A stretch of 64,000 bases of DNA from Sulfobacillus thermosulfidooxidans DSM 9293 (GTDB lineage: Bacteria; Bacillota; Sulfobacillia; Sulfobacillales; Sulfobacillaceae), in assembly GCF_900176145.1 (NCBI RefSeq), contig NZ_FWWY01000001.1, forward strand, positions 1,597,819 through 1,661,818, read 5' to 3'. Under the pieces are notes generated by a model. The model was given only the letters and a program-made list of their open reading frames with translations, was not told where the DNA came from and ran no database searches. Shown in pieces: positions 1-64,000 of this stretch. How positions within the stretch are numbered: position 1 is the first letter of the stretch; each line of letters starts with the position of its first letter. Both the position numbers and the translations under genes were made by a program.

Positions 1-175
1 GAAATGCGCTCGTCTGACGGATAAGCGAAAGGACTGTGAGTGGAGTCTTTGGAGTTATATGACAGAGCCATAAATATGGCGTTCAGGGCATTTCTAGCTA
101 ACTGCCTGCAGTTTTTGACGAATCTTCGTGAGGGTCGTTTCACCATGGCGTAAATAGGCATTTATCCCAATCCAT

Positions 176-1048
176 GTGTTGAACGTCATTATTCTGGGAA
201 GTCCCGAGGTTGATCGATTAGAAGCACACATACGGAATATTGACCATTTGCGTTTTTTGCTATCATACAGGCAGAAGCCAATGGTGGTGACATGCTTGTT
301 TGATTTAACGACGCAATTAGGAATTCCTTTTTCGTGGACGGGACATTTGGACGATCCGCTTTATCCATTAATTGATGCGGGATATGATCATCATGTGGCC
401 CGAAGTTTGGAAGAATTGCGGCCATTTTTAGAAGATCCGGATGCCAAGGGACCTTTATATGTCTATCATGTTTATGAAGGTGTTCATCTGAAAAGTGAGC
501 AAGCGGAATTTCGCCGTCTGGGGTTTGGGGTAGATGTGACCATGTTGTGGCCTGGCTGTTTAACCCGGGAATGGAGTAAGACGGCTGGACACATTCATAC
601 GGGCATTCACCGTTCGGACCTGTTTGGAGAATTGGTGGAAGTGGTTCATGGAGAGGCCTTGTTTTTGCTTCAAGCCGCGAGTCACGACCGGATTTCAGAA
701 ATCTTGCTGATTTCAGCCACAAAAGGCGACTGGGTCGTGATACCACCGGGTTATAGTCATGTGACCATGAATATTGGGCAAGATGTTTTGGCCTTGACCT
801 TTGTCCATGCGCAAGATATCTATTTGGATTATGAAGATCTTGCACGTCACCGCGGCGCCGGATTATGGATTGGACCGGAAGGATACCGGCTCAATCCAAG
901 TTATGCCGAAATTGGCGTGATTCGTGAACTCCGTGCGCGCGATCTGATCAAGAATCCCGTGGGTGCCCCATTATATCAATTAATTGGTCAACAACCGGAT
1001 AAGTTTCGTTTTCTTATTGATCCCCAAGTGCCATCGCCGTGGGTGTAA
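176..1048 (+). CDS. pgi: Glucose-6-phosphate isomerase, cupin (archaeal-type) family
   Basis: This should interconvert glucose-6-phosphate and fructose-6-phosphate in the cytosol with a metal-dependent cupin fold unrelated to the usual PGI. The cupin core is visible at about residues 120-210: the segment GHIHTGIHRSDLFGE gives metal ligands His139, His141 and Glu152, followed by GEALFLLQ, and PPGYSH gives His195. These match the His-x-His...Glu...His set of the Pyrococcus/Thermococcus enzymes. At 290 residues it is longer than the roughly 190-residue archaeal enzymes, with about 80 extra N-terminal residues of unknown role. The start taken is GTG at 176. It has no strong ribosome site, and an ATG at 280 is an alternative. 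The gene is monocistronic and ends 6 bases from a convergent gene, with no clear terminator between them. Confidence 0.85.
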   Translation: MLNVIILGSPEVDRLEAHIRNIDHLRFLLSYRQKPMVVTCLFDLTTQLGIPFSWTGHLDDPLYPLIDAGYDHHVARSLEELRPFLEDPDAKGPLYVYHVYEGVHLKSEQAEFRRLGFGVDVTMLWPGCLTREWSKTAGHIHTGIHRSDLFGELVEVVHGEALFLLQAASHDRISEILLISATKGDWVVIPPGYSHVTMNIGQDVLALTFVHAQDIYLDYEDLARHRGAGLWIGPEGYRLNPSYAEIGVIRELRARDLIKNPVGAPLYQLIGQQPDKFRFLIDPQVPSPWV

Positions 1049-1054
1049 GTCGAT

Positions 1055-1384
1055 TTAGGGGATAAGGGTGAGATCACGAGCTTGATACTGGCTTAAAATA
1101 TCGGTAAAAGAGGGTTCTGCGACATCCACGCAGACGACAACGCCGCCTTTTTCTAAAATTCGGGTGTATTTTTCGGCCCATGGGCGCGGAAGACCTAAAC
1201 GGCGGATATGGTGTTGCACGTCTAAAAACGGATAGGGGCCAACATCTTTGGTTAAAGGGCCCATAACCAGCACTCTTTCATTGGGTTGACGTAACAGGAC
1301 GGATACCATACCTGAGTGACGAATTTTTTCGATACAGGATAGCAGGGTTTGGGAGTTATTGAACCATCCAAAAATTCTTGGCAT
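1055..1384 (-). CDS. Small conserved protein of unknown function
   Basis: A 109-residue soluble protein starting MPRIFGWFNNSQ. The ATG at 1384 has a GGAGGTGG ribosome site just upstream, so the longer frame reaching 1525 is rejected. The layout (a short strand, a helix beginning NSQTLLSCIEKIRHSG, then alternating hydrophobic strands such as VLVMG and GGVVVCVDV) faintly recalls the small alpha/beta general stress proteins (YflT/17M type), but I would not assign that family. No catalytic motif, signal peptide or membrane segment is visible. It lies downstream of another small gene on the same strand, separated from it by a terminator-like hairpin, and ends 6 bases from the convergent pgi gene. 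Confidence 0.6.
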   Translation of the reverse strand: MPRIFGWFNNSQTLLSCIEKIRHSGMVSVLLRQPNERVLVMGPLTKDVGPYPFLDVQHHIRRLGLPRPWAEKYTRILEKGGVVVCVDVAEPSFTDILSQYQARDLTLIP

Positions 1385-1445
1385 CAAACCACCTCCATGC
1401 CTAGTATCTACTCTCCGCGTTTTTCCATGATGGTAATTGAGTCCA

Positions 1446-1482
1446 GAAGAAAACTCCGCGGTCCCAAAAGGGAGCGCGGAGT
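1446..1482 (-). terminator. Rho-independent terminator of the small gene at 1497-1778
   Basis: Bases 1453-1460 (actccgcg) pair with 1475-1482 (cgcggagt), and an inner stem tccc/ggga closes on an AAAA loop. Read on the minus strand the hairpin is followed by TTTTCTTCT. It starts 15 bases past the stop of the upstream minus-strand gene and lies before the ribosome site of the next one, so the two small genes are probably separate transcription units or only partly read through. Confidence 0.75.
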
Positions 1483-1496
1483 GTGGAATGGGACTG

Positions 1497-1778
1497 TTAG
1501 TGCCTGACATCTTGTTCGGTGTCAAAGGTGTTGTGCCCGACAGTCCGCATAAAAAGATGGGCCAGTTGGGGTTTTTCGTTGTCTTCCGCTACGCTCCATG
1601 CTTGGTAGGCTAGCCAGTCATCGGGTTTTTGCCACTCATTTTGTTCTTGAGTGACGCGCTCACCCAAATCGACGAGCCATGAGTCCAGATGGTCAGCTTG
1701 CTGATTGGCGTAACGGTCTTGAACGTAACTCCACACCGTATCCAACGTGGTTGGAATCTCGATGTCGTGATTCTTCAT
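1497..1778 (-). CDS. Small acidic protein of unknown function
   Basis: A 93-residue, mostly helical protein rich in Asp, Glu, Gln and Trp (for example SYVQDRYANQQADHLDSWL). There is no cysteine, signal peptide or membrane segment. The ATG at 1778 follows GGAGGTGG at a normal distance, which makes it a credible gene although I do not recognise a family. Its 3' end is followed within 15 bases by a strong terminator on the same strand. The acidic, Trp-containing helical pattern might suit a small protein-protein interaction module, but that is only a description. Confidence 0.6.
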   Translation of the reverse strand: MKNHDIEIPTTLDTVWSYVQDRYANQQADHLDSWLVDLGERVTQEQNEWQKPDDWLAYQAWSVAEDNEKPQLAHLFMRTVGHNTFDTEQDVRH

Positions 1779-1858
1779 AGTGTGCCCACCTCCATCAGTA
1801 GCCTTTCTTGATCGACCAAACTTATGCGTTTTATGGCATAGAAAAGTTTTAGGAAGCC

Positions 1859-3055
1859 TTAGAAATATTTAGCGAACCAATGGACCACTGATTTTGTCCT
1901 ATTAGAAACCCACTGCGTGAGACTTAGCCACAATTGTTGCCAAAAGTTTAGGGGCACACTCTGCACTTTATGAGAAATAATCGGCGGATCTAAAATCGGC
2001 CGCACTTTTTTGGTGGTTTTGTGTTTTATCACATTGACGGGTTTTAAGGGCGCGATCGGGACCGTTTTGTGAAATTGATACTGATAACTAATGGTAATTT
2101 GCTTGGCGGCTTGACTGGCTGTTAACGCCTGGGGGGAATAATTCCAGGTGACGGTAATGTCCTTGCGAATACCGTCATATAAGCCGATATGCCAATGATC
2201 TTGCAAAGAGGCAAAATATCCGTATGCACCCCATGTTGGATCGGCAACCACCCAGCCGACGGTGGGCAGGTAAAATTCTACCCACTGGTGAAAACCCCCT
2301 TGTCCACTTCCATTGCTGGTGACATAACCGCCCACAAAGCGGGCAGGAATTTTAGCCGTACGAAGCAATCCGACATATAAGTCGGCAAAATCGCTACAGA
2401 TACCCAAATGGGTTTCCGCGGTGGCCACAGCACTTCCTGATGCCTGTAATGAGTAATTATAATGAATATTCTGCACAACCCAATTGAAAAGAGCTTGAGC
2501 TTTTTGTTCCGGATTTTCTCCGGGTTTGATGACGGATTGATCGATTTGTTCTAAAACTGGCGAGTCCGTATTGACCTGCTGCGATTCCAATTGTGGATTG
2601 GTATAGAACTTATACACCGAAGACCGGACATTATATGGTGGATAGGTTGTGGGCAAATGATAGCTCACTTCCGAAGACGTGGCCGTATAAGTCAGTGTTA
2701 AATTGACAGATGTATGAGGCGCAATAGCATTCCATAAGAATGTGCCGATTAAATTCCCGTACTGATCATGATAGGTGTTTACCGGACTTTGACTCTCCTG
2801 AACCAGTTCGACCTCGGAATAACTTGTCTCAGGAGCCAGTAGTACGACGGCTGCTTTGACGTCGTAGGCCGTGGCATTGGTTTTATTCGTTAGGGTAATT
2901 TGTTGGGTGAACGTATAGTCGGCAGGCAACGTGGGAACAGCGTCTGGCGATGCAATACTCAAATTAGTTACTGCAGCCAATGCTTGAGGTTCCCCGATGA
3001 AAATGGCGGAGAAAGCAATGATGCTACTGGGAATTAGCCATAATCTCAAATGCAC
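1859..3055 (-). CDS. Secreted transglutaminase-like protein
   Basis: A 398-residue exported protein. Residues 1-28 are a signal peptide (LWLIPSSIIAFSAIFIG then an Ala-rich cleavage region). A beta-rich domain follows to about residue 160, resembling domains in which conserved Thr/Asn-rich strands stack (TLTNKTNATAYDVKAAVVLL). A transglutaminase-like core lies at about residues 180-275: the nucleophile is Cys in HLGICSDFADLYVGLLR, followed by RFVGGYV, His in GFHQWVEFY and Asp in VVADPTWG, giving the full Cys-His-Asp triad of the family. The C-terminal 60 residues are basic and Trp-rich and may touch the membrane or wall. It could be a peptidase or a cross-linking enzyme on the cell surface; the substrate cannot be read from sequence. 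The start is GTG at 3055 behind AGGGGGAG. A good sigma-A-type promoter lies upstream. Confidence 0.8.
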   Translation of the reverse strand: MHLRLWLIPSSIIAFSAIFIGEPQALAAVTNLSIASPDAVPTLPADYTFTQQITLTNKTNATAYDVKAAVVLLAPETSYSEVELVQESQSPVNTYHDQYGNLIGTFLWNAIAPHTSVNLTLTYTATSSEVSYHLPTTYPPYNVRSSVYKFYTNPQLESQQVNTDSPVLEQIDQSVIKPGENPEQKAQALFNWVVQNIHYNYSLQASGSAVATAETHLGICSDFADLYVGLLRTAKIPARFVGGYVTSNGSGQGGFHQWVEFYLPTVGWVVADPTWGAYGYFASLQDHWHIGLYDGIRKDITVTWNYSPQALTASQAAKQITISYQYQFHKTVPIAPLKPVNVIKHKTTKKVRPILDPPIISHKVQSVPLNFWQQLWLSLTQWVSNRTKSVVHWFAKYF

Positions 3056-3085
3056 TGCGTCTCCCCCTAGTGAATTACCATAGTT

Positions 3086-3114
3086 ATTATAATGAGGATC
3101 GTCTCACCCGCCAA
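3086..3114 (-). promoter_or_regulatory. Sigma-A-type promoter for the transglutaminase gene
   Basis: On the minus strand TTGGCG (3109-3114) and a perfect TATAAT (3086-3091) are separated by exactly 17 bases. The expected RNA start near 3079 leaves a leader of about 24 bases that contains the ribosome site. Confidence 0.75.
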
Positions 3115-3295
3115 TGATAAGTTCGAATCAGATGGCTTGGTTCTTTCTATTGTGACACGTCTACGTCAATGTGACCAAGCCTCTTGGAGGGGTGATCTTT
3201 GAGATACCGATTTCCCTAGATGGTGTCAAAAGAGGATCGAGAACGTATAAAGAACGCAAGGCCTCTGGGCATTAGGGCGAAGGCAAAGAACAGGA

Positions 3296-3338
3296 AGGAA
3301 AAATCCCAGCCTACTTCTGGGGATAAGCAGGCTGGGAT
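3296..3338 (-). terminator. Rho-independent terminator of the NYN gene
   Basis: A 10-base-pair stem, atcccagcct (3303-3312) with aggctgggat (3329-3338), is followed on the minus strand by TTTTTCC. It lies 25 bases downstream of the NYN-domain gene stop. The rest of 3115-3362 shows no gene. Confidence 0.85.
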
Positions 3339-3362
3339 GGTCCTTTACAAGGATTACATTGG

Positions 3363-3878
3363 CTAACGGACTTTTTCGACTTCGGAACGAATATCCTCAA
3401 GCTTCACATAGCGGTCACAAGCATTTTCCAGTTCCGAGGAAATCATTCCTCGCGTACCCACCCCGACAATTTCTTTGCCGCGGGACCGAATGAGTTCGAC
3501 GGCACGTTCAAAATCGCCATCACCCGACATCAATACGGCAACGTCATAGCGATTTACCGTACTAAACATATCAATGACAATCTCGATGTCTAAATTGGCA
3601 CGGCGAATGACCGAACTGGAACTTTGATCCAAGGTTTCTTTTATAGATTTTTCCCGTATGGTAAACCCTAAATGGCGCAAGGCCGTAAGAAAATCCCGCT
3701 GACTATTATCGGGAGGGACTTGCACTCCGGTATAGTAGAAGGCATTATAGATTTCCCGTCCGCGCGTAAAGTACTCGATAACCCGCGCGAAATCTAAATG
3801 CCATCCTAAGACGCGTTGAGCATAAAACATATTGGCGCCATCTACAAATATGGCCACCCGTTCATTACTATAATCCAC
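3363..3878 (-). CDS. NYN-domain protein (LabA/DUF88 family), probable PIN-like nuclease
   Basis: A 171-residue single NYN domain. The first acidic motif is FVDGANMFYA near the N-terminus, a middle acidic stretch is NLDIEIVIDMF, and the third motif is LMSGDGDFERAVELIRSRG. These supply the conserved aspartates that bind metal in PIN/FLAP-like nucleases. The family is thought to act on RNA, but for most bacterial members the substrate is unknown. The start is GTG at 3878 with an ideal AAGGAGG site 6 bases upstream. The gene is alone, with its own terminator. No partner gene suggests a pathway. Confidence 0.85.
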   Translation of the reverse strand: MDYSNERVAIFVDGANMFYAQRVLGWHLDFARVIEYFTRGREIYNAFYYTGVQVPPDNSQRDFLTALRHLGFTIREKSIKETLDQSSSSVIRRANLDIEIVIDMFSTVNRYDVAVLMSGDGDFERAVELIRSRGKEIVGVGTRGMISSELENACDRYVKLEDIRSEVEKVR

Positions 3879-4100
3879 GTTGTCCTCCTTATAATCTTCG
3901 CTGTTTTCTATTACACCTACATAATTCGAAATCCCTATCCGGCTTTGGGTCAGGATCAGACACTAACCCACTTTTATCATACTTAATCCTGTGCGAAACA
4001 AGACATCTTTATCAGGGTTCTGGAAAAGAATTTTGTGTTGGAAGACCAAAAAATCGAGTATGATCAAGATAATTCTATCGGCTGGGGGTTAAGAAGCCAA

Positions 4101-5423
4101 ATGAAATCAGGAATTCGAATCGCTGTCATTGGCGGGGGCAGCTCTTATACCCCGGAACTCATTTCTGGTCTTCTTGATGTCGACGATTTAGCGATTGAGC
4201 AAGTGACGTTGGTCGACATTCCCGAAGGTCGCGACAAGATGGAAATAATCCGGGCGTTTTGTCAGCGGCTTATCGATCATAGCAATAAAAAGTTTATTCT
4301 TCAAGCAACATGTAACCGCCATCAGGCACTAGCTGATGCCGACTTTGTGTTGAGCCAATTTCGGGTTGGGGGATTAAATGCCCGGGCCCGTGATGAAAGT
4401 ATCCCGCTCAAATATGGTGTGATCGGCCAGGAAACCGTGGGCGCTGGCGGTTTTGCCAGTGCTCTTAGGACGATTCCGGTGGCACTGGAATTGGCTCGGG
4501 AACTCGAAGAGCTTAATCCTGCGGCATGGTTAATTAATTTTACGAATCCTTCGGGGATGATCACCGAAGCCTTATTACGCTATCAAGGGATCCGGACCAT
4601 CGGCCTTTGCAATGTTCCCATTACCATTGAAAGAACGATTGCTGAAGCCCTTCATGTGTCGCCAGACGTTATTAGTATAGATTTTTTGGGGCTCAATCAC
4701 TTGTCCTTTGCCCGCCATGTCTATGTACAAGGGAAAGATATTACCCCGTTGGTTTTAGAGTTTTTAAAAAACATGTCTCAAGAGGCGGTTAAAAATTCCG
4801 TGGCCAATATTCCCAAGGAAACCTGGGCTCCTTATCTATTGGACGCTGTGCCCATGATTCCCAATCCCTACCTGCAGTACTATTGGAATACGGATGTGAT
4901 GTTGAGAAAACAGCTGGCAGATATAGAAAATGGGAAAGGAACCCGGGCCATTCAAGTGATGGCTATTGAAGCGGAATTGTTTAAACAATATCAAAATCCC
5001 CAGCAAGTCACATTGCCCGAGTTGTTAATGCAGCGAGGGGGAGCCTACTATAGCACGGTTGCGGTCATGTTAATGGAATCATTGGCTCTCAATAAACGGC
5101 GCGAAATGGTTGTTAATGTCAAAAATGATCAGGCACTGGACGTGTTACCGGCTGATAGTGTTGTTGAGGTCCCGGCGGTTATTGATGGGCGCGGGGCGCG
5201 TGCGATCACCATGGAGCCTGTACCTTTGGAAGTGAAAGGACTGATCCAGCAAGTGAAAGCTTATGAACAATTGACAATTGAAGCGGCTGTAGAAGGTCAC
5301 CGGGGAAAGGCTTTGGCCGCTTTATTGACCAATCCTTTAGTGCCTTCGAGTGAGATTGCCCACAAAATCTTGGACGATATTTTGCGGGAGAATGCGGCGT
5401 ATTTGCCGCAATTTGCCTCATGA
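4101..5423 (+). CDS. 6-phospho-beta-glucosidase-type enzyme, glycoside hydrolase family 4
   Basis: GH4 enzymes hydrolyse 6-phosphorylated glycosides in the cytosol by an NAD+- and Mn2+-dependent redox-elimination route. The N-terminal dinucleotide-binding motif is IAVIGGGSSYTPEL. The metal-binding Cys170 lies in TIGLCNVPI and His200 in LGLNHLSF, at the positions usual for the family, and NFTNPSGMITEA is another signature. The length of 440 residues is typical. The start chosen is ATG at 4101, where the protein begins directly with the family N-terminus. A GTG at 4035 would add 22 atypical residues and cannot be excluded, since neither start has a strong ribosome site. It overlaps the next gene, a sugar kinase, by ATGA, so the two are translationally coupled. 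Substrate preference (beta-glucosides versus others) is inferred from the GLCNVP form of the Cys motif. Confidence 0.87.
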   Translation: MKSGIRIAVIGGGSSYTPELISGLLDVDDLAIEQVTLVDIPEGRDKMEIIRAFCQRLIDHSNKKFILQATCNRHQALADADFVLSQFRVGGLNARARDESIPLKYGVIGQETVGAGGFASALRTIPVALELARELEELNPAAWLINFTNPSGMITEALLRYQGIRTIGLCNVPITIERTIAEALHVSPDVISIDFLGLNHLSFARHVYVQGKDITPLVLEFLKNMSQEAVKNSVANIPKETWAPYLLDAVPMIPNPYLQYYWNTDVMLRKQLADIENGKGTRAIQVMAIEAELFKQYQNPQQVTLPELLMQRGGAYYSTVAVMLMESLALNKRREMVVNVKNDQALDVLPADSVVEVPAVIDGRGARAITMEPVPLEVKGLIQQVKAYEQLTIEAAVEGHRGKALAALLTNPLVPSSEIAHKILDDILRENAAYLPQFAS

Positions 5424-6388
5424 CATTATATATTGGAGTCGATGGGGGTGCGAGTAAAACGGATGTCGTCTTAGCCCAAGACGGCAAACTCCTTAACATT
5501 GTGCACGGAGGGCCATCCAATCCTCAAGGGCCCTTAGGACTCGAGGGCGCAATGGATCAACTCGCTCAAAGTCTTTCCTTGGTCATCCAAGGATATGATC
5601 CGAAGGACGTCAAAGGAGCCGTTTTGGGATTAGCCGGCGCAGATTTTCCTGAAGACATTGCCGCGATGTCTGAACAAATAACGCACTTGTTGCCCTGGTT
5701 ATCTTATACCATTGTCAATGATACCGAAATTGCCTTGCTGGGAGGATCGCGTCAAGGTTATGGGATTGCTGTGATTTGTGGGACCTCTACCAATGTTCTG
5801 GGCATACATCCAAATGGCCAGCGCTGTCAAATTGGTGGATTAGGCTATGAGATGGGGGACTTTGGTGGGGGAGCCGATTTGGCCCGCGAAGTTCTTCATG
5901 TCGCCTTTCGCAGTCACGAAGGGCGCGGGCCAAAAACCATTTTGGAAGACGCTGTGTTGCGTAAACTGGGTCAGAACAGTTATGAAGACTTAAAACGCGC
6001 GATGTATTTTCACACCATTCACCCTTTTGCGTTTTTAGCTTTGGTTCCTGCATGCTTTGAGGCCGCGAATCAAAATGATCATGTGGCGATAGACCTGTTG
6101 CAAAGCATGGCGCAATCCCTGGCCCAAACAGTGATCGCCGCTGCCAATCAATTAAGTTGGCATAATGATCCCTTTGAAGTCATATTAGTCGGATCCTTAT
6201 GGGAAGGCGTCTCACCGGTTTTGCAAAATCATTTTCGGGAACTCGTCCACGCGCAATTTCCGCTTAGTGATATTCATTTACCCCTCTTACCACCCGTTCT
6301 GGGCGCCTTACTCCAGGCGGCTCAATTGGGGGGAGAGCTAGTTGATGAATGGCGGTCGAAGCTTATTCCCCAGGCGCAGCACATTTAA
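5420..6388 (+). CDS. BadF/BadG-type sugar kinase (N-acetylglucosamine kinase-like)
   Basis: A 322-residue ATPase of the BadF/BadG/BcrA/BcrD (NagK) fold. The phosphate-binding loop YIGVDGGASKTDVVLA is at residues 4-19, the second phosphate loop is VICGTSTNVLG, and GGLGYEMGDFGGGADLAREVL is the conserved region before the C-terminal lobe. Family members phosphorylate N-acetylglucosamine or related sugars at O6. The gene begins inside the stop of the GH4 gene (ATGA overlap), so kinase and 6-phospho-glycosidase are made together. The simplest reading is that the kinase makes the phosphorylated sugar or glycoside that the GH4 enzyme uses, replacing a PTS step. Its stop is one base away from the stop of the convergent antiporter gene. 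Confidence 0.8.
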   Translation: MTLYIGVDGGASKTDVVLAQDGKLLNIVHGGPSNPQGPLGLEGAMDQLAQSLSLVIQGYDPKDVKGAVLGLAGADFPEDIAAMSEQITHLLPWLSYTIVNDTEIALLGGSRQGYGIAVICGTSTNVLGIHPNGQRCQIGGLGYEMGDFGGGADLAREVLHVAFRSHEGRGPKTILEDAVLRKLGQNSYEDLKRAMYFHTIHPFAFLALVPACFEAANQNDHVAIDLLQSMAQSLAQTVIAAANQLSWHNDPFEVILVGSLWEGVSPVLQNHFRELVHAQFPLSDIHLPLLPPVLGALLQAAQLGGELVDEWRSKLIPQAQHI

Positions 6389-6389
6389 T

Positions 6390-8162
6390 TTAAAAGGGCG
6401 GCGGAACTTCAAATATTTGCCGGATTTCTCTGCGCCTGGGTCCAGGACACACAATGGTAATCACATCGCCCGCGCGAAGCACAGTGGAACCCCGGGGAAT
6501 TAAATGTTCCCGGTGGCGTGATATGCCAATAACGAGGGTATCTTCAGGGAGTTTTAAATCTTTAAGAGCGACATTAATGGCATAGGGACTCGTCACTTCC
6601 AATTCCATCATGGAGGACCACATGTTAGCGTCGGATAGCCCTGATAACGGGGAACGGATGAGGGTTTCCAATAGCTGCATAGAAGCTAGTGGAGCGACAA
6701 AAGGGATTAAACCCGCAGCATTAGCTTGTTCCCGGGCTTCGGTGGGCACATCCACAATGACATGATCGGGGTTTAAAATATGCTGCAACTGATTGCCCCA
6801 AATAATATTCTTTTGCCAGTGGGCGGAGCCCAATAACGCGACCACGCGCACAGTTCCCGCATGAATCGCCGCGCTTGCTAAGGCGTCTGAGCCATTGTCA
6901 TAGGTTAAGACAGGATAGTCTTGGGCAGCTAAATGACTGGCAATGGGCTTGACCCAGTGAGCAGGGCCAATGAGCATAATATCTTGCTTCGGCAAAGGTT
7001 TTTGAGGACTGAACCGGTGAAAAATGGGTGGAAACAGGACGGCGGACAAAATTGAGGTGATAATCATCGCCAGATATACGGATTGCGAGATAATATGCGC
7101 CTGAAACAGAATTAAGGAACCTGCCACCGTTACAGATAAGCGGGTGGCTAATAAGGTCGCCATGGCAATGGTTTCTCTTTTTGGAAATAAGCGCGCCAAA
7201 AGAAAGGAAATGCCGATACTTATGACGATAATGCCGAGAAGGAAAGACACAGTAAGCAAAAGAACGTGATTGGATTGCCAAGCCGGGTGAAGATTGAGAT
7301 CGCTTCCGACGGTCACAAAGAAAAAGGGAATGAAGTAGCCAAACCCTAAGGCATCCAGTTTATCTTGGAGAATCTCACGATCTTTGCCGACGATTAAGGA
7401 TACCACGACCCCCGCCAGGAATGCTCCCAACACGGTGATGGTTCCCAAGGTTTCCGCTAGGGCAATAAAGAGGGTAATAATCATCATCACGCCCCGGACC
7501 CCAATTTGACTGGTGACCGTATCTTGACCGTTGCCAAACCATGCACGGTGCAAAAATCTTGATGTGGATTTGGCGATAACCAGAGGCACAAACATTAACA
7601 CGACCAAAAAGATGCGCAAGATGGCACCATGGTGATCTAAAGCGGCCAATGCGGTGACGCCCATTAATGTGGTGAAATCGACGAGTAACCCGATGGACAA
7701 AATCCATTGTCCAAAATTGGTGTTGACGAGCCCCCGTTCTTTTAACGTGGGTAACAAGACGGTAGGAGCACTGGATGCCAGCAGCAAGGAAATCGGGATC
7801 ATTTTGTGAATCACATGAAACGTTAGCAGAAGATAACCTTCAGCAAAACCTAATCCAATCCACAGGACAATAATGGGCCAAAGCCAGCGAGCATGTTGAA
7901 GTTTGGCATGATCCTGATTGAGCCATGAATCCAGGTTGGTTTCCAAGCCATACAAAAACATAATATAAGACAGGCCAAATAGTGACAAAAAACTAATAGG
8001 CCCAGAAATTTGAATCCAACCTAGTCCACTTTTACCGAACACGACGCCTAATAGAATTTCCGCCGCGGCAATGGGAATTTTGACTTTGGTGCGCAATAAA
8101 ATCCACGGCGCCATTAAGGCGACAATGGAAACTACAAGAATTGAGAGAATGACGTTTGACAT
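6390..8162 (-). CDS. Kef-type cation:proton antiporter (CPA2) with TrkA-C domain
   Basis: A membrane protein of about 590 residues. The N-terminal 380 residues hold about 12 membrane segments of the Na+/H+ exchanger fold, including GVVFGKSGLGWI near the start and TITVLGAFLAGVVVSLIVG. A cytosolic part follows: a Rossmann-like segment (IMLIGPAHWVKPIASHL), then a TrkA-C-like domain at the C-terminus (PRGSTVLRAGDVITIVCPG) that in relatives senses nucleotides or ions. Such proteins exchange K+ or Na+ for protons. The start is uncertain: ATG at 8162 has GGAGG only 3 bases upstream, while a TTG at 8174 would place that site inside the gene. It is convergent with the sugar kinase gene and divergent from the lipoprotein gene at 8315. 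Confidence 0.82.
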   Translation of the reverse strand: MSNVILSILVVSIVALMAPWILLRTKVKIPIAAAEILLGVVFGKSGLGWIQISGPISFLSLFGLSYIMFLYGLETNLDSWLNQDHAKLQHARWLWPIIVLWIGLGFAEGYLLLTFHVIHKMIPISLLLASSAPTVLLPTLKERGLVNTNFGQWILSIGLLVDFTTLMGVTALAALDHHGAILRIFLVVLMFVPLVIAKSTSRFLHRAWFGNGQDTVTSQIGVRGVMMIITLFIALAETLGTITVLGAFLAGVVVSLIVGKDREILQDKLDALGFGYFIPFFFVTVGSDLNLHPAWQSNHVLLLTVSFLLGIIVISIGISFLLARLFPKRETIAMATLLATRLSVTVAGSLILFQAHIISQSVYLAMIITSILSAVLFPPIFHRFSPQKPLPKQDIMLIGPAHWVKPIASHLAAQDYPVLTYDNGSDALASAAIHAGTVRVVALLGSAHWQKNIIWGNQLQHILNPDHVIVDVPTEAREQANAAGLIPFVAPLASMQLLETLIRSPLSGLSDANMWSSMMELEVTSPYAINVALKDLKLPEDTLVIGISRHREHLIPRGSTVLRAGDVITIVCPGPRRREIRQIFEVPPPF

Positions 8163-8279
8163 AGTCCTCCGCAAAAAATGGTATTTTTATGGATCCTAAA
8201 AAGTCTTTGCTTGAGCACTTTTCATGATACACAACGCTTGAGGATTCCATGCCAGTCCGTTAATCCCAGTGCATAAAGA

Positions 8280-8308
8280 TTGCCCGAACGGACTAAACAC
8301 GATACGAT
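8280..8308 (+). promoter_or_regulatory. Possible promoter giving a near-leaderless mRNA
   Basis: TTGCCC (8280-8285) and TACGAT (8303-8308) are 17 bases apart. RNA would start at or just before the ATG at 8315, which also lacks a ribosome site. This is a suggestive arrangement only. Confidence 0.35.
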
Positions 8309-8314
8309 AGAACC

Positions 8315-9415
8315 ATGAAACGTTGGTATGCGTATCTCATATCTGGAGGGTGGGTCGTAGTACTCGCAGGATGTGGCTTTGGTCACCCTGAGGCCATCAC
8401 CCATAATTCTAAGCCCAAAGCTGTTGTCAGTGAAATCTTGTCGCGGATGTCTTCGTGGCAAAATGTTCGTGCCACGGTGAAGGAGACCCAAATCATCTCC
8501 GCGCACCAGGTTAAGACTTTGGATTATCAAATTACCAGTAATCTGCCAAGCGGTCAATATGTCATCAATCTTTTGGGAAGCCATCCTATATCCATTTATG
8601 TGAATTCCCATGAGACCATTTGGTATCCTCAAAATTCCAAACACTATTCCGTATTCGCAGGCCTTCCGGCAGCCGATGCGCCCTGGACGATTGCCGCGGA
8701 GCTTCCCAATTGGCTTCGTCATAGTCAAGTCCATGGTGTGCGGGTCAAAGGTGACAAGGTCAGTTTAATGATGACCTTGGTGCTCCCGTCTTCTAAGAGC
8801 CCGGCAGATGCCTTGTTAATCTATGATACCGCTACCAATACCCCAGAGTCTTTTAGCATGCAGATCGGCAAAACGAAGATAGCGGAAACGTTTAGCCATT
8901 TTCAGGTTAATCCGAATGTCTCTGCCAGTACATTTTCATTTTCACCGCCCCCAGGAGTAACACCAGCAATTTCATTGACCCAGACCGGAACTGCCTTGAA
9001 TCTGGCCAAAAGTCAACTGAACTTTCCCATTGTCTTACCACCCTCGAGTGCGGGTATGACGCTTGATGCGATTAATACGGGGACGAATGCTCAAGGACAA
9101 CGGGTGGTGATTCTGAGTTTCACGGCACAAGACTCTAGTTCGGTCATTATTACCGAAAAATCGAGCCATCACCCGATCACGGCGTTACCGAACAGCAATT
9201 TAACATCGACGACAGAAAGTGTGGGCTCCTTGACCGTTGTGGTGGCCAATCTTCCGGATAACATGGAAGAGGCGGCTTTTGTGGTCCACAACACCGAAGT
9301 GATTGTGGAGGGTAATGCCTCCACAGTAGACAGTTTGTTAAACCAGTGGGGCAATCTTCCGTCGTTAACCTCATCCGTCCTCCCCAGTAGTGGGAGTACT
9401 CCTAGTTCTCCCTAA
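8315..9415 (+). CDS. Lipoprotein with LolA-like fold (YdcC/DUF4367-type)
   Basis: A 366-residue lipoprotein. The N-terminal signal ends in a lipobox, VVLAGC, so the mature protein should be anchored to the outer face of the membrane by Cys19. The body resembles LolA/RseB-like beta-sheet domains of Gram-positive bacteria: EILSRMSSWQNVRATVKE, then alternating strands such as YQITSNLPSGQYVINLLG. The last third (about residues 250-345) resembles DUF4367, as in Bacillus sporulation-linked YdcC. The protein ends in a Ser/Pro tail. Its role is unknown; lipid or envelope-stress sensing is known for relatives only. There is no clear ribosome site at ATG 8315, consistent with leaderless translation. 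Confidence 0.7.
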   Translation: MKRWYAYLISGGWVVVLAGCGFGHPEAITHNSKPKAVVSEILSRMSSWQNVRATVKETQIISAHQVKTLDYQITSNLPSGQYVINLLGSHPISIYVNSHETIWYPQNSKHYSVFAGLPAADAPWTIAAELPNWLRHSQVHGVRVKGDKVSLMMTLVLPSSKSPADALLIYDTATNTPESFSMQIGKTKIAETFSHFQVNPNVSASTFSFSPPPGVTPAISLTQTGTALNLAKSQLNFPIVLPPSSAGMTLDAINTGTNAQGQRVVILSFTAQDSSSVIITEKSSHHPITALPNSNLTSTTESVGSLTVVVANLPDNMEEAAFVVHNTEVIVEGNASTVDSLLNQWGNLPSLTSSVLPSSGSTPSSP

Positions 9416-9442
9416 AGAGACAAGCTAAGCGACTCTGGGTGC

Positions 9443-9471
9443 CTGACGCCTTAAGCTTGGCATGATACAAT
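9443..9471 (+). promoter_or_regulatory. Promoter for the GHMP kinase gene
   Basis: CTGACG (9443-9448) and TACAAT (9466-9471) are separated by 17 bases, 29 bases upstream of the ATG at 9500. The leader carries the strong AAGGAGGG site. Confidence 0.55.
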
Positions 9472-9499
9472 AAAGGGGAGTTTCAAGGAGGGGGCCCCT

Positions 9500-10426
9500 A
9501 TGAAGCAGGCCGGCTGGGGATTCTCTTCCGGAACATTTGGCGAACTTGTTCAAGGGGTTATTGATGAAACTCCGTTTTTGGTAACAATACCGATCCGGTG
9601 GGGAACCCGGGCCAAATTCATTCCGGGGGAGAATCAGGATGTTGTGGTGTATCCCAGACACCGTAAAAAAGCACAAATTGCTGCGACGTTAGCATGCCGC
9701 GCGTTGAAAAAACCAGGAGGAACATTAAGTATCTCCTCAGTAATTCCCATCGGGAAGGGTATGGCATCAAGTTCCGCGGATATCGTGGCATCTATCCGAG
9801 CTGTGGCTGCCGCCTATGGCCGAACCTTATTGCCATCGATGATTGCGCGAATAGCCGCACAAATTGAACCATCTGACGGCGTCATGTATCCACAGATGGT
9901 TGCGTTTGAACCCGTTAAGGGGATCCTGTTAGAAAAATGGCCTAGGGCTCCTCATGCTGTGATTGTAGGTTTAATCGGGCACGGGCGGGTCAATACCGCA
10001 TTGCATCATCAATCTCGTAAACCGTATTCGCCTGCTCAGCAAACGCGGCTGGCACAAGCCTTGCGCATGGCCAGAGAAGCGGCCTATGCCCATGATGTTG
10101 GGGGACTCGGGAAAGCGGGTCTAATTTCTGCAGAAGTGCAATGGGAGCGAAATCCCCATGATCAGATTCTTGCCCAAGTGATTGAACAAGCGCACCAACA
10201 CGGATGGGGCGTGGTCACGGCACACAGTGGTACCGCACGAGGGTACTTATTTGCGCCGCATGACTTCCGCAGTGGGGCCATTGCGCAGGCAGAACGATTT
10301 CTACGTAGTTTACATAATGGTCCAGTCTTTCGTTTTTGGACCTTGACTCGGTCTATGGCCACACAAGGGCAATTTTCTGTGGCCTTGGAAGACTCTCAAG
10401 GCCAGGAAGATCGGCATGAAGCCTAA
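9500..10426 (+). CDS. GHMP kinase, PduX-like L-threonine kinase
   Basis: A 308-residue GHMP-superfamily kinase. The ATP-binding motif PIGKGMASSSADIVAS lies at residues 83-98. The N-terminal SSGTFGELVQGV and the C-terminal AHSGTARGYLF are typical of the PduX branch, which phosphorylates L-threonine to O-phospho-threonine for the aminopropanol arm of cobalamin. ATG 9500 has an excellent AAGGAGGGGG site. No other cobalamin gene is in the window, so this is an orphan here. Other small-molecule GHMP kinases cannot be excluded, because the substrate pocket cannot be judged by eye. Confidence 0.72.
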   Translation: MKQAGWGFSSGTFGELVQGVIDETPFLVTIPIRWGTRAKFIPGENQDVVVYPRHRKKAQIAATLACRALKKPGGTLSISSVIPIGKGMASSSADIVASIRAVAAAYGRTLLPSMIARIAAQIEPSDGVMYPQMVAFEPVKGILLEKWPRAPHAVIVGLIGHGRVNTALHHQSRKPYSPAQQTRLAQALRMAREAAYAHDVGGLGKAGLISAEVQWERNPHDQILAQVIEQAHQHGWGVVTAHSGTARGYLFAPHDFRSGAIAQAERFLRSLHNGPVFRFWTLTRSMATQGQFSVALEDSQGQEDRHEA

Positions 10427-10462
10427 AAGTCAAGGGTCAAAAGAAAAGGTCAAAGAGGATGG

Positions 10463-10484
10463 CGAAGGCCCGTTTGGGCCTTCG
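10463..10484 (+). terminator. Terminator-like hairpin after the GHMP kinase gene
   Basis: A perfect 9-base-pair stem, cgaaggccc/gggccttcg, with a 4-base loop lies between two convergent genes and is followed by GTTCTATT. The T-rich tail is weak. It may block read-through in both directions. Confidence 0.55.
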
Positions 10485-10519
10485 GTTCTATTAGATACGC
10501 GATCTTTTCTTTGTTCTTA

Positions 10520-11005
10520 CTAAAAGGGAAAGCTCTTGGCATGGTCATCGAAATAGCTCAGGCTAAGACCAAAGGCTAATAGGGCGAGGAGAAAGGTTAA
10601 CGCCGTACTGAGGCCAAAACGTTTCGCAAACAGCCCCGGTGCCAGCATCAGACCATTATTCACCAAAGGACTAATACGGTCGAATAGGGGGAGACCGAAG
10701 ACCATTAATAATACCCATAGTGAGATGCCAAATACCAGACCTTTTTGCCAGAAAGGGCCCTGAAGACGCCAGCCAATCCAATGTTGGTAAATATACGCTA
10801 AAATTGTTCCTAACAGAAGTTCTAAACCAAATCCCAAGATGGTGGCGAGTCGAAGATTTAACGTGAAAAGGCTACCATCCCACAAAGCAACATTGAGAAC
10901 AGGTGCTCCCATCATAGGAGCCGATGCGACCAACGCTTCAAAAAGAATAGTGCCCAGTATGCCCATGATAATGGCCCGGTTAAGATGGTGTGGTAGCTTA
11001 AGCAT
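10520..11005 (-). CDS. Membrane protein of unknown function, about four helices
   Basis: A 161-residue hydrophobic protein with likely membrane segments near residues 11-28, 52-72, 86-104 and 120-148 and short loops; it ends in SYFDDHAKSFPF. The ATG at 11005 has AGGAGGG at a good distance, so the gene is credible. The composition recalls the small YagU/DUF1440-like family of membrane proteins, but no diagnostic motif is visible. It stands alone on the minus strand and is divergent from the MFS gene, sharing a 105-base intergenic region. Confidence 0.6.
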   Translation of the reverse strand: MLKLPHHLNRAIIMGILGTILFEALVASAPMMGAPVLNVALWDGSLFTLNLRLATILGFGLELLLGTILAYIYQHWIGWRLQGPFWQKGLVFGISLWVLLMVFGLPLFDRISPLVNNGLMLAPGLFAKRFGLSTALTFLLALLAFGLSLSYFDDHAKSFPF

Positions 11006-11110
11006 ACTTTGTCCCTCCTAATACAGTCCTTTCTTGAAGGACAGCTCGAAAAAATGTACGCGCTGTCAACCATGGTCATGTACGGTAATTTTCGCTAAGA
11101 AGGGAAACCG

Positions 11111-12334
11111 ATGGAAAAACCCCTTGAGGACGCCCAGAGATTTTTAGGCAAGGTGGACCCCAAATGGTATCTTCTTTGGGCCACGTTATCGCAAACGGGA
11201 ATGACTTTTGTGCAGCAAGGTGTCATTGTCTTAGGATTTTTCTTGGCGGCAAAATACGCCCTAGATTTTCAACAAATTGGCTTGATTACGTCGGCAATGA
11301 GCTTAGGCGTCATGACTAGTATGGTATTTATGGGCATCCTTGCCGATAAATGGGGTCCTAAACGGTTATTGTTCCGCGCAACATGGATCATGGCTTTATT
11401 GGCGTTCGGATTGCGCTGGGTTCAAGGCTTTGTGATGGTGTTGGTGTGCTTCTTTTTACTGGGACTGAGCTTGTCTGCCGTACCGATGTCAGGCAGCAAA
11501 GCCATTTTCACCGCTTTTCAAGGCCGCGACCGGGGAATGCCTATGGGTATCCGGCAAACAGGAGTGCCTTTTGGCGCGGCGCTGGCCGCAGTGATATTAC
11601 CGGTGATGGTCATACATTTCGGATTATCTGCAGTATATTTGTTGTTTATGGCAGAATTGGTGTTATTCAATGGAATCTTTAGCGCATTGATACCTGACAT
11701 TAAACCTGCAGTGCGGAAAACAGGGAAGGAGTCCACCTCTTTTCGTCCGTTGAAATGGCCGGCGGCCGTTTCCTTTTTGATGGTGGCCGGGCAATATTTT
11801 TTAGTGACTTTCACCTTGGAGTATCTACACGATGATCGTCATCTGACCTTGGGTCAAGCGGGTTGGGTTTTGGCCATGGCCCAGATTGGCGGAGGATTGG
11901 GCCGGATTCTCTTTGGTCGAATGAGTGACCGGTTACAGGGGAATCGCCCGCGGGTGATATCTTTCACTGGACTTTTAGCGAGTGCAATGATCGCGGTGAT
12001 TTTACTTTTACCCGCCCATGTTCCTTACGGGGTCATCATGGGAGTTTGGTTTTTAACAGGAATGGGGACGATTGGATGGAATGCCCTGTCTTTGACTTGG
12101 GCGGCGGAATCCGTGCCCTCTCAGCAAGCGGGGTTTGCCATGGGGCTTGTGGGTACGATTATATTTTTGGGATCAGCTATCTTTCCGCCGCTACTTGGAT
12201 CTTTAATTGACTGGACCAAACATTTCACGGCCGCATGGGCGACATTGATGGCTATTTTACTGCTGGCCAGTGCTTTAGCTCGGCATGCGGGAAGACAAAA
12301 TGGGACGCGTTCACGGGTCTCGAACATTTCGTGA
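11111..12334 (+). CDS. Major facilitator superfamily transporter
   Basis: A 407-residue, about 12-helix MFS carrier. The loop 2-3 signature is recognisable as GILADKWGPKRLLF, and the matching loop in the second half is FGRMSDRLQGNRPRV. Helix 5 has RQTGVPFGAALAAVILP, where GxxxG spacing is common in this superfamily. The sequence is nearest the nitrate/cyanate-like and hexuronate-like MFS_1 carriers in general feel, but the substrate cannot be deduced. A moderate AAGGGA ribosome site precedes ATG 11111. It is followed by 150 bases without a gene and then an oxidoreductase gene; no shared pathway is evident. Confidence 0.8.
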   Translation: MEKPLEDAQRFLGKVDPKWYLLWATLSQTGMTFVQQGVIVLGFFLAAKYALDFQQIGLITSAMSLGVMTSMVFMGILADKWGPKRLLFRATWIMALLAFGLRWVQGFVMVLVCFFLLGLSLSAVPMSGSKAIFTAFQGRDRGMPMGIRQTGVPFGAALAAVILPVMVIHFGLSAVYLLFMAELVLFNGIFSALIPDIKPAVRKTGKESTSFRPLKWPAAVSFLMVAGQYFLVTFTLEYLHDDRHLTLGQAGWVLAMAQIGGGLGRILFGRMSDRLQGNRPRVISFTGLLASAMIAVILLLPAHVPYGVIMGVWFLTGMGTIGWNALSLTWAAESVPSQQAGFAMGLVGTIIFLGSAIFPPLLGSLIDWTKHFTAAWATLMAILLLASALARHAGRQNGTRSRVSNIS

Positions 12335-12544
12335 CGGTTATGTAGGATCCTTCTGATCTGAGAGTTTTGTATACTACAGGAGACATCCCAAAATGTTAAG
12401 AAATGATCTTTTGAAATTTATTGATAGAGGAAAACGGCCAAGATCCGATAAGGCGATAGAGAAAGCCTAGAGGGTCAACAGTACATAATGCTCACAGAGC
12501 TAGAACCTGAAAAACCTAAAGAAACTAAAGGAGTGAAGTTTGCT

Positions 12545-13519
12545 ATGATCCGTTGGGGAATTCTCGGAACCGCGGGTATTGTAAAGAGCGCCTTTTTACC
12601 CGCACTGCATGAAACGCGAACTGGCGTGGCATGGCATATTGGCAGTCGCGATTTAGCCCGGGCAGAACAGTTTGCCAAGGACTACAATGTGGCTCGTGCG
12701 AGTGGCAGTTACCAAGCGGTTTTAGACGATGATCAGGTCGATGCCATTTACATCCCCTTACCCAATCACTTGCATTACGAATGGACATTAAAAGCTTTAC
12801 AAACAGGTAAGGCCATTTTATGCGAAAAACCATTAACCGGATCCTTGGCCCAAACGCAAGAAATTATCGAACGCGCACAACAGCGGCATGCTTTATTATG
12901 GGAGGCGTACGCATTTCAATTCCAGCCTCAGTGGCAACGAGTAGAAGAGCTGATTCGCCAAGGAGCGATTGGTGCTCCCCAAGAGATTCATGGAACCTTC
13001 AATACGGTGCTGGCGCGAACTGATGATGTCCGTTGGGTGAAAGCTTTTGACGGGGGTGCCTTCAATGATTTAGGTTGTTATCCCGTCCACATTACCTCGC
13101 TCCTATTGAAGGACACACCTCATCAGGTAATCGCCCAAGCCCTGATGAAAGGCGAGGTAGACGGCGCGATGTGGGGGATGTTGACCTATCCTGATCAGGT
13201 CCAGCTGATGATGAATGTCTCCTTTTTCCGCCGTTATGATACTTTTACCCGCTTTGTGGGGACGGAGGGGGAAATTCGGATTACGAAAATGTATCATCCA
13301 GGCGCCCGCGACGCTATTGAATGGCGGCAAGGGAATCGAGTTATCTACGAATACCCCATGAAAGGACAATTGCCCTTTACGGATATGCTTTCCCACATTC
13401 ACCAGGTCCTTCGCCAAGAATGTCAACCGGTTCAATTAGTGACAGACGTTGGCTTACCGACTGCACAAACGATGGAACTGGTGCGTAGGTCATGGCACGA
13501 ACTGCCGAGTTTTGCATGA
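12545..13519 (+). CDS. Gfo/Idh/MocA-family NAD(P)-dependent oxidoreductase
   Basis: A 324-residue dehydrogenase. The N-terminal nucleotide-binding motif is WGILGTAGIVKSAFLPAL. The conserved IPLPNHLHYEW and the catalytic-lysine motif CEKPLTGS follow. A second conserved region near residue 180, AFDGGAFNDLGCYPVH, carries the usual D-x-G-x(3)-D-x-G-x-Y/H pattern. Members oxidise sugars, inositols or dihydrodiols. ATG 12545 is preferred because the fold begins there and AAAGGAG lies upstream; GTG 12533 and ATG 12488 are in frame. It lies 8 bases from the convergent glycosyltransferase gene. The substrate is unknown. Confidence 0.82.
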   Translation: MIRWGILGTAGIVKSAFLPALHETRTGVAWHIGSRDLARAEQFAKDYNVARASGSYQAVLDDDQVDAIYIPLPNHLHYEWTLKALQTGKAILCEKPLTGSLAQTQEIIERAQQRHALLWEAYAFQFQPQWQRVEELIRQGAIGAPQEIHGTFNTVLARTDDVRWVKAFDGGAFNDLGCYPVHITSLLLKDTPHQVIAQALMKGEVDGAMWGMLTYPDQVQLMMNVSFFRRYDTFTRFVGTEGEIRITKMYHPGARDAIEWRQGNRVIYEYPMKGQLPFTDMLSHIHQVLRQECQPVQLVTDVGLPTAQTMELVRRSWHELPSFA

Positions 13520-13527
13520 TCGTTTGC

Positions 13528-14439
13528 CTAACATAGGAGACTGACCCTGGGACCCGCATCCCGGTCTCTTTTGGCTTGATGGTACCCTTGCCAAAAGGCC
13601 CGGCGACGTTCAGAAAAATAACCGCGTTTTAGACTGGCTTTCACCACCCGTGAGGCATAAAGTCTGGCGATCCAGAGAAATTGTTGACCTATTGAGAGGT
13701 TAAATAAGGCAAATCGCCAGTCATTGAGCATGATATCGGATTCCACAGCGATCGATTCGTCACGGGTACCTCCATGAGGTGCCGACAAGTGATAAAGCCA
13801 GGCTTTGTGATTAAACCAAATCGCATAGCCGGCTTTTTTAATTCGAAAAGAAATATCGGTATCTTCGCGAAATGCAGAACGGGTATAGCGCTCATCGAAT
13901 CCGCCAACATGGAGTAGGGCACTCTTGCGAAATGCCATATTGCATCCCCGGACGCTATAGGCAGCAGCGGAAAAATCGGATCCAAAACCGGGTTCGCGCA
14001 TCCCACAGTAGCCCATCCATCCGATGTGACGGCGAACGGTCAACGGTGGTTTCCCAGGTTCTAAGACCCGTCCTGCGGCAGCGCCAACATGAGGATTTTG
14101 CAGAAAAAGACTGACATGCCACCTAAGAAATTGCCGATCAGGAATTTGAACATCGTCGTCAACAAAGATGATGAGACTTCCCCGGCTCTTAGTGATTCCC
14201 ACATTACGGGCTCGGGTCAGTCCTGGTTTTGGCGTTTGAATCCAGCGGAGTGCGTGGGTTTTATGCCAAGTTTCAAGCATATCATGGACAGCACGACTAT
14301 GGCACGGATCTTGATCAATCACCAAGATTTCGTAAGATGGATAATCTAAATGGATTAAATCGGTGATCGTGTTGACCAAACTGTCATCCCGGTGGTAGGT
14401 TGCAATGATTATCGACACAAAAGGCAAAGATTCCATCAT
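13528..14439 (-). CDS. Family 2 glycosyltransferase
   Basis: A 303-residue GT-A glycosyltransferase. It opens with PFVSIIIATYHRDDSLVN. The region LTRARNVGITKSRGSLIIFV leads to the DDD of VDDDVQIPD, which binds the metal-nucleotide complex. GCNMAFRKSALLHVGGFDERY is the acceptor-side signature and FREDTDISFRIKKAGY holds the ED motif near the catalytic base. There is no membrane segment. Such enzymes transfer a sugar from a nucleotide donor to a glycan or lipid-linked acceptor. It is near a second GT2 gene on the same strand (15371-16252) but separated from it by a TetR gene. Donor and acceptor are unknown. Confidence 0.85.
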   Translation of the reverse strand: MMESLPFVSIIIATYHRDDSLVNTITDLIHLDYPSYEILVIDQDPCHSRAVHDMLETWHKTHALRWIQTPKPGLTRARNVGITKSRGSLIIFVDDDVQIPDRQFLRWHVSLFLQNPHVGAAAGRVLEPGKPPLTVRRHIGWMGYCGMREPGFGSDFSAAAYSVRGCNMAFRKSALLHVGGFDERYTRSAFREDTDISFRIKKAGYAIWFNHKAWLYHLSAPHGGTRDESIAVESDIMLNDWRFALFNLSIGQQFLWIARLYASRVVKASLKRGYFSERRRAFWQGYHQAKRDRDAGPRVSLLC

Positions 14440-14494
14440 TCCGGTTTCACACCTTACTGTCTAATATCGAACGAGCGTTTTCATGAACAATCTA

Positions 14495-15115
14495 TTACGG
14501 TGATGGACATTCTGGCAGAGGGGTTAACAGGGCGAGGAGATTTTGCGTGACATCATGGGCCGACCAGGGGAGAATGCCTTCAACGTGCCACCGGGTGACT
14601 AAAGCAAACAGCAGACCAAGGCATGTTTGTCCCAAAAATTCTGCAGGCAAATCATGGCGAAACTGTCCAGCATCTTGTCCTTCTCTAATAATATGGGTCA
14701 TTTGACCACTCATCACTGTGGTTAACTGGTCATGCAATAACGCCCGAACTTCGGCATGTCTTTCGGTATGCGCGAGCATTTGAAACAATATCGCACGATT
14801 GAGGGGATCAGCGTAAACCGAAAAATACCTCTCAACAACGGCTGCAATGGCTTGTGGTGATGCGACATCACCCGAATGGGGCGGCTTTGTGCTTAAGACC
14901 TCTTGCACTTGAGCTAAGGGAGATGCACTTTTGATGACTTCCAAAAAGAGACTCTCTTTATCCTTGAAATACCAAAAAATGAGACTTGTGGTTGAGATCC
15001 CGGCGGCCGACGCAATTTCCTTAATGGATGCTTGAAATCCCTTTTGGGAAAATACCTGTTTGGCTCCTTTTAGGATTTGGGCTTTAGTGTGCAGATCTTT
15101 GGCCACTGTTGACAA
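14495..15115 (-). CDS. TetR/AcrR-family transcriptional regulator
   Basis: About 206 residues. The N-terminal helix-turn-helix is clear: AQILKGAKQVFSQKGFQASI, then IKEIASAAGISTTSLIFWYF, followed by KDKESLFLEVI, the standard TetR_N pattern. The C-terminal half is helical and would bind a small ligand. The start is ambiguous. The longest frame begins with GTG at 15163 with no ribosome site, whereas GGGAGGG inside that frame lies just before TTG 15115 and GTG 15106, so a start at 15115 (or 15106) is preferred. Neighbours are two glycosyltransferases, and no efflux gene is adjacent, so its target is unknown. The 200 bases upstream show no obvious palindromic operator. Confidence 0.8.
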   Translation of the reverse strand: MSTVAKDLHTKAQILKGAKQVFSQKGFQASIKEIASAAGISTTSLIFWYFKDKESLFLEVIKSASPLAQVQEVLSTKPPHSGDVASPQAIAAVVERYFSVYADPLNRAILFQMLAHTERHAEVRALLHDQLTTVMSGQMTHIIREGQDAGQFRHDLPAEFLGQTCLGLLFALVTRWHVEGILPWSAHDVTQNLLALLTPLPECPSP

Positions 15116-15370
15116 TAACCCTCCCTGATGAGATTTGTCGATGCGATTGTGATATGCCATCACGTTGATTGTCGTTATCCGGTCATCAGCTCACTCCATG
15201 TCATTTACCGCGTCGACACAATAATGGGTTACTCGGGCATTATACCAAAGCTCGTAGCCCAGATTGTTATGGTTAAGATAATCCTTCGTCATGATGAGAG
15301 ATGATGAGATGCATTGCGTGTCCGCGCCTCATACAATGATGTGAGTTTTCCAGTCATCACGTCTGTGGTT

Positions 15371-16252
15371 TTAGACAATATGATTTTTCCGGTGACGGCG
15401 GCGGAATTGCCGTGCCGCATTGACGGCAATAGGATCACGAACCAAATAGTTTAAGCCCTTTACGAGATGGCGAAGGTTCTTTGCTCGTAATCCCTGCACA
15501 ATATGATCCCAGCCGATACGCCCTTTATAGAGACGTTGATCCCACTTTGTCAGTTGCAAACGGGGAAACCAGTGTTCAACGATGTATTCTTCGCTTTGGG
15601 CCATAATATGTTTACGGTGATGAGCTCCGGCGGCATGGTCATAATAATCGAGAAGTATTTCATCGGTATAAGTGGCTTGATAGCCTAGGGACAATATGGC
15701 TAACCATAGAAGCCAATCATCGGCACCGGGATAAGGAAGGTCTATAGTCCAATTTAATTTTTCTAACGCATCGCGGCGGATCAAGACTTGACTCGGTGAA
15801 ATCAGCTGGTTAGCTACCTTTAAGTCGGCTAACAATAAATTAGGTCGGCGATCTTGGTACAACACATAGTTCCCGTGAACACCCATGACGCGCGCATTAC
15901 AGGCAACAAATCCCACGGTCTGATCTTGCATGAGGATAGTCGTAAGATGAGATAAAAATTTTGGATGCCACGCATCATCCTGGTCCAAAAACGCGCAAAA
16001 TTCCACGGTGCTTGGAAGCTGAGACAATCCAACCCAGCGTGCGTAAAATACCCCGTGATTGTCCGGGAGTTTTACATACTGAACAGGATAACCGGCAATA
16101 AGGCTTTCCACATCTTCAGGTTCCGGGGTCCCATCTTCAATAATCAAAACATTTAAACGTCCTGACACATCTTCTTGCGCAAAGACGCTGTCTAATGCCC
16201 GTTTGATGAACGACCGGCCAAAATAAACCGGAATAACGATACCATAATTCAT
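15371..16252 (-). CDS. Family 2 glycosyltransferase
   Basis: A 293-residue GT-A enzyme beginning MNYGIVIPVYFGRSFIKRAL. The metal-binding motif is in EFCAFLDQDDAWHPKFL, and PYPGADDWLLWLAILSLGYQ is the typical acceptor-side region. The start is ATG 16252, with GGAG 7 bases upstream. The longer frame to 16312 has a non-conserved 20-residue extension and is rejected. The C-terminus is basic (RQFRRRHRKN) and could touch membrane phospholipid. It is monocistronic. Donor and acceptor are not predictable. Confidence 0.83.
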   Translation of the reverse strand: MNYGIVIPVYFGRSFIKRALDSVFAQEDVSGRLNVLIIEDGTPEPEDVESLIAGYPVQYVKLPDNHGVFYARWVGLSQLPSTVEFCAFLDQDDAWHPKFLSHLTTILMQDQTVGFVACNARVMGVHGNYVLYQDRRPNLLLADLKVANQLISPSQVLIRRDALEKLNWTIDLPYPGADDWLLWLAILSLGYQATYTDEILLDYYDHAAGAHHRKHIMAQSEEYIVEHWFPRLQLTKWDQRLYKGRIGWDHIVQGLRAKNLRHLVKGLNYLVRDPIAVNAARQFRRRHRKNHIV

Positions 16253-16490
16253 GAATTCACTCCATGTCGGGTGCTCTAAGAGTATATGGTCACATGGGCT
16301 GCGTTGGTACATGGTGGCGCAGAGAATAATTGTGTGCTAGCATACTGACGCACCCCATTCAACTCTCCACTTTGCGGGGCCAACCGAGCTTTTTGACAGG
16401 TGAGATTAATGCCCAGTCAATCGCCTGGCCTTCGTCCTGAAATTAGCTGGGATTAGTATTTGTCTGTTGATAAAGGTCCGTCAATCGCTC

Positions 16491-16934
16491 TCAATCTCTA
16501 TGGAGATTTTGTGTATCCGTAACGTGTTGTAAAAACCGCTGTAAGGCCTGGGTAAATTCGACACGTTCTTGAGGTGTCATCCGTTTTATTCCCATTGCTG
16601 CGGGACTATCTAAGAAAAAGTCCAAATGCGAAAGCATGTCTTCAGCTTCCTCGGTTAAAGTCAAAACAATGCGGCGTCTGTCATGTTTGTCGTTTTGTCT
16701 TTTGACCCAATTTTCTGTTTCCAGACGTTCAATCATGCGGGTGAGTGACGTGGCCCGAATTCCTAAGGATTTGGCTAATTCTCCAGCCGTTTGGTCACCA
16801 GAGCGTAACTGAAACAAACAACGGATTTGCGCAAGGCTCAGTCCATATTCGGTGCGCAATTCATTTAACAACGGTTCAGCAGTGAGTACCGCATCAAAAA
16901 ACACACGTAAAGCAGCTTTCACATCGTCTTCCAC
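16491..16934 (-). CDS. MarR-family transcriptional regulator
   Basis: A 147-residue winged helix-turn-helix protein. The DNA-binding region is QIRCLFQLRSGDQTAGELAK then SLGIRATSLTRMIERLE, and the wing contains KRQNDKHDRRRIVLTLTEE, all typical of MarR. GTG 16934 follows AAGGAG at 8 bases. It stands alone, with 178 bases free of genes downstream to 16313 and about 250 bases before the next plus-strand gene. MarR proteins often repress a neighbouring efflux or stress gene, but the divergent neighbour here is the murein hydrolase gene at 17192. Ligand unknown. Confidence 0.85.
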   Translation of the reverse strand: MEDDVKAALRVFFDAVLTAEPLLNELRTEYGLSLAQIRCLFQLRSGDQTAGELAKSLGIRATSLTRMIERLETENWVKRQNDKHDRRRIVLTLTEEAEDMLSHLDFFLDSPAAMGIKRMTPQERVEFTQALQRFLQHVTDTQNLHRD

Positions 16935-17191
16935 GGTCTAGTCTCCTTAGCATCATCACTTGTAATTTTGGCCGAAGGCCGAGTATTCCCTTGTTCCTAT
17001 TATGTTTTGACACAGTTCGACGGCAATACCAGAAAAACCTGGAAAATGATCGATATCCTAGCAGTTTAGCAGGAAAAAGAGCATGTATCGCGAATATATT
17101 ATGGCAGTGTGGCAGTGCGCAAGAAAGAATTTAGGCAGGATTCGATTTTTTCTGCGAGCTGCCGGTAGGAGAAGGAGGGGTTTTTGGACGC

Positions 17192-18511
17192 ATGCGAGGC
17201 AAAATCGCCTTGGCGCTGACAGGAGCAAGTCTTCTTGTATTAGCTGGTCCAGTGGTGATGACCTACGGGGCTTCACTGCAGCAGTTACAACAAGAAGAAG
17301 CCCAAGCACAGGCTCAGCTAGCGGCGGAACAGAGTCAGTACCAACAAACCCAAGCTGCTATCGATCAGGCACAGCAGCAAATTAGTTCCTTAAATCAAAA
17401 ATTGGCGCAAGATCAGGCTATGGTCGGCTCCGCAAATCAACAAATCGCCTCGACACAGGCACGAATGCAGCAAACCCAAGCTTTGTTGAGCAGCACCGAA
17501 GCACAACTGAATGCAACTCAAAACGAGTTGAATGCTACCGAGGCCAATTATCAAAAAACTGAGGCCTTAATTCAACAAACGCAGGCGAGTTTAATTCAGG
17601 AAAGCAAACTGTTAAATGGGCAATTGCAGTTGATTGAGGAGCGCGGATCGATCGGATATCTGGATGTCTTATTAGGCGCCCATTCGTTTACCGATTTTGT
17701 CAGTCGTCTGTCTTTATTAGGTCAGATTGCGGGACAAGCGGCCTCAGAGGTTAATGTCATTAAACAGGAAGAAGCCCAAGAAGCCAAAGAAAAGGCCAGC
17801 TTAAAAGCGGAGGCCACGTTACTGTCGGAAACTCGTGCGTCCCTGGCCGCGCACCAAGCCTTATTACAACAAGAACAAAACATGTTGGCACAAGAAGAAA
17901 GCCAAGCAATTTCTTTGCATAATCAAGCTATGAGTGCTGCCCAAAATGCCGCGAATACATTAGCTCAACAAAAGCAAGTCGAAGCAACATTAAAAAATCA
18001 GCAGGCTCAGATCCAACAAAATATGGCGCAATTGGGTTCAAAGATTAACCAAATTGCTTCCCAAATCCAAGCGTTGCTGGGACAATTTAGTCAAGGCACG
18101 TTATCTCGAAGAGAGCTATACAACGCGATGTTGCCACTTGTGACGCCGATTGCTGAACAAGATAATCTACCTCCCGCTTTAGTGATTGCAGTGATTACAG
18201 AAGAATCGGGTGGTAATGCGCATGCGGTGAGTTCTGCAGGAGCGATCGGCCTTATGCAGTTGGAGCCCGGAACGGCAGAAGTACTAGGAATCTCCCCCAG
18301 TGAACTCTATAATCCCCAACAAAATCTGATAGCAGGCTGCTTATATCTCCGTGACATGTTAAATATGTTTGGAGGGAATCTTTCTTTAGCCTTATCAGCC
18401 TATAATGCAGGTCCCGGTGCCGTCCAAGCATATGGAGATCGAGTTGTTCCCGCCACTCAAGGTTATGTCGACAATGTGGAAGCTTTATATGCTATGTATA
18501 GCCAGTGGTGA
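17192..18511 (+). CDS. Secreted murein hydrolase: coiled coil plus lytic transglycosylase domain
   Basis: A 439-residue exported protein. A signal peptide (ALALTGASLLVLAGPVVMTYG) is followed by a long Gln/Ala-rich coiled coil to about residue 310, of the kind seen in CwlO/PcsB/EnvC-type proteins. The C-terminal domain (about 318-435) is a Slt70-like lytic transglycosylase: catalytic Glu338 in ITEESGGNAHA, then AIGLMQLEPGTAEVLG and LALSAYNAGPGAV. It should cleave the MurNAc-GlcNAc bond outside the membrane, with the coiled coil controlling or localising it. Coiled-coil regulators usually carry NlpC/P60 or M23 domains, so the SLT fusion is notable. AGGAGGGG lies upstream of ATG 17192 with slightly long spacing. 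Confidence 0.87.
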   Translation: MRGKIALALTGASLLVLAGPVVMTYGASLQQLQQEEAQAQAQLAAEQSQYQQTQAAIDQAQQQISSLNQKLAQDQAMVGSANQQIASTQARMQQTQALLSSTEAQLNATQNELNATEANYQKTEALIQQTQASLIQESKLLNGQLQLIEERGSIGYLDVLLGAHSFTDFVSRLSLLGQIAGQAASEVNVIKQEEAQEAKEKASLKAEATLLSETRASLAAHQALLQQEQNMLAQEESQAISLHNQAMSAAQNAANTLAQQKQVEATLKNQQAQIQQNMAQLGSKINQIASQIQALLGQFSQGTLSRRELYNAMLPLVTPIAEQDNLPPALVIAVITEESGGNAHAVSSAGAIGLMQLEPGTAEVLGISPSELYNPQQNLIAGCLYLRDMLNMFGGNLSLALSAYNAGPGAVQAYGDRVVPATQGYVDNVEALYAMYSQW

Positions 18512-18526
18512 ATAACCCGAGGTTGG

Positions 18527-18553
18527 AAAAATCCCGCTAACTGCGGGATTTTT
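18527..18553. terminator. Bidirectional terminator between convergent genes
   Basis: The stem atcccgc (18531-18537) with gcgggat (18543-18549) is flanked by AAAAA on the left and TTTTT on the right, so it can act on both strands. The stop codon of the minus-strand gene lies in its loop and stem, so the hairpin encodes that protein's last residues. Confidence 0.85.
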
Positions 18554-19073
18554 CCATGTCGGGCTCCTGTTGCTGTGGTGCCAGACGGCGCCTCCATATC
18601 AGGATAGCTAAAATGAGACCCATGATGAAGGCCCACCACGGATTTCCCCAAAATGCCGCAATCATGCCCACGCCAGCAATTACGGAAATCCACGAACTGG
18701 GTCTCGAGTGTCTTGAATCCATCGCCACAATAAAGAGCCCAAGAACGAATAGAGAGGCTGGGATTCTGTAAAATAAACTACGAACATGGGGCCCCAAATG
18801 GGTAGAAAAAATGATGGTGTCAACGGTAATGTAAAGCCCAGAGAATCCCGTCATCAACCATGGTAACCACGATTTCTGACCAAAAATTCGGCCGAGGATG
18901 AGATACAACAAGGCCACACTTAAGGGGGGCAGCCATACTCCCCAGGCCGCAGGCCATGAACGGAAAAACGGAAAGATGGGCACCATGGGAGAAAGGTAGG
19001 GACGGACAAGAGCAGATTCCAGCCACAAAGCGGCCAGAAGAAGCCAGGGGAGACGTTGTTTCCAAAACATCAT
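18537..19073 (-). CDS. Membrane protein of unknown function, five to six helices
   Basis: A 178-residue hydrophobic protein with likely membrane segments near residues 8-24, 44-66, 70-92, 105-120, 128-145 and 148-164, and a short charged tail ending EKSRS. ATG 19073 has AAAGGAG 5 bases upstream; a GTG at 19091 would contain that site and is rejected. No family is recognised. The last codons form one arm of a bidirectional terminator shared with the murein hydrolase gene. It is divergent from ftsH, with a 170-base intergenic region. Confidence 0.6.
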   Translation of the reverse strand: MMFWKQRLPWLLLAALWLESALVRPYLSPMVPIFPFFRSWPAAWGVWLPPLSVALLYLILGRIFGQKSWLPWLMTGFSGLYITVDTIIFSTHLGPHVRSLFYRIPASLFVLGLFIVAMDSRHSRPSSWISVIAGVGMIAAFWGNPWWAFIMGLILAILIWRRRLAPQQQEPDMEKSRS

Positions 19074-19243
19074 CGATTCTCCTTTCACCAATTTTTGGTA
19101 TGAGTATGCCCGTTTTAGAGGAAAACTAGCCCGAGAGTGAGAACCTATAGCGCAATCTTGACGAAAAGTGCTATTGTAATGTATCAGGCAAAAATTTTTT
19201 ATTTTTATTTACGGAGCATTAGCTTCACAGCGGAGGGGATCCG

Positions 19244-21046
19244 ATGCAAAACCGGTGGTTTCGAGGCGTCATCACAATAGTCCTGGTGGTGCTGTTTATT
19301 TCGACATTGATGGATATCCTCAATGCGCGCACAGCACAAGTTCAGGAACTACCTTACAGTTCGCTGATCACGGCGAGCCTCAAACATCAGGTGACTACTG
19401 CCGACGTGAATCCATCTCAACATGTGGTGAGTTGGACTAACAAACAGGGCCAGCATTATCAGACCGTCTATGCCCCAGGCGAAACGAATACATTAAGTGC
19501 GGAACTTAATAAGGCAGGGGCCAATGTTACGGTAGAAAAGCCATCCAGTTCCTTTGTATGGATTGGTCTCATTGGCGACTTTTTGCCCGTCTTGATTGTG
19601 ATCGGTTTTGTGTTTTTCTTCTTTAGACAAAGTCAAGGCGGCAATCGGATGATGTCTTTCGGAAAGAGCCAGGCGCGTTTACAGGCGGATAACTTACCGA
19701 AGGTGACATTTGCCGATGTTGCGGGTGTCGATGAGGAGAAACAAGAACTCGAAGAAATTGTAGATTTCTTAAAAAATCCCAAACGGTACTTAGATATGGG
19801 AGCGAGAATTCCCAAGGGGGTTTTGTTATTTGGCCCTCCTGGTACCGGAAAAACTCTTTTAGCACGAGCGGTCGCCGGAGAAGCTGGAGTTCCCTTTTTC
19901 TCGGAAAGTGGTTCAGGTTTCGTGGAGATGTTTGTGGGTGTTGGAGCGTCCAGGGTTCGCGATCTATTCGAGCAAGCGAAAAAGAATGCTCCATGCATTC
20001 TTTTTATCGATGAATTAGACGCTGTGGGTCGGATGCGGGGAGCTGGCTATGGAGGCGGCAATGATGAGCGCGAGCAAACCTTAAACCAATTGCTGGTCGA
20101 AATGGACGGATTTGGTGTCAATGAGGGTGTCATCGTTATGGCCGCAACCAACCGTCCTGACGTCTTGGATCCGGCATTATTACGGCCGGGACGTTTTGAT
20201 CGCCAAATTATGGTTCCCCGGCCAGATCAAGCAGGACGAAGAAAGATTTTGGAAGTGCACGTGGCCAATAAACCGCTTGATTCAGACGTTGATCTCGATG
20301 TGATTGCTCGTAGGACACCAGGATTTACCGGTGCGGATCTCGCTAATTTAGCCAACGAAGCAGCTCTCTTAGCCGCACGGGAACGCCGGAAAAAGATCAC
20401 CATGAAAAATTTTGAAGAAGCGGCAGAACGCGTGATGGCCGGACCCCAAAAGAAGACACGGGTGTTATCGGCGTTTGAGAAGCGTGTCGTTGCTTTTCAC
20501 GAAGGCGGACATACGTTGGTAGGAATGTTGGTTCCCCATGGCGACCCGGTGAATAAGGTGACGATTATTCCCCGTGGCATGGCCATGGGCTACACGATGC
20601 CCTTACCCGAAGAGGACCGCTATCTTGTCACCAAAGAACAAATTCTCGATAAAGTGGCGATGTCACTCGGGGGAAGAGCAGCCGAGCAAATTGTTTTTGG
20701 AGAAATTTCGACCGGCGCCTCCGATGATTTAGAGAAATCGACAAAAATGGTTAAACAGATGATTACAGAATACGGGATGTCCGAGGAATTAGGTCCGATG
20801 ACGTATGGAACCCGTCAAGATCAAGTGTTTTTGGGGCGGGATTTAGTCCGCCAACGGAATTATTCCGAAGAGGTGGCTTCAAAAATTGACCAAGCCGTGC
20901 GTCACATTATTTTGCAGCAATACGAGCGGGCCAAAAATATCTTGTTACAACATCGGGCGACATTGAACCGGATTGCCATTGAGCTGATTGAACGGGAAAC
21001 CTTAGATGCCAAGGAACTTCAAGAAATCTTGCGTGCTACGACATAA
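19244..21046 (+). CDS. ftsH: ATP-dependent zinc metalloprotease FtsH
   Basis: Membrane-anchored AAA+ protease that degrades misfolded or regulated membrane and cytosolic proteins as a hexamer. It has 600 residues. Membrane segments lie at about 7-24 and 104-126 and flank a small extracytoplasmic domain. The AAA module has Walker A GPPGTGKT (197-204), Walker B ILFIDE (252-257) and the arginine-finger region [20 protein letters not shown] (301-320). The zinc site is HEGGH at 419-423, where most FtsH have HEAGH, and the third ligand region is [10 protein letters not shown]. The site GGAGGGG precedes ATG 19244. It is monocistronic with a strong terminator. A TTGACG at 19158-19163 could be a -35 element, but no good -10 follows. 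Confidence 0.97.
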
Positions 21047-21054
21047 GGAGCGCA

Positions 21055-21090
21055 CAAAGGGACGCAGGCATACTGCGTCCCTTTGTATTA
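21055..21090. terminator. Terminator after ftsH, probably bidirectional
   Basis: A perfect 13-base-pair stem (21055-21067 with 21073-21085) and a 5-base loop is followed by TATTATTT on the plus strand. The minus-strand gene ends at 21088, so the hairpin can serve both. Confidence 0.9.
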
Positions 21091-21348
21091 TTTGGGCCAG
21101 ACCAGTTCCAAGTTATGGCGGGTGATTAACCGGTCGCCCTCCTCACTGTTAGGTACAGGCATGCGCTTGACTGCCCGCCGCGCAATCAAGTCAAGGATAA
21201 GCTCCGGAGGACGGGGATCCTCCTGCATAATCAAGTTTAGTACTTCACGATCAATTTGGACCCGATGTTGCTTTCTTGGTTGTTTGTCATCAGGCACGGG
21301 CACGCTAAGCCATTGTGATCCTTGAGACTTATCAACTCTTAATGCCAC
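21088..21348 (-). CDS. Small protein of unknown function
   Basis: An 86-residue soluble, charged protein (for example VQIDREVLNLIMQEDPRPPEL and LILDLIARRAVKRM). GTG 21348 has GGGGGA upstream at a reasonable distance, and the gene ends at the ftsH terminator. There is no signal peptide, membrane segment or cysteine. The central part could be two short helices. I do not recognise the family; confidence that it is real comes from the ribosome site, the shared terminator and the lack of any competing frame. Confidence 0.5.
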   Translation of the reverse strand: MALRVDKSQGSQWLSVPVPDDKQPRKQHRVQIDREVLNLIMQEDPRPPELILDLIARRAVKRMPVPNSEEGDRLITRHNLELVWPK

Positions 21349-21584
21349 ATAAATCCCCCATCCGGAATATCCTGCTGCCCTTCCTATACGGGACGAGCAA
21401 CAAAAACGCCATGATTTTGTGTTCCATCTCTATATTAAACGCCAAACATCTTGCCCGCGTTACTATAGAGAACGAAAATGATTTTGTCTAGTAAATAACG
21501 TCGAATATTGCTCAACGTTTTTCATCTATAAAGGAAGCAAGTAAGACCCAGGGGATACCATCGTCGGATAATCGGGAAACATGG

Positions 21585-21590
21585 TATAAT
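21585..21590 (+). promoter_or_regulatory. Extended -10 promoter of the sugar-nucleotide operon
   Basis: TGGTATAAT is an extended -10 (TGn plus a perfect TATAAT). RNA would start near 21597. No recognisable -35 lies 16-18 bases upstream, which is usual for extended -10 promoters. It leaves a 55-base leader and excludes a start at TTG 21599. Confidence 0.7.
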
Positions 21591-21652
21591 GCTGGCGCTT
21601 GGAGGTCCTGTCCGAACCTAGCGGACGCTGGCGAATGAAAGAGGGGAATAGA

Positions 21653-23554
21653 TTGAAAAGACGGCTACGTCTTTATTTAAAAATAGCCTTCGCGATGTTA
21701 ATTGATGCCATTATGATCAATGCATCGGTTTACATGGCGTTGTATCTTCGCTTTGACGTTCCTTATATTCCCGCGCAATATTTACGTCCTTACCAACATA
21801 TTGCTATCTATTTCACGTTAACAACATTGCTTTTGATGTGGTTTACGCGTGTTTATCACCGGATGTGGCAATATGCAGGACCTCGTGATGCCCAAGTATT
21901 AATGGGTTCCATTTTAGGCAGCACGGTCTTTTTGGATGGCTATTTGTTGTTAGATGGTGTAGCGCATTATCCTCGCGGGGTTTATCTGTTGTATGTGTTG
22001 TTTGCTTTAGCATTGGTAGGTGGGTGGCGTTTTCTTATTCGATCTTACTATGATTTCACCTGGGTTCCTCGGAGCAAGGCCGCTCCTCGAGTGCTTATTG
22101 TTGGGGCGGGTAAAGCGGGCCAACTTGTTGCTCAAGAACTCAGTCGCCATCCTGAAGTCGGCATTGCCGTTGGATTCTTAGATGATGATGTGGCCAAGCA
22201 TGGCATGCAAATTGGCTCATTAAAAGTTCTAGGGACAACAAAAGCATTAGCGCACGTGATTCATGACTATCACGTGGATCAGGTTTTGTTTGCGATTCCT
22301 TCGGCATCCGGTAAAATTTTACGGCCTTTGGTTGACCAATGCCGCGATCTCAATGTGAAAGCCAGGATGCTGCCTGCACTCAATCAAATGATTGGTGGGC
22401 AAGTGCTGGTCAATCAAATTCGTGACGTGCAAATCGAAGACTTGTTACAACGAGAACCGGCGATTGTGGATTTAGGAGAAATTGCGAGTTACCTAACCAA
22501 TAAAACGGTTATGGTGACCGGAGCTGGAGGAACCATTGGTTCGGAATTATGTCGACAGGTGGCCCAATTTACACCTCGTGCGCTGGTGTTGCTGGGACTT
22601 GATGAAACCTCTATATTCGATATTGAACAAGAAATGCGCAATAAATTCCCAAACTTGCCGGTGATCCCGGTCGTTGCGGATCTGCGCGACCAGGGGCGCA
22701 TGCAACAAGTTATGCAACAGACCCGACCCCAGGTTGTGTTTCATGCGGCAGCTCATAAACATGTTCCCTTAATGGAAATCCAACCGCCCGAGGCCATCCG
22801 CAACAACGTGGAAGGATTATGGGGATTTTTAGATATTTGTCAAAAAATGCATGTCGAGCGATTTGTCTTTATTTCCACCGACAAGGCTGTCAATCCGACG
22901 AGCGTCTATGGTACGACGAAACGCATCGGAGAAATTCTGGGAAGTTTTTATGCGAAGCGTTACGGGATGCGTTTCGTAACCGTGCGTTTTGGCAATGTGC
23001 TGGGTTCTCGGGGCAGTGTCTTACCAACGTTTCAAAGGCAAATAGCGCAAGGGGGCCCCTTGACGATTACGCATCCTGATATGGTGCGCTATTTCATGAC
23101 GGTGGCGGAAGCCTGTCAACTGGTCATTCAGGCTGGAGCCATGGGAGAAGGCGGCGATACATTCGTTTTGGATATGGGGGAGCCCTTACGGATTATGGAC
23201 TTGGCCACAAATCTCATTCGCCTCTCCGGATTACGCCCAGGCATTGATATTGATATTGTCTTTACCGGCTTAAGACCCGGGGAAAAACTCTACGAAGAAC
23301 TCCTAACTCCCGAAGATCAAACGAAGGCGACGAAAAATTCACGAATTTTCATTCACGTTGGCGAAACGCCAGATCCCGAACGGGTGTTGCCGTTGCTCAG
23401 AGAATTGGTGGAAGCAGGACGTGCGGCTGATGAACCACGCATCAGGAAATTATTAAAGGAAATTGTACCCGAATATCAACCCCAATCCGACAATGTGTAT
23501 TCCCTGCAAACGCCGGAATTGCTGACAACAGGAGGACATGCTCGTGCTCACTAA
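21653..23554 (+). CDS. Membrane-bound nucleotide-sugar 4,6-dehydratase (FlaA1/EpsC/CapD-like)
   Basis: A polysaccharide-biosynthesis dehydratase of about 633 residues. Four N-terminal membrane segments (to about residue 150) are followed by a first Rossmann domain (PRVLIVGAGKAGQLVAQEL) and a second, catalytic SDR domain (VMVTGAGGTIGSELCRQV, then STDKAVNPTSVYGTTKR). It should convert UDP-GlcNAc to the 4-keto-6-deoxy sugar, the first step to bacillosamine-type or related amino sugars. The catalytic Tyr419 and Lys423 are present, whereas the large membrane subfamily typified by WbpM has Met at the Tyr position. The start chosen is TTG 21653 behind GAGGGG; ATG 21635 is possible. It is the first gene of the operon and overlaps the next one. 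Confidence 0.85.
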   Translation: MKRRLRLYLKIAFAMLIDAIMINASVYMALYLRFDVPYIPAQYLRPYQHIAIYFTLTTLLLMWFTRVYHRMWQYAGPRDAQVLMGSILGSTVFLDGYLLLDGVAHYPRGVYLLYVLFALALVGGWRFLIRSYYDFTWVPRSKAAPRVLIVGAGKAGQLVAQELSRHPEVGIAVGFLDDDVAKHGMQIGSLKVLGTTKALAHVIHDYHVDQVLFAIPSASGKILRPLVDQCRDLNVKARMLPALNQMIGGQVLVNQIRDVQIEDLLQREPAIVDLGEIASYLTNKTVMVTGAGGTIGSELCRQVAQFTPRALVLLGLDETSIFDIEQEMRNKFPNLPVIPVVADLRDQGRMQQVMQQTRPQVVFHAAAHKHVPLMEIQPPEAIRNNVEGLWGFLDICQKMHVERFVFISTDKAVNPTSVYGTTKRIGEILGSFYAKRYGMRFVTVRFGNVLGSRGSVLPTFQRQIAQGGPLTITHPDMVRYFMTVAEACQLVIQAGAMGEGGDTFVLDMGEPLRIMDLATNLIRLSGLRPGIDIDIVFTGLRPGEKLYEELLTPEDQTKATKNSRIFIHVGETPDPERVLPLLRELVEAGRAADEPRIRKLLKEIVPEYQPQSDNVYSLQTPELLTTGGHARAH

Positions 23555-24884
23555 TCATCCGACTACGACCTATTATGATCGCTTAATGGACCGCCTAACC
23601 AGCCGCACGGCATTAATTGGGGTGGTAGGACTCGGTTATGTGGGATTACCTCTGGCCGTGGAACATGCCTTAGCCGGATTTTCGGTCATTGGCTTAGATG
23701 ATAACCTGAGCAAAGTGGAACGGGTAAACCGTGGCGAAAACTATATCCCCGATGTGGATAGTAATACATTAAAGGCGTTAACCCGGGACAAACGGCTGAA
23801 GGCGACAGGCGATTACCAGGCCTTAACGGAAGCCGATGTGATTATTATTTGTGTTCCTACCCCTCTGACGACTAATAAAGAACCGGACTTGTCCTATATT
23901 TTGGCGGTGGCGGATAAAGTGCGAAAAATTATGCGGCCTGGCCAGTTAATTGCGCTGGAAAGCACCACCTATCCCGGTACCACCGAGGAAGTGCTTCAAC
24001 CGATATTAGAAACGAGTGGACTCAAAATCGGAGAAGAATTTTTCTTGGCTTTTTCTCCAGAACGGGTCAATCCCGGTGATCCCGTCTACAAAACGCGCAA
24101 TACCCCGAAATTAGTTGGGGGTGTTACCGAAAAATGTCGCAAAGTGGCTACAGCCCTCTATCAACAGTCTATTACTCAAGTGATTCCGGTGTCTTCGCCA
24201 CGGGTTGCGGAACTCTCAAAAGTCTTTGAGAATACGTACCGGGCCGTCAATATTGCCCTGGTGAATGAGCTGGCTTTATTGTGTGACCGGATGCAGCTTG
24301 ATGTTTGGGAAGTGTTGGAAGCGGCCGGAACCAAACCTTTTGGTATCCAAATTTTCCAACCAGGACCTGGTGTGGGAGGGCACTGCATTCCGCTGGATCC
24401 CTTTTATTTGAGTTGGAAAGCCCGCGAATATGATTTCCCGACACGGTTTATTGAATTGGCCGGCGAAATTAACTTGCGCATGCCATATTTTGTGGTCGAT
24501 AAAGTGACACGAGCGATGAATGCGCGGAAAAAAGCGATTAATGGGTCTAAAATTTTGTTATTAGGTATTGCCTACAAGAAGGATATCGATGATGAACGAG
24601 AATCGCCGGCCTTAAAAGTTTTCGAATTGTTAGAGCAGCAAGGGGCTCATGTGGAATTTCATGACCCCTATGTGCCCGTCGTGAAACCCCACACGTTTTT
24701 TTCGCGTCAAATTCGGTCTGTGGAATTGACTCAAGAGCTGTTGGAATCCCAGGACTGTGTTGTGATAACAACCGATCATTCATGCATTGATTATGAATGG
24801 GTGGTGAATCACAGCGCCTTGGTTGTGGATTCGCGTAACGCGACCAAAAAGCTGGCCGGGCGGGATAATATTGTCCGATTGTAA
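23544..24884 (+). CDS. wbpA: UDP-N-acetylglucosamine 6-dehydrogenase (WbpA-like)
   Basis: A 446-residue nucleotide-sugar dehydrogenase. The NAD-binding motif GVVGLGYVGLPLAVEHAL is followed by ESTTYPGTTEEVLQP, EVFENTYRA-like VFENTYRAVNIALVNELA, and the catalytic Cys motif GVGGHCIPLDPFYLSWKA; the C-terminal UDP-binding domain has GIAYKKDIDDERESPAL. This pattern fits the UDP-GlcNAc/UDP-ManNAc 6-dehydrogenase branch rather than UDP-glucose dehydrogenase. It oxidises the C6 alcohol to a carboxylate using two NAD+. It overlaps the previous gene. AGGAGG lies 8 bases before GTG 23544, making that a better start than ATG 23538. With the next four genes it forms the UDP-ManNAc3NAcA pathway. Confidence 0.85.
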   Translation: MLTNHPTTTYYDRLMDRLTSRTALIGVVGLGYVGLPLAVEHALAGFSVIGLDDNLSKVERVNRGENYIPDVDSNTLKALTRDKRLKATGDYQALTEADVIIICVPTPLTTNKEPDLSYILAVADKVRKIMRPGQLIALESTTYPGTTEEVLQPILETSGLKIGEEFFLAFSPERVNPGDPVYKTRNTPKLVGGVTEKCRKVATALYQQSITQVIPVSSPRVAELSKVFENTYRAVNIALVNELALLCDRMQLDVWEVLEAAGTKPFGIQIFQPGPGVGGHCIPLDPFYLSWKAREYDFPTRFIELAGEINLRMPYFVVDKVTRAMNARKKAINGSKILLLGIAYKKDIDDERESPALKVFELLEQQGAHVEFHDPYVPVVKPHTFFSRQIRSVELTQELLESQDCVVITTDHSCIDYEWVVNHSALVVDSRNATKKLAGRDNIVRL

Positions 24885-24938
24885 GCGCATCTTAGCTAGA
24901 GCCTTATGATTCGGGAAGAGGAAGGATGACAATTACCT

Positions 24939-25973
24939 ATGGCAATACGAGCGGCGTTGATAGGATGTGGCAAGATTGGGCAACGTCATCTGCAAGCCCT
25001 TGTCCATCAAGAGGCCATTGATTTAGTGGCCACGGTGGACACCAACTTGGAAAGAGCGGAAGCGGCTGCGGTGGCCTTTGACGCTTTGGCATTTGATCAA
25101 ACAGACGTGATGTTAGATAACGTGGACATTGATGCGGCGATTATTGCAACACCTTCTGGACTTCACCGTCAACTCGCTTTTCAGGTCCTGGAACGGGGCA
25201 AACATGTCATGGTGGAAAAGCCCCTTGCGCTTTCCTATCAAGACGCTAAGGCCATCGTCGATTTTGCTAAACAACAGGGCGTTGTTGCCGTGGTGACGCA
25301 ATTTAATCGGATGTTGCCCGCCATTCAGCAATTGTTTCAGGCCCATCAAGATGGGCGGTTGGGACGTATTGTCAATGGCGGCGTCGCTGTGAGATGGGCC
25401 AGACCCCAGTCGTACTATGATGAAGCGCCGTGGCGGGGAACCTATGCGATGGATGGAGGCGTCTTGTTTAACCAGGCCATTCATGCGATTGATGTGTTAC
25501 TCCAATTGATGGGATCTGTGAAAGAAGTTTTTGCGTATACCGCGACCTTAACCCACCAGATTGAAGCAGAAGATAGCGTGTCGGGGACGATACGTTTTCG
25601 TTCCGGAGCTTTAGCCTCCTTGGCCGCGACCACGTGTGTGCCCAAAACTAACTTGGAAGAACGGTTGACGATTGTGGGGGAAAATGGTGTGGTGGTGATT
25701 GGACCCACGGTCAATCAGATTCATACCTGGCGCGTCGGCAATGATAACGAACAAGAGGTACGTCAAGCAATCTTGGATTTGCCTGCACGTCCTAGCTGGC
25801 AGAGTCATCATGATGCATTGAAGGACTTTGCGGAGGCCATTGAAAATGGTGTGACACCGCGTCTCGATGCCGCGACCGCACTGTGTGATATTGCCGTCAT
25901 TGAAGCCCTTATGCTCTCGGGACGGGAAGGACGCATTGTTCACATGTCAGAAATCACAGGGGAAAACGCATGA
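24939..25973 (+). CDS. wbpB: Gfo/Idh/MocA oxidoreductase, WbpB-like 3-dehydrogenase
   Basis: A 344-residue NAD-dependent dehydrogenase. RAALIGCGKIGQRHLQAL is the nucleotide-binding motif, IIATPSGLHRQLAF follows, VEKPLALS holds the catalytic Lys, and MDGGVLFNQAIHAIDVLLQL is the second conserved region, whose His is expected near the active site. Position between a WbpA-like dehydrogenase and WbpD/WbpE-like genes indicates oxidation of C3 of UDP-GlcNAcA to the 3-keto sugar, as WbpB does in Pseudomonas aeruginosa. A ribosome site AAGGA precedes ATG 24939 after a 54-base gap. It overlaps the acetyltransferase gene by ATGA, indicating translational coupling. Confidence 0.82.
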   Translation: MAIRAALIGCGKIGQRHLQALVHQEAIDLVATVDTNLERAEAAAVAFDALAFDQTDVMLDNVDIDAAIIATPSGLHRQLAFQVLERGKHVMVEKPLALSYQDAKAIVDFAKQQGVVAVVTQFNRMLPAIQQLFQAHQDGRLGRIVNGGVAVRWARPQSYYDEAPWRGTYAMDGGVLFNQAIHAIDVLLQLMGSVKEVFAYTATLTHQIEAEDSVSGTIRFRSGALASLAATTCVPKTNLEERLTIVGENGVVVIGPTVNQIHTWRVGNDNEQEVRQAILDLPARPSWQSHHDALKDFAEAIENGVTPRLDAATALCDIAVIEALMLSGREGRIVHMSEITGENA

Positions 25974-26695
25974 AACCCACCGAACAAGGAATGCACTGTG
26001 TGATTGCAGAAGATGTTGAGATAGGTCGGAATGTGATTTTGGGTCATCATGTCATTATTCATCCCCACGTGATTATTGAAGATAATGTGGTCATCGGCGA
26101 TGGGGTGATTTTGGGGAAAACGCCATCGAAAAGTAAAACGAGTACGCTAAAAACCGGAGATTTGATGCCTCTAAAGATTGGTCAGGGCACGGTCGTGGGC
26201 GCGCAAGTCATTCTTTACCGGGGAAGCACTATTGGCCCTGAGAGTTTTATTGCTGATCAAGCTGTTGTGCGGGAACGTTGCCAACTGGGGACGCGGGTGG
26301 TGATTGGACAGCGTAGCACGGTAGAGAATGATTGCCAAATCGGAGATTACACCAAATTGCAAACGGCGGTGTATCTGACGGCGACGACTATTGTTGAAGA
26401 CCATGTCTTTATCGCGCCCATGGTGACGACTACCAATGATCCGTATGTCGCCAGGACAGAAGCCCGCCATGCAGCCATGCAAGGACCGATTATTCATCGT
26501 GGAGCCCGAATCGGTGGTGGGGCGGTGTTGTTGCCTGGGGTTCATATCGGTCAAGAAGCCTTGGTGGCGGCGGGAGCTGTGGTGACCCGTGATGTCCCTC
26601 CTTATCGTTTAGTGATGGGGGTTCCTGCCCGTGTCGTGAGGCAAGTTCCGGAAGAACAGTGGCTATTCTTACCCGATGGGCAACCCATGGAATGA
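25970..26695 (+). CDS. wbpD: Hexapeptide-repeat N-acetyltransferase, WbpD-like
   Basis: A 241-residue left-handed beta-helix acyltransferase. The hexapeptide repeats are continuous: VIAEDVEIGRNVILGHHVII, IEDNVVIGDGVILG, later IHRGARIGGGAVLLPGVHIG and ALVAAGAVVTRDVPPYRLVM. It should use acetyl-CoA to acetylate the 3-amino group of UDP-GlcNAc3NA, the job of WbpD/WlbB. It lies between WbpB- and WbpE-like genes and starts in the stop of the former. Acetylation of a 4-amino sugar (the PglD reaction) is an alternative, but PglD usually has an extra N-terminal Rossmann-like domain that is absent here. Confidence 0.82.
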   Translation: MKPTEQGMHCVIAEDVEIGRNVILGHHVIIHPHVIIEDNVVIGDGVILGKTPSKSKTSTLKTGDLMPLKIGQGTVVGAQVILYRGSTIGPESFIADQAVVRERCQLGTRVVIGQRSTVENDCQIGDYTKLQTAVYLTATTIVEDHVFIAPMVTTTNDPYVARTEARHAAMQGPIIHRGARIGGGAVLLPGVHIGQEALVAAGAVVTRDVPPYRLVMGVPARVVRQVPEEQWLFLPDGQPME

Positions 26696-26721
26696 GAAAT
26701 ACCTGATCAATCGATGAAACG

Positions 26722-26748
26722 AAGGGAACAAAGGGAACGAAGGGAATG
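26722..26748 (+). repeat. Three 9-base tandem repeats before the wbpE-like gene
   Basis: The units aagggaaca, aagggaacg and aagggaatg stand head to tail, each with a Shine-Dalgarno-like AAGGGA, and the last is about 9 bases before ATG 26754. An 11-codon open frame (ATG 26714 to TGA 26747-26749) runs through them and stops just before the gene. Slippage could change the distance between repeats and start. Confidence 0.6.
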
Positions 26749-26753
26749 AATGG

Positions 26754-27869
26754 ATGATGGAAGTTCCATCCTTTACACTCACACGACAAATGAAAGAAAT
26801 GGAAAAAGAATTGTCCGCCGCCATCCAACAGGTCATGGAATCAGGGCAGTTTATTCTGGGTGATATTGTCAAAACCTTCGAAGAGCAAATGGCAGACTAT
26901 ACCCATAGTCGTTTTGCTATCGGTGTAGGAAACGGATCCGATGCCTTATATCTCGCCTTGCGGGCAGCAGATATCGGAGCAGGTGATGAAGTACTCACGA
27001 CGCCTTTTACATTTTTTGCTACCGCCGGAAGTATTTTGCGAACAGGGGCTAAACCGGTCTTTACTGACATCCAAGTGGATACTTTTAATATGGACCCGGA
27101 ACAAGCACGGACTCGGATAACCCCCCGGACCCGGGCCGTGCTTCCGGTCCACCTTTTTGGGCTGATGGCGGATGTCGAGGCCTTACGACAAAATTTTGAT
27201 GGAATTATCATTGAAGATGCGGCCCAGGCTATCGGCGCCACAATGCGGGGCAAACCGGCGGGTAGTGTGGGTGATTTGGCGGCGTTTAGTTTTTTTCCGA
27301 CAAAGAATTTAGGAGCATTAGGTGACGGAGGCTTGGTTACGACCCAGCGGGAAGAATGGGCAAATGCTGTCCGGGCACTGCGGGCGCACGGGGCCCGCAA
27401 GAAATATTATCATGAGGTCGTAGGAATTAACTCGCGCTTAGATGCGCTGCAAGCAGCCATTTTATCAGTGAAACTCCCCTATTTAGATAGGTGGACCCAA
27501 AAACGTCAACACATTGCCAAGCGCTATAGTGATGGGCTTCACACGCTAGGACTTGAAGCGGTGCACATTCCCGTGGTTCCCGAGGGCTTTACTCATGTGT
27601 TTCACCAGTATACGATTCGCGTCGAGAATAGAGACCGCTTACAAGCCTTTTTGAAAAGTCAGGGTATCGGAACAACGGTCTATTATCCGTTAGCGTTACA
27701 TCTTCAACCGGCTTTGCGGGATTTGGGCTATCACCTTGGCGATTTTCCCATTAGTGAGCAAGTGCAAAATGAAGTGTTGTCTTTGCCCATGTTTCCGGAA
27801 TTGACAGATTCCGAAGTTGATTATGTGATTGAAATGATTGGTCATTTTTATGGAAAACGGGTGGGATAA
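26754..27869 (+). CDS. wbpE: DegT/DnrJ/EryC1 aminotransferase, WbpE-like
   Basis: A 371-residue PLP-dependent sugar aminotransferase. ESGQFILGDIVKTFEEQMA and VGVGNGSDALYLALRA-type substrate and PLP-phosphate regions open the protein. IIEDAAQAIGA holds the Asp that pairs with the pyridine nitrogen, and FFPTKNLGALGDGG carries the Schiff-base Lys184. In context it should use glutamate to aminate the 3-keto group made by the WbpB-like enzyme. The start region has two adjacent ATGs (26754, 26757) behind a tandem AAGGGA repeat. Only 3 bases separate it from the WbpI-like gene. Confidence 0.85.
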   Translation: MMEVPSFTLTRQMKEMEKELSAAIQQVMESGQFILGDIVKTFEEQMADYTHSRFAIGVGNGSDALYLALRAADIGAGDEVLTTPFTFFATAGSILRTGAKPVFTDIQVDTFNMDPEQARTRITPRTRAVLPVHLFGLMADVEALRQNFDGIIIEDAAQAIGATMRGKPAGSVGDLAAFSFFPTKNLGALGDGGLVTTQREEWANAVRALRAHGARKKYYHEVVGINSRLDALQAAILSVKLPYLDRWTQKRQHIAKRYSDGLHTLGLEAVHIPVVPEGFTHVFHQYTIRVENRDRLQAFLKSQGIGTTVYYPLALHLQPALRDLGYHLGDFPISEQVQNEVLSLPMFPELTDSEVDYVIEMIGHFYGKRVG

Positions 27870-27872
27870 CGG

Positions 27873-28934
27873 ATGAAAGTGGTAAGCATCATCGGAGCCC
27901 GCCCCCAATACATCAAAGCGGCCGTTGTTTCGCCGCTTTTGCGTCAATATGCCAAGGAAGTGCTCATTGATACCGGTCAACATTACGATGAGAAATTGTC
28001 TAAGATATTTTACGACGGTCTTGCTGTTCCCCGACCGGATTATGATTTGCGCGTCGGATCAGCGACTCACGGCATTCAAACGGGCAAAATGCTCATGGCA
28101 CTCGATCCTATTTTAGAAAAAGAGCGCCCGGATTGGGTTGTGGTTTATGGAGATACCAACTCGACGTTAGCCGGGGCTTTGGCTGCGAGTAAACTCCATA
28201 TTCCCGTTGCCCATATTGAAGCGGGTTTACGCAGTTTTAACCGGGCTATGCCGGAAGAAATCAACCGTGTGTTGACCGACCATTTGGCGACTAAATTATA
28301 TTGTCCCACCAAGCAAGCGGTAAACAATTTAGCTCAAGAAGGCATTACGGAAGGGGTAGTGCTGTGTGGGGATGTTATGGATGTGCTGTGGGACAATACT
28401 CCAGATAACCCCGAGATATTGGTACAGTTAAGACTGCAGTCAAAACCGTTTGCGTTGGCCACCGTGCACCGGCAAGAAACTACGGATGACCCGGACAAAT
28501 TACGCGACGTGTTAAAGGCTCTAGCCGATTTGCCTTGGCCAGTGGTGTTGCCTCTGCATCCAAGAACACGGCAGCGCATCGAGCAGTTCCATTTGCAAGC
28601 ATTCATAGCCACTTCTCAGCTGCACATTGTTGAACCCCTTAGCTACCAAGATATGGTGACCTTGGAGCGGCATGCCCAAGCTGTATTAACAGATTCCGGC
28701 GGCGTTCAACGAGAAGCGTGCCGGGCTGGGACGCCAACTTATATTCTGCGGGATGAAACCGAGTGGACGGAACTCATCGAAAGCGGTCAAGCGGTGCTTT
28801 GTGGCACCCATTACGAGCGCATTCGTGATGCGGTGCAACATCAGCGGCTAAGGAGCCGGCCCACATCACCATCTTCGGATCCGGTACGATGCATTGTAGA
28901 GGATTTGCAAAGGGGATATGATTCTCATGCGTGA
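27873..28934 (+). CDS. wbpI: UDP-N-acetyl-sugar 2-epimerase, WbpI/WecB-like
   Basis: A 353-residue non-hydrolysing 2-epimerase. It shows VSIIGARPQYIKAAVVSPLL, DTGQHYDEKLSKIFYDGL, VVYGDTNSTLAGALAASKL, HIEAGLRSFNRAMPEEINR and LTDSGGVQREA, the full set of family motifs. WecB itself makes UDP-ManNAc. Here, after WbpA/B/D/E homologues, the likely substrate is UDP-GlcNAc3NAcA, giving UDP-ManNAc3NAcA, as WbpI does. Simple UDP-GlcNAc epimerisation remains possible, since substrate specificity cannot be read by eye. The stop overlaps the start region of the next aminotransferase gene. Confidence 0.85.
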   Translation: MKVVSIIGARPQYIKAAVVSPLLRQYAKEVLIDTGQHYDEKLSKIFYDGLAVPRPDYDLRVGSATHGIQTGKMLMALDPILEKERPDWVVVYGDTNSTLAGALAASKLHIPVAHIEAGLRSFNRAMPEEINRVLTDHLATKLYCPTKQAVNNLAQEGITEGVVLCGDVMDVLWDNTPDNPEILVQLRLQSKPFALATVHRQETTDDPDKLRDVLKALADLPWPVVLPLHPRTRQRIEQFHLQAFIATSQLHIVEPLSYQDMVTLERHAQAVLTDSGGVQREACRAGTPTYILRDETEWTELIESGQAVLCGTHYERIRDAVQHQRLRSRPTSPSSDPVRCIVEDLQRGYDSHA

Positions 28935-30084
28935 ACATTTTTTACCCTATAACTTACCGGACTTAGGGCCGGAAGAAGAGGATGCTGTCATACAAGCCTT
29001 ACGTAGCCACTGGATTAGCCGCGGACCTTTAACCCAGAAATTTGAAGAGGAATTGTCGCAACACCTGCATGGGGAAACGGTTCTGGCACTGGCTTCGTGC
29101 ACGGCGGGAATGCATTTGGCATTACTGGCTAATGATATTGGGCCGGGGGATGAAGTGATTACCACCCCCTATACATTTGCGGCCTCGGTCAATGTGATTA
29201 TTCATGTCGGAGCGACCCCTGTATTAGTGGACATTGAAAAAGATACCGGGAATATCGATTTGAGCATGGTTGAACAGGCTATCACGGATAAAACTAAAGC
29301 CTTGTTGCCCGTGCATTATGCGGGACATGCCGTGGACATGCGGCAATTAAATCGCCTGCGTGATGCGTATCATTTGGTGGTGGTGGAAGATGCCGCGCAT
29401 GCCATGGCCTCGACCTACCAAGGGCAACCGATTGGCACGTTTGGCAATTTTACCGCCTTTTCATTTTATGCCACCAAAAACCTTACAACCGGTGAAGGCG
29501 GGGCCTTGGTTGTGCCTGATCCCGAATTAGCCGATAAAATCCGGATTTTGTCCCTTCATGGCATGTCACGACACGCGTGGAATCGCTATAGTGCCCAGGG
29601 GTCATGGGTCTACCAAATAGAAGCCGCCGGCTTTAAATACAACATGACAGATTTGCAGGCCGCTTTAGGACTGGTTCAATTGCATAAGTTGACCCGCATG
29701 CAAAAACGCCGGCAAGATATTGCCAGACAATTTGCGGAAGGATTGGCCGATTTACCAGTCATTCTGCCTACTCAGCGGGATTATGCCGAACATGCGTGGC
29801 ACTTATACCCGTTACGGCTTATTACCGAGGCTTTGTCATTAAGTCGCGATCAATTTATTGAAGAGTTAAAAGTTCGCAATATCGGGGCTTCAGTGCATTT
29901 CATTCCGATTCATTTGCATCCCTACTATCAAATGCGGTATGGATGGACACCGGGACAATTTCCTAACGCGGAGCAATTTTTTGAGGCAGAAGTGTCTCTC
30001 CCTTTATATCCGTCCATGACCGATGACGATGTTCACGATGTCATTGAAGCGGTTCGGGATATTGTGTTGAGTCATAGCCGTTGA
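28927..30084 (+). CDS. Second DegT-family sugar aminotransferase (PglE/PseC-like)
   Basis: A 385-residue PLP enzyme. It opens with FLPYNLPDLGPEEEDAVIQA and has SHWISRGPLTQKFEEELSQ, typical of aminotransferases that act on UDP-4-keto-6-deoxy sugars. VVVEDAAHAMAS gives the pyridine-binding Asp and SFYATKNLTTGEGG the PLP Lys184. With the dehydratase at 21653 it would make a UDP-4-amino-4,6-dideoxy sugar. ATG 28927 sits 11 bases after AAGGGG. ATG 28918 is in frame but only 2 bases from that site. It overlaps the end of the epimerase gene and is followed, one base later, by the PglC-like transferase gene. Confidence 0.83.
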   Translation: MREHFLPYNLPDLGPEEEDAVIQALRSHWISRGPLTQKFEEELSQHLHGETVLALASCTAGMHLALLANDIGPGDEVITTPYTFAASVNVIIHVGATPVLVDIEKDTGNIDLSMVEQAITDKTKALLPVHYAGHAVDMRQLNRLRDAYHLVVVEDAAHAMASTYQGQPIGTFGNFTAFSFYATKNLTTGEGGALVVPDPELADKIRILSLHGMSRHAWNRYSAQGSWVYQIEAAGFKYNMTDLQAALGLVQLHKLTRMQKRRQDIARQFAEGLADLPVILPTQRDYAEHAWHLYPLRLITEALSLSRDQFIEELKVRNIGASVHFIPIHLHPYYQMRYGWTPGQFPNAEQFFEAEVSLPLYPSMTDDDVHDVIEAVRDIVLSHSR

Positions 30085-30085
30085 T

Positions 30086-30679
30086 ATGAGTTACATCAAA
30101 CGTCTTTTTGATATCATGGTTTCGCTCATTTTGCTGGTTGTTTTCAGCTGGCTTTTGGTACTCATTGCCCTGGTCATTCGCCTGGATTCGCCAGGACCAG
30201 CACTGTTTGTACAAACTCGCATTGGTAAAGATGGACGACCATTTCGTATGTGGAAATTTCGCACCATGTATTATGGAGCCGAGAAAAAATGGCAACCGCC
30301 GGCTCCTGAAGAAGCACTACGTTATAAATTTCAAGATGAAGGGGATAGGCGTATTACCAAAATGGGACGATTTCTGCGCCGGTCCTCCCTCGACGAATTG
30401 CCCCAACTTTTCAATGTCTTGGTGGGGCAGATGTCCCTGGTCGGTCCACGGCCAGAAATTCCAGAAATGGTGGCATTATATCCCTCTTATGCTCATGAAC
30501 GACACCGTATGCGTCCTGGCATAACGGGACTGGCCCAGGTCATGGGCCGGGGAGATTTAACGCTCGAAGAAAGCTTAAAGTGGGATTTGGATTACTGTAC
30601 ACATTGGACAATCTGGCTCGATTTGGTCATTTTATGGAAAACGATAACGTCGGTATTGCGCCGGAAAGGCGCATATTAA
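30086..30679 (+). CDS. Small monotopic phosphoglycosyl transferase (PglC-like)
   Basis: A 197-residue bacterial sugar transferase domain. One N-terminal hydrophobic helix (IMVSLILLVVFSWLLVLIAL) is followed by FRMWKFRTMYYGAEKK, RITKMGRFLRRSSLDELPQL and MSLVGPRPEIPEMV. In this family the Asp-Glu of SSLDELPQ is catalytic and forms a covalent phospho-sugar intermediate. It moves a phospho-sugar from a UDP sugar onto undecaprenyl phosphate to begin a glycan. Its position after a dehydratase/aminotransferase set suggests a bacillosamine-like or diacetamido sugar as substrate. It is the last gene of the operon; no strong terminator is seen before the next gene at 30765. Confidence 0.9.
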   Translation: MSYIKRLFDIMVSLILLVVFSWLLVLIALVIRLDSPGPALFVQTRIGKDGRPFRMWKFRTMYYGAEKKWQPPAPEEALRYKFQDEGDRRITKMGRFLRRSSLDELPQLFNVLVGQMSLVGPRPEIPEMVALYPSYAHERHRMRPGITGLAQVMGRGDLTLEESLKWDLDYCTHWTIWLDLVILWKTITSVLRRKGAY

Positions 30680-30764
30680 AAAATATAGAGGAATTTTGGC
30701 ACTTTATAGCGAATAAAGTCTATAAACAACATGACGTGTGTAAACATGGTCGGATGGAGAAAGG

Positions 30765-31910
30765 ATGAGCGATGTGGGGCGCCCCCGAGCCACATCAAGC
30801 CCTTCATGGTCAGTGATGACCTTGTCGGAAGTCACAGGATTACCCGTTTCTGTTATTTGGTCCGATTTGCAAAATGGGATCTTGTCGGGAACAACGATCC
30901 AGGGTAAAACCATCATTCGCTTGGAAGATCTCATGGCATCTAAGCGGGATTCCTACCGGTTAGTTGCAGAAAATCTGGGCAACACATCTAGGAAGGAACC
31001 AAAAGATGAAGATGATGGGCCTATCCTAACGGTTCGTCCTCCCTTGTCCACTTCATGGAAAGCCGCTCACAGTGCGGTATACCGAGGTGAAACGATTAAG
31101 GTCTCCCTATACGATGTTTTACGCCGCGATCGGCTCTTGTCGCATATAACAGCCCCCTCATTGTCTCCTGGAGTCATTGCCTTAAGTGGGTTTGCGGGCC
31201 AAAAAGGAACCCGTCCGGTTTATGTCATTGGTCCTCAAGCTCGTCTTGATCAGGAGTTAATTTCCTTGCGGCTGTTGCCGCAAATTGTTTCAGCCTACCC
31301 GGTCGCGTTGCAAGCGGCCAAGCGCATCCTATGGCAACTGCAAGAGAGCCCCAATCATTTCAGTGACGTTCTCGCGCAATTAATTTTAGACTACGGGACG
31401 AAGATGATGGTCTCCCGAGTTGATGAGGCGTGGCACTACTATAAAAATCCTAGTGCTGCCCCCGAGTCTTTTTGGGTTTATCGGCAAGATGGGAGCTTGC
31501 GCACGGTGGGCGGCATCTTTTTCACCCTGATTAAGTCCCAAGGTTATTGGCGCCCGGAAAAAGGGAGTGGATCCTCCGGCGCCGTGTTTCGGGGTGACGT
31601 GTTGCCTATCTCGTCAAAAATTGTTCGGTGGGAGAGCCGAGCGAAGATTGATGCTCGGCCGATGAAAGACATCGAGACCGATGTGGCTATCGATCAAATC
31701 TATATCCCTAAAGCCTTTGAACTGCATCCCCCACGCGCAGATAAAATAGAAAAGGCACGCAATCAACCTGAGAAACCAGCCCCATTGTTGGTGAAGCAAT
31801 GGGATTCTGGTCATGAAGGGCGCCCAGCTTATGTGTTACTCGATGGATATGTTCGCTATCTGGTTGCCAAAGAAAAACAGGTGACGATGGTACCTGTTCG
31901 CATTATTTAA
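30765..31910 (+). CDS. Unrecognised three-part nucleic-acid-binding protein (HTH + PHAX-like + ParB-like)
   Basis: A 381-residue protein with no signal peptide or membrane segment. Three regions can be seen. Residues 15-56 (VMTLSEVTGLPVSVIWSDL onward) look like an excisionase/MerR-type helix-turn-helix. Residues about 185-258 end in QDGSLRTVGGIFFTLIKSQG, which closely follows the pattern of the PHAX RNA-binding domain (D-G-S-x-R-T-x-G-G-x-F-F-x-L-L-K). Residues about 308-381 (IDQIYIPKAFEL, then AYVLLDGYVRYLVAKEKQ and VPVRII) resemble a ParB/sulfiredoxin-like fold in which DG-x(2)-R is conserved. Function is unknown; binding of RNA and possibly DNA is inference from the patterns. GGAG is 5 bases before ATG 30765. 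It is 85 bases after the glycan operon and 30 bases before the chromate transporter gene. Confidence 0.65.
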   Translation: MSDVGRPRATSSPSWSVMTLSEVTGLPVSVIWSDLQNGILSGTTIQGKTIIRLEDLMASKRDSYRLVAENLGNTSRKEPKDEDDGPILTVRPPLSTSWKAAHSAVYRGETIKVSLYDVLRRDRLLSHITAPSLSPGVIALSGFAGQKGTRPVYVIGPQARLDQELISLRLLPQIVSAYPVALQAAKRILWQLQESPNHFSDVLAQLILDYGTKMMVSRVDEAWHYYKNPSAAPESFWVYRQDGSLRTVGGIFFTLIKSQGYWRPEKGSGSSGAVFRGDVLPISSKIVRWESRAKIDARPMKDIETDVAIDQIYIPKAFELHPPRADKIEKARNQPEKPAPLLVKQWDSGHEGRPAYVLLDGYVRYLVAKEKQVTMVPVRII

Positions 31911-31940
31911 AAGGGGTTATGACATCAAGGAGGCCATTGT

Positions 31941-32474
31941 GTGGGCAAGTGGGTGCAGTTATTTTGGGGATTCTTTAAAGTCGGCATTTTGGGCTATGGA
32001 GGCGGTCCCGGATCCATTTCCTTGATTCAGGCCATCTCGGTGAACGGATATCACTGGATGGACAACACGCAGTTTGCGGAAATGCTCGCTATTGGCAATG
32101 CCCTGCCAGGACCTATTGCTACAAAGTTGGCAGCGGCCATCGGATGGCAAGTCGGTGGCGTCATGGGAGCCCTTAGCGCGCTCATCGGAGTGGTTTTACC
32201 CTCTTTGGTCTTAATGTTGGGATTATATCAAGTTCTTTTAGCGCACAAGTCTAATCCCTACGTGATTGGACTCATTCGCGGGGTCAAACCGATTGTGATT
32301 GTGTTATTGGTATTACTGATTCTCGACTTAATTCCGGGCACCTTTCCCGCTCACCGCTACGTGATTCCTCTGGTGATCTTTATTCTCGGACTGGTGGCCA
32401 TCAAAGAACTGAAAATTTCTCCGGTTTTGGTCATTATTGGCTCGATGATTACCGGTGCTCTTTTTCTCCGCTGA
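31941..32474 (+). CDS. chrA: Single-domain chromate transporter (short CHR family)
   Basis: A 177-residue membrane protein covering one CHR domain: FKVGILGYGGGPGSISLIQ, then AEMLAIGNALPGPIATKLAA and GGVMGALSALIGVVLPSLVL, with about six membrane segments. The family exports chromate, and some members may move other anions. Short CHR proteins usually occur as adjacent pairs that form a heterodimer; no second copy is present in the window, so this one would need to be a homodimer or have a distant partner. GTG 31941 has an ideal AGGAGG 7 bases upstream. It may be cotranscribed with the preceding gene (30-base gap). Confidence 0.85.
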   Translation: MGKWVQLFWGFFKVGILGYGGGPGSISLIQAISVNGYHWMDNTQFAEMLAIGNALPGPIATKLAAAIGWQVGGVMGALSALIGVVLPSLVLMLGLYQVLLAHKSNPYVIGLIRGVKPIVIVLLVLLILDLIPGTFPAHRYVIPLVIFILGLVAIKELKISPVLVIIGSMITGALFLR

Positions 32475-32588
32475 GAAACGCGGTTTATGGGGCTATGGGA
32501 GACTCTAGCCAAACTATTACCTTTACGTTAGAGTAATATTATGACAAAGATATGAATCCTGGTTAACCGGGTGTGAGGTGATAAGTCG

Positions 32589-33047
32589 GTGGACATTCCC
32601 CATGAAATGCAAATTGGTGAATTAGCGCAGCTTTGTCAGACCACAACGCGTACACTGCGCTATTACGAGGATGTGGGTTTAATTGAACCGATTAGACGTC
32701 TGGATGGAGGTTTCCGGGTTTATGATGGACGCACCATTCAACGCATTCGGCATATCCAGGAGTTAAAAGAGTTATTGGGATGGTCTCTTGAGGAAATTCG
32801 GCAGGTCATCCAGGCTGAGGATGCCATTGAAAATCTTCGCACTCAATATCACCGGTCTCATTCTCCCAAGGAACGATTAGAGGTGTTAGCACGCGCGGCT
32901 ATTGTGGTCCAAGGCGAATGGGAATTAGTGAACGAACGCATGAGTCGGCTTGAGGAGATGAAACAAGCCCTTGAGCAAAAGCTACAACGCTATGAACAAT
33001 TATCCCGCGATCTAAAGCAACAAATCAAAGATCAGGGGAGCGAATAA
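32589..33047 (+). CDS. MerR-family transcriptional regulator
   Basis: A 152-residue MerR protein. The winged helix is QIGELAQLCQTTTRTLRYY then EDVGLIEPIRRLDGGFRVYD, followed by IQRIRHIQELKELLGWSLEE and a long C-terminal coiled coil (about residues 95-150) for dimerisation. No cysteine pattern for metal sensing is visible, so an organic ligand or multidrug role is more likely. GTG 32589 follows GAGGTG. Its stop overlaps the ATG of the DHA2 efflux gene by one base, so regulator and pump form an operon, probably controlling their own promoter in the 114 bases upstream. Confidence 0.88.
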   Translation: MDIPHEMQIGELAQLCQTTTRTLRYYEDVGLIEPIRRLDGGFRVYDGRTIQRIRHIQELKELLGWSLEEIRQVIQAEDAIENLRTQYHRSHSPKERLEVLARAAIVVQGEWELVNERMSRLEEMKQALEQKLQRYEQLSRDLKQQIKDQGSE

Positions 33048-34525
33048 TGACGGCGAAAAAATACGCAGTATTAGCGGTAACGAGCTTGGGGGCGCTGCTT
33101 TCTGCGTTGAATTTCAGCACGCTGATTATTGCGTTGCCGGATCTTATCCGGAGTTTGTCGATCTCTTTGTTGTCGGCCATGTGGATCATGATGGCGTATA
33201 TGGTGGCCCAGACTGTCATGGTGTTAATGGCAGGAAGCCTCGCCGACCACTTTGGGCGCCGGCGTCTGTATATTTTAGGGATGCTTATTTTTACCGGGGT
33301 CTCTTTGGCCGCGGGTTTTGTGCATTCGGCTCTATGGCTTATCACATTAAGAGTCCTCCAAGGAATGGGAGGAGCCATGCTCATGGCCAATAGCGCTGCG
33401 ATCGTGGCCGATTGGTTTGAACCCCACGAATTAGGCCGTGCTCTGGGTATCAATGTGATGGTTGTTGCTGTCGGTCAAATTATTGGCCCAGTGTTAGGGG
33501 GCTGGTTGACAACGGATTACGGTTGGCAATGGACGTTTTGGTTTAATGTACCCTTTGGTATTATCGCCGTGCTTTTTGCCGTTAAAGTGTTAGGCCTATC
33601 CTTCCAGCGTATCAAGACAGATTCCCAGGCGTTTGATACGGTGGGCGTCGCCAGTTATATTCTGGCTGTGAGTGGTTTGTTAATAGCTCTTACGTGGGGG
33701 GCTATTAAATATTGGGATCAATGGGAAGTCTATCTGGGTTTTGTTGCCTTTGTCATTTTCATGCCCGTGTTCCTTTGGAACGAAAGTCATGCCAAAGACC
33801 CCATTTTACATTTGAGCTTGTTTAAAAACCGCACATTTGGTTTTGGCAATATCTCCGCGGCTCTGTTAGCCATATCGCGTATGGCGATTTTGTTTTTGCT
33901 GATCTTTTATTTTCAGGGCCCACAAGGTGATAGTGCGCTTAAGGCCGGGATTTTGTCTATTCCTTTGGCGGCTGGTATGCTCGTTTTCGCGCCGATTTCG
34001 GGATGGATGGCTGATTTGTTCGGAGCCTTGTTGCCTACCACTTTAGGAACGGTCTTGACGGTTGTGGGATTGGTGGGCTTAGGCTTAGATATCCAGGTCC
34101 ACACTCCTTATTGGCAGTTGGCCCTGTGGATGATTATAGCCGGTATTGGCTCGGGCCTCTTTAATTCCTCGAATACCAGTAATATCATGAACGCGGCTGG
34201 AGTCAACAGGCGGGGAGAAGCCTCAGGCATCCGGTCTTTGACCACGAATACCGGGATGCTCATATCTGTAGCCTTTTCACTGGTGCTGGTTACCCAAAGC
34301 ATTCCCAAACCGGCCATGTTAGCCATCTTTGCCGGCACTGTCCGGGGCATTTCCCATCACCAAGCCCAGGGATCGATCACCGGATTTATTCATGGTCTCC
34401 ATCTGGCGTTTTTGGTCATGGCCTTTATTGCTGTCTTGGCTACCATCTTGTCTGTCCTTCGTGCGGACTCTTTAAGACCGAACCGTTCCCGCTCTTTGGA
34501 TTCCATCAAACAACCGCGTCTTTGA
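33047..34525 (+). CDS. DHA2-family (14-helix) drug efflux transporter
   Basis: A 492-residue MFS protein of the EmrB/QacA type. It begins YAVLAVTSLGALLSALNFST, has motif A GSLADHFGRRRLYILGMLIF and the antiporter motif C region NVMVVAVGQIIGPVLGGWL, and about 14 membrane segments. Such pumps exchange lipophilic drugs or cations for protons. Translation is coupled to the upstream merR gene, which strongly suggests ligand-induced control. A weak inverted repeat (aatctct/agagatt) follows the stop, but it lacks a good T tract. Confidence 0.88.
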   Translation: MTAKKYAVLAVTSLGALLSALNFSTLIIALPDLIRSLSISLLSAMWIMMAYMVAQTVMVLMAGSLADHFGRRRLYILGMLIFTGVSLAAGFVHSALWLITLRVLQGMGGAMLMANSAAIVADWFEPHELGRALGINVMVVAVGQIIGPVLGGWLTTDYGWQWTFWFNVPFGIIAVLFAVKVLGLSFQRIKTDSQAFDTVGVASYILAVSGLLIALTWGAIKYWDQWEVYLGFVAFVIFMPVFLWNESHAKDPILHLSLFKNRTFGFGNISAALLAISRMAILFLLIFYFQGPQGDSALKAGILSIPLAAGMLVFAPISGWMADLFGALLPTTLGTVLTVVGLVGLGLDIQVHTPYWQLALWMIIAGIGSGLFNSSNTSNIMNAAGVNRRGEASGIRSLTTNTGMLISVAFSLVLVTQSIPKPAMLAIFAGTVRGISHHQAQGSITGFIHGLHLAFLVMAFIAVLATILSVLRADSLRPNRSRSLDSIKQPRL

Positions 34526-34984
34526 CGTGTAGCAATCTCTCATGGGACAAAGAGATTCCTGAACATTTTAACGGGCGCTATATCCATGAATAAAATTTCA
34601 TCAGGACATGCAAATTTATCATTCTAAATAGGGCTTGGTCTAGGATATAGTAAACGTATCTAAAACATTTCATCACTCACAGATTACGGTCAGGGGAAGT
34701 AGCGTCGAACACAACACATTCAACACCACAATTGAAGTTAAGCGGTTGACTAAACAACGGATCGATATTGTCGTGAGGTGAAGGTGACATAAAATTCACG
34801 ATAAACTAGGATAATAAACGAAAGATGCACAAAATGCAATCAAACCTTTGTTCATCCAGCTGAATTCGCACGATTCTTACTGTCGGAATAATCGGGAGTA
34901 TGCTATACTAAATTCAACCTGAAGCACCTTCCCTACGAATTTCTCCTTTCCCACTTATCTCTGCCGGTCTCTGTTTTCGTTCCC
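34526..34984. other. 459-base intergenic region without a gene
   Basis: No credible coding frame, RNA gene or long repeat is visible. It contains a weak hairpin just after the efflux gene and an extended -10 promoter near the right end. The region is AT-richer than its surroundings. Confidence 0.6.
34901..34909 (+). promoter_or_regulatory. Extended -10 promoter of the yeaH-spoVR-prkA operon
   Basis: TGCTATACT is an extended -10 (TGn plus TATACT at 34904-34909). A TTAC-rich stretch near 34877-34882 is too far for a standard -35. Transcription would start near 34916, leaving a leader of about 85 bases. No clear sigma-E-type element was found. Confidence 0.55.
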
Positions 34985-35002
34985 ATGAACGGAGGGATGA
35001 CC

Positions 35003-36043
35003 ATGGATCTCTATGACCACAAAGGCGAACTGGATCGCCAATGGTATTTAAGGAAACTGAGTCAAGCGATTAAGGCAAAATTGCCCGAACTGATTACGCA
35101 AGAAGCCGTGATGGGGAGTGCGCCAGATCAACGCATTCGCGTCGCGGTTCGGAAATTGGAAGAACCTGATTTTCGTTACCAACCTCAGGGTTCCGCCGGA
35201 CAAGGCAATGGTCTTGGACCCGGTCAAGAGGGTGGTGACGATGTGGTCTGGATTGAATTGACCACGGAAGAAATCATGGATTTGCTGCTTGAGGATTTAA
35301 AACTCCCCCGATTAGACGATAAGCCACGCGGTGTGTTACATGGGGAAGAAGATCGCTATGATGACGTCTCAACACACGGGCCGTGGTCCAATATCGATAA
35401 ACGGCGGAGCCTCTATCAAGCGGCCAAGCAAGGCCGCGATTATTTAACCCAGGATGATTTACGTTACCGAAGTTGGCGTACCTATCCCAAACCCGTAACA
35501 GCCGCGGTGATTACGCTCGTCCGTGATGCCTCAGGCTCTATGGACGAATCTAAACGTTATCTTTCGAAATCGGCCGCGTGGTGGCTCGTTCAATGGATTC
35601 GCCGTCAGTACCGTTACGCAGAAATTCGGTATTTCTTGCACACAACCGTGCCGGTAGAAGTGGATGAAAAAGACTTTTTCAACCGAGAAATTACTGGGGG
35701 CACCGCGATTTTATCGACCTATCAAACGATTTTGCAATTGTGGGATCATGATTTTCCTCACGAGGATTGGAATCGGTATTTATTACATTTTTCCGACGGT
35801 GATATTTGGTCAGATTACGGCCGGGAACTCATAGAAATTATTCAGACCCTGTTATCCACGTCATCGTTGTTGGGATATTTCGAAGTGGAAGGACACAAAG
35901 GCGTATCGCCCCTGTGGTCTTTGTTCCGCAAAAGCGCGGAACTCGGCGGTCATTTTCATCCAGCCATGCGGATGGCCAAGATTGATAGCAAGGAGCATAT
36001 TCTTCCCGCGATTCGTGCTGTCATAGATGGCCATGGCAGCTAA
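35003..36043 (+). CDS. yeaH: YeaH/YhbH-family protein (DUF444, VWA-like)
   Basis: A 346-residue cytosolic protein. An acidic and basic N-terminal half includes DQRIRVAVRKLEEPDFRY and a Gly-rich linker, and VWIELTTEEIMDLLLEDLKL precedes the VWA-like domain, whose MIDAS-type motif is VRDASGSMDESKR; FSDGDIWSDYGRELI is later. Family members are cotranscribed with the PrkA/YeaG kinase in enterobacteria and spore formers and take part in stress or sporulation responses by a mechanism still unclear. ATG 35003 has GGAGGG 6 bases upstream; the longer frame from 34985 contains that site and is rejected. First gene of the operon. Confidence 0.88.
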   Translation: MDLYDHKGELDRQWYLRKLSQAIKAKLPELITQEAVMGSAPDQRIRVAVRKLEEPDFRYQPQGSAGQGNGLGPGQEGGDDVVWIELTTEEIMDLLLEDLKLPRLDDKPRGVLHGEEDRYDDVSTHGPWSNIDKRRSLYQAAKQGRDYLTQDDLRYRSWRTYPKPVTAAVITLVRDASGSMDESKRYLSKSAAWWLVQWIRRQYRYAEIRYFLHTTVPVEVDEKDFFNREITGGTAILSTYQTILQLWDHDFPHEDWNRYLLHFSDGDIWSDYGRELIEIIQTLLSTSSLLGYFEVEGHKGVSPLWSLFRKSAELGGHFHPAMRMAKIDSKEHILPAIRAVIDGHGS

Positions 36044-36082
36044 CAGCAAGTTTTTGGTGTCAAGGACCTGGAGGTGATAACA

Positions 36083-37432
36083 ATGGTCCACGGAACGTTA
36101 GACGACTGGGTCAAAGAGATGGATGAGTTAGTGCGTGCTCATGGACTCACTCCTCTGCCGACCGAATTTCACCTCGTTTCCGATGAAGATATTTATACTT
36201 TATCCTCCTACTTTGCTCCAGGAAGATATCGTCACTGGACACATGGAGAACGGTATTGGATGGCCAAACAACGGGATGAGCAAGGGCTTGGGAGGATCTA
36301 TGAGCTTGTGGTCAATGGCGACCCGGCCTTAGCCTACTTGTTGGATAAGAACGCGGATGCTTATAACGTACTTGTCATAGGCCATGTGTTAGGGCACACC
36401 GATTTTTTTGCTCGCAATCAATTTCTTAGTGCCGTGCGCCGACCCAATATCGGGATGTGGTTTCGCGAACATGCTGAGTGGTTGGAGGATCTTCACCGCC
36501 AACGCAGCTTTTCCCGCGTGGAAAAGCTCATTGATGCCGCGCATACCCTGTATCAATTGGTTGACCCATATTACCGAGCACCAGATTTTGTTCGTATTCC
36601 CGATAAAGACAAAAGTAAAGGCCAACAACGATCCTTTGATTGGGTGAAAGAGCTGTACGAACCCAAAGCCCTCGACCACGATGATGACGTGAGTTATGTG
36701 CCGGCGTATAAAATCTGGCCTTATACTCAGGATGTTTTGGCACTGGTCGCAGATTTTGGCCATTTGGCCGACGAAGAACGTATGGCTTTACGCATGTTGC
36801 GGGAGGAAATGCTGTACTTTCAGCCACAAGCGCGGACGAAGTTCATGAATGAAGGATGGGCCACATTTTGGCATGTTCGCCTAACTCGGGAATTTTCGCA
36901 GTGGGACGCTCAAGATCATATTGAAGCGATGCGCATGCATGCTCTGGTCACGCAAAGCCGCAATTTCTTTAATCCGTATTACTTTGGATGGACCTTATGG
37001 GAGCTTATTAACGAACTTCATGGACTCGATACGTGCTTTCAGATTGTTGCGGAACAAACGGATTTGCAGTGGATCAATCAGTGGATCACGCCAGAGTTGG
37101 TTCGCTTAGCACAAGACAAAAATTTGTGGCCTTTAGAACGTCCGATTGATGCGCAAGACCCAAACAAGGGAACAGAATATTATCCGGTTGAGGATTTGAT
37201 GCGCGATGTCCAGCGGGTTTTTCTTCCCGATACTCCCGAAATATTTGTGGAGCAAATTGATGCCCAAAGCCATCGGCTGGACTTGATATACCATGGTGAC
37301 AAACCCCTGCACAAAGATTACACCCAGGATGTGTTGAATGCGATTGCTTACTTGTGGGGTGGAGATGTGATGCTGACCAGTGCGCACAAAATCTGGTATG
37401 GCAATGAAGCCGATTGGAGAAGGAGGGCTTAA
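36083..37432 (+). CDS. spoVR: SpoVR-family protein
   Basis: A 449-residue protein of the SpoVR/YcgB family. Recognisable stretches are EFHLVSDEDIYTLSSYFAPG, RYRHWTHGERYWM, NADAYNVLVIGHVLGHTDFF, MNEGWATFWHVRL and NPYYFGWTLWELI. In Bacillus subtilis SpoVR is needed for normal spore cortex formation, and its biochemical activity is unknown. His/Glu-rich conserved motifs such as HVLGHTDFF and NEGWATFWH look metalloprotein-like (inference). ATG 36083 has GGAGG 8 bases upstream. It is 39 bases after yeaH and one base before prkA. Confidence 0.92.
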   Translation: MVHGTLDDWVKEMDELVRAHGLTPLPTEFHLVSDEDIYTLSSYFAPGRYRHWTHGERYWMAKQRDEQGLGRIYELVVNGDPALAYLLDKNADAYNVLVIGHVLGHTDFFARNQFLSAVRRPNIGMWFREHAEWLEDLHRQRSFSRVEKLIDAAHTLYQLVDPYYRAPDFVRIPDKDKSKGQQRSFDWVKELYEPKALDHDDDVSYVPAYKIWPYTQDVLALVADFGHLADEERMALRMLREEMLYFQPQARTKFMNEGWATFWHVRLTREFSQWDAQDHIEAMRMHALVTQSRNFFNPYYFGWTLWELINELHGLDTCFQIVAEQTDLQWINQWITPELVRLAQDKNLWPLERPIDAQDPNKGTEYYPVEDLMRDVQRVFLPDTPEIFVEQIDAQSHRLDLIYHGDKPLHKDYTQDVLNAIAYLWGGDVMLTSAHKIWYGNEADWRRRA

Positions 37433-37433
37433 T

Positions 37434-39335
37434 ATGGCACGATTTGATACAGATTGGTTAACCAAACATCAACCCCCTCAGGGGGCATGGACATGGGAAG
37501 GCACGTTTGCGGATTACCTGATCAAGGTGCAACAAACACCGTCCATCGCCGATTTGGCCCATGCCCGCATCTACCGGATGATTATGTCGCACGGTGTTGA
37601 AAAGCTTGAGGGACAAGAAGTGCCCCGTTATAAATTCTTTAGCCAAGACATTTTCGGTATTGATGACACCATCAATGAAATCGTCGAGTACTTTTCCGCT
37701 GCGGCACGTGGAATGGACATTAGACGCCGGATTTTGTTAATGATGGGGAGTCCTGGCACGGGAAAATCAACCATCACAGCAATTTTAAAAAAGGGGTTGG
37801 AAGAATACTCCCGAACTGATGAGGGGGCCCTTTATGCGATTAGTTTTTGTCCCCAACAAGAAGAACCATTACATTTATTGCCGGAGGCGGCACGCCGAGA
37901 ATTTATGCAAGAAACGGGGGTGACAATTGAAGGCGATCTATGTCCTTATTGCCAGTGGATGATTGATCATGAATATCAAGGACGCTTACAAGAAGTGCCC
38001 GTCAAACGCGTCTTAATTTCCGAATCGCGCCGAATTGGCATTGGCACTTTTGCTCCTTCGGATAGTAAGGTGCAGGACATTAGCGAACTCGTGGGCTCGA
38101 TGGATCTCTCGACGATTTCACGCTACGGTTCGGAATCTGATCCTCGCGCGTACCGATTTGATGGTGCGTTCAATGCTGCTAACCGGGGGATTATGGAGTT
38201 TATTGAAATGTTAAAAGCCCAACCAGATTTTCTGCACGGGTTGTTAACATTGGCCCAAGAGCGCAAGATTAAAGTGGGACGTTTTGGCTTGTTTGATGCC
38301 GATGAAGCCATTATTGCCCATACCAATGAAAATGAATTTGAACGCTTCGTCAGCAACAAGGCGTATGAAGCGTTGCATAACCGGGTCCTCTTAATTAAAG
38401 TGCCGTATAACCTGACCGTCAGTCAAGAAATTCGGACTTATCAAAAGATGATGAACCTGGGGGGACAAAAACTCGGCAAGCATATTGCACCGAATACGCT
38501 CAAAGTGGCAGCCATGTTTGGTGTCGGTACCAGACTCGCCCGAGATGCCAAGTTTTCCATCAAGGAAAAGCTTACATTATATGATGGCAAAGAGTTACCC
38601 GATGTGCAGCAAAGGGAAATCAACCGCGTTCGGGAACTTGCCCGTAAGCAAGGTGAAGGATTTCAAGGTATTTCGCCGCGTCATATTCTCGATGCCTTGT
38701 CTTATGCCATGGCGAGTGACAAAGAGCCTTGCGTCACCCCAACGGCTATGTTGCGGGCGATTCGGGAAAGCTTTGAGCAGCATATTACCCAGGTCAAAAA
38801 CCAAGACCTGTTGGAATCGCTCAAAGCTACTCATGAATTGTATGACGAAGCAGCCAAGAATGAGATTCAAAGGGCCTTTGTCGATTCGTTTCAAGATGCT
38901 GCGCAGTTATTGTATGACAACTATTTGGAACATGCTGAAGCTCGTATCATGCATTCAACGGTCAAAGACCCGGTTACGGGGGAAGAAGTCGAACCCAACG
39001 AAAAAATACTTCAAGATCTCGAGAAGGCCCTGGGTATTAGTGATGCCGCGGCTACAGCATTTCGCCAAGAAATGGTGAATAAGGCAGGAGCTATGGCCCG
39101 AAGAGGACAATCGCTCAGTTGGGATTCCCATCCCAAAATGAAGGAGGCCATTGAAAAGAAATTATTTGCCGACGTAGCCAACCTTGTCAAAGTCACGACG
39201 TCTACGAAGGTGTTAAACGATCAGCAAAAGAACCGGGTCATGGAGGTTAAGCGCCGGTTAATTGATGATATGGGATATTGCGAACATTGTGCTCAAGAGC
39301 TATTGGATTATGTTGGCTATTTGTTGACCAAATAA
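37434..39335 (+). CDS. prkA: PrkA-family AAA+ serine protein kinase
   Basis: A 633-residue protein, close to the usual family length. An AAA-like N-terminal domain has Walker A MGSPGTGKSTITA and a Walker-B-like region near VKRVLISESRRIG. The family-specific CPYCQWM segment and the C-terminal kinase-like domain follow (for example ISPRHILDALSYAMASDKEP). PrkA is reported as a serine kinase or AAA+ protease-like regulator acting in sporulation and stress. ATG 37434 has AAGGAGG; a longer frame from 37380 overlaps spoVR and is rejected. It is the last gene of the operon. No classic terminator sits right after the stop, but a hairpin lies 55 bases downstream. Confidence 0.93.
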   Translation: MARFDTDWLTKHQPPQGAWTWEGTFADYLIKVQQTPSIADLAHARIYRMIMSHGVEKLEGQEVPRYKFFSQDIFGIDDTINEIVEYFSAAARGMDIRRRILLMMGSPGTGKSTITAILKKGLEEYSRTDEGALYAISFCPQQEEPLHLLPEAARREFMQETGVTIEGDLCPYCQWMIDHEYQGRLQEVPVKRVLISESRRIGIGTFAPSDSKVQDISELVGSMDLSTISRYGSESDPRAYRFDGAFNAANRGIMEFIEMLKAQPDFLHGLLTLAQERKIKVGRFGLFDADEAIIAHTNENEFERFVSNKAYEALHNRVLLIKVPYNLTVSQEIRTYQKMMNLGGQKLGKHIAPNTLKVAAMFGVGTRLARDAKFSIKEKLTLYDGKELPDVQQREINRVRELARKQGEGFQGISPRHILDALSYAMASDKEPCVTPTAMLRAIRESFEQHITQVKNQDLLESLKATHELYDEAAKNEIQRAFVDSFQDAAQLLYDNYLEHAEARIMHSTVKDPVTGEEVEPNEKILQDLEKALGISDAAATAFRQEMVNKAGAMARRGQSLSWDSHPKMKEAIEKKLFADVANLVKVTTSTKVLNDQQKNRVMEVKRRLIDDMGYCEHCAQELLDYVGYLLTK

Positions 39336-39368
39336 GGATTTCTTATCGCCACTAAAGACTAGTTCCGC

Positions 39369-39374
39369 TATACT
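39369..39374 (+). promoter_or_regulatory. Possible -10 element for the small exported protein
   Basis: TATACT lies 75 bases before ATG 39450, with RNA expected to start near 39381. No good -35 is visible. It places the 12-base-pair hairpin at the very 5' end of the transcript. Confidence 0.4.
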
Positions 39375-39389
39375 ATATTCCGTAAGAGA

Positions 39390-39417
39390 TGAAGCCATGG
39401 ATTGATCCATGGCTTCA
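39390..39417 (+). promoter_or_regulatory. Perfect 12-base-pair hairpin in the leader of the exported-protein gene
   Basis: tgaagccatgga (39390-39401) pairs with tccatggcttca (39406-39417) around a TTGA loop. It is followed by AGAATCATTGGTTTTTAG and then the AGGAGGG ribosome site. It may be a 5' mRNA-stabilising stem-loop or a terminator for prkA; the T tract is 10 bases away, which disfavours a terminator. Confidence 0.6.
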
Positions 39418-39449
39418 AGAATCATTGGTTTTTAGGAGGGTATTTTTTT

Positions 39450-39824
39450 ATGGGAAAGTCCATTGCTTGGATTCTAGGCGGTCTTGTCGTAGTGGTGGGA
39501 TCATTTTTGATGACAGATGCCGTGCATGTTTGGGGGCTCAACCAACGGTATGCGGTAAGCATCGAAAATCCTGAGGCGGGCTCGGCTTCAGCTTATGAAG
39601 TCAAAGTCTATGTTCCGGCCGGAAACGGTCAAATTACTTATCAAATTAATCATGCCGGTCTTGTCAATAAAGTGACCGTGAACGAACAAGCGACGGCGCG
39701 GTGGGTAAACTTAGGAACATTTTCTTCGAAGGACCAAGGGAACTTTACGGTTGAAGAATTGAATGTTCCAGAGCGTACTCAAGGGCCGTCCGCAGGACCA
39801 TTAACGCAATTTATTCCGGAATAA
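39450..39824 (+). CDS. Small exported protein of unknown function
   Basis: A 124-residue protein. A hydrophobic N-terminal helix (IAWILGGLVVVVGSFLMTDA) should act as a signal peptide or membrane anchor. The rest is a beta-rich extracellular domain (YAVSIENPEAGSASAYEVKV, QITYQINHAGLVNKVTVNEQ) with a Pro/Ser-rich tail. There are no cysteines. AGGAGGG lies 8-9 bases before ATG 39450. The longer frame from 39402 includes the leader hairpin and is rejected. The gene has its own leader hairpin and terminator, so it may be highly expressed. No family recognised. Confidence 0.65.
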   Translation: MGKSIAWILGGLVVVVGSFLMTDAVHVWGLNQRYAVSIENPEAGSASAYEVKVYVPAGNGQITYQINHAGLVNKVTVNEQATARWVNLGTFSSKDQGNFTVEELNVPERTQGPSAGPLTQFIPE

Positions 39825-39854
39825 TTCGACATTATCCCTCTAATGGTCCCACTT

Positions 39855-39897
39855 AAAACCCCAAGGGGCAGAATTTATGGCTTCTTGGGGTTTTGTG
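39855..39897 (+). terminator. Rho-independent terminator of the small exported-protein gene
   Basis: AAAACCCCAAG (39855-39865) pairs with CTTGGGGTTTT (39884-39894), 30 bases after the stop. The T run is inside the outer stem, so it should work on either strand. Confidence 0.85.
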
Positions 39898-40029
39898 TGA
39901 TGATTTCTAGCCGGTTTTGCCTCTAGGATATGTGGATTCGTGTAAGATATAAGACATGGTGTGAGCGAGGTATTTCTCACCCAATTTTAAATTTGTTGGG
40001 GTAATACTGTGTAATGATGGGAAAAGAAT

Positions 40030-41355
40030 ATGTCAAAATTTATCACAGCATGTATTAATCAGCCTAATCATCGCGATACAAAAAGTGGGAATTTAGGGGG
40101 AGAGATTGCCGAGCTCATGGATTTCAAACCGCTCCGTTTTATCTTTTTGACCCAATATTATCCACCAGAACCGGGGGCTGCATCATTGCGGTTAGAAGCT
40201 ATGGCTCAGGAACTGACACGACGAGGACATTCGGTGTCGGTGGTCACAGCATTGCCTCATCATCTGGGCACCGGGGCAAAACGCCAACCATGGATGGTGC
40301 GCGAAAAAATTCGCGGCATTGAGGTGGTTCGGATGTGGATTTGGCGTGTTTCCCCAGCGAAACGATTTTGGTGGCGTCTGCTCAATTATTTTTCATTTGT
40401 GGTAACAAGTTTTTGGGGCCTCCGCCAATTTTCGCCTCCGGATTATTTACTTGTCGAGTCGCCCCCGTTGTTTTTGGGGATTACCGGACGGTTGTACTCA
40501 AAACTCTATCATGTCCCTTATATTTTATCGATTTCCGATCTTTGGCCCGAATCGGCGGTAGCCCTGGGACTGGTTAAAAATCCTTGGTTGATCCGGTTAA
40601 CGAAAGAGCTAGAACTGTCGTTGTATCGCCATGCCCACTATGTTTCTACGGTTACCGAGGGCATTCGACGTGCTGTGATGGATACCCATACTATCGAACC
40701 AAGCCGGGTGTTGTTTTTCCCCAATGGTGTCAATCTCGATCAGTTTCCTGCACTGCCAGCAAAGGCGTCGTTGCGCCATAAATTTGGTGGCGCGCAGGAG
40801 AAAATTTTTCTTTACCCGGGCACTTTAGGTTATGCGCAAGGTTTAGACGTTATCATTGATGCCGCAATACGCCTCAGAAAAGAACCTGATATTGTTTTTG
40901 TCCTGGTCGGGGAAGGACCCGTAAAACAGCATTTGCTGCAGCGGGTTCAAACGGAAGGTCTGACCAATGTTTTTTTCGAGGAGTTGCAGCCAGTCGAGAA
41001 AATGCCGGAATATTTCGCGATTTCACGAGCGGTTGTGGTGCCGTTGCGCAAGCACCCGCTATTTCATGGTGCTCGTCCTTCTAAAGTGTTTCCGGCCTGG
41101 TCGGCCAAAGTCCCGATTATCTATGTGGGAGAGGGTGAAATGGCTGAACTGGTTCGCAAATCCGAAGGAGGGATGGTGGTGCCGCCCGAGGATGGCGAGG
41201 CTTTAGCTCATGCGGTGATGCACTTAGCGCACATGCAGGAGGACTCGTGGAAACAAATGGGGCAACGGGGCTGGCAATTTGTTCATGACCACTATACCTG
41301 GCAGCATATTGCCGATGAATGGTTAAAGGGGATTCAACCCCGTCCGGGCCTATGA
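40030..41355 (+). CDS. Family 4 glycosyltransferase (WbuB-like)
   Basis: A GT-B glycosyltransferase of up to 441 residues. The family core begins LRFIFLTQYYPPEPGAASLR, with TRRGHSVSVVTALPHH and, in the C-terminal half, FLYPGTLGYAQGLDVIIDAA, FVLVGEGPVKQHL and HPLFHGARPSKVFPAWSA. This arrangement is like the WbuB/WcaI group that adds a sugar (often fucosamine or related) to a lipid-linked glycan. The core begins near residue 30, so ATG 40117 (directly before the core) is an alternative start to ATG 40030. It overlaps the next glycosyltransferase gene by ATGA. A likely metabolic link is the rare amino-sugar donors made at 21.6-30.7 kb. Confidence 0.85.
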   Translation: MSKFITACINQPNHRDTKSGNLGGEIAELMDFKPLRFIFLTQYYPPEPGAASLRLEAMAQELTRRGHSVSVVTALPHHLGTGAKRQPWMVREKIRGIEVVRMWIWRVSPAKRFWWRLLNYFSFVVTSFWGLRQFSPPDYLLVESPPLFLGITGRLYSKLYHVPYILSISDLWPESAVALGLVKNPWLIRLTKELELSLYRHAHYVSTVTEGIRRAVMDTHTIEPSRVLFFPNGVNLDQFPALPAKASLRHKFGGAQEKIFLYPGTLGYAQGLDVIIDAAIRLRKEPDIVFVLVGEGPVKQHLLQRVQTEGLTNVFFEELQPVEKMPEYFAISRAVVVPLRKHPLFHGARPSKVFPAWSAKVPIIYVGEGEMAELVRKSEGGMVVPPEDGEALAHAVMHLAHMQEDSWKQMGQRGWQFVHDHYTWQHIADEWLKGIQPRPGL

Positions 41356-42428
41356 CTAAACCCCGTGTCCTTCTCATCGGCCATTACCCTTTAGATACCC
41401 TTGATCGTGCCCCAAAAGTGCGCATTATGCACATGGCCGAGTCGCTAGCCAAAATAAGTACCCTGACCGTTATTGCTGGTACGCGAAAAGAGCGAGCGAT
41501 ATGGCTTCATGAAGCATTAAGGCGCGGGATCTTGGACTCAATAGATATGGTTTATGTGGAAAGTGCGAGTTCCTTCGCGACACCAGCTGACTTCAGATTT
41601 CTCTGGGCCGTCAAGCACAAAGCGATTCCCCTTGCGGTTTACGTTCGCGATTACTATCAACGCTTTCCGAAATTGTATCCGCCCAAAAATTATCGGGAGC
41701 GTGTGATGAAATGGCTTTATGTTCTTACGCTTTTTATGTACCGCCATCTTGCTGATATCATTTATGTGCCTTCAACCGCACTCGGTCAGTTGGTCGGAGG
41801 AAAAGAGGTGCGCCTGCTTCCACCCGGTGGGGTCTTGTATCCTCGTCTGCCTTTAATAAAACCGAGTCAACAACCCGAACAGTGGATTTTGTATGTGGGT
41901 GCTGGCGGTCCTTATGATGGGGTTGATATATTAATCAATGCGGTCCATAAGCTTCATCAATCAATGCCAGATGTGCATTTGGCATTGGTGATGCGGCGTG
42001 CTGAATGGCCAAAGTCCCCGCCGGTTTCTTATATCACCCTGGTGGAAGCCCAAGGTCAGGATCTTGAATACTGGTATGCCCATGCATCAGTGGCTGTCAT
42101 TCCACGGCGCGATACCGCTTATACGCGCTTGGCATGGCCCGTTAAATTGATGGATTATCTTTCGCATGGGCTTGGCGTGATTGTGACGGATCAATCTGAG
42201 GCAGCACGGTTTGTGGAACGCTATCAGGTCGGGAAAATTGCCCGGCCTGATAGCGAATCCTTAGCAAAGACCCTAGAAAGCTGCTTGCGTTCACCCAAGT
42301 TGCTGGATCTCTATGCTTACAATGCGCGCCGGGTAATTGAACAGGAACATAGTTGGGATCACCGGGCGCAAATCTTAGTGGCGGATTTGCAGGCTAAGAA
42401 ATCCTTAGGAACTAAACGTGGCTTGTGA
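41352..42428 (+). CDS. GT-B glycosyltransferase
   Basis: A 358-residue protein coupled to the preceding gene by an ATGA overlap; the longer frame from 41319 is rejected for that reason. The start is KPRVLLIGHYPLDTLDRAPK. The second half has WILYVGAGGPYDGVDILINA and VKLMDYLSHGLGVIVTD, which fit the donor-binding domain of GT4-type enzymes although the classic E-x7-E motif is degenerate. Its end overlaps the convergent lipoprotein gene by 24 bases. Donor unknown. Confidence 0.75.
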   Translation: MTKPRVLLIGHYPLDTLDRAPKVRIMHMAESLAKISTLTVIAGTRKERAIWLHEALRRGILDSIDMVYVESASSFATPADFRFLWAVKHKAIPLAVYVRDYYQRFPKLYPPKNYRERVMKWLYVLTLFMYRHLADIIYVPSTALGQLVGGKEVRLLPPGGVLYPRLPLIKPSQQPEQWILYVGAGGPYDGVDILINAVHKLHQSMPDVHLALVMRRAEWPKSPPVSYITLVEAQGQDLEYWYAHASVAVIPRRDTAYTRLAWPVKLMDYLSHGLGVIVTDQSEAARFVERYQVGKIARPDSESLAKTLESCLRSPKLLDLYAYNARRVIEQEHSWDHRAQILVADLQAKKSLGTKRGL

Positions 42429-43073
42429 ACTGGTAGGATCTGTGGTGCCATTAAACACCAGTTCGTATGATGACCGGGCTGGGACAAGAACTGTGATGTC
42501 TCCTGTCAATGGTCTATCTGGCAATATTTGGGTTACGTCGGCGCTAGGACTCTTTGGCGTGGGAGGATAAGGGAACAGGGAATTATTTTCACTAAGACCC
42601 TTCGAAGAAAAATCATTCCAGCTGTAGGAACTGTTACCAGCTAGCACACTAACGTCATTTAAGGCAAGACCAATTATGCCTGAGGTGGGATTTTCCACCT
42701 TGAGTGTAAGCAAATCAATTTGTAGTGATTGGCCGTTAATTGTGGTGGTCCCCTCGTTCGTGGCGTGTTCGACCACAATGTGAAGCTCCCGGTATGATCC
42801 GGCTCCCGGCGGTGGGGGAGGCGTTACCGACTGGCCTTGGCTCGGTGTGGTGGATGATTGACTGGGTGATGGCGCGACGGAACTCGGCACCGAGCTTGGT
42901 GAGGGACTGGGAGAGGGTGAAGGGGACGGCGTTGGCGCTGTAGAGGAATGGACCTGAATGGTATGATGGGTGGTGGATGCGCTGTGAAAGCCGCATCCCG
43001 CCAAAATCATCATAAGAGATAGGGGTAGAGGCAGCGCTAACCACCGGTAAGAGTGTTTCGACACACGTATCAT
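42405..43073 (-). CDS. Lipoprotein with Pro/Ser-rich linker
   Basis: A 222-residue lipoprotein. The signal ends in the lipobox ILAGC (Cys27), and a low-complexity Ser/Pro linker (residues about 45-95, with PSPSPSPSPSPSS) suits a cell-wall-spanning spacer. The C-terminal 130 residues are beta-rich (ELHIVVEHATNEGTTTINGQ, LDLLTLKVENP-type strands) and resemble DUF4352-like lipoprotein domains. AAAGGTG precedes ATG 43073. It is followed on the opposite strand by the glycosyltransferase end. It lies directly upstream of the terminus of the GH18 gene, in the same direction, but has its own promoter. Confidence 0.7.
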   Translation of the reverse strand: MIRVSKHSYRWLALPLPLSLMMILAGCGFHSASTTHHTIQVHSSTAPTPSPSPSPSPSPSSVPSSVAPSPSQSSTTPSQGQSVTPPPPPGAGSYRELHIVVEHATNEGTTTINGQSLQIDLLTLKVENPTSGIIGLALNDVSVLAGNSSYSWNDFSSKGLSENNSLFPYPPTPKSPSADVTQILPDRPLTGDITVLVPARSSYELVFNGTTDPTSSQATFSS

Positions 43074-43135
43074 AGCAAGACACCTTTCTGTAACGATGCT
43101 GAGTACGCTAAAAGTTGAATCTTTTCACGCATTCG

Positions 43136-43144
43136 ATCATACCA
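43136..43144 (-). promoter_or_regulatory. Extended -10 promoter for the Pro/Ser lipoprotein gene
   Basis: On the minus strand TGGTATGAT is an extended -10 located 63 bases upstream of ATG 43073, in the short gap after the GH18 gene. Confidence 0.55.
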
Positions 43145-43155
43145 CGAATGTCGAA

Positions 43156-46100
43156 TTATGGCTGGCCATGAAATACCGGGGTGAGTTGGGCCATATCTGT
43201 CCAATATCCGGTACTTTCAAACGGCAAGCGCCATGCTGCAATGCCACCCAAATGATTGGCTAACGCCAATTCAATTCGGTCTTTAATCGACCGCGAAGTT
43301 TCGGACCAATAAATGTTTTGACCAATGTTCCATTGATTAATGACTTGCTGCAAGGCTTGGGCTGTTGCTGTGTCATACACGCCTGGAGTTTGCGTGTTGA
43401 CTGAGAAGTCCTGTTGAAAAGCCTCGAGGGCATTTTGAGTCGCGGTGCCAAAATATCCATCGGCCCATAGCCAGGGTCTAGGAGTTTGTCCATTTTGCAG
43501 GGCGTACTGCAGCAACACAATATTTAAGAGATTTTGTAAGTTAGCGACTTGTGGGGAATAGGCATTCCCATTTTGAATGGACAGCCCAGGAGATGGTGCT
43601 TGAGCCAAGGGACCAGCCGTAAACACGATTTCTTTTTCTACGGGATCCCATAACGGGGTAATATTTTGTTGTTGTAATAGGCTTTGAATTGCCCGGTAGC
43701 TCACGGCCCCTTGTCCAACCACACCGTTATTCGTGACGGTCCATTCGTGTCCATACGGAGCTACACCTAAAATAATTTGACTGGGATTAACCCCTTGTGC
43801 CAAGGCATTTTGTACCAGGCTACTGACCCACGGGTAACCTGCGGTAGGTCCTGGCCATGTGCTCGAGTTGTGCTCGGGATAGGCCATCATGTTTATAAAA
43901 TTGACATAGGGAGCTATGGCCTGATAGTTGTAAATGGTGTCGGGATAACTTGATGGATAAACAGCCACCATCAGTAATTTATTGTCTTGATGAAGGGCCG
44001 TCCCGAGTTGCTGAATAAAATTCGTATATTGTTCGGATGCGGCTTGTAAACTGAGACCTCCATCCCCATTATTCTCAAAGTCAATGGTGATTCCATCGAA
44101 ATTGTATTGGTTGACCAAGCTGACAATTTGTTGGACGAGTGAGGTCACGTCCGCTGGGGTGGAGATGGGACCATTACCGGGACTGTAGTAGTTGCCAATA
44201 GAGGGCAGTACCATGACGCCTTCTTGATGGGCTTGTTGAGTCACATATTGGATATTGTTAAGACCGTTGATCAAAGGGGCCGCGTAAGCACCTTGCGTGG
44301 ACCAACTGGTAATGTTCCAGTTGCCACTGGCATCTTGAGACAAATTAAACCAGGCAGGATTAATAACCGATAGTTCGTTGCCATGTTGCAAAAGATCTTC
44401 AAACGATGAATTGTTGACACCATTAGGGAAGTTGTCCACAAAAAAGCCATAGCCCATCGAGAGAAATCCGTTAAATTGTTTTAAAGGAATTGGTGTGGTC
44501 GTTGTGGTGGCCGTGATTGGAGAATCGACAACGCTTACCACATTTGATGGCACAGACAAAGATGGTCCATCTCCAAAATTATAGACCTGTCCTTGGGTGG
44601 TAATTACATCGTAGCCTTGCTGGTCGAAACTCGGAAGGAGTTCTTCTGCACCCGTGGCAGTTGGTGATGGTTCCCCATAATTTTTGGCGTCCCCGAAAGC
44701 TGTGACGGTACCGTTAGACTGTAAGATCCAATATCCTTGGCCGTCTAATGTCGGAACGATTTGGACCGCGGGAGAAGGCGGTGGAGTAGACGGACTGGAT
44801 GGATCGGGGGACTGGGACGCTACTCCCGGTATTGTTGTGCTTTCTAGATCGGTGCCCATCGTAAGCCCGGCAATAACCTGGGATGAGGGAACGGTCACGA
44901 CATTTTGAAAACTGTAGCCTAAATTATACAAAACGGTGGGATTGGGAATGTGACGCAACACCCCGTTCTGGTCAAGATAGACCGGGCTTTGACCTTGAAC
45001 CTGTAATAGCGTTCCGGTGGGAAAAGCCCGGGACGGTGTCGTCAAAGTCGGTCCTATCGGTAAGTTGGGAAGAGATGATACCTTGAGAACTTGATTCCAT
45101 TGATATCCCATCTCTAAAAATACACTCGCATTGGCAATATGTTGAAGAACCCCATTGTTAACCATATAGATTTGGGGGGTGCCTTGTTGTTGTATTAAAG
45201 TTCCCGACGGATAGTACGTCACGGGACTATTCAACGTCGGACCCATAGGCCAGTTGGCACCTAATTGGCTCACACTCACAATAGGTTTTCCGGTCAAACC
45301 CATTTGCACAAATGTTGACCAGCTGCCAATGTGATGCAAAACGCCCTGCATCACCAAATAAATGGCATGATGCCCGGTGACTTGAAGCAATGTGCCCGAA
45401 GGATATGGCGTTACGAGAGGACTACCAATATTCATGCCTGTCAATGAGGGCACAACTTGAATTTGGTTCCACTGATAACCCATTGAAAGAAACATTGCTG
45501 CAGTGGGTATATGATGCAGGCTTCCGTTTTCGACCACCCAGACAGGGGCTGTACCTTGTTGACGGACGAGGGTGCCATTTGGATAGGATGCTGTTGAATT
45601 GGTTGTGGCATTACTTGTCGGGGTTGTCGATGTGCTCAGGCTGCCGTAATTTTTAGCATCCCCAAATGCTTCAACTTCTCCATTTTGGCTTACAATCCAG
45701 TAGCCTTGACCATCTGGAGTGGCCGCAATACTCACGACATTTGAGCTTGTGGCGTTGCCATAATTGGTGGCATTGCCCAGAGCATATACCGTACCATTTT
45801 GTGTCAAGACATACGCGCCTTGGCCTGATGGCGTTACTGCCATGGACAGTGCTTGGGCACTACCTGATGGTAAGGATGGGAACGACGTGGCATCGCCAAA
45901 TGCGTAAATGTGACCATCCTGCGTTAAAATCCAGTACCCACGGTAGTCCTTGGTCGGTACAAGTTGGACGGCTGGTGATGACGTTGATGCGTTAATGGTG
46001 GTCAAATCTCCGTAAAATGGGACGTTGCCGTTAACCGTAACCTTGCCATCGGAAGATAAGGCATAAGAGCCACGGCTGACGCCTAAAAAGGTTATGCTAT

Positions 46101-46452
46101 TGGAAGTGAGACCTTGCGATGTGGTGACCGTAATGGGACCCGGATCAGCCGTTTGCGGAATGGAAACGGTAATCGCGGTATTGGACCACGATAAAATGGG
46201 GGCTGATTGGCCATCAATCGTTACCGTGGCCTCAGTGGTGCCAAATCCTTGCCCGTTAATTGTTAAATCATTTTGTGTTTGGGATAAAGTATAGCCACTA
46301 ATATTGACAGCACTTTGAGCAAATGCGCCAGACATAGTGATTTGACTTAAAATCAATGCGGATGAAATGAGGGCCATCTTTGGCCCCGCAGTTCGGGACA
46401 TAGATTTTCGAAACAGAGATCGGCGATGGCGCCTGACCCGCGTTTGTCTCAT
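43156..46452 (-). CDS. Secreted GH18 glycosidase with TIG domain, two kinds of repeats and an inserted peptidoglycan-binding domain
   Basis: A 1098-residue exported protein. An Arg-rich signal peptide (to about 46) and a TIG/IPT-like Ig domain (48-125) come first. Six short repeats of the GYWILTQDGHIYAFGDA type lie at about 128-150, 172-190, 213-231, 250-268, 568-592 and 613-630; four longer repeats of the YPNGTLVRQQG...GSLHHI type (290-540) sit between the fourth and fifth. A GH18 barrel follows (660-1090): DGITIDFE carries Asp786, Asp791 and catalytic Glu793, then NFINMMAYPE and LGVAPYGHEW. A peptidoglycan-binding-like segment (about 948-1040) is placed between LWDPVEKEIVF and IYWSETSRSIKDRI, inside the barrel. 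It probably cuts or remodels wall glycan. AGGAGG precedes ATG 46452. Confidence 0.85.
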   Translation of the reverse strand: MRQTRVRRHRRSLFRKSMSRTAGPKMALISSALILSQITMSGAFAQSAVNISGYTLSQTQNDLTINGQGFGTTEATVTIDGQSAPILSWSNTAITVSIPQTADPGPITVTTSQGLTSNSITFLGVSRGSYALSSDGKVTVNGNVPFYGDLTTINASTSSPAVQLVPTKDYRGYWILTQDGHIYAFGDATSFPSLPSGSAQALSMAVTPSGQGAYVLTQNGTVYALGNATNYGNATSSNVVSIAATPDGQGYWIVSQNGEVEAFGDAKNYGSLSTSTTPTSNATTNSTASYPNGTLVRQQGTAPVWVVENGSLHHIPTAAMFLSMGYQWNQIQVVPSLTGMNIGSPLVTPYPSGTLLQVTGHHAIYLVMQGVLHHIGSWSTFVQMGLTGKPIVSVSQLGANWPMGPTLNSPVTYYPSGTLIQQQGTPQIYMVNNGVLQHIANASVFLEMGYQWNQVLKVSSLPNLPIGPTLTTPSRAFPTGTLLQVQGQSPVYLDQNGVLRHIPNPTVLYNLGYSFQNVVTVPSSQVIAGLTMGTDLESTTIPGVASQSPDPSSPSTPPPSPAVQIVPTLDGQGYWILQSNGTVTAFGDAKNYGEPSPTATGAEELLPSFDQQGYDVITTQGQVYNFGDGPSLSVPSNVVSVVDSPITATTTTTPIPLKQFNGFLSMGYGFFVDNFPNGVNNSSFEDLLQHGNELSVINPAWFNLSQDASGNWNITSWSTQGAYAAPLINGLNNIQYVTQQAHQEGVMVLPSIGNYYSPGNGPISTPADVTSLVQQIVSLVNQYNFDGITIDFENNGDGGLSLQAASEQYTNFIQQLGTALHQDNKLLMVAVYPSSYPDTIYNYQAIAPYVNFINMMAYPEHNSSTWPGPTAGYPWVSSLVQNALAQGVNPSQIILGVAPYGHEWTVTNNGVVGQGAVSYRAIQSLLQQQNITPLWDPVEKEIVFTAGPLAQAPSPGLSIQNGNAYSPQVANLQNLLNIVLLQYALQNGQTPRPWLWADGYFGTATQNALEAFQQDFSVNTQTPGVYDTATAQALQQVINQWNIGQNIYWSETSRSIKDRIELALANHLGGIAAWRLPFESTGYWTDMAQLTPVFHGQP

Positions 46453-46665
46453 ACGTGGAAATCCTCCTAGGATGTGCTCAACAGGCTGTGCCTAAAACCG
46501 ACAACTTTTAACAATAACATTTACTGTATACGGCACACTTCGCTAAATATCCTCTTTTCGCGCGGAATTTATTTCCGTATTGTGTGAGCTTATGGCAGGG
46601 ATTTTCAGAGTGTGGAAAACAATGATCCAAATGTCAACAAAGATCTAAACGACGAGGCGGTTTTT

Positions 46666-46694
46666 AAGACAATTTCTTGCTCTTGTCGTATGAT
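46666..46694 (+). promoter_or_regulatory. Promoter inside the open frame upstream of the GT4 gene at 46741
   Basis: AAGACA (46666-46671) and TATGAT (46689-46694) are 17 bases apart. RNA would start near 46702 and give a leader of about 40 bases to CTG 46741. It supports the short protein over the frame starting at 46612. Confidence 0.5.
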
Positions 46695-46740
46695 AAAGAA
46701 CGGTTTAAGTACGAGGGCCGGGAAGATAGGAGGGAATGGT

Positions 46741-47835
46741 CTGCGGATTATAGTCGATGCCCTGCTTTATCAGCCTCAGTCAGCAGGGATTGGGCGTTAC
46801 ATCGGATCTTTATTAGCTGCGTATGTTAGCCAATATAACGCGATCGATCACCTTGACGTGTTGGCTTTGCCAGGGCAAGAGATTCCTGGTGTGGACATAA
46901 TCTATCCTCCGGACTCTTTGGATAGTAGCCGTCAAAGAATTTGGTATGAGCAGTGGCGATTACCTCTGTGGCTATCAACACGGTCGTATGACGTCGTGCA
47001 TTTTCCTGATTATCAATTACCTGTCTTGCGTCCCGTCAAGCATACGATCATCACGGTTCACGATCTTGTGGCCTTTAAATATCCCCAAATGTTTCCGTGG
47101 GCCCAGTCTGTTGTGAAGAGAGAATTGATGAAGCAGTCGGTGAAAGTTGCCGACCACATCATTGTGCCGAGTGAAGCTACGGCGGGTGACCTGCAAGAGA
47201 TTTTACATGTGTCCCGGGAAAAAATCTCGGTGATTGCGCACGGGGTCCCATTTCAGACCCGGAAAACCTTGGTCAATGTGCGTGACCGGCCCTATTTCTT
47301 GGCTGTAGGAACCATCGAACCCCGAAAAAATTTTGAAGGGGTGATTCACGCCTTTGCCGAATTTGTTCATGCCAATCATTTGGAAGGGCAGGTCGATTTG
47401 GTTATTGCCGGGAAAAAAGGATGGTTGTATACCCCTGTATTGGAAGCTCCTAAAAAATGGAACATTGAAGAGTCCATCTCTTTGTTAGAATACGTTCCAG
47501 ATGAGACATTACAAGCCTTGTACCAACATAGTATAGCGCTTGTATATCCAAGCTTTTATGAAGGATTTGGCTTGCCCATCTTAGAGGCAATGGCTCAGGG
47601 TACACCGGTGATTGCCTCGAATCAGGGCGCTTTAGCGGAAGTGTGTGGGGATGCGGCGCTCATTGTCGATCCAAAAAATATTGATCAGCTCGCGCAATAT
47701 ATGTTGGATTTATGGGAAAAGCCGACGTTACGGGAAGTATTAAGGCAAAAAGGGCTGAAGCGGGCCAAGTCTTATACATGGGATCAGGTAGCAGAAAAGA
47801 CCCGTGAGGTTTACCAGCAGGTTGCCCAGTTATAA
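46741..47835 (+). CDS. Family 4 glycosyltransferase with a probable CTG start
   Basis: A 364-residue GT-B enzyme. The family N-terminus RIIVDALLYQPQSAGIGRYI follows CTG 46741, which has AGGAGGG 6 bases upstream; no ATG/GTG/TTG is near it. A GTG at 46612 opens a longer frame whose first 43 residues (Asn/Asp/Cys-rich) look unlike the family. Later motifs are FLAVGTIEPRKNFEGVIHAF, YPSFYEGFGLPILEAM (E-x7-E nucleotide-binding motif) and TPVIASNQGALAEVCGDAAL. It resembles mannosyl/rhamnosyl GT4 enzymes. It is 23 bases from the polymerase gene and probably heads the 46.7-53.7 kb group. Confidence 0.85.
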   Translation: MRIIVDALLYQPQSAGIGRYIGSLLAAYVSQYNAIDHLDVLALPGQEIPGVDIIYPPDSLDSSRQRIWYEQWRLPLWLSTRSYDVVHFPDYQLPVLRPVKHTIITVHDLVAFKYPQMFPWAQSVVKRELMKQSVKVADHIIVPSEATAGDLQEILHVSREKISVIAHGVPFQTRKTLVNVRDRPYFLAVGTIEPRKNFEGVIHAFAEFVHANHLEGQVDLVIAGKKGWLYTPVLEAPKKWNIEESISLLEYVPDETLQALYQHSIALVYPSFYEGFGLPILEAMAQGTPVIASNQGALAEVCGDAALIVDPKNIDQLAQYMLDLWEKPTLREVLRQKGLKRAKSYTWDQVAEKTREVYQQVAQL

Positions 47836-47858
47836 ACTGCCAGGCGGGAGGATGTTTT

Positions 47859-49319
47859 ATGCGAGCCGAAGTGACCAAAATCCAGGAACAGATTTTTGCT
47901 AAAACGATGTGGGTTCCGTTGATTATTGTCGCATTGGGTGCCGTTATCGCTATTCGTTTGGGAATGGTGGGAGCCCTTATTTTCTTTGTGGGATATATTT
48001 GGTTGGCAACCTTGTCCTTGCCTCTTGCTGCCATACTTTATATTCTGGCGGCTCCCTTTCCCATTGGAATGATCTTGCACCATCATAAATTTTATGTGGC
48101 CGATTTTATGGCCATAGTGCTGGCTATCAAATTGTTCCTGGCAAATGTCCACAAAGGTTTCGGCGGTCTTGTCGAGACGTTTTTACCGAAAGCTTTTCGC
48201 TTGCCCCTTCTCTTTCTTTTATTACTGTCCGTGTTATCGTTAGGGGAAAGTCTCAGTCGTTTTGGTACGGTTATTAAAATTCTTGAATATATCGAGTTCT
48301 TTGTCGTCATGGTCGCTGTGTTTCGGAATGCGGGAACGGATGAAAGAATCTGGAACGGTTATTTTACCGCACTCTTTTTGGCGGTGAGTGCGGTGACTGT
48401 GTATGGACTGTACCAATTTTTGTTTCAGTTGGGACCCGTTTATAACATCGTGGATGGCCACCACGTGCGAGCGACCGGATTTTTTGGACAACCCAATGTA
48501 TTTGGAGCATTTAATGATGAAACCTTTCCCTTAGCATTGGCTTTATTGACCTTAGGCCCTCGCTATCTCAAGAAGGGATGGCTGGTGGTTGCCACGGTCC
48601 TGACAGCTTTAGGCGCTGTCCTCTCCTATTCTCGCGGGTCATGGGTGGCGGATGCCGCGGCCGTCTTTTTTATGTTGGTGTTAGTGGCCGTGACAAAACC
48701 TAAAGTCGTGAAAATGTTCGCCGCATACGGCATTGGCATTCCCATTTTAATGTTTCTTGCGGTGTTTTTCCTGGGGAAGACTGATTTAAGTCATACGGCT
48801 TTATTCATCGGAGCCCATAAAAATACCATTGAGCGGCTTAAAACCACGGTTACCGCGCTTTTGAATCCCCAAGGGCATTTTGATACGGATCAACGGTTAT
48901 TAATTTGGAAATCCGCCCTGCAAGCGATTCGGCAACATCCTCTCTTAGGCGTGGGACTCGGTAACTTTCATTTGTTTATCCAACAACACCCACCCAAAGG
49001 CCTGGCCGCCGTTCCCCCGATGGCCCATGACTTATATCTGGAATGGGGAGCCGATTTAGGGGTGGGCGGCATTCTGGCAGCACTATGGTTTGAATGGTCA
49101 TGGATTAGCAAGGCAGTCAGCATTATTCGGCAAAAGCTACCGGTTTTGAACGAATATGGCTATGCGGCCCTCATGGGTGCGTTTGGCACGGCCGTGGCCT
49201 TTATTGTGCATAATTGGGTCGACTTTTTGATTGATCAAGGCGTCATTGTGCCGCTATTAATCGCCTTAGCCTTTATTGCCGCACAATATGAACATTATCG
49301 AAATGGGTCGGTTTCCTAA
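47859..49319 (+). CDS. O-antigen polymerase/ligase-like membrane protein
   Basis: A 486-residue polytopic membrane protein with about 11-12 helices. The Wzy/WaaL family landmarks are visible: GFFGQPNVFGAF, LSYSRGSWVADAAA with the conserved Arg, and LLIWKSALQAIRQHPLLGVG-LGNF, then HDLYLEWGADLGVGGI. Such proteins polymerise lipid-linked repeat units or ligate glycans to a lipid outside the membrane. In a Gram-positive cell it probably polymerises an exopolysaccharide or a wall glycan. GGGAGG precedes ATG 47859. Its stop overlaps the next glycosyltransferase start by one base. No Wzx flippase or Wzz/Wzc is visible in the window. Confidence 0.82.
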   Translation: MRAEVTKIQEQIFAKTMWVPLIIVALGAVIAIRLGMVGALIFFVGYIWLATLSLPLAAILYILAAPFPIGMILHHHKFYVADFMAIVLAIKLFLANVHKGFGGLVETFLPKAFRLPLLFLLLLSVLSLGESLSRFGTVIKILEYIEFFVVMVAVFRNAGTDERIWNGYFTALFLAVSAVTVYGLYQFLFQLGPVYNIVDGHHVRATGFFGQPNVFGAFNDETFPLALALLTLGPRYLKKGWLVVATVLTALGAVLSYSRGSWVADAAAVFFMLVLVAVTKPKVVKMFAAYGIGIPILMFLAVFFLGKTDLSHTALFIGAHKNTIERLKTTVTALLNPQGHFDTDQRLLIWKSALQAIRQHPLLGVGLGNFHLFIQQHPPKGLAAVPPMAHDLYLEWGADLGVGGILAALWFEWSWISKAVSIIRQKLPVLNEYGYAALMGAFGTAVAFIVHNWVDFLIDQGVIVPLLIALAFIAAQYEHYRNGSVS

Positions 49320-50416
49320 TGCGGGTCGCTCTAGTTCATGATTGGCTCGTGACCATGGGAGGGGCAGAACGCGTCTTAGAGGCTTTAACGGAGATGTATC
49401 CGGATGCACCCATTTTCACCGGGGTGGTGGATTTTGATCATTTATCGCCGAGATTGCGCCAAAAACACATTATCCCCTCTTTTGTGCAAAGATTGCCGCG
49501 TGCCAAAAGGTGGTATAATCGTTATTTGCCATTTCTCCTTTATGGATTCGAGCAATTCGATCTGTCGCAATATGATTTGGTGATTTCATCGTCGGCGGCC
49601 GTGGCTAAAGGGGTGATTACGCCAGTAGACACGGTACATGTGGCCTATGTCCACACGCCTATGCGTTATGCCTGGGATTTGTATCATGATTATCGCAATC
49701 GGGAAGCCAAGGGAATTACCAAACGACTCATGGGTCCAGTCTTTCATTATGTAAGGATGTGGGACAGGTTAGCCGCTGACCGGCCCGATGTATTGGTAGC
49801 TAATTCCCACTTGGTGCAACGTCGCATTCTGAAGCATTATCATCGGCAGGCGCAAATTGTCTATCCGCCGGTGGCTGTTGACCGTTTTGAGGTAAAAAAT
49901 CCGGGTTCCTATTACTTGGTATTATCCCGTTTAGTCGCCTATAAGCGTATTGATTTAGCTATTGAAGCGGCCAATCAGATGGGGATTCCCTTAGTCGTAG
50001 CGGGAGACGGACCAGAACGGGGTCATTTAAAACACCTGGCAGGGAACACGATTAAATTCACTGGAGCTGTCAGTGATGACGTGGCCAAGCAATTAATCGA
50101 AAATGCTAAAGCGTTAATTTTTCCCGGTGAAGAGGATTTTGGAATTGTGCCCATAGAAGTGCAGGCTGCAGGTCACCCGGTTATTGCATTTGGGCGGGGT
50201 GGCGTGTTAGATACCGTTATCGATGGAGAAACCGGCGTGTTTTTTCATAGCCAGGATGTGAAGCACCTGATCGAGGCCATCCGGACAGCGGAAAACATGG
50301 CGTGGGATGCCCAGAAGATTCGCCGTCACAGTGAAAAATTTCGGCCAGAACGGTTTCGTGAAGCGATGTCTCTGGTTATCGATGCAGCGTTGTCTCATCA
50401 CGAACCGACCTCTTAG
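49319..50416 (+). CDS. Family 4 glycosyltransferase
   Basis: A 365-residue GT-B enzyme: RVALVHDWLVTMGGAERVLE at the N-terminus, VAYVHTPMRYAWDLYHDY, YYLVLSRLVAYKRIDLAIEA, LVVAGDGPERGHL and FPGEEDFGIVPIEVQAAGHP, the last holding the E-x7-E motif. The sequence is of the WbaZ/WbyK-like GT4 group. It starts within the stop of the polymerase gene (TAATG), so both are cotranslated. Donor and acceptor are unknown. Confidence 0.87.
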   Translation: MRVALVHDWLVTMGGAERVLEALTEMYPDAPIFTGVVDFDHLSPRLRQKHIIPSFVQRLPRAKRWYNRYLPFLLYGFEQFDLSQYDLVISSSAAVAKGVITPVDTVHVAYVHTPMRYAWDLYHDYRNREAKGITKRLMGPVFHYVRMWDRLAADRPDVLVANSHLVQRRILKHYHRQAQIVYPPVAVDRFEVKNPGSYYLVLSRLVAYKRIDLAIEAANQMGIPLVVAGDGPERGHLKHLAGNTIKFTGAVSDDVAKQLIENAKALIFPGEEDFGIVPIEVQAAGHPVIAFGRGGVLDTVIDGETGVFFHSQDVKHLIEAIRTAENMAWDAQKIRRHSEKFRPERFREAMSLVIDAALSHHEPTS

Positions 50417-50529
50417 GCAGGCTCAATGACAAAGAGGACGATCCTATATCACCCGACTTTCTGATGCGGTATGATATCATTAAACATTTTTAGACAGAAA
50501 CACTATTAGAGGGGATAACTCCAACCTTC

Positions 50530-51633
50530 ATGAAGATTGCTATGGATATTTCGATTATGGAAGAGTGCCGAACAGGTACCGAGGAATATACAGAAGGTCT
50601 GGTATGGGGACTGAATCGAGTCGGAACTCAAGTCTTAGGAGTCGGACGTCATGGTCAGGCTCTATTGCCCGATCAAACCTGTTTGGGATTATCTCCTCGA
50701 CATAAACGGTCTCCGTGGCACAAATGGTGGTGGGAAAATGTTGGCATTTTATCGAGTCCCAAAGATGTATCCTTGGTGCATATTCCTTATATGATGCACC
50801 CCCCAAGGCCCTTAGCCGTCCCCACAGTGGTCACAGTACATGACTTAATCCCTTACCGTCTACAAGCCTATCACGGTCGCCTGCGGGAACGATTGTATTT
50901 CGGTCAGATTCGGAAATACCTTCCTTTAGCCAGTCAAATCGTTGCCATCTCTCAAGCGACATACCGCGATATTGCAGATTTTTTCCCCCAGTGGATTGCA
51001 AAGGTCACTGTGATTCCCAATGGCGTGCATCCCGATTATTTTCGCCCGGTCGCGGTGGAACAAATGGAACAAATCACCAGCACCTATGGTCTGGTTAAAC
51101 GTCCGCGTCTTTTATACGTGGGCGGCTATGATCCGAGGAAAAATGTTCAAACATTGTTGCAAGCTTGCCAAAAAGTCTTTGCGCGCTTGAACGATGGGGA
51201 ATTGGTCTTAGTGGGAGCTTTAAATCATGAACCGACGACCAGGCTTGTGACGGAACTCGGCATGGAAGACCGGGTTATCCTAACGCCGTATTTGAGTCGC
51301 CGTAATGTCGTTGCCCTCTACCAAGCAGCGGATCTGTTTGTGTATCCATCAACCTATGAAGGGTTCGGACTTCCCCCAGCGCAAGCTCTGGCAATGGGAA
51401 TCCCCGTCATTGCGGGCGATATCTCGGCTGTCTCCGAGGTGGTGGGCGATTCCGGGTTATTAGTGCCTCCTAAGGAGGTTGATGCCTGGGTGGACACTAT
51501 TATAAAAGTCATTCAAACACCCGCCCTGGCACAAAAAATGGCGGCACGGGGACGTGCCCGAGCGGAAGATTTTAGTTGGGAAAATATTGCTCAACAATAT
51601 CAAAAACTTTATCATCGCTTAGTCCGGGAATAG
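50530..51633 (+). CDS. Family 4 glycosyltransferase lacking the second Glu of the E-x7-E motif
   Basis: A 367-residue GT-B enzyme. KIAMDISIMEECRTGTEEYT begins the protein; LVHIPYMMHPPRPLAVPTVV, TVIPNGVHPDYFRPV and LLYVGGYDPRKNVQTLLQAC follow. The nucleotide-binding stretch is YPSTYEGFGLPPAQALAMG: the first Glu is present, while the second is Gln. The C-terminal ISAVSEVVGDSGLLV is typical. A GAGGGG element lies about 16 bases before ATG 50530, a long spacing. A TATGAT (50470-50475) in the 113-base gap may give a separate promoter. Function within glycan assembly is inferred from neighbours. Confidence 0.85.
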   Translation: MKIAMDISIMEECRTGTEEYTEGLVWGLNRVGTQVLGVGRHGQALLPDQTCLGLSPRHKRSPWHKWWWENVGILSSPKDVSLVHIPYMMHPPRPLAVPTVVTVHDLIPYRLQAYHGRLRERLYFGQIRKYLPLASQIVAISQATYRDIADFFPQWIAKVTVIPNGVHPDYFRPVAVEQMEQITSTYGLVKRPRLLYVGGYDPRKNVQTLLQACQKVFARLNDGELVLVGALNHEPTTRLVTELGMEDRVILTPYLSRRNVVALYQAADLFVYPSTYEGFGLPPAQALAMGIPVIAGDISAVSEVVGDSGLLVPPKEVDAWVDTIIKVIQTPALAQKMAARGRARAEDFSWENIAQQYQKLYHRLVRE

Positions 51634-51685
51634 TTTCTTAGCAGCAGTACGGTATCAAAAAACTGGAAACCGAGGTAAATGGACA

Positions 51686-52612
51686 ATGCATTTATTAATC
51701 ACGGGCGGCGCGGGATTTATTGGATCCCACCTGTGTGAAAAAGCGCTTGAATACGGACACCGGGTGACGGTTGTCGATAATCTGAGTCAAGGTCTTAGGG
51801 AAAATATTCCCGAAGGGGCACGGTTTGTCTATGGCGACATTTTACAGCCAGAAATGTGGCTCAATAAAATTGGCCCGGTAGACATCGTCATCCATTTGGC
51901 CGCGCAAATTAGCGTTCCGGCATCTGAGGTCGATCCCCTAACCGATTTGCGTCTCAATTTGGAAGGAACCCTTAGGATGTTGATGGCGGCGCAAGCATTA
52001 GGCGCCACGCAGTTCCGAACAGCATCCTCAGCCGCTGTCTATGGAGATGTGCCTCATTTGCCTCTCAGGGAGGACGGCCCGGTCCATCCTATTGCATTTT
52101 ATGGATGGTCGAAATATACCGCCGAGCAATATGTGTTTCATTTCGCCAAGTTGCATGGACTCGATGCCGTGGTCTTTCGTCTAGCCAATGTTTACGGTCC
52201 GAGACAACGTACGCAAGGCGAAGGGGGCGTTGTGGCAGTCTTTTGTGAAGCCATGGCACAAAACCGCGTTCTGGAAATTCATGGGGATGGACAGCAAACC
52301 AGGGATTTTATCTATGTCGAGGATGTAGCACGGGCCTTTTTGCACCGGCTAGAGAATCCTGGACCCAAAACCGTCTATAACGTGAGTACCGAAACGCGTA
52401 CCTCCGTGTATAATCTGTTTCTGGCCCTGGCTAAAGTCGCAGGAAAACCGCAAGATGGTTATCGATTGGCGCCGGTCCGGCTTGGGGATATCCATGATAG
52501 CGTGTTGTCCCAAGAAAAGGCAAAAGCTTGGGGATTCGTTCCGAAGACGTCGTTGGAGGACGGCTTAGCGTTAACGTGGCAATATTTCTTAAACCAGGAG
52601 CTTAAGCCCTAA
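51686..52612 (+). CDS. NAD-dependent sugar epimerase (GalE-like)
   Basis: A 308-residue extended SDR protein: LLITGGAGFIGSHLCEKAL, VVDNLSQGLRENIPEGARFV, VIHLAAQISVPASEVDPL, a Ser-rich SAAVYGDVPHLPL, YGWSKYTAEQYVF with the catalytic Tyr and Lys, and RLANVYGPRQRTQGEGGVVA. It is closest to bacterial UDP-glucose/UDP-GlcNAc 4-epimerases, giving galactose or GalNAc donors for the adjacent glycosyltransferases. GAGGT precedes ATG 51686. Its stop overlaps the start of the following glycosyltransferase gene (TAATG). Confidence 0.83.
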   Translation: MHLLITGGAGFIGSHLCEKALEYGHRVTVVDNLSQGLRENIPEGARFVYGDILQPEMWLNKIGPVDIVIHLAAQISVPASEVDPLTDLRLNLEGTLRMLMAAQALGATQFRTASSAAVYGDVPHLPLREDGPVHPIAFYGWSKYTAEQYVFHFAKLHGLDAVVFRLANVYGPRQRTQGEGGVVAVFCEAMAQNRVLEIHGDGQQTRDFIYVEDVARAFLHRLENPGPKTVYNVSTETRTSVYNLFLALAKVAGKPQDGYRLAPVRLGDIHDSVLSQEKAKAWGFVPKTSLEDGLALTWQYFLNQELKP

Positions 52613-53733
52613 TGCGCGTATTATGGGTTCTTTCCTCATTGGAAGGAACAGAAGGAACCATGATCGCGGCCATAGTGGCGTCGACTCTTTTACAACAGGG
52701 ATTGGCCCTTGATATTTTGCCATTAAATCCTCTACCACCGCACACGGGTCCCTATCCTTTCCCGGAAAACGTGGAAATCCTTGACTGTCCTTCGGTTAAC
52801 CGCTTGAGTGGCGTTGCGCCATTGACCAAAGGATTGACAAAATTGAAAGGATTGTTCCGCCGTCTTTACAGCTATTATGACCGGATAATTTTGGATCAAA
52901 ATCTGGATTTCGAACTTAAGGCCATCATGGCCAGTGGAAAACATCATGTGGATGCTCGTACCACGTTAATTGCCACCCGCTCATTATCGGAATTAATGGC
53001 GACACGGGGTGATCAGGCCCCTCGGATCAAGCAATTAATGCAGCGGTGGTATCCTCAAATCTCGCACGTTATTACCCTATCGGGTCATATAGAGGATGAT
53101 TTAATTCAACATTTTGCTGTGCCTTCGTCGCACATTACTCGCTTGTCATTACCTCTATCCGCCATGGAAACGCGAACACATTCTTTTTCATGGCCTGAGG
53201 ATTTTGTTCCCAGGGCTCCTGTTGTGGGGATATTTGGCTGGTTGAATGTTTTTAAAGGGGTCGAGGGCCTTTTGATGATAGCAAAGACGCTTTATGATCA
53301 AGGCCTATTTTTTCGGATGGTGATACTGGGAGATGGCCCATCTCGGAAAAATCTGGAACAATTGGCGCAATCATTGTCCTTAGATTGCCTTTTTCCCAAG
53401 TGGCCAGCCGATATTTTGGCGTGGTTTCGGGCTTGTGACATCATCGTGGCCCCTCAATACTGGGATGGCAGTGGTATCGATGCTCAGCTAGCGATGTTTG
53501 TGGGCGTTCCGGTTTTGGGCTATGAGGGCCCTTCGGCCGTGAAGGAGCTCATCTCGGCCCATGGAGGGGGAGAATTAGTGGAAACGGGAAATCCCATGGA
53601 GATGGCAGACAGGCTCGCTATGTGGTTGACCGAACCCCATATCCGCGAGCGTTATCGATCCCAGAAGAGCATCACAGACCAGCTGTTTGGTTTGGCTATG
53701 CAAGCGGAGTGGATTAATCAGCTAACGCGTTAA
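52612..53733 (+). CDS. GT-B glycosyltransferase
   Basis: A 373-residue protein. The N-terminal half is VLWVLSSLEGTEGTMIAAIV, with TLIATRSLSELMATRGDQAP. The C-terminal half has VVGIFGWLNVFKGVEGLLMI, FRMVILGDGPSRKNLEQLAQ and IIVAPQYWDGSGIDAQLAMF, which match the GT4 donor domain although the E-x7-E motif is changed to D-G-S-G-I-D-A-Q. It is the last gene of the group and is coupled to the epimerase gene. It overlaps the convergent flavoprotein gene by 12 bases. Confidence 0.75.
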   Translation: MRVLWVLSSLEGTEGTMIAAIVASTLLQQGLALDILPLNPLPPHTGPYPFPENVEILDCPSVNRLSGVAPLTKGLTKLKGLFRRLYSYYDRIILDQNLDFELKAIMASGKHHVDARTTLIATRSLSELMATRGDQAPRIKQLMQRWYPQISHVITLSGHIEDDLIQHFAVPSSHITRLSLPLSAMETRTHSFSWPEDFVPRAPVVGIFGWLNVFKGVEGLLMIAKTLYDQGLFFRMVILGDGPSRKNLEQLAQSLSLDCLFPKWPADILAWFRACDIIVAPQYWDGSGIDAQLAMFVGVPVLGYEGPSAVKELISAHGGGELVETGNPMEMADRLAMWLTEPHIRERYRSQKSITDQLFGLAMQAEWINQLTR

Positions 53734-54858
53734 CGGACGGATATGAAGCTTAGCCAGAAGGGTGGCTTGGGTTTTGGCGAGCAGTTGATCATAGGTCGAC
53801 TCTCCTTGAGTCAGGGCCAGATACTCTTCGAGTAATTCTGTGTGATGTAAAAACCACTCAGTCCAGAATCCGGCTAGAGGATAAAAAAGATGGGACATTT
53901 TAATGGCCGGGCGTAAGTGAGTCCAGAAATCTTCACGGATGCGAGCATTATAACTTTCGGTGCCGCTGTGGTGTTGGTAGGCGATATTAATGGCCTCACT
54001 GGCGATATGGGCACTATAGAGGGCGGAAAAAATACCTTCGGCCGAAAAACTGTCCATGAGTCCCGCCGCATCGCCAACAAGAACGGCGTGGTCAATGGCC
54101 AAAGAACTAAAATGGACACGATAAGGCAGGGGATGAGCCCAGATCGTATCTAAGGCCGAGGCACCAGGGAAAGAGGCCATGATATAATCTTGCAGTAACC
54201 CTTTGAGTGAGGGAAGTTTGCTGGCTTTGAAGGATCCCACGCCAATATTGGCTATAGACCCATGGGGAATAATCCAGGCGTATCCCCAGGGATAGCGCGA
54301 TACGTCAATTTCTACCAGGTCTTTACTGTGATCGAGTAAGGAGCTAGGAAAGGGAATTTCGGTTTCCACCGCCGCTCCATTATGGGGTCTTGTCAGTCCT
54401 AAATATTTGGCCGTGACGCCTTTGGCACCATCGGCACCGATGAGATAGCGGCTGTAATAATAACGGTGGGACGTTTTAACAATGTACTGTTCTCCATCAA
54501 AAGCTAGGGCCGTCACAGGAGTGTTAAACATCACTTGGGCTCCCGCTTTTTGTGCCTCTTGCGCCAGCCAGTGATCAAACTGGGAACGGTCCACAGTATA
54601 ACAAAACGGCTTGGAGGTTTTGAGCGTGCGCGATCCTTTTTTGCCTCGAAAGGTCCATGCTGTGGGGGAAGATAACACATGGTTCATAAATTGATCGGGA
54701 AGTAACGGTACAGCGCGAGAGGTTATGGCTCCTCCACAAGGTTTTTTGCGGGGAAATGTTGCCTGTTCCAGCACCAACACTTGCTTGCCACTTTGAGCGA
54801 GAAGCCTGGCTGCGGTGGAACCTGCGGGACCTGCTCCAATAATAATGACGTCCTCCAT
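53722..54858 (-). CDS. Geranylgeranyl-reductase-family flavoprotein
   Basis: A 378-residue FAD-dependent oxidoreductase. The FAD motif IIIGAGPAGSTAARLLAQSG starts at residue 5, followed by KPCGGAITSRAVPLLPDQF (the PCGG-type loop of the family), LIGADGAKGVTAKYLG, and VLVGDAAGLMDSFSAEGIF, the FAD-ribityl motif. The family reduces double bonds in isoprenoids such as geranylgeranyl groups and menaquinone side chains. Substrate unknown here; it might saturate a prenyl chain of a quinone or carrier lipid. It is convergent with a glycosyltransferase gene, with overlapping ends. The ATG 54858 site is weak (GGGGGTTAT). Confidence 0.8.
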   Translation of the reverse strand: MEDVIIIGAGPAGSTAARLLAQSGKQVLVLEQATFPRKKPCGGAITSRAVPLLPDQFMNHVLSSPTAWTFRGKKGSRTLKTSKPFCYTVDRSQFDHWLAQEAQKAGAQVMFNTPVTALAFDGEQYIVKTSHRYYYSRYLIGADGAKGVTAKYLGLTRPHNGAAVETEIPFPSSLLDHSKDLVEIDVSRYPWGYAWIIPHGSIANIGVGSFKASKLPSLKGLLQDYIMASFPGASALDTIWAHPLPYRVHFSSLAIDHAVLVGDAAGLMDSFSAEGIFSALYSAHIASEAINIAYQHHSGTESYNARIREDFWTHLRPAIKMSHLFYPLAGFWTEWFLHHTELLEEYLALTQGESTYDQLLAKTQATLLAKLHIRPLTR

Positions 54859-55035
54859 GACATAACCCCCTAAAATAGACTTAGACCTTGCTTTATTTCC
54901 CTATTCCGTTTTAGTGTAACATGAGAGGTTTTTTGAATAGGACAGAAAACTGCAATAAAACCGATGTCATGCCCATGAATACTTGGGTGAAATATAACCG
55001 GTATCAACCATACATGCTGATAGGAGATTAATTGA

Positions 55036-56115
55036 ATGATACATTGGAAAAGCAAACATTTTGTGATTTTGGGATCCGCTTTACTTCTTGCTGGCTGTGG
55101 CACAGCCAAAACCTCGCCTCGTTCTCATACCTCCGCTCCTTCTTCATTGAATTCGGCTTCGCCGTCTCGCGCCTCAATGAAAAATCTTGATCCTTTGACA
55201 GGATTGCCATCGTCCCATCATGGTCCTTTACTTGCGGTAATGGTAGAAAATAGCGAATATGGGCGTCCGCAATATGGCCTTCGCTCCGCCGATGTGGTTT
55301 ATGAGGCCTATACCGAGTTCTTTTATTATTCCAGGTTTATGCTTTTGTTTTATGGAAAAGAACCGGCTCAAGTCGGCCCGGTGAGATCGGCCAGGCCGTA
55401 TTTTGTGAGTTGGGTCCATGAATGGCCCGGGGCGGCCTATGTGCATGCGGGCGCATCCGATCCGGGATATGTTAGCATTAACCGCGATCATATCCACAAT
55501 TTGGACGTTGATGCGAATGCCTACGGACTCGCGTACCGGGTCAACTACCGGCCAGCTCCACATAATTTGTTTGTCAGCATTCCTAAAGCGGCTCAGATGG
55601 CGCAAGCATCTTGGGGAAATCCAGGGATTAGCCCTCATTGGCAATTTGGCCCCAAGCCGGGAAAAACGCCACCCCGCTATCAAACGATCACTTTGACATG
55701 GAATACGCACAACACGATTGAACAATGGCGGTGGGATGAACAACAAAGAGGCTGGACCCGGTGGGTGCTCTGCCCGGAATGTCCGGATAATCAATATGTC
55801 CAGGTTATGGGCGAGAATAGTCATAAGCCGGTTTTGGCCTCCAATATCATTATCCAATATACCCAAGAAGAGTATTTACCCGATCCGGCTCATACGGGAT
55901 GGATTCAAATTCAAACCCATGGTCAGGGCAAGGCTCTCCTCATTTTAGGCAATCACATTTATCACGGAACATGGCGTAATCAAGGGCCGGGGATGCCCAC
56001 TAAGTTTTATTTGAATAATGGGGAACCAGCCAAATTTGCTCCCGGTCAAACCTGGATCGAAGTCGTGCCTAATAGCCAATCGGCAGCCAATCCTTTTCAA
56101 TTGCAGTTGCAATGA
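55036..56115 (+). CDS. DUF3048 lipoprotein (YerB-like)
   Basis: A 359-residue lipoprotein. The lipobox is LLLAGCGTA (Cys22), then a Ser/Ala-rich linker. The DUF3048 core follows: NLDPLTGLPSSHHGPLLAVM, VENSEYGRPQYGLRSADVVY, YGKEPAQVGPVRSARPYFV and YRPAPHNLFVSIPKA. Bacillus YerB is a similar lipoprotein of unknown role, linked to PcrA by its name in the operon. The protein ends in a beta-rich C-terminal domain (YHGTWRNQGPGMPTKFYLNN). The site AGGAG lies before ATG 55036. It is followed by 131 bases that carry the promoter of the next gene. Confidence 0.85.
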   Translation: MIHWKSKHFVILGSALLLAGCGTAKTSPRSHTSAPSSLNSASPSRASMKNLDPLTGLPSSHHGPLLAVMVENSEYGRPQYGLRSADVVYEAYTEFFYYSRFMLLFYGKEPAQVGPVRSARPYFVSWVHEWPGAAYVHAGASDPGYVSINRDHIHNLDVDANAYGLAYRVNYRPAPHNLFVSIPKAAQMAQASWGNPGISPHWQFGPKPGKTPPRYQTITLTWNTHNTIEQWRWDEQQRGWTRWVLCPECPDNQYVQVMGENSHKPVLASNIIIQYTQEEYLPDPAHTGWIQIQTHGQGKALLILGNHIYHGTWRNQGPGMPTKFYLNNGEPAKFAPGQTWIEVVPNSQSAANPFQLQLQ

Positions 56116-56211
56116 TGAGATAGGTGATGAGAAACTGAAGATTTCACCCCGTATGATCAATGTCTTAGGGTTAGTACCTTGAATTTTTATCATTCATGAC
56201 AACACTTGGGC

Positions 56212-56220
56212 TGGTATAAT
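56212..56220 (+). promoter_or_regulatory. Extended -10 promoter of the large phosphoglycosyl transferase gene
   Basis: TGGTATAAT is an extended -10 with a perfect TATAAT at 56215-56220. The leader to GTG 56247 would be about 20 bases. A weak -35-like TTCATG precedes it. Confidence 0.65.
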
Positions 56221-56246
56221 GAGGATATTGAAACTGGGGTGATAGG

Positions 56247-57650
56247 GTGTTCAAACACTGGACCAATAGATGGGATGAGTTGGCGGTTTTAGTCGACACC
56301 GGCGCTGCTTATCTAGCCTATCTCATTGCGGTGCATGTGTATTTAACGTGGCTCAATCCACGTGTAGCAACGGTGGAACTAATCACCTTTTATTTTTCGT
56401 TTTCTCCGGTTTTGTTAGCATTGAACTGGCTTGTGCTCAAATTTAACTTTAAAGGATACTCAAGGCGGTGGAATCAGCTTCCCGCCGAAGCGCGGATGCT
56501 CGTACTTTCCAACCTGGAGAGTACGCTAGCTTTAGCCCTACTCATTTTCTTTGTGAAAGCGACATGGTTTTCCCGCCTCATTTTCGTCCTTCTTCCTGTG
56601 ATTTCCTTAATCTTGCAGTTAACGGTGCACACCTTGACCAAGGTGGGCGTTAACCGGTTTCGGTTGGGAGGCATGGATGTTCGGCGTCTTATTGTGATGG
56701 GGTATCCTAAACGGGTAAAAATTTTTGCCCGGACGGTTGATGCTGTCCCAGAAGCCGGCATGGAAGTGATTGATCGTTTGGAAATTCCATTAGGGTCTGT
56801 CGAAAAGGGGCATCAGGGAATTGATAAACTCCGGCAATTACTACATTCTACGGTGGTGGACACCGTCGTCTTAGCTCTGCCCATGGCCGATGACGTGATG
56901 ATGAATGCGATTCGCATGGCCCATCAACAAGGGAAAGAAGTACGATTAGTGTTAGACGAAGTCGGAGCGTTTGCCTATAAATCGGTGCTCTATGATTTTT
57001 ATGGGAATTCCGTTTTAGTGGTCAATTCCAGCCGCGGCCAACAGTCAGCTCGTCAAGCCGTCAAGCGAATAATGGATGTTCTCTTCTCATTTTTGGGGAT
57101 CATCGTGACGTTGCCCATTATGGCGCTGGTGGCATTGTTAATCAAATGGGACAGTCCTGATGGCCCCGTCTTTTTTGTTCAACAACGGGTTGGTCTTAAC
57201 GGGCGCTTATTTCCCTGTTTCAAGTTTCGGACCATGGTTCCCAATGCCGAAAGCCTTAAAGAAGAAATTGCCCATTTGAATGTTATGAGTGGTCCCGTGT
57301 TTAAGGTGCCAGATGATCCCCGTGTGACCCGCATTGGAAAGTTTTTACGCAAAACGAGCCTCGATGAACTCCCCCAATTACTGAATGTCTTATTAGGTCA
57401 CATGAGCTTAGTGGGACCGAGACCGGCTCTTCCCTCTGAAGTCGAACGCTACGGGGAAGACTACCGTAAACGCTTATCGGTCCGTCCTGGCATTACGTGT
57501 TTATGGCAAATTTCAGGGCGCAATGAGATCGATTTCGAGCAGTGGATGCAATTAGATATGGAATATATCGATTCATGGTCCCTCTTGTTAGACTTCAAAA
57601 TTCTTTTGAAAACTATTCCCGCTGTTCTTCAACAAAAAGGTGCTCACTAG
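56247..57650 (+). CDS. Large polyprenyl-phosphate sugar transferase (WcaJ/WbaP-like)
   Basis: A 467-residue initiating transferase. Four to five N-terminal membrane segments (to about residue 130) are followed by a Rossmann-like domain and, from about residue 270, the catalytic bacterial-sugar-transferase domain: FFVQQRVGLNGRLFPCFKF-RTM, RKTSLDELPQLLNVLLGHM with the catalytic Asp-Glu, and MSLVGPRPALPSEV. It would place a hexose-1-phosphate on undecaprenyl phosphate to begin an exopolysaccharide. GTG 56247 follows GGGGTGATAGG. It is the second initiating enzyme in the window and differs in type from the PglC-like one at 30086, so two glycans probably start separately. Confidence 0.9.
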   Translation: MFKHWTNRWDELAVLVDTGAAYLAYLIAVHVYLTWLNPRVATVELITFYFSFSPVLLALNWLVLKFNFKGYSRRWNQLPAEARMLVLSNLESTLALALLIFFVKATWFSRLIFVLLPVISLILQLTVHTLTKVGVNRFRLGGMDVRRLIVMGYPKRVKIFARTVDAVPEAGMEVIDRLEIPLGSVEKGHQGIDKLRQLLHSTVVDTVVLALPMADDVMMNAIRMAHQQGKEVRLVLDEVGAFAYKSVLYDFYGNSVLVVNSSRGQQSARQAVKRIMDVLFSFLGIIVTLPIMALVALLIKWDSPDGPVFFVQQRVGLNGRLFPCFKFRTMVPNAESLKEEIAHLNVMSGPVFKVPDDPRVTRIGKFLRKTSLDELPQLLNVLLGHMSLVGPRPALPSEVERYGEDYRKRLSVRPGITCLWQISGRNEIDFEQWMQLDMEYIDSWSLLLDFKILLKTIPAVLQQKGAH

Positions 57651-57772
57651 GCGGATAAAGCCGGAGAGGGGAGATGGCATAAGCTATTCTTCTCTCTCCA
57701 CCTTTGCATCCTGAATCTCCCTATCTTATGATGGATGAAGATATTTCCAAATCATTATGAGGGAGGTAGCAG

Positions 57773-58249
57773 ATGCCGGAATTAGAGCCCCAACTCTTGC
57801 ATGTGATTGGGGATGCACCTGAAGGGCCATGGAGCGTATTTTCATTGCCTACAGGAGACCACACGGCCATGGTCTCGGTGATTATTCCACGCTCACTTTG
57901 GCTCGAAATCAGCAGGCGCGATCCCTTTTCTTCTGATTTGTCACTTATTGAGCGTATTGGGCGCATGGCAATTTTGCACCGGCTACAACAAACTGGGGAA
58001 CTCGAGACGATTGTTGTAGACACTGATGACATTCAAGAGTTATGGAAAAAGCCTGATGAACCATGGTATATGACCTTACGGCGCTGTGGACAGTGTCATG
58101 AGATGGTCCCTCATGGGGAAGTTCTTGAGGCCTTGGCCAATGCTTTGCCGCCTAATTCACGGGGGCAAATTACGGTGGAAGTGCTGTGCCCATCTTGTAT
58201 GGTGCAAACATCCCATGTTCTTAACCCATGGGGAGTAGTTGAACGGTAG
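57773..58249 (+). CDS. Protein of unknown function with a zinc-ribbon-like motif
   Basis: A 158-residue soluble protein. Residues about 104-145 hold two CxxC pairs, RRCGQCHEMVP and LCPSCMVQ, spaced like a zinc ribbon. The N-terminal 100 residues include an Asp/Glu-rich helical segment (FSSDLSLIERIGRMAILHRL) and VDTDDIQELWKKPDEPWYM. No family is recognised. GGGAGG precedes ATG 57773. It is followed 30 bases later by the S53 peptidase gene and could be cotranscribed. A regulatory or metal-linked role is only a guess. Confidence 0.6.
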   Translation: MPELEPQLLHVIGDAPEGPWSVFSLPTGDHTAMVSVIIPRSLWLEISRRDPFSSDLSLIERIGRMAILHRLQQTGELETIVVDTDDIQELWKKPDEPWYMTLRRCGQCHEMVPHGEVLEALANALPPNSRGQITVEVLCPSCMVQTSHVLNPWGVVER

Positions 58250-58279
58250 CGTTTTAGGGAGAAAGGTGGGCGGGATACG

Positions 58280-59857
58280 ATGCAGGCGAAACTAGTGAGA
58301 GCAACTGGACATCTATTGCCCGAGGAAACCCTTCAGGATTATCACCGCATTTCCTACAAAGAGCGGACCACCCAGTGGGCATGCGTCTTCAAATCTCGTC
58401 ACGAAACGGACCTTAAAAGACGATTGGCTTACGATTCCAGCGTGTTAACGCGTGAGGAGGTCCTCCAACTTTATGGACCTGATCCTGATCTTATCGACCG
58501 GGCCCGTCAATGGCTAAGTCGCCACGGGGTAAGAGTGTTGAAACAAGATGGCTTTATTTTGTGGTTGCAAGGAAGCTTGGGTCAAATTGAAGAAACGTTG
58601 AAAATCCCCTTTGGGGAAAAAGATGGACAGTTTATGCCGCTCCGTGAACCCTTGGTGCCTGAATGGCTCGCTCCCCATATTGTTGGATTTGTGGGCTTGG
58701 AAAACGTGTCTAAGTTATATCCCCGTTTTCGATTCCCGACACACCCAGAAGAGTTGGCTAATAATGGGCAGGGGTTCTTTCCCCTTGATATTCAAACGGC
58801 TTACGCGTTTCCCGCTTCGCTCAATGGTTCAGGGCTTACCATTGGGCTTCTCGAATTTTCAAATGGCTTTAATCCCCAGGATGTGATGACGTTCTGGAAC
58901 CAATTTGGTATTGCTTGCCCAAATGTGAGCTTTGTATCGGTTGATGGAACCCCGAATGATCTGGGGGTTAATGCCTACGATTTGGAGGCAACGTTGGATA
59001 TTGAATGGGCAGGAGCTATGGCTCCTTTGGCAAACTTGGTGGTTTATGAAGCCAATGCAGGCTCGTCGGATACCTCTTTTGCTTTATCCGTTCTTAAGGC
59101 TTTGCAGTATGCTTATAACGACGTGCTTAATTGTCCCGATATTTTATCGATCAGTTATGGGGATGGCGAAACACGGTTTCCCGTTTCTACTATGCAGGCA
59201 TGGGATATGGTGGCTCGCAATGCGGCTTTGATTGGTATGACGATCTTCGTCGCTTCTGGGGATCAGGGAGCTTATGGTCTGCACGGACCCGGACGAAAAA
59301 TTTGTCATGTCGATGCGCCGGCGAACTCTCCGCATATGGTATCGGTAGGTGGCACGCATTTGCTCTTAAATAGCCAAGGGCAGATAGTCGAAGAAACCGG
59401 CTGGACGGATGTGAATAATAACGGAGCATCGGGGGGAGGTATCAGTCAGGTATTTGCGGTCCCGGCCTATCAAGAGGGCATCCCACTGCCTGTGAAAGCG
59501 GGTTATCATGTGGGACGCGGGGTGCCCGATGTGGCGTTGAATGCCGATCCGGATACGGGCTACGCGGTGTTTTTTCAAGGGATGTGGACCGTAGTGGGAG
59601 GAACATCGGTGGCTTCTCCCATTTGGGCGGCTATTACGGCGCTGATTAATCAAAATCGGGTCCAGGCAGGGAAATCTCTTATAGGGTATATGAATCCCAG
59701 ACTTTATGGGATCGATCATGCCTCCACTTTTCACGATATTACCGTGGGGAATAATTCTTATGACGGGGTAACAGGTTATGATTGCACGCCGGGATGGGAT
59801 GCTGTGACGGGATGGGGAAGTCCTATCGTGGTGTCTTTGGTAAAGAGCTTGTCTTAA
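58280..59857 (+). CDS. S53-family serine-carboxyl peptidase (kumamolisin-like proprotein)
   Basis: A 525-residue sedolisin-family endopeptidase adapted to acid pH. An N-terminal pro-kumamolisin activation domain runs to about residue 160 (SSVLTREEVLQLYGPDPDLI). The catalytic residues are Glu236 and Asp240 (LEATLDIEWAGAMAP), Asp328 (FVASGDQGAYG) and Ser443 (GGTSVASPIWAAITAL). A C-terminal calcium site is suggested by FHDITVGNNSYDG and TPGWDAVTGWGSP. No standard signal peptide is visible, as for kumamolisin. The four cysteines are uncommon in this family and may form disulfides. AAAGGTG precedes ATG 58280. A terminator overlaps the stop. Probably exported, for peptide nutrition in acid. Confidence 0.93.
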   Translation: MQAKLVRATGHLLPEETLQDYHRISYKERTTQWACVFKSRHETDLKRRLAYDSSVLTREEVLQLYGPDPDLIDRARQWLSRHGVRVLKQDGFILWLQGSLGQIEETLKIPFGEKDGQFMPLREPLVPEWLAPHIVGFVGLENVSKLYPRFRFPTHPEELANNGQGFFPLDIQTAYAFPASLNGSGLTIGLLEFSNGFNPQDVMTFWNQFGIACPNVSFVSVDGTPNDLGVNAYDLEATLDIEWAGAMAPLANLVVYEANAGSSDTSFALSVLKALQYAYNDVLNCPDILSISYGDGETRFPVSTMQAWDMVARNAALIGMTIFVASGDQGAYGLHGPGRKICHVDAPANSPHMVSVGGTHLLLNSQGQIVEETGWTDVNNNGASGGGISQVFAVPAYQEGIPLPVKAGYHVGRGVPDVALNADPDTGYAVFFQGMWTVVGGTSVASPIWAAITALINQNRVQAGKSLIGYMNPRLYGIDHASTFHDITVGNNSYDGVTGYDCTPGWDAVTGWGSPIVVSLVKSLS

Positions 59858-59873
59858 CAGGGCAAGCTTTTTT
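59846..59873 (+). terminator. Rho-independent terminator overlapping the S53 peptidase stop
   Basis: agcttgtc (59846-59853) pairs with ggcaagct (59861-59868), including one G-U pair, and TTTTTT follows. The stem includes the last codons of the peptidase gene. Confidence 0.7.
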
Positions 59874-59930
59874 CATGCGGCAAAACATAATAATATGATT
59901 ATGAATATATCAATGAGAGGAGCGGGACCA

Positions 59931-60278
59931 ATGACCACCGAAGAGGTCAGTATCTTGTTTAAAGCGTTGAGTGATCAAACAAGGCTACGCATGGTCACCT
60001 TACTTTCCCGCCGGGAGTATTGCAACTGCGAATTTGTGTCTATTTTCGGGATTTCCCAACCGGCTATCTCTCGCCATATTGCCCGTCTCAAAGAGGCCCG
60101 TTTAATCCATGAAAGACGGCCGGGACAATGGATTTATTATTCCTTGAATCCGTCAACGTGGGATCGTCTGCCATCCTTTTCGCAAATTCTGGAAGATTTG
60201 GGACAACATGATGCGGTCATTCTTAGAACTGTAGACCAAGCACCTGGTTGTCCTGTGCCTGACCATGAACGACATTAA
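59931..60278 (+). CDS. arsR: ArsR-family metalloregulator
   Basis: A 115-residue winged-helix repressor: TTEEVSILFKALSDQTRLRM, VTLLSRREYCNCEFVSIFG, then the recognition helix ISQPAISRHIARLKEARLIH and QWIYYSLNP. The YCNCEF Cys-x-Cys pair at the start of the binding helix is the arsenite/antimonite site of many ArsR proteins. ATG 59931 is chosen because GAGGAG lies 8 bases upstream; ATG 59895 would add 12 residues and includes that site. The AT-rich region 59885-59915 may hold the operator. Its stop is adjacent to the ArsB gene, so they are one operon. Confidence 0.9.
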   Translation: MTTEEVSILFKALSDQTRLRMVTLLSRREYCNCEFVSIFGISQPAISRHIARLKEARLIHERRPGQWIYYSLNPSTWDRLPSFSQILEDLGQHDAVILRTVDQAPGCPVPDHERH

Positions 60279-60310
60279 TGGGATTGCAAGATAAGAACAA
60301 AGGGGATTGT

Positions 60311-61603
60311 GTGTTGCTGGCTATTATCTTATTTATCATTGTTCTGGTTTTAGTTATTGTCCAGCCAAGAGGGCTGTCCATCGGCTATAGTGCGGCGGGT
60401 GGCGCGATTATCGCGTTATTACTCGGACTCGTGTCCATAGCTAATGTGGTTGAAGTCGTGGATATTGTCTGGGATGCGACCTTAACGTTCGTGGCGCTTA
60501 TTCTCATTTCGATGGTACTGGACCGCATTGGTTTTTTCGAATGGGCAGCGCTTAGCATGAGCCACCTCGCCAAAGACAGTGGATACAAGCTATTTATATG
60601 GATAGGATTATTGGGGGCAGTGGTGGCCATGTTCTTTGCCAATGATGGGGCCGCCTTAATTCTGACACCGCTAGTCTATGAGCAAACGCGCATTTTAAAG
60701 CTGTCTCCGAAAGCGACGTTGGCGTTCATTATGACCAGCGGTTTTATTGCCGATACAACCTCTGTCCCGCTGGTGATTTCCAATTTGGTTAATATTGTGT
60801 CCGCCGACTATTTCCATCTCGGTTTCTTATCCTACCTGGTGCACATGGTTCCCGTCGATCTTGTGGCCTTAAGCGCGAGCTTAGTGGCATTATTCATTTA
60901 TTACCACAAGCATATCCCCGTACACATTGACACCAGTGCTTTACCGGATCCCAAAAGTCGGATAAAAGACGTCCGGGTATTTCGCCTGGCTTGGATTATT
61001 CTTCCGCTGTTACTATCCGGATATTTTCTTAGCCAGTTTCTTCATTGGCCCGTCTCAATTTTTACGATGGCGGCAGTGGCCGTGTTATTAGCAGGAGCTG
61101 CCCAAAGTCCTTATATCTCATCGCTCAAGCTTATTAAAGAGGCTCCCTGGAAAATTGTGGTCTTTTCAATTGGCATGTATATTGTCGTTTTTGGGTTGAG
61201 AAACCAAGGGCTAACTGCCATTTTGGGCCACCAATTTCACCAGTTGAGTGTAGGGGGCACTTTAACAGCCGCCGTGGGCACAGGGTTTATTGCTGCACTT
61301 CTTTCATCGGTCATGAATAATATGCCGACTGTTCTAATTGATGCCTTAGCCATTCATCATGCCCATCTTTCAGCGGTCATGACGCATTTAATGGCCTATG
61401 CTAATGTTATTGGTTCGGATTTGGGCCCTAAACTCACACCGATTGGCTCTTTGGCTACACTGTTATGGCTTCACGTCTTAGAGCAGCGCCAGGTGCGGAT
61501 TAGCTATCTTTATTACATGAAAGTAGGATTTTTACTCACGATTCCGGTGCTGTTGACGACTTTAGTCGCTTTAGCGATTTGGACAGGTGTGATTGGAGCT
61601 TAA
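60311..61603 (+). CDS. arsB: Arsenite efflux pump ArsB
   Basis: A 430-residue membrane protein (E. coli ArsB has 429), with about 11-12 helices. It begins LLAIILFIIVLVLVIVQPRG, and FANDGAALILTPLVYEQTR and VMNNMPTVLIDALAI are ArsB/NhaD motifs. It expels arsenite or antimonite, driven by the membrane potential. GTG 60311 is chosen: it matches the family N-terminus and AAAGGGG is 5 bases upstream. ATG 60278 overlaps the arsR stop and would add 11 charged residues. No arsA or arsC is adjacent. The operon ends before a hairpin that belongs to the convergent gene. Confidence 0.9.
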   Translation: MLLAIILFIIVLVLVIVQPRGLSIGYSAAGGAIIALLLGLVSIANVVEVVDIVWDATLTFVALILISMVLDRIGFFEWAALSMSHLAKDSGYKLFIWIGLLGAVVAMFFANDGAALILTPLVYEQTRILKLSPKATLAFIMTSGFIADTTSVPLVISNLVNIVSADYFHLGFLSYLVHMVPVDLVALSASLVALFIYYHKHIPVHIDTSALPDPKSRIKDVRVFRLAWIILPLLLSGYFLSQFLHWPVSIFTMAAVAVLLAGAAQSPYISSLKLIKEAPWKIVVFSIGMYIVVFGLRNQGLTAILGHQFHQLSVGGTLTAAVGTGFIAALLSSVMNNMPTVLIDALAIHHAHLSAVMTHLMAYANVIGSDLGPKLTPIGSLATLLWLHVLEQRQVRISYLYYMKVGFLLTIPVLLTTLVALAIWTGVIGA

Positions 61604-61631
61604 TATTGTCTTTTCGAGGATGTTGGACAAC

Positions 61632-61666
61632 AAAAGAGCTCTTGGATCATATAGGCCCAAGAGCTC
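61632..61666 (-). terminator. Rho-independent terminator of the uxs gene
   Basis: gagctcttgg (61636-61645) and ccaagagctc (61657-61666) form a perfect 10-base-pair stem. The minus strand continues TTTTG. It lies 28 bases after the uxs stop. The plus strand has no T tract, so arsB may use it only weakly. Confidence 0.8.
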
Positions 61667-61693
61667 AGTAAAGGAAGCTGTCTTTGATAGGGA

Positions 61694-62647
61694 TTATTGT
61701 CCTAACTGTTCTTTGAAATAGGCAAAAGTTTTCTCGAGTCCCTCTTCTAAAGAGACTTTAGGAGACCAACCCAAATATTTTTTGGCTTTATCAATATTCG
61801 GGCAGCGATTGGTGGGATCATCTGCTGGCAAGGGGCGAAATTCCGTGTAAAGAGGGACCCCCGCTACTTTGGCGACGGCTTGAGCAAAGTTTAAGATGGT
61901 TCGCTCTTCCGGATTACCAATATTGAATACTTCACCAGACAAGCCGTCCCGAATAATGGCTTGATAAATCCCTTCCACTTCGTCAGAAACATAGCAGAAG
62001 CTGCGTGTTTGTTGTCCATCGCCATAGACTGTCAAGGGCTTGCCTTCTAAGGCTTGGCGAACGAAATTGGGTACGACGCGACCATCTTCTGATTGCATGC
62101 GTGGTCCATAACAGTTAAAAAATCGTAAAATCCGCAAGTCAAGGCCAAATTGGCGATGATATTCCATAGCGATGGCTTCCCCATAGCGCTTACCTTCATC
62201 ATAACAAGCCCGTTCACCATTGGGATTCACATGGCCCCAGTAGGTTTCACTTTGAGGGGAGACTTGGGGATCACCATACACCTCCGAAGTCGATCCCAGA
62301 ATGAAACGGGCTTGAAATTTTCGGGCGAGTTTCAACGCGTTTTCTGTACCAATGGAATTGACACGTAATGTTTCTAACGCAAGGCGGCGGTAATGAATGG
62401 GAGATGCTGCAGAAGCCAAGTGGACAACAACGTCTGCCTGATCAATGCTCAAAACATCATCAGGAGGATATTCTGTAATATCCCATGTTAGGCGTTTGAC
62501 GTGCTCATCACGATGATGCTTCAAATTATCCCAAGTTCCGGTCGCCAGGTTGTCAATGGCTACCACAAAATAGTCGTTTTCCACCAACTTGTCCACTAAA
62601 TGACTGCCCATAAATCCTGCAGCACCGGTAATAATAGCCGTTTTCAT
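61694..62647 (-). CDS. uxs: UDP-glucuronate decarboxylase (UDP-xylose synthase)-like
   Basis: A 317-residue extended SDR protein: TAIITGAAGFMGSHLVDKLV, VVHLASAASPIHYRRLALET, ILGSTSEVYGDPQ, ERACYDEGKRYGEAIAMEYH and RFFNCYGPRM. The YDEGKR sequence with catalytic Tyr and Lys, and the LASAASPIHY stretch, are strongly associated with UDP-glucuronate decarboxylase, which makes UDP-xylose from UDP-glucuronate. ATG 62647 has AAAGGGA upstream; the longer frame from 62770 overlaps ugd and is rejected. It lies 49 bases after ugd on the same strand, the preceding enzyme of the pathway. Confidence 0.85.
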   Translation of the reverse strand: MKTAIITGAAGFMGSHLVDKLVENDYFVVAIDNLATGTWDNLKHHRDEHVKRLTWDITEYPPDDVLSIDQADVVVHLASAASPIHYRRLALETLRVNSIGTENALKLARKFQARFILGSTSEVYGDPQVSPQSETYWGHVNPNGERACYDEGKRYGEAIAMEYHRQFGLDLRILRFFNCYGPRMQSEDGRVVPNFVRQALEGKPLTVYGDGQQTRSFCYVSDEVEGIYQAIIRDGLSGEVFNIGNPEERTILNFAQAVAKVAGVPLYTEFRPLPADDPTNRCPNIDKAKKYLGWSPKVSLEEGLEKTFAYFKEQLGQ

Positions 62648-62696
62648 CGATTCTCGTCCCTTTCTTTTTCCCAACGTTGACCAGCTTGTCATAGGC

Positions 62697-64000
62697 TTAG
62701 CGTCCGATGCCCCGGTACCGGATCCCAAGTCGGCTAGCCTCCTGCGGATCAAAAATGTTACGACCATCAATGATCACGGGGAAATCTAGACGGCTCATGA
62801 TCTCAGCGAGAGGGATTTGACGAAAGACGTCCCATTCCGTCATAACTAACAGCGCATGCGCTCCATCTACGGCGGCTAAGGCACTGGAGGCATATCGAAT
62901 GTCCCAGTGGGGATATTGCTTGCGCATATTGTCCATAGCTACCGGATCATAAACAATGACCCGGGCATTTAAATGCAGTAGTTCTTGAATCACGCTGAGC
63001 GAGGGAGCATCACGCAAATCATCGGTCCCTGGCTTAAAGGCTAACCCCCACAGAGCTATTCGCCGACCTTTAAGAGTTTTTAATTCTTCTTGGAGGCGTT
63101 TAATGACGCCCTTGCGCTGTTGTATGTTGACGTGTTGAGTGGATTCGAGTAAGGCGGGTTCATACCCATATTCTTTAGCCGTATAAATCAACGCAGCCAG
63201 ATCTTTGCCAAAACAGCTACCGCCCCAACCAATGCCCGCATTGAGAAACTTGGAACCAATGCGGGTATCGAGACCAATGCCTTGCATGACAGTCGTGATG
63301 TCAGCACCCACACGCTCACAAATATTCGCCATTTCATTTGCAAACGATATCTTCGTCGATAAAAAGGCGTTGGCAGCATATTTAATCATCTCAGCCGATA
63401 GCCGATCGGTGGTGATTAAAGGAATTCTCTGAATTCCTAGGGGTCTAGGAAGATCCCCGGGCGGTTCAAAAGTTTGATCTAAAATGGGCTGGTAAAGATC
63501 TATGAGACGTTCCAAAGCCCAAGCATGGTCGGCTCCAAGAACAATCCGGTCCGGATAGAGGGTATCATGAATGGCTGTGCCTTCTCTAAGAAACTCTGGG
63601 TTGGAAGCGACCGTGAAGACACCTTCAGGAATTGGGTGACCCCACTTTTGGACAAACCCATCGTCGATCCACATTTCTACCAGATTGGCCGAGCCGATAG
63701 GAACCGTTGCCTTATTGACAATCACGTACGTGCGATTCTCGCCTAAGTGTTGACCAATCGTCATGGCAGCTTGGTGGACATAGTCCAAATTCGGGGCCCC
63801 ATCGGGTAGTGGGGGAGTTCCTACCGCGATAAAGATTATGTCAGCGTTTTGAACCGCTTGGGATGGATCCATACTGGCTTCAAGCATTCCAGATTGTCTG
63901 ACACGTTGTAATAAATTTTCCAGTCCATATTCAAAAATTGGAGGCTGGGCCTGGTTGATCATAGCGACCTTAGACGGGTCAACATCAATTAAGGTGACAT
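62697..64000 (-). CDS. ugd: UDP-glucose 6-dehydrogenase (5' end beyond the window)
   Basis: The gene runs off the right edge; about the first 30 residues (glycine-rich NAD motif) are missing. The visible part starts TLIDVDPSKVAMINQAQPPI. NKATVPIGSANLVEMWIDDG, SNPEFLREGTAIHDTLYPDR, YAANAFLSTKISFANEMANI, GIGWGGSCFGKDLAALIYTA (catalytic Cys in GGSCFGKD) and ALWGLAFKPGTDDLRDAPSL match UDP-glucose 6-dehydrogenase. It gives UDP-glucuronate, then used by the uxs product downstream. The two are likely one transcript, ending at the terminator near 61640. Confidence 0.92.
   Translation of the reverse strand, partial: VTLIDVDPSKVAMINQAQPPIFEYGLENLLQRVRQSGMLEASMDPSQAVQNADIIFIAVGTPPLPDGAPNLDYVHQAAMTIGQHLGENRTYVIVNKATVPIGSANLVEMWIDDGFVQKWGHPIPEGVFTVASNPEFLREGTAIHDTLYPDRIVLGADHAWALERLIDLYQPILDQTFEPPGDLPRPLGIQRIPLITTDRLSAEMIKYAANAFLSTKISFANEMANICERVGADITTVMQGIGLDTRIGSKFLNAGIGWGGSCFGKDLAALIYTAKEYGYEPALLESTQHVNIQQRKGVIKRLQEELKTLKGRRIALWGLAFKPGTDDLRDAPSLSVIQELLHLNARVIVYDPVAMDNMRKQYPHWDIRYASSALAAVDGAHALLVMTEWDVFRQIPLAEIMSRLDFPVIIDGRNIFDPQEASRLGIRYRGIGR

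Follow-up and report, generated by a model that had tools for sequence, protein, structure and literature searches.

What does a chromosomal gene of Sulfobacillus thermosulfidooxidans DSM 9293 encode, if its product appears to combine an RNA-binding domain of the eukaryotic PHAX type with a module of the ParB/sulfiredoxin (Srx) fold? The gene lies in the window analysed here (the whole stretch of 64,000 nucleotides from contig NZ_FWWY01000001.1), and a first-pass annotation made from the sequence alone had described its product as a three-part protein with helix-turn-helix (HTH), PHAX-like and ParB-like parts. The open frame is present as described, and comparison of the window gene with its nearest copy, the 90% identical orthologue, gives a dN/dS of 0.09; this is a real coding gene under purifying selection. 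The PHAX-type middle and the ParB/Srx C-terminus withstood further analysis while the HTH did not find comparable support, and the order of parts in the protein is HTH-like part, conserved segment, PHAX-type domain, linker and ParB/Srx fold (Table 1).

Table 1. Location of the focal gene, its protein parts and its immediate neighbours in the window.
Feature	Residues	Position	Strand	Basis
Upstream neighbour, bacterial sugar transferase, last of glycan operon		30086..30679	+	Pfam Bac_transf E 2.8e-69
Putative Shine-Dalgarno GGAG		30756..30759	+	5 nt upstream of ATG, read from sequence
Focal gene		30765..31910	+	Open frame, 381 aa
Putative winged HTH, excisionase/HTH_17 type	15–58	30807..30938	+	Weak hhalign match
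Conserved segment of unassigned fold	73–165	30981..31259	+	Invariant runs in alignment
Divergent PHAX-type RNA-binding domain (very probable)	184–262	31314..31550	+	Profile, profile-profile and predicted-model matches
PHAX signature QDGSLRTVGGIFFTLIK	241–257	31485..31535	+	Pfam PHAX model positions 49–72
ParB/sulfiredoxin-fold module	302–381	31668..31907	+	Model, structural matches, profile link
GYVR at GxxR phosphate-binding (Box II / P) motif position	361–364	31845..31856	+	Conservation
Downstream neighbour, single-domain chromate transporter		31941..32474	+	Pfam Chromate_transp E 1.8e-39; 30 bp past stop codon

For the window protein, PHAX_RNA-bd (PF10258) is the sole Pfam family listed at E-values of up to 10. 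It matches all five Sulfobacillus orthologues (best E 1.4e-4 across 24,736 families; 0.023 for the window copy) with scores under the curated 25-bit cut-off (15.1 bits for the window copy and 22.2 bits for the best orthologue) and with a signal that spans only about 23 residues. The pattern that had been picked out in the middle of the protein is indeed that of PHAX, S/D-x-R-x-T-x-GG-x-F-x-x-L, and its RT-GG-FF-L-K positions are invariant in the five orthologues (R246, T247, G249, G250, F252, F253, L255 and K257). An independent PHAX profile, built from the Herpetosiphon protein Haur_5073, proteins of the viral contigs L062 and L061/L063 and the human and Cryptosporidium PDB rows, recovers the human PHAX RNA-binding domain with an E-value of 7.6e-25, and when run over six-frame translations of the Sulfobacillus genomes it placed the focal orthologue at the top in all five that have the gene (E 6.5e-6, 2.8e-5, 0.004, 0.016 and 0.037), with the match in genome G003 covering positions 5–78 of 84. 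Across 154 genomes of the class no locus but the focal one reached 0.01. When compared with true PHAX domains by hhalign, the focal domain scored 47.1 over 71 columns against a maximum of 19.0 for column-shuffled decoys (n = 200). Taken by itself, the first half of this domain (about residues 184–228) scored 12.2, within the range of its own shuffles (mean 9.2, top score 15.4), and strong sequence support is confined to the domain's C-terminal half.

We modelled residues 166–275 in isolation using the orthologues only and no PHAX rows (a MAFFT alignment that also took in viral PHAX rows proved unstable over the first helices and was left out of the modelling). The predicted model (pLDDT 54) has helices, a hairpin and a helix in PHAX order, and amongst 350,542 PDB chains, of which only a handful are PHAX, both Foldseek and VIA ranked the Cryptosporidium PHAX-type RNA-binding domain 2w4s first, although with low absolute scores (Z 4.6, Foldseek E 2.4); human PHAX (2xc7) was also among the matches listed. 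Like the PF10258 domains of these two structures, the focal protein has the RTxGGxFFxLxK signature and, in the predicted model, a helix-helix-hairpin-helix order, and it can be aligned with the LQE and G-EA positions of the helices. It differs from them in that a longer loop stands in place of the GG turn ahead of the signature, only SLRT is left of the arginine run in the window copy (two orthologues have RRRT) and the score falls below the Pfam threshold, and it differs from human PHAX in having none of the N-terminal export regions. We consider it very probable that residues of about 184–262 are a divergent PHAX domain.

The C-terminus, where YVLLDGYVRYLVAKE and VPVRII are located, had been likened to the ParB/sulfiredoxin fold, and this likeness held. 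An AF2 model produced with four orthologues was confident only at residues 302–381 (pLDDT mostly 70–88, and under about 65 elsewhere), and the top 32 consecutive rows returned by VIA were all ParB/sulfiredoxin-fold proteins, with a plant sulfiredoxin as the best match (Z 10.9, 73 residues, 1.6 A) followed by Noc and ParB (Z 10.6), and with unrelated rows at a Z of about 5. The focal C-terminus is also linked by hhalign (E 9e-13) to the C-termini of Sulfobacillus-family ParB_N proteins (L006–L010); two of the three of these relatives' C-termini tested against Pfam ParB_N were over the cut-off with the third just below, and a profile of the relatives matches Noc structures at 1.5e-6. As the AF2 model, the VIA matches and the profile link through these relatives agree, residues 302–381 have the ParB/sulfiredoxin fold. 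The focal module shares this fold and the GxxR P motif (as defined in PMC12704722) with the ParB-CTPase family of ParB, Noc, PadC, SbnI, SerK and sulfiredoxin, and G361 and R364 are invariant in the five orthologues (G361-Y-x-R364).

In contrast to this family, the focal protein ends right after the module and the ParB HTH, Box III and dimerisation domain are therefore absent; with neither an HTH nor a dimerisation domain after the fold, and no parA among the genes read, it is not a canonical ParB. In ParB it is this module that binds nucleotide, DNA binding being the task of another part, and the ParB-CTPase fold is known to gate DNA clamps. The link between RNA and DNA binding that the first-pass annotation drew from the combination of parts is thus not upheld, given the missing ParB domains and the weakness of the N-terminal HTH. 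In alignments with the relatives, Box I is short by about four residues, and the focal protein has GYxR in place of GERR, so nucleotide binding may be lost. NTP binding by the module is nonetheless possible, and the nucleotide choice of a ParB-CTPase fold is described as unpredictable from sequence in PMC12704722. The position of the catalytic glutamate of SbnI/SerK (E20/E30) is K317 here and varies between K, A, R and V in the orthologues, unlike SbnI itself, and an SbnI-like free serine kinase was ruled out as the catalytic residue is missing.

The two parts ahead of the PHAX-type domain are less easily assigned. Residues 15–58 align in register with HTH_17 domains over 38 columns in a statistically weak hhalign comparison (P = 0.023; row 5 of our alignment A12 is a hand-written HTH_17-like consensus), and searches for this HTH gave no Pfam match and no PDB match, which makes the putative excisionase-type winged HTH suggestive only. 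The segment at residues 73–165 carries long invariant runs (APSLSPGIIALSGFxG and RPVFVIGP) and has no PDB sequence match, and beyond the genus a search of 398 genomes of the phylum found no relatives of it other than two marginal matches. The possibility that this segment is a KITLTG domain, of the kind described below, was rejected (hhalign E 0.28).

Full-length copies of the gene occur in five of the eight Sulfobacillus genomes, including that of the window, with the four other orthologues 90, 59, 56 and 55% identical to the window copy along their entire length (the 59% identical orthologue is from S. benefaciens AMDSBA1). They retain the same order of parts, and in all carriers the gene has a glycan operon upstream, as first noted for the window, and chromate transporter, DUF444 and SpoVR genes downstream. 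With the PHAX-type and ParB/Srx parts matched and the order and neighbours kept, the condition under which the first-pass annotation would have been discarded does not apply. The sugar transferase is the upstream neighbour in all four loci compared, and the gap to the chromate transporter gene is 27–39 bp in four orthologous loci. In the non-carriers G007 and G005 the sugar transferase gene is followed directly by that of the chromate transporter, at distances of 103 and 152 bp and with no remnant in between, and this clean absence means that the focal gene is gained or lost whole, at a single position; the eighth genome, G002, is 61% complete and uninformative on presence or absence. The focal gene has a GC content similar to that of surrounding genes, and there is therefore no sign of very recent import. 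The protein diverges faster than its neighbours (55–59% against mostly 64–95% identity), and only Sulfobacillus orthologues were found as homologues in the genome contigs, viral contigs, plasmids and phages searched. Profile matches outside the gene in G005:C94, G407 and G399 were attributed to chance, with stops or only half of the model covered, and so was a match in G020 (L032) which runs antisense to an open frame of 508 aa whose sequence is GntR/aminotransferase-like. The focal gene is thus restricted to the genus and conserved, and is a new combination of two known modules and one unassigned domain.

We note that G007, which lacks the focal gene, has an apparent decayed ParB-like module (L111:6011-6172) in which the frame is broken by a stop. 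In the window, the DUF444 and SpoVR genes and the 651-aa open frame after them (34985–39335) are among the most conserved of the neighbourhood, and the latter is possibly a PrkA kinase.

Unambiguous PHAX domains were found outside of eukaryotes in Herpetosiphon Haur_5073 (L052; E 6e-13) and in L062 (E 4e-16), a 70-kb virus-like contig, and further ones lie in proteins of the viral contigs L061 and L063. The first-pass annotation had known such domains in bacteria as short proteins, which is contradicted by the 331-aa Haur_5073 and by the L062 protein, in which PHAX is fused to a domain of ~95 residues (VKITLIGRP...PKGLP). This second domain is homologous (hhalign E 2.4e-5) to the one with which the Sulfobacillus-family KITLTG-ParB_N proteins begin; judged by eye it resembles an SSB-like OB fold. 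Haur_5073 too seems by eye to carry a KITLTG domain, but this proved unsupported. The KITLTG domain follows PHAX in L062 and precedes ParB_N in the Sulfobacillus and Priestia proteins, including the ‘plasmid stabilization proteins’ of Priestia plasmids (169 Priestia records match). As PHAX and ParB_N share this partner in separate proteins, a direct PHAX–ParB fusion is less surprising, and the shared partner favours a common setting for the two, in the handling of plasmid- or phage-type nucleic acids.

The focal protein can be set against both groups. The bacterial and phage PHAX proteins (Haur_5073, L061, L062 and L063) have the same domain, over most of its length in their case, but at the N-terminus and followed in L062 by the KITLTG-type domain, whereas the focal PHAX domain is preceded by the HTH-like part and followed by the ParB fold. 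The KITLTG-ParB_N proteins (those of Priestia plasmids, L006–L010 and phrog_36163) have a homologous C-terminal ParB/Srx module with DGYxRY, to which the focal module is closest among the proteins found, but they begin with the KITLTG domain where the focal protein has HTH-like, unassigned and PHAX parts, and they have a longer Box I and GYRR in place of GYxR.

Several of these genes have neighbours of their own to note. The L062 PHAX–KITLTG gene (4953–5756) is followed 445 bp later by one for a Ro60 protein with TROVE and vWA domains (6202–7812), with primase-like and AAA genes close by; PHAX and Ro60 are RNA-binding proteins otherwise known from eukaryotic RNPs, and no Rfam match to a Y RNA was found near the Ro60 gene. 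Haur_5073 (L052:2878-3873, on Herpetosiphon pHAU01) is annotated as hypothetical and lies near WYL regulators and a CRISPR-associated Cst1 gene. In G005 (L109:1702-4377 and 5560-6222) a KITLTG-ParB_N gene that has lost the ParB part is separated by about 1.2 kb from an apparent CRISPR array, visible as repeated FNPLPTAYCRET / VSIHSRQLTAGR translations. The KITLTG-ParB_N family occurs on about 170 Priestia plasmids with several copies per strain, and on the one plasmid read for gene position (Priestia megaterium NZ_CP071468.1, L124:4001-4789) the ‘plasmid stabilization protein’ lies directly 3' of the replication gene.

How might such a protein work? Our preferred reading, quite possible but short of probable, is that a divergent PHAX-type RNA-binding domain and an orphan-type ParB/Srx module act in one polypeptide as a nucleotide-responsive RNA-binding regulator. 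The PHAX part would bind single-stranded RNA, and the ParB/Srx part would bind an NTP, or serve as a rigid partner-binding module, and thereby tune RNA binding or oligomerisation, while the N-terminal part may contact DNA or a protein partner. The protein would then probably regulate a small set of transcripts, plausibly among them the one that it would share with the chromate transporter gene; the short gap between the two genes in all loci compared is the reason for proposing this. A stricter form, in which the ParB-CTPase fold controls the PHAX-type domain as a nucleotide-gated RNA-binding switch in one chromosomal bacterial protein, we regard as unlikely.

Alternatively, the protein may be a domesticated DNA-associated factor of the plasmid-maintenance kind, with the HTH on DNA, the ParB-like module on an NTP and the PHAX-type domain on single-stranded DNA or structural. 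The Priestia plasmid gene next to the replication gene encodes one of the nearest C-terminal relatives, the focal N-terminus fits HTH_17 in register, and the phage-like L062 contig has its primase-like and AAA genes, but the focal gene is chromosomal and at a fixed site in all carriers with no par or rep gene nearby, the HTH is statistically weak, and PHAX is known for RNA in eukaryotes; we find this somewhat unlikely. That the protein is an orphan ParB-like transcriptional regulator whose PHAX likeness is a chance or convergent short motif would be in keeping with the shortness of the Pfam signal and the loss of the GG hallmark. This is decidedly unlikely, however, as the signature is the best PHAX match in every gene-bearing genome, all five orthologues match the Pfam family, the isolated model finds PHAX first in the PDB, and the helices and hairpin are in PHAX order. 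Least likely of all is a role as an accessory to anti-phage defence or RNA repair, sensing RNA quality or damage, despite the Ro60/TROVE protein after the L062 PHAX protein, the Cst1 and WYL genes near Haur_5073 and the KITLTG-ParB_N gene near an apparent CRISPR array, since no genome has such neighbours of the focal gene, there was no PADLOC match, and two isolated examples are insufficient as an association.

PMC3032688 describes PHAX as an innovation of animals that serves snRNA export, and no bacterial PHAX protein or fusion was found in the literature searched, which has few subscription journals. A 2025 survey devoted to fusions of the ParB-CTPase fold (PMC12704722) names HTH, HNH, UPF0020, DUF3850, CBS, ASCH and MT-A70 as partners, of which ASCH, the PUA-like DUF3850 and MT-A70 are RNA-related, and its main text makes no mention of PHAX. 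The combination of PHAX and ParB/Srx in one protein looks both real and new. The true PHAX domains of bacteria and viruses, together with the divergent focal one, show that the domain is far more widespread than snRNA export, and a compact protein with both modules offers a direct test of whether this NTP-binding fold can regulate RNA binding. The nucleotide-gated switch, if true, would extend NTP-switching by the ParB-CTPase fold from DNA to RNA.
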